Below are positions 1 to 10,431 of a stretch of 10,431 nucleotides of DNA, piece after piece. The position numbers and the translations under genes are program-made. The stretch spans positions 1 through 10,431 of the forward strand of contig JAICXZ010000049.1 of the NCBI GenBank assembly GCA_025934475.1, in the 5' to 3' direction. Positions within the stretch are counted from its first letter, which is position 1; every line of letters begins with the position of its first letter. This DNA is from Mucilaginibacter sp. Lineage in GTDB: Bacteria; Bacteroidota; Bacteroidia; Sphingobacteriales; Sphingobacteriaceae. The notes below the pieces were generated by a model. The model saw only the letters and a list, made by a program, of their open reading frames with translations, was not told the DNA's origin and searched no databases.

Positions 1-2690
1 ACAGCCTGCAACTCTTCCGACTGCGATTGCAGTTCCTCATTCATCGACTGCAGGTTTTCAGATTGTTCCTGCAATACGTCGGCCTGGTGCGTAATAGTTG
101 CTGTGCGTTCTTTTACCTGGCGCTCCAGTTTAGCTTTTTGCTGCATGATAGCGTGCACACGGTAGCGATAAACACCATAGATGCTACCCACAATAAATAA
201 CGCGGCAAGCGACTCGAACCACCAGGTTAGCCAGAATGGCGGCACAATGGTTACCTTAAGACTCAATATTCTGGGCGACCACTTACCTTCGCCGTTTTGG
301 CTCTTTACCTTAAAGGTATAATCGCCCGGCGGAATGTTAGTGTATACGGCGGTATTCTTGTCGTCAACGTAATTCCAGCTCTTATCGAAGCCTTCGAGTA
401 TATAGGCATATTTCTTTTTGTTGGGCGATGCAAAATCAAGGGATGCATATTCAAATGACAGCACCGATTGATCATGCGACAACCGGATAGATTTAGTTTC
501 GGAAATGTCTTCTTTCAATGGTGACGGATCATCTTCGCCCCTGGAAGCCGTTACGTCTTTGTTAAATAACTGGAACCTGGTAAGCACCAGCGTCGGGTCA
601 TATGGATTTTCTGCAACCTGATCGGGGAAGAATGAGTTGAAGCCATTAACGCCTCCAAAGTAAAATGCCCCGGTGCGACTTTTTAAAGCACAATGTTGTT
701 TGAACTCATCAGCCTGCAAACCATTTTCTGTAGTGAAATTCCTGAACTTCTTTGTTGCCGGATCAAACATCGACATCCCATTATTGGTACCTATCCACAT
801 GTGGCCCTTATCGTCCTCCATGACCGACTCGGTGTAATCATTCGGAAGGCCGTCCTGTTTCTTGTAAACGATAAAATGATGAGTGCCCGGATCAAAAATA
901 TTTAAACCACCAAGCGTACAAACCCATAGCCGGCCCATATGATCCTGATACACATCGAGCGCGTTGTTATTGCTGATACTATTCTTGTTGTCGTCGTGTT
1001 TATAACTGGTACAGGTATAAGTTTTCGTATCAAAAAAGCACAAACCGGCATCATCAGTAGCCATCCACAGATTTCCGTTTTTATCGGCTATCATGGCATT
1101 GATCCGGTTGCAACCCAGGCTTTTGGGGTTAGACGGATCATTTTTAAAAGCAGTGAAGGTATTTGTTTTGGGATCGTAAAGATCTAAACCATCGCCAAAA
1201 GTACCGAGCCATATTCTTTTATCGGGAATTTGAACCACAGCATATACGTTATCTCCGCTCAGGCTTTTGGGATTTGCCGGGTCATGTTTAAACGTTTTGA
1301 ATATACGTGTTTTGGGATCCATCACACTTACGCCATTGGCCCAGGTGCCTATCCACAAATTTTTCTGATCATCCTGGCTAATGTTAAGGATGTTATCTCC
1401 TGAAATGCTCTTTTTATCGGCTTCGCTATGTTTAAATGTTGTAAAGGTTCCTTTTTTTAGATTGAACAGATCCATCCCACCACCATCAGTGCCGATCCAG
1501 ATATTATAGTTATCGTCCTCGAACATGGTAAGAACCAGGTTATTGGAGAGACTGATAGGCAAAGAGTTATGGGTATAGTGCGCAAATTCCGCCGAATTTT
1601 TCTTGTAGAGATCGACTCCGCCGCCATAGGTGCCTATCCACATGTTACCATGTCTGTCTTTCCTGATAATGTCAACCGAATTGCCGCTCAGGCTGGTGTT
1701 ATCTACATCGTCGTGAACATAGCTGAAGAATTGCTCCCAGGCGTCAGAATAAATGCTCAGGCCACCGTTTTCAGTGCCGATCCAAAGATTATGATTGTCA
1801 TCTTCGGCGATACTCTGAACGCTGTTATGAATCAGCGAATTGCTATTCTTCGAATCATGAAAGAAATGCTTAAACGCACCTGTTTTACGATCGAGCAGAT
1901 TTAAGCCGGCTTCCTGGGTACCCACCCAGATATGATTTTCACTATCCTCAAATATTGCAGTAACCTTATCGCCCGACAGTGATGTTTTGATTCTACTATC
2001 GTGTTTGTAGGAGGTAAAATTGCCGGTTTTCGCGTCGTACATGCACAGTCCATCATCAACCGTTCCTATCCACATGTTGTTCTCAGCATCCTTATAGATG
2101 GTCATAACCGAGTTATCGCTGAGACTCTTAGGATTATTTTTATCGTGTGTATAATGACGGAAAATAGCTGTTTTGGGATCAAAAACACTTATACCGTCGT
2201 GCTGGGTACCCACCCATATCCTTCCGTATCCGTCAACAGCGAGCCTGCTTATGAAGTTGCTGGCCAGGCTATTTACATTTTTATTATCGTGCAGGTAGCG
2301 ATGAAAACGGTCGGCTTTTCTATCGTATTTGCACAAACCACTTCCGCCTGTTGATACCCATATGTTGCCGTCTTTATCTTCAACAATATCTTGTATATAG
2401 TTATTGGATACCGTGGTTGTGTCCTTAACATCATTGCGAAACACGCGGAATTTATAGCCGTCATAACGGTTCAAGCCGTCTGCAGTACCAATCCAGATAA
2501 AGCCGCGGCTATCCTGGATGATACAGCTAGGGTCCAGTTCAGACAATCCGTTGGTGGTACTAAGGTGCGTAAAATGCAGTTGCTGGTTTTGGGCAAAAGA
2601 AAAGAAGGGAACGGCTATCAACAGAACAACAAACACACATTTCAGGCCCCTTGGTCCCACAAAGCTCATTAAATTAGCAGATTTAACCAT
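1..2690 (-). CDS. Two-component propeller sensor (hybrid-type), N-terminal part; 3' end beyond window
   Basis: The frame is open from an ATG at 2690 to the left edge: 896 codons with no stop. A signal peptide (hydrophobic core about residues 18-32, likely cleavage near SFA/Q) precedes 14 Reg_prop-type blades at residues 40-690. A Y_Y_Y domain follows (about 750-815, with YAYILEGFD and a PPGDYTF motif), then one membrane helix (about 820-843) and a Gln/Glu-rich coiled coil from about 850 that is still running at the edge. In this family the propellers and Y_Y_Y domain sense ligand in the periplasm, often glycans, and signal to a cytoplasmic histidine kinase, sometimes with receiver and AraC domains. 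Those parts are not visible here, so kinase or hybrid status is inferred. A second in-frame ATG at 2669 (Met8) would give a more compact signal peptide. No clear Shine-Dalgarno precedes either start. No polysaccharide-utilisation genes are visible beside it. Confidence 0.9.
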   Translation of the reverse strand, partial: MVKSANLMSFVGPRGLKCVFVVLLIAVPFFSFAQNQQLHFTHLSTTNGLSELDPSCIIQDSRGFIWIGTADGLNRYDGYKFRVFRNDVKDTTTVSNNYIQDIVEDKDGNIWVSTGGSGLCKYDRKADRFHRYLHDNKNVNSLASNFISRLAVDGYGRIWVGTQHDGISVFDPKTAIFRHYTHDKNNPKSLSDNSVMTIYKDAENNMWIGTVDDGLCMYDAKTGNFTSYKHDSRIKTSLSGDKVTAIFEDSENHIWVGTQEAGLNLLDRKTGAFKHFFHDSKNSNSLIHNSVQSIAEDDNHNLWIGTENGGLSIYSDAWEQFFSYVHDDVDNTSLSGNSVDIIRKDRHGNMWIGTYGGGVDLYKKNSAEFAHYTHNSLPISLSNNLVLTMFEDDNYNIWIGTDGGGMDLFNLKKGTFTTFKHSEADKKSISGDNILNISQDDQKNLWIGTWANGVSVMDPKTRIFKTFKHDPANPKSLSGDNVYAVVQIPDKRIWLGTFGDGLDLYDPKTNTFTAFKNDPSNPKSLGCNRINAMIADKNGNLWMATDDAGLCFFDTKTYTCTSYKHDDNKNSISNNNALDVYQDHMGRLWVCTLGGLNIFDPGTHHFIVYKKQDGLPNDYTESVMEDDKGHMWIGTNNGMSMFDPATKKFRNFTTENGLQADEFKQHCALKSRTGAFYFGGVNGFNSFFPDQVAENPYDPTLVLTRFQLFNKDVTASRGEDDPSPLKEDISETKSIRLSHDQSVLSFEYASLDFASPNKKKYAYILEGFDKSWNYVDDKNTAVYTNIPPGDYTFKVKSQNGEGKWSPRILSLKVTIVPPFWLTWWFESLAALFIVGSIYGVYRYRVHAIMQQKAKLERQVKERTATITHQADVLQEQSENLQSMNEELQSQSEELQA
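621..2573 (-). repeat. Fourteen propeller-blade coding repeats, about 144 bp period
   Basis: Within the sensor gene the blade signature (W[IVL]GT, a few residues, then G[LVM]..[YF]D) recurs with its Trp near residues 66, 111, 159, 207, 255, 303, 351, 398, 446, 494, 542, 589 and 632. A degenerate copy (YFGG) lies near 677. Spacing is nearly constant at 47-48 residues in the middle and shorter in the last blades. Fourteen blades fit two seven-bladed propellers in tandem, the usual arrangement in this family. Blades near residues 171, 458 and 506 share a DPKT...F segment followed by NPKSL, which suggests relatively recent internal amplification. Confidence 0.88.
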
Positions 2691-2854
2691 TGCTTAAATA
2701 AAGTTCTAATAATCAGGGGTTAACAGAATTAGCCGTTATCTATCTTTATACGAAGGCAAACGAAGCAGGGTTATACGGTGTTAATATTTTTTTAACCCGG
2801 ACTAATGTAAAACTGACATTAATAGTCAGCCAAAACCATTAAAATTGCGGAAAG
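2691..2854. promoter_or_regulatory. Divergent intergenic region between sensor and globin genes
   Basis: This 164-bp AT-rich gap must hold the promoters of both divergent genes. GGGTTA occurs at 2717-2722 and 2768-2773, and its reverse complement TAACCC at 2793-2798, so the last two form an inverted repeat with a 19-nt spacer. A second inverted repeat, CTGAC-N7-GTCAG, lies at 2813-2829, close before the globin start. No convincing match to the Bacteroidota promoter consensus was found on either strand. The repeats may be operators or RNA hairpins; no regulator can be named. Confidence 0.4.
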
Positions 2855-3256
2855 ATGAGTGATCGCAAGGACATAGCCGACAAACAGGATATCCACCTGC
2901 TGGTACAGAGTTTCTATCGTAAAGTGATTGACGATGATGTTATCGGCGAAATCTTTAGGGATGTACTTGTTTTTAGGTGGGATACGCATATTCCTATCAT
3001 GGTCAACTTTTGGGAGTCGGTACTTTTAGGCAGTGCCACCTATAAGGGCAATACGATGCGGGTCCACATCGACCTGGATAAAAAACACCGCCTCCAACCG
3101 GAGCATTTTGAGCGCTGGAAAAAGCTTTTCTTCGAAACACTCGATGAGCACTTTGAGGGCAATGTAACCTCAGAAGCAAAGAAAAAAGTGGAGTTGATGG
3201 AGGTGCTGATGCAAACTAAGATCGCCCAAAGCCACAATCCAAATTTTATTCAGTAA
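2855..3256 (+). CDS. Group III truncated haemoglobin
   Basis: A 133-residue cytoplasmic haem protein of the 2-on-2 globin fold, group III (TrHbIII, the Campylobacter Ctb class). By motif alignment from memory with Ctb, the key residues are Tyr21 (B10) in FYRKV, His45 (E7) in WDTHIP, His71 (proximal F8) in MRVHIDL and Trp88 (G8) in ERWKKLF. The strongly conserved NFWESVLLG and YKGN segments lie between E7 and F8. All haem-pocket residues are present and the length is normal, so it should be a functional globin. Members have been linked to oxygen or nitric oxide handling and peroxidase-like chemistry; the exact role here cannot be read from sequence. The start has a purine-rich GGAAAG just upstream. 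It is divergent from the propeller sensor and 118 bp upstream of the large membrane protein, apparently as its own unit. Confidence 0.93.
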   Translation: MSDRKDIADKQDIHLLVQSFYRKVIDDDVIGEIFRDVLVFRWDTHIPIMVNFWESVLLGSATYKGNTMRVHIDLDKKHRLQPEHFERWKKLFFETLDEHFEGNVTSEAKKKVELMEVLMQTKIAQSHNPNFIQ

Positions 3257-3286
3257 TATTTTCAGGTAATACTACTTATCATACTT

Positions 3287-3303
3287 CCGTGAAAACACGG
3301 TTG
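3287..3303 (+). terminator. Weak hairpin after the globin gene, possible terminator
   Basis: CCGTG at 3287-3291 pairs perfectly with CACGG at 3296-3300 around an AAAA loop, followed by TTG and a mixed T-rich stretch, not a clean T tract. It lies 30 bases past the globin stop, where a terminator would be expected. The 5-bp stem and poor tail make it weak; it may only attenuate read-through. Confidence 0.3.
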
Positions 3304-3331
3304 TATGCTATTGTTTATTAAGTTAACTTTA
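3300..3331 (+). promoter_or_regulatory. Candidate Bacteroidota-type promoter for the large membrane protein
   Basis: GTTG at 3300-3303 and TAACTTTA at 3324-3331 are separated by exactly 20 nt. Each differs by one base from the Bacteroidota elements TTTG and TAnnTTTG, and the spacing is within the usual range. Transcription would start near 3336-3339, leaving a leader of about 37 nt before the ATG at 3375. The -33 element overlaps the end of the preceding hairpin, which supports a separate transcription unit from the globin gene. Confidence 0.45.
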
Positions 3332-3374
3332 AGTAAAATACTGATAGACAACTTTTTGACCAATCGCAAGGTTT

Positions 3375-6300
3375 ATGCCAAAGCTATTTAACAGTAAGCA
3401 GGCGGGCATTATTATCACGATAGTAATATTGATATTTCTCGGCGCGAGCTACTTTTTCATTTATGTCCCCGAGAATGAAAAAACCGTACAGGAAAGGCGT
3501 TTCAGAACATTACAGAACATTGACAGCAATATCCATTTTAAGATTGATAACAGTACCTTATTGATCAATAACCTGCTCTACACCAATAAAACGGACAACA
3601 AGGGGCTAAAAATATTTGTCAATAAATACAACGACTCCCTCGAAAAATACTACAAAAATAAAGTCGATTATAAGCTCCTGGCCAGCGAATCGCCCGGGGC
3701 CGGCCATTCAATGGCAAAGCTTACACGGGCCTTTGTTGACTCGCTCGTAGACGACCAGATTGTAGTGGATGCTCCAGACAACCGACTGACTATTTATGTG
3801 AGCTATACTTCCCGGAAAGCCGCCGGCCAGCCAAAAATTGGGATTCAATTTAATATCGACCAGTTTGTAAGGCCGCTATTGCCTGGTGATGTTTTTGATA
3901 ACTATATCGTGTTTGACGATACGGGCAAGATATATGAAACGTTCAGATCCGGACTCAACTACAATATCAGGGATTCGCTGCTGGCAACCAGCAAGGGACT
4001 GAGCGTTCCGGGTTTGCATGATATCAGGATTGGCGGCACAGATTATAAAGTGTTCGCCCAGCCGGTAAACGTGCTTGATCAAAAATGGATAGTTGCCGGC
4101 CTGGTAACCTCAAAAAACTATCAAAAAGAAAAAAATCAGTTGCCGGTATGGATCGTGCTGTTGCTACTAACAGCGGCTATTGGAATAGTTGTTTGCATAC
4201 CATGGGTCAAATTGTATCACATGGGTGGCAAGGATAAACTGACAGTCAGAGACGGCATCGCGACGGTACTGGTCTCAATGATACTGATGTCGCTATTATG
4301 TTTTGTGTTTTTTAAATACAATTTCCGGTTCCTCATCCTCCGGGAAAAACCGCCAACTGACCCAAAGGAGGTATTGGCTAATAATATTGCGACAGCATTT
4401 GAAAACGAGCTTCACAATGCTTATAACGTGCTGAGTTATTGCGATTCCGTTTATGCGAAACGCTATCCCAATATTACGAGCACTTCGCATGATTTAGGCC
4501 GAGATCCGGCCGGAGATTCGATTCTGAAAAACACCGGTTATACAATTGACGTTCACCAGGTTTTTTGGGTGGATATGAATGATGGTCGCGAGATGTACAA
4601 CTGGGCTACCGATGTGAACATCCCCAAAGGCACTGATGTGAGCACACGCGATTATTTTATCAATATCAAAAATGATCATCCCAACCATGCTCAGGGTCGC
4701 GATACTTTTTATGTAAGTCAGAATGTATCCAAAGCCACAGGAGTATTTACCACAGCTATCGCCAAAAAATCTATTGCAAAAAGCACTTTGGTTGGCATGG
4801 CGCTTACCATGCAAAGCATGGATACGGTAGTGCTTCCCGATGGATACCAATTTGCATTAATTGATGAAAACGGACAAGTGCGTTACCATTCACGATCGCA
4901 ATTTAATCTTAATCAAAACCTCAAAGCCGAATTATCGGACAGCAGCGCTTTAATAAGTAGTCTTGAGGCCAAATCAAACAATACTTTTCAAACCGATTAC
5001 TTTGGCAGGCGCTACAACATCAAGATAAGGCCGCTTTCTCATCTGCCCTACTATATCACGATACTTGAGGATCTTGAATACAACGACGCACGCGATATGG
5101 AGGCCTACGCATTTACATTGTCCATGCTGTTGTGTCTGCTTGTTTTTCTCATTGTTGAGGTAAGCATCATTTTCCTGGCGTCATCAAGGCAATCATTTTT
5201 TAAGAAACAATTTTTCGAGACATCATGGATAGGCCCCAGGATCAGCTCGCATGGACAATATAACCTGGCCATTCTTACTAACCTATTCATTATTGGGATG
5301 ATGTCTTTCTATTTCGGCGCCACATTTACTCAAAACGCCGTGCTTATTAAGAGCTCATTCCTGGAGTACATATTTATCATCCTTTTTTCCATCATTCTTA
5401 CTTCGCTGTCGCTTAATGCCCTGTTCTACAGGCGATATAAACTGGAAAACTGCTACAAACACAAGTATAAGCTCCGGGCAATTGCCAGTTCGGCCGCACT
5501 TATTCTATTCATAGATATCGTAGCTGCCAATGCACTCGATCTGAAGAATAAATCAATTTTCGCCTCACATTTCGCCCATTTATTATATTACGAACTCATA
5601 GCTACCAGCTTTTGCCTGGTCGCAGTATATTACTATCCCCGGCTGCAGCCAACGCTAGCTGGATTTAACAAAATATGGCAGATCAACTGGAGTTATACCA
5701 ATAGCTTTGCTATGGTGGCCACTACCCGGCTCATCATTACCAGCGGCATCCCCGTAGCTTTCTTTTTTATGTATTCGTACGATTATGAGCAAAACCTGGA
5801 CAACCGCTACCGGCAATATCATTTCGCCAGAGATTTTGTAACCTCCCAGGATGTGTCAGCGAATACACCGACTAAAGATTTACTACAGAAGGGTTCGGAT
5901 TACACCGCAGGGGTTTATTTTGACGGCGTATCCGTGCAAAATATTGCAGTTCAGGAAAATCCTAAGGCGCTGGACCAGATCAAGCAAAAATACCGGTATC
6001 GTTTTGAGGATTCACTTTCGGCAATGATACTAAGTGCATTTCGTTTTCATATCAACGCCATCGAGACTAAAAACAACCTGATGAATTTTCCTACTATCGG
6101 CGAAGAAACATTTTTCAATAAGCTAACCAGGGAAAAAAGCAACGACAGTATTTCGGCGGTAACCTATTACCGGCTGAATCCCACAAGATATTTAGTGATC
6201 AATTCGAGTAACAACGACTATCAAGCGCCAAACTGGCTTTTGCTGTTCCCGGCAATCCTCATTTTCTATTTTATTATACATCATGTTATCAGGAAGTTGT

Positions 6301-7490
6301 TCGCGCTTAACCTGCCGGTTGAAAAAGGGTGGAAAGAGATTAACGAAGGGTTGCTTACCAACAACGAGTTAAACAAATTGCTTCTGATAGTGGGATCGCC
6401 AGGTTCAGGCAAATTATCAAACCTTAAGGAAACACTTAAAAAACACGTGCTGCTTAGTAATAATGGGCAGCGCCTTGTGTATGACGATCCGCTAAAATCC
6501 AATGTATTCGTCGCGGATATGATCCTCATCCCGGCCGGCTCCTCCGCTTGCGGAAATGATGCCGACGATTCCTTATGGAAGCAATGTGTGGAGGAAGCAT
6601 TGAAAGACAAGTATTCACTGGTGATAATAAATCATCTTGAATACAATATGAAGGATGGTAAAACGAATAATATGAAGCTCGACCTGCTCGAAAAGTTAAT
6701 GACTAATGGGAAGAGCAAAATCATGATCGTTTCTACCGTTCACCCTGTATCGTTCCTCGACTCGTACAACCAACAAATCAAGCAGGCTAACAAGGCAGAG
6801 TCAACAGATGATAAGAGCGCCGACCCGAAACCCGAAAACGAGCTTGAACGATGGATGGTACTGTTCGGGCATTTTCGCATCATTATTGAGCCACTGGAAG
6901 ACACCCATATCCATAGTGAACTGCCGGTAATTAAAGAGACCCAGTATTCGCATTTTCTGAACAAGATGCAAGACATAATCCCACCAAATATTGCAGATAA
7001 AGCCGACAAGATCGGGCCGGAGAGCGATTCGGTGATATTTAAACTACAGCTTACTTCGCAGTATTTTTACACCTACATATGGCAATCGCTTACAATGGAA
7101 GAGAAATTTCTTTTATATGACCTGGCAGAAGACGGCCTGGTTAACTCCTATGATGCTTATAATTTAAGCATCCTGATATCAAAAAAGCTGGTGATCATTT
7201 CCGACGGGACATTAATGCTATTCAATAAGGGTTTCCGGAATTTTATACTAACGGCGATTGGCCAAACCGAAGCCAACCGTATCAAGTCCCACGTAAAAGC
7301 TGATGGCAACTGGGACGGCCTCAAAACTCCACTGATGCTCGTCATGTTGGCCATCCTGGCGTTCCTGTTTGCCTCACAGCAGGAAGCCTATTCACGGATA
7401 ATAACTTATATTACTGCTTTTGGCGCAGGTATACCCGCCATACTCAAAGTATTCTCTTTGTTCGGAAACTCATCGCAAAAGGCTGGATAA
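3375..7490 (+). CDS. Large polytopic membrane protein: two Cache-like regions, degenerate P-loop NTPase-like and winged-helix-like C-terminus
   Basis: The protein has 1371 residues. Read by hydropathy: helix 1 (10-30); extracytoplasmic Cache-like region (32-255); helices 2-3 (257-275, 293-315); second, clearer Cache-type region (316-575) with a VSTRDYF motif and a GYQFALIDENG strand; helices 4-9 (577-602, 631-652, 662-684, 701-720, 732-754, 776-800); extracytoplasmic loop (801-951); helix 10 (953-972); cytoplasmic module (about 1000-1300); helices 11-12 (1319-1335, 1341-1363). Basic loops such as FYRRYK fall on the predicted inside, so the topology is consistent. The cytoplasmic module has a P-loop-like GSPGSGKLS at 1007-1015, a strand LVIINHLE at 1082-1089 in the Walker B position, KIMIVST at 1115-1121 in the sensor-1 position, and a winged-helix-like stretch at about 1235-1295. 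Canonical Ser/Thr after the P-loop Lys and the Walker B acid are replaced. I infer a ligand-sensing, STAND- or AAA-like signalling protein; the function is unknown. No kinase, cyclase or receiver motif was seen. Confidence 0.85.
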   Translation: MPKLFNSKQAGIIITIVILIFLGASYFFIYVPENEKTVQERRFRTLQNIDSNIHFKIDNSTLLINNLLYTNKTDNKGLKIFVNKYNDSLEKYYKNKVDYKLLASESPGAGHSMAKLTRAFVDSLVDDQIVVDAPDNRLTIYVSYTSRKAAGQPKIGIQFNIDQFVRPLLPGDVFDNYIVFDDTGKIYETFRSGLNYNIRDSLLATSKGLSVPGLHDIRIGGTDYKVFAQPVNVLDQKWIVAGLVTSKNYQKEKNQLPVWIVLLLLTAAIGIVVCIPWVKLYHMGGKDKLTVRDGIATVLVSMILMSLLCFVFFKYNFRFLILREKPPTDPKEVLANNIATAFENELHNAYNVLSYCDSVYAKRYPNITSTSHDLGRDPAGDSILKNTGYTIDVHQVFWVDMNDGREMYNWATDVNIPKGTDVSTRDYFINIKNDHPNHAQGRDTFYVSQNVSKATGVFTTAIAKKSIAKSTLVGMALTMQSMDTVVLPDGYQFALIDENGQVRYHSRSQFNLNQNLKAELSDSSALISSLEAKSNNTFQTDYFGRRYNIKIRPLSHLPYYITILEDLEYNDARDMEAYAFTLSMLLCLLVFLIVEVSIIFLASSRQSFFKKQFFETSWIGPRISSHGQYNLAILTNLFIIGMMSFYFGATFTQNAVLIKSSFLEYIFIILFSIILTSLSLNALFYRRYKLENCYKHKYKLRAIASSAALILFIDIVAANALDLKNKSIFASHFAHLLYYELIATSFCLVAVYYYPRLQPTLAGFNKIWQINWSYTNSFAMVATTRLIITSGIPVAFFFMYSYDYEQNLDNRYRQYHFARDFVTSQDVSANTPTKDLLQKGSDYTAGVYFDGVSVQNIAVQENPKALDQIKQKYRYRFEDSLSAMILSAFRFHINAIETKNNLMNFPTIGEETFFNKLTREKSNDSISAVTYYRLNPTRYLVINSSNNDYQAPNWLLLFPAILIFYFIIHHVIRKLFALNLPVEKGWKEINEGLLTNNELNKLLLIVGSPGSGKLSNLKETLKKHVLLSNNGQRLVYDDPLKSNVFVADMILIPAGSSACGNDADDSLWKQCVEEALKDKYSLVIINHLEYNMKDGKTNNMKLDLLEKLMTNGKSKIMIVSTVHPVSFLDSYNQQIKQANKAESTDDKSADPKPENELERWMVLFGHFRIIIEPLEDTHIHSELPVIKETQYSHFLNKMQDIIPPNIADKADKIGPESDSVIFKLQLTSQYFYTYIWQSLTMEEKFLLYDLAEDGLVNSYDAYNLSILISKKLVIISDGTLMLFNKGFRNFILTAIGQTEANRIKSHVKADGNWDGLKTPLMLVMLAILAFLFASQQEAYSRIITYITAFGAGIPAILKVFSLFGNSSQKAG

Positions 7491-7544
7491 ACCGCAACAA
7501 TCCCCGTGAACTGGCTTCTCTATAAGTAATCCGGTTGTTGTTGT

Positions 7545-7577
7545 AAGCCGTCCGCTAGACAGCGAATGGCTTTTTTT
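7545..7577 (+). terminator. Intrinsic terminator of the large membrane protein gene
   Basis: AAGCC at 7545-7549 pairs with GGCTT at 7568-7572, and inside it CGCT at 7553-7556 pairs with AGCG at 7561-7564 around an AGAC loop; the two stems are joined by 3-nt internal loops on each side. A run of seven T follows at 7571-7577. This is a good factor-independent terminator for plus-strand transcription, 55 bases after the stop. On the minus strand no T tract follows the hairpin. The T run overlaps the stop codon of the convergent regulator gene (TAA on the minus strand at 7578-7576). Confidence 0.8.
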
Positions 7578-8559
7578 ATTGTACTACAGCCGCGTTCTTG
7601 TTGTACTTATTGCGGTAATCAACCGGGGGCATGCCCGTTATTTTTTTGAATACATCTCTGAATGCTTTGATATCAGTATAACCAACATCATACATCACTT
7701 CGTAAATGGTTTTCTTATTACTTTCGAAGCTTTTTTTCGCGGCCTCAATCTTAACGCGCTGGATATATTCAACAACTGTATTGTGCGTCGATTTTTTGAA
7801 GCGCCGTTCGAAGGTGCGCCGAACAACATTGAATCTGTCAGAAAGCTCGTCGACCGTTATTTTCTGCTGAAAATTATTTTCGATGTATTCCTGTGCGTTT
7901 TTAACCACTTCGTCTTCATGATCTTTTTGCCCGCGGAAGATCGAAAACGGCGACTGCTCTGTGCGGCCCATATCCACCACAAAATATTTGGCGGCCAGAA
8001 TGGCCATTTCGCGGTTAGTATATTTCTCTACAAGGTATAGCAACAGGTTCCAATAGGACGTTGCACCACCGCTTGAGTATACGTGGTTTTCCTCCGTGAT
8101 CACTTTCTCATCAACCAGGTTAACCTCCGGGAACATGGACCTGAACTGGTTGGCAAAAAACCAATGCGTCGAACATTTTTTTCCATTAAGCAGCCCTGTT
8201 GATGCCAGCAAAAATGCGCCCAGGCAGAGGCTGGCCACTTCGGCGCCATTGTTATACTGATCGATGATCCAGGGAATCATGTCCTCGTTCATCTTAATGC
8301 CCGCGTTTAAATCGCCGAAAAGCGGTGGCACTATTACCAGGTCAGTTTTTTTAACTTCATCCAGCAACAGGTCCGTATGGATGGAAAATGCGCCTCCGTT
8401 AAGTTTTACCTCGCGGGAGCGGCCTACCAGTTGCACATTGAATAACGGCGGTTTATCCGCATTCTGCAAAAACATATTTACTGCTGTAAACATATAGCGC
8501 GGGTCGGCAATGCCCTGCAACACGGCGCTTTCGGGTACCAGGATCGAAACTGTTTTCAT
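7576..8559 (-). CDS. GlxA-family transcriptional regulator (DJ-1/PfpI-like domain + AraC HTH)
   Basis: The protein has 327 residues, the usual length for this class. The N-terminal half (about 3-195) is a DJ-1/PfpI (class I glutamine amidotransferase-like) fold with a nucleophile elbow SLCLGAF carrying Cys112, a following THW with His132, and the YSSGGATSYW segment. The C-terminal part (about 215-320) is an AraC/XylS double HTH with VDELSDRFNVVRRTFERRFK and the closing IYEVMYDVGYTD...F...GMPPVDYR signature. In this family the amidotransferase-like domain is generally taken to be a ligand-sensing module rather than an enzyme; the ligand cannot be predicted. The gene is convergent with the large membrane protein and divergent from the DinB/VOC/DoxX run, which it is likely to regulate (inference). 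The ATG at 8559 has no Shine-Dalgarno, and the predicted promoter lies so close that the mRNA may be leaderless. Confidence 0.93.
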   Translation of the reverse strand: MKTVSILVPESAVLQGIADPRYMFTAVNMFLQNADKPPLFNVQLVGRSREVKLNGGAFSIHTDLLLDEVKKTDLVIVPPLFGDLNAGIKMNEDMIPWIIDQYNNGAEVASLCLGAFLLASTGLLNGKKCSTHWFFANQFRSMFPEVNLVDEKVITEENHVYSSGGATSYWNLLLYLVEKYTNREMAILAAKYFVVDMGRTEQSPFSIFRGQKDHEDEVVKNAQEYIENNFQQKITVDELSDRFNVVRRTFERRFKKSTHNTVVEYIQRVKIEAAKKSFESNKKTIYEVMYDVGYTDIKAFRDVFKKITGMPPVDYRNKYNKNAAVVQ

Positions 8560-8563
8560 ATAA

Positions 8564-8595
8564 CAAATTTAGGCCGGGCTTCTGTCGCAATCAAC
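8564..8595 (-). promoter_or_regulatory. Candidate Bacteroidota-type promoter for the GlxA-family regulator
   Basis: Reading the minus strand, GTTG (8595-8592) is followed after exactly 20 nt by TAAATTTG (8571-8564). The second element matches TAnnTTTG perfectly and the first is one base off TTTG. Only four bases separate the -7 element from the ATG at 8559, so transcription would be expected to start at or within a few bases of the start codon. Confidence 0.6.
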
Positions 8596-8613
8596 CCTTA
8601 AGAATGTCGTATC
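8583..8613. promoter_or_regulatory. TGTCG direct repeat, candidate AraC-type operator
   Basis: TGTCGCAATC (8583-8592) and TGTCGTATC (8605-8613) are direct repeats starting 22 bp apart, about two helical turns. AraC-family proteins typically bind direct half-sites at this spacing. The first copy falls between the -33 and -7 elements of the regulator's own predicted promoter, which would suit autorepression; the second lies toward the divergent DinB-like gene. This is a pattern match in a 120-bp region, not proof of binding. Confidence 0.35.
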
Positions 8614-8619
8614 CGCGCG

Positions 8620-8650
8620 TTTTTCGGCGCTGATATTGGTACTAATTTGC
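8620..8650 (+). promoter_or_regulatory. Possible promoter for the DinB/VOC/DoxX run
   Basis: A TTTT near 8620 is followed after about 19 nt by TAATTTG (8643-8649), which resembles the Bacteroidota -7 element TAnnTTTG with one base missing. Initiation would fall near 8655, leaving a leader of about 25 nt before the ATG at 8680. The match is imperfect, as might suit an activator-dependent promoter. Confidence 0.3.
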
Positions 8651-8679
8651 ATCAATCAAACAGCTAAACAAAATTTATT

Positions 8680-9219
8680 ATGAAAAACGAGTTATCGGCT
8701 GAAATAGCAGGCACCAGGGACGTTCTTATAAATGTATTGAACAGCTTTAATGAAGAAAATATTAACGAGGTGCCATTTGAAGGCAGCTGGACCGGCGGGC
8801 AGGTTGCCGAGCATGTTCTCAAATCAGCATCTGGTGTATTGGCAGCTTTGGAAGGCGATACAAAACTGGCGGATCGCGACCCGGAACAAAACGTGGCGCA
8901 GCTGCGCGAGCTGTTTTTGAATTTCGACATTAAATTTAAATCACCTGATTTCATTATTCCATCAGATGAACCTAAGGATAAAGATTTCCTGATCAAAGCC
9001 CTGAGCACGACTTTTGACGGCATTGAAAAAAGCGCCGCTAGTGATGACCTTACTTTGATCTGTACCACGTTCGAGATGCCCGTGATGGGGTATCTGAGCC
9101 GGTCGGAATTTATCAATTTCACCTCCGTTCATACACAACGCCATATCCGACAGCTTAGTAACATACTCGATCATTTTGCAAAAACACATGACAACGCTCA
9201 ATCCATACATTTACTTTAA
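8680..9219 (+). CDS. DinB-like putative metal-dependent protein
   Basis: The protein has 179 residues and is predicted to be soluble and helical. It fits the DinB/YfiT-like four-helix-bundle superfamily: a conserved SWTGGQVAEHV segment places His45 at the end of an early helix, and HTQRHIRQL near the C-terminus supplies His151 and His155. These three form the metal-binding His triad typical of the fold, and all are present. Members include thiol transferases (bacillithiol or mycothiol dependent) and many proteins of unknown role, often damage- or stress-induced; the substrate here cannot be assigned. The start at 8680 follows an A/T-rich leader without a Shine-Dalgarno, normal for this phylum. 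The last 32 bases overlap the next gene, so the two are probably translationally coupled. It is the first gene of a run and is divergent from the GlxA-family regulator. Confidence 0.85.
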   Translation: MKNELSAEIAGTRDVLINVLNSFNEENINEVPFEGSWTGGQVAEHVLKSASGVLAALEGDTKLADRDPEQNVAQLRELFLNFDIKFKSPDFIIPSDEPKDKDFLIKALSTTFDGIEKSAASDDLTLICTTFEMPVMGYLSRSEFINFTSVHTQRHIRQLSNILDHFAKTHDNAQSIHLL

Positions 9220-9607
9220 CGGTAACTGCCGGGAGGCGATGATCTTTTATCAACAGTGTCTTGGTGGTCAGTTGAATATGCAAACGGTAGCCGGATCAGC
9301 GCTTGAGGACAGGTGCCCGGTTGCAATGCAGCGCAAAATAATTCATGCTACGTTGCTCAGCGGCGCTATATTCATTATGGGATCTGATATGTGCGATGCG
9401 GCCGGAGTAGTGCCGGGGAACACGATCGCCATTTCGTTAAATTGCAGCAGCGAGCAGGAGATCAACACCCTGTATGAGCGGTTTTCGGAGGGCGGTAAAG
9501 TGGTCGATCCGCTAAAGACCCAGTTTTGGGGTGGGATGTTTGGCCTGGTTGAGGATAAATTCGGGGTGAGATGGATGTTTAACTACGACAAAAACGAACT
9601 CAATTAG
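9188..9607 (+). CDS. PhnB-like VOC-superfamily protein (first of two)
   Basis: The protein has 139 residues from the ATG at 9188. It begins with the family-typical TTLNPYIYFNGNCREAM and FY, and has the central IIHATL (His53) and the C-terminal FWGGMFGLVEDKFGVRWM block that marks PhnB-like / 3-demethylubiquinone methyltransferase-like members of the glyoxalase/bleomycin-resistance (VOC) fold. Despite those names most members have no known reaction, and none is assigned here. An upstream in-frame TTG at 9176 would add four residues, but the ATG matches where the family normally starts, so it was chosen. The gene overlaps the DinB-like gene by 32 bases in another frame, pointing to co-transcription and coupling. 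It is a paralogue of the next gene. Confidence 0.9.
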   Translation: MTTLNPYIYFNGNCREAMIFYQQCLGGQLNMQTVAGSALEDRCPVAMQRKIIHATLLSGAIFIMGSDMCDAAGVVPGNTIAISLNCSSEQEINTLYERFSEGGKVVDPLKTQFWGGMFGLVEDKFGVRWMFNYDKNELN

Positions 9608-9654
9608 AATATTATCAATAACTTGTTTCAACAACCAATTAAAAACTCAATACA

Positions 9655-10080
9655 ATGGCAACCGTAAATCCATATTTAAACTTCCAGGATAATACCGAGG
9701 AAGCTTTCAATTTCTACAAATCAGTGTTCGGCACAGAATTTAGCGCCGTAGTGCGTTTTAAAGACTCGCCTATAGCCGGCAATGTAGCCGAGGCCGATAA
9801 AGACAAGATCATGCACATAGCACTCCCTATTGGCAACGGCAACCTGTTGATGGCAACCGATATGCTCAAATCCATGGGCCAGGAGCTAAAGACCGGCAAT
9901 AATTTTGCCCTGTCCATCAGCCCCGAAACTGAAGAAGAAGCCTTAAGGTTTTTCAATGGCCTTTCGGAAGGCGGAACTGTCGAGGCGCCGTTTAAGAAAG
10001 AATTTTGGGGTGGCTATTTCGGCATGCTTCTGGATAAATTCGGCGTTCGCTGGATGATCAACTATCAGCCTGCAAGCTAA
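9655..10080 (+). CDS. PhnB-like VOC-superfamily protein (second of two)
   Basis: The protein has 141 residues. It starts ATVNPYLNF, has KIMHIALPIG (His54) at the same position as His53 in the preceding gene, and ends with the same FWGG.FG...DKFGVRWM.NY block. It belongs to the same PhnB-like VOC family, but the two are clearly diverged in the first half (QDNTEEAFNFYKSVFG against NGNCREAMIFYQQCLG), so this is an old paralogue or a separately recruited relative, not a recent tandem copy. It follows the first VOC gene after 47 AT-rich bases and precedes the DoxX-like gene by 14, consistent with one transcription unit. VOC proteins usually act as dimers of paired repeats, so a heterodimer is possible but unproven. 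The substrate is unknown. Confidence 0.9.
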   Translation: MATVNPYLNFQDNTEEAFNFYKSVFGTEFSAVVRFKDSPIAGNVAEADKDKIMHIALPIGNGNLLMATDMLKSMGQELKTGNNFALSISPETEEEALRFFNGLSEGGTVEAPFKKEFWGGYFGMLLDKFGVRWMINYQPAS

Positions 10081-10094
10081 GAACGGAGGATGTG

Positions 10095-10431
10095 ATGACT
10101 ACAAAAACTATCAAAATACTTTGCTGGGTATTATTAGGGCTGTTCTGCCTCTTCCATGTATTCGATGCTATTGGCGGACTCAGCATGGCACAAGCCGGAA
10201 TCGACGCCATGCATGCCATGGGCTACCCGGTTTACCTGATGCCGTTCCTTGCTGTTTTGAAATTGTTGGGGATCGCTGCATTACTGCAAAACAAATTCAC
10301 AAGAATTAAAGAATGGGCATTTGCTGGCTTTTCGTTTACGCTGATTGGGGCCTCGGTGTCGCACATGTGTACCGACCACAATCCGCTGTTTGTTGTTCTG
10401 CCGATTGTTTTCCTCGCCATCTTATTCGTGG
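10095..10431 (+). CDS. DoxX-like small membrane protein, N-terminal part; runs off window
   Basis: The frame is open from the ATG at 10095 to the right edge (112 codons plus one base), so the C-terminus is missing. Hydrophobic segments lie at about residues 7-29, 46-64, 73-93 and from 98 to the edge. The pattern AMGYPVYLMPFLAVLKLLGI, a short basic loop (KFTRIKEW) and the later TDHNP match DoxX-like four-helix inner-membrane proteins, whose biochemical role is mostly unknown. A clear Shine-Dalgarno (GGAGG at 10085-10089) precedes the start, unusual compared with its neighbours and deciding it. An ATG at 10090 is followed at once by TGA and is not a start. The gene lies 14 bases behind the second VOC gene, so it is probably in the same operon. 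Confidence 0.85.
   Translation, partial: MTTKTIKILCWVLLGLFCLFHVFDAIGGLSMAQAGIDAMHAMGYPVYLMPFLAVLKLLGIAALLQNKFTRIKEWAFAGFSFTLIGASVSHMCTDHNPLFVVLPIVFLAILFV

Follow-up and report, generated by a model that had tools for sequence, protein, structure and literature searches.

A giant Cache-type membrane protein of Bacteroidota with a candidate STAND/NLR-like pseudo-switch

Introduction

STAND NTPases and NLRs, represented by the NB-ARC proteins RPP1, Roq1 and CED-4 and by bacterial Avs4, combine a nucleotide-binding domain (NBD), a helical segment and a winged helix. Inactive STAND cores and membrane-near systems are already known. The iSTAND proteins of MoxR-vWA ternary systems, as described by Kaur et al. 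2020 (PMC7159879), are fused to peptidase, TIR or EAD modules; some of the systems lie near the membrane, their hosts include Bacteroidetes, and "cache" occurs 0 times in the paper's main text. CARD-NLR defence systems use an NLR-like ATPase and have phospholipases named among their effectors, and the main text of that source (PMC13236601) contains "transmembrane" and "cache" 0 times each. On the sensory side, Cache is a dominant type of prokaryotic outside sensor according to a survey (PMC4822843) in whose main text words beginning with ATPase or NTPase appear 0 times. A Cache sensor joined to a STAND/NLR-type switch was not found in the open-licence full texts searched.

Here, we describe a giant protein (P0001) encoded in the window, by which we mean the whole stretch of DNA analysed, a 10,431-nucleotide Mucilaginibacter contig (C140). 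Prediction and comparison place Cache-type domains outside, several helices in the membrane, and in the cytoplasm a module in which the modelled order of NBD, helical segment and winged helix is shared with STAND NTPases and NLRs. It differs from these in its broken Walker A and B motifs, in outside Cache-type domains in place of repeats, and in having its module flanked on either side by transmembrane (TM) helices. With the iSTAND proteins it probably has an inactive STAND core in common, but it carries Cache-type sensors, and no MoxR or vWA gene was seen among the window ORFs scanned; nor did those ORFs include the trypsin-like gene of CARD-NLR systems. Like the histidine kinases and chemoreceptors of the dCache class, it has a dCache domain by fold. 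We tentatively read the protein as a receptor in the membrane, one of a family conserved in Bacteroidota and Balneolota, with Cache outside, a STAND/NLR-like pseudo-switch inside and a hydrolase output, a reading that comes close to being probable.

Architecture of the giant protein

The first-pass annotation had proposed a giant multi-domain membrane protein, and its layout is borne out by the intact ORF, the structural models and hydropathy (Table 1). The six-helix block (TM4-TM9), the folded third outside region of about 150 residues and the two terminal helices are all recovered. The cytoplasmic module is flanked by TM10 and TM11-12, as judged from hydropathy and charge. P0001 has 1 match in its own genome, which is 70% complete and in 852 contigs.

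Table 1. Features of the giant gene and its upstream neighbour in the window.
Feature	Coordinates	Strand	Evidence and remarks
Upstream neighbour, 133 aa, weakly globin-like	2855..3256	+	Pfam Globin E 0.053, below cut-off
Giant gene, 1371 aa, ~12 predicted TM helices	3375..7490	+	Boundaries hand-set from model and hydropathy
Outside domain 1 (residues 31-257), Cache-like	3465..4145	+	AF2 model; profile-profile match to domain 2
Outside domain 2 (residues 315-576), dCache	4317..5102	+	Fold
Six-helix membrane block TM4-TM9 (residues 577-800)	5103..5774	+	AF2 model; hydropathy, loop charges
Outside domain 3 (residues 801-952), folded alpha/beta	5775..6230	+	Secondary structure in two models
P-loop-type alpha/beta core (residues 1001-1175), STAND/AAA+-like, probably pseudo-NTPase	6375..6899	+	Structure comparison; motif counts
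Degenerate Walker A GSPGSGKL (1007-1014)	6393..6416	+	Motif counts, listed homologues
NHLEYN (1086-1091) at expected Walker B place	6630..6647	+	Residue counts, listed homologues
Winged-helix domain (1225-1300)	7047..7274	+	Conservation; model; covered by NLR alignments
C-terminal two-TM hairpin (1310-1360)	7302..7454	+	Model; hydropathy; conservation 0.72

Two Cache-like outside regions had been expected; in the predicted structure the second has the fold and the first probably has it. Domain 2 shows the two-lobed Cache fold in a structure search and is placed outside the membrane by hydropathy and charge. Pfam dCache_1 scores 27.9 bits on P0001, under the cut-off of 45, and 52.3 bits, above it, on a relative (L042). 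Domain 1 matches domain 2 in profile-profile comparison with a probability of 79.8% (E 1.5e-5), against 0.1-0.2% for control pairs, and domain 3 has no profile link to either. The VIA-align and Foldseek lists were each filled by one domain, and missing matches for domain 1, domain 3 and the TM block are uninformative there. What might such sensors report to? The usual Cache-receptor outputs had been noted as missing, and Pfam and NCBIfam detect no kinase, MCP, cyclase, GGDEF/EAL or phosphatase domain in P0001; histidine kinase, cyclase, c-di-GMP and chemoreceptor outputs were rejected on this ground.

Homologues and distribution

Of the 7,999 best candidates in a database search, 250 proteins reached E<=1e-3; 120 of these are listed (P0001 and 119 homologues). 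Three of the listed homologues are 80, 69 and 57% identical and the remainder 35-51%, from sources that include Mucilaginibacter, Taibaiella, Ginsengibacter and Ferruginibacter. Most align over nearly the full length, and the predicted architecture is conserved. When one genome per species was scanned with a pattern, 45 loci were found, in Mucilaginibacter, Pedobacter, Ferruginibacter, Dyadobacter, Taibaiella, Hufsiella, Pinibacter and other Bacteroidota, and also in Gracilimonas, assigned by NCBI to Balneolota. Database searches turned up no characterised family for the homologues, in keeping with the suggestion of an undescribed class.

The gene is patchy. In genome samples that overlap one another and include the own genome, the protein query matched 8 of 151 family genomes, one of which has a weak hit in a frame of 77 aa, and 6 of 296 in the phylum sample; a profile found 14 of 395 class genomes and 6 of 395 phylum genomes. 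One locus (L065), which the profile missed at E<=1e-5 and whose matches to the protein query are pieces with 33% and 23% identity, is counted as a weak member; another (L036) is cut by a contig end. In two loci the giant gene is split into two adjacent ORFs (L048:6420-9755 and L102:6425-10759, the first half of the latter recognised by eye). A standalone form of the cytoplasmic module was considered and rejected: residues 985-1371 used as query gave 62 shorter proteins that look like fragments, because many are on short contigs or named partial.

Gene neighbourhoods and a possible accessory role

The globin-like ORF ends 118 bases before the giant gene and may be co-transcribed with it. Pfam found no patatin, Tle1 or M19-type hydrolase gene among the window ORFs. 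Divergent from the giant gene lies the start of a periplasmic Reg_prop/Y_Y_Y-type sensor (3-2690, minus strand) that runs off the contig; its neighbour cluster recurs in L018 and L058. On the other side is a DJ-1/PfpI plus AraC-type regulator (7576-8559, minus strand), which also adjoins the giant gene in L024 and is one ORF away in L018; it is followed by DinB-like genes and, in the window and L018, by glyoxalase-like ones.

Neighbours were surveyed at 62 loci (45 from the pattern scan, 16 from further searches, and the window), which are not independent: several end at contig edges, many are close kin, and two (L062 and L066) look like one gene, with contigs of equal length and identical neighbour scores. 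The next same-strand ORF encodes a patatin in 8 loci and a Tle1-like phospholipase in 2. In addition, M19 dipeptidases stand on both sides in L097, a CHAP protein in L057, and an alpha/beta hydrolase, weak and below cut-offs, in L106. Measured from the end of the stop codon, the gap to the giant ORF is -25 to +18 bases for the seven patatins that stand upstream; other hydrolase spacings are +53 (L065), +121 (L061) and an overlap of 32 bases (L039). The neighbours for Pfam were picked by eye, not blind, so at least 13 of the 62 related loci have an adjoining hydrolase. In 49 loci, whose neighbours were scanned in part, no such hydrolase was seen next door; other scanned neighbours include ThiC, a Na/H exchanger, a sodium symporter, a histidine kinase and a haem peroxidase. 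The adjoining hydrolases belong to more than one family, and the tree speaks for repeated recruitment, because there are two patatin clusters, both gene sides are used, and Tle1-like genes occur in two far-apart members. Phospholipases do recur beside the gene, but no single partner is common to most loci, the largest neighbour cluster covering 8 of 46.

One TM protein (c2) was rejected as an obligatory partner. It is matched in 15 of the 151 family genomes, compared with 8 for the giant (own genome included), and both occur in only four genomes (G001, G021, G035 and G048), close together only in G035 and G048. In one c2 region (L113) no c2 ORF was called. Islands without the giant gene also exist. 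At L109:6605-11999, c2 and its companions c12 and c25 are grouped with genes for an amidase, a Tle1-like phospholipase and a patatin, a set partly present in L110 and L112; L110, L112 and L118 combine c2 with an amidase or amidohydrolase. All these islands are in genomes of the window's family. In L097, whose P-loop is intact, one strand (4691-18838) carries c2, an amidohydrolase, the two M19 dipeptidases, and papain-like and caspase-like peptidases.

Perhaps the giant is a membrane partner of an accessory or immunity-like kind, there to hold, deliver or restrain co-encoded hydrolases and not to relay an outside signal. The operon-like patatin, Tle1-like and M19 genes would fit, as would the amidase and c2 in the wider islands. 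Considering that outside sensing is the role described for Cache domains (PMC4822843), and that most of the loci lack a visible hydrolase next door, we regard this as rather unlikely.

Fold of the cytoplasmic module

A P-loop-like module, a winged-helix-like stretch and a STAND-type switch had been suggested for this region. The predicted model does contain a P-loop-type core, at residues 1001-1175, and a winged helix follows, inside the NLR alignments. Single structure alignments run across NBD, helical segment and winged helix of RPP1, Roq1 and CED-4; in four rows (7crc_B, 7dfv_A, 7jlv_A and 8jol_B) 243-269 residues are aligned, within 985-1335. The rmsd to the NLRs is 5.5-6.4, so domain placement differs, at least in the prediction.

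Support from sequence for a STAND-type switch is thinner. Among 44 members, nSTAND1 is matched in 4 (best E 0.0013) and nSTAND3 in 3 (best E 0.00016), and no STAND profile matches P0001 or its own cytoplasmic segment. NB-ARC weakly matches L097 (E 0.0099) and does not match L098. With hhalign, STAND families reach a probability of 5.5-7.8% over only 26-31 residues at the P-loop, and another STAND-labelled pair 0.2%. Searches against PDB sequences gave nothing for the protein at E<=1 or for the 44-row profile at E<=10, and PADLOC defence models gave only mad8 (E 0.018, over 998-1095). The domain order of such a switch is supported by structure; the sequence hints are weak and the Walker motifs broken.

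Could the module instead derive from a plain AAA+ protein of the DnaA/RFC/ORC type, unrelated to STAND? AAA+ structures are level with the NLRs on Z (10.8 for 5x06_H, 10.7 for the RFC row 9peo_C), and they fill most of the Foldseek list, where TM-scores are low (0.14-0.26 by query length among the rows listed). The NLR and CED-4 rows, however, take in all three parts in one alignment, with their 241-269 aligned residues against 136-195 for the DnaA-like and RFC rows, and an AAA+ origin outside STAND seems unlikely.

Probable decay of the nucleotide motifs

GxxxxGK is present in 94 of the 119 listed homologues and absent in 25, and the full GxxxxGK[ST] is found in 0 of 119; at position 1014, 95 have L and 18 have K. 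The Walker B of STAND proteins is an acidic residue after a hydrophobic strand. Here, the corresponding position (1086) is N in P0001; among the listed homologues it is N in 112, D in 5 and T in 2, followed by an H1087 present in all 119 and by E (117) or D (2) at position 1089. Among 32 more diverse aligned proteins (P0001 included), Walker A is intact at the core only in L097 and L098, the latter with Asp at Walker B; L065 carries the pattern elsewhere in its sequence. Several distant members have no P-loop yet keep the winged helix.

Loop labels assigned by regular expressions to 48 more diverse members were intact in 2, GK without S/T in 18 and "not matched" in 28, a label that covers near-misses (e.g. 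GLPGSNKL) as well as lost loops. The tree, which has no fixed root and whose long branches make the deep part unsure, needs 8 changes of label, and well-supported branches force 7 of these. We infer decay of the P-loop rather than gain. Because Walker A and Walker B, both tested, proved broken, the protein is not filed as a STAND NTPase, and the earlier idea that outside sensing is coupled to an NTPase finds no support here. Judged from sequence, the core in most lineages probably no longer hydrolyses ATP, and the protein's way of working may resemble that of an NLR-type switch tethered to the membrane.

A true ATP-driven STAND switch would require the GKL Walker A still to bind and hydrolyse ATP, with other residues replacing S/T and Asp. 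The retained GxxxxGK is consistent with this, H1087 and E1089 could be catalytic, and the motifs of L097 and L098 are intact. Given the complete lack of GxxxxGK[ST] among the listed homologues, the 25 of them without even GxxxxGK, and the distant members without the loop, such a switch is improbable.

The winged helix

Of ten segments compared, the winged helix has the highest mean column conservation, 0.84, against 0.39-0.72 for the other nine; the core has 0.55 and the Cache regions 0.48 and 0.52. The stretch is slightly acidic (7 D/E and 5 K/R in 55 residues) and contains invariant acidic residues. That it binds DNA, making the protein a membrane-tethered one-component transcription regulator, would suit a winged helix placed after a sensor and the transcription factors among known Cache outputs (PMC4822843), but with its acidic character (charge alone being weak evidence), its position where NLRs have theirs, and its confinement between TM10 and TM11-12, this is very improbable.

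One oddity counts against a cytoplasmic module. CarboxypepD_reg-like Ig-type domains usually occur in exported proteins, and such a domain (PF13715) is found in 13 of the 119 listed homologues, at about 1185-1260 in P0084 and P0087. In the four proteins checked (P0084, P0087, P0101 and P0109), the insert lies between "GHYRI" and "ET" ahead of the winged helix. An insert of this kind between core and winged helix also occurs at L054 and L055, and a 352-aa piece (P0174) has a PKD-type domain.

Proposed mechanism

In the receptor reading, small molecules bound outside would shift the TM helices, and this shift would change the place of the NBD relative to the winged helix. The latter, which is nearly invariant, would then touch a partner in the cytoplasm or the membrane. 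The core would in most lineages be a ligand-driven or binding-only pseudo-switch, probably without ATP hydrolysis. From the operon-like neighbours in relatives, the partner may often be an envelope hydrolase (a patatin, Tle1-like phospholipase or M19 dipeptidase), and the output would probably be that lipid or peptidoglycan is remodelled or attacked in a controlled way. Counting against this reading are the window itself and the 49 loci where such a hydrolase was not seen, the mixed hydrolase families, the islands that lack the giant gene, the AAA+ rows level with the NLRs, the weak profile matches to STAND families and the Ig-type insert. The boldest version is an outside-in NLR, in which extracellular small molecules bound by Cache drive the NBD/winged-helix rearrangement, mostly without ATP hydrolysis, and so unleash co-encoded phospholipases or peptidoglycan enzymes on the cell's own envelope; we consider it unlikely, if less so than any of the alternatives above.

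Significance

If the receptor reading is true, a dominant type of prokaryotic outside sensor and an immune-receptor-type switch are united in one polypeptide. With members that range from an intact P-loop to no loop at all, one could test whether NLR-like signalling is possible without ATP turnover, and the phospholipase operons give a concrete readout.
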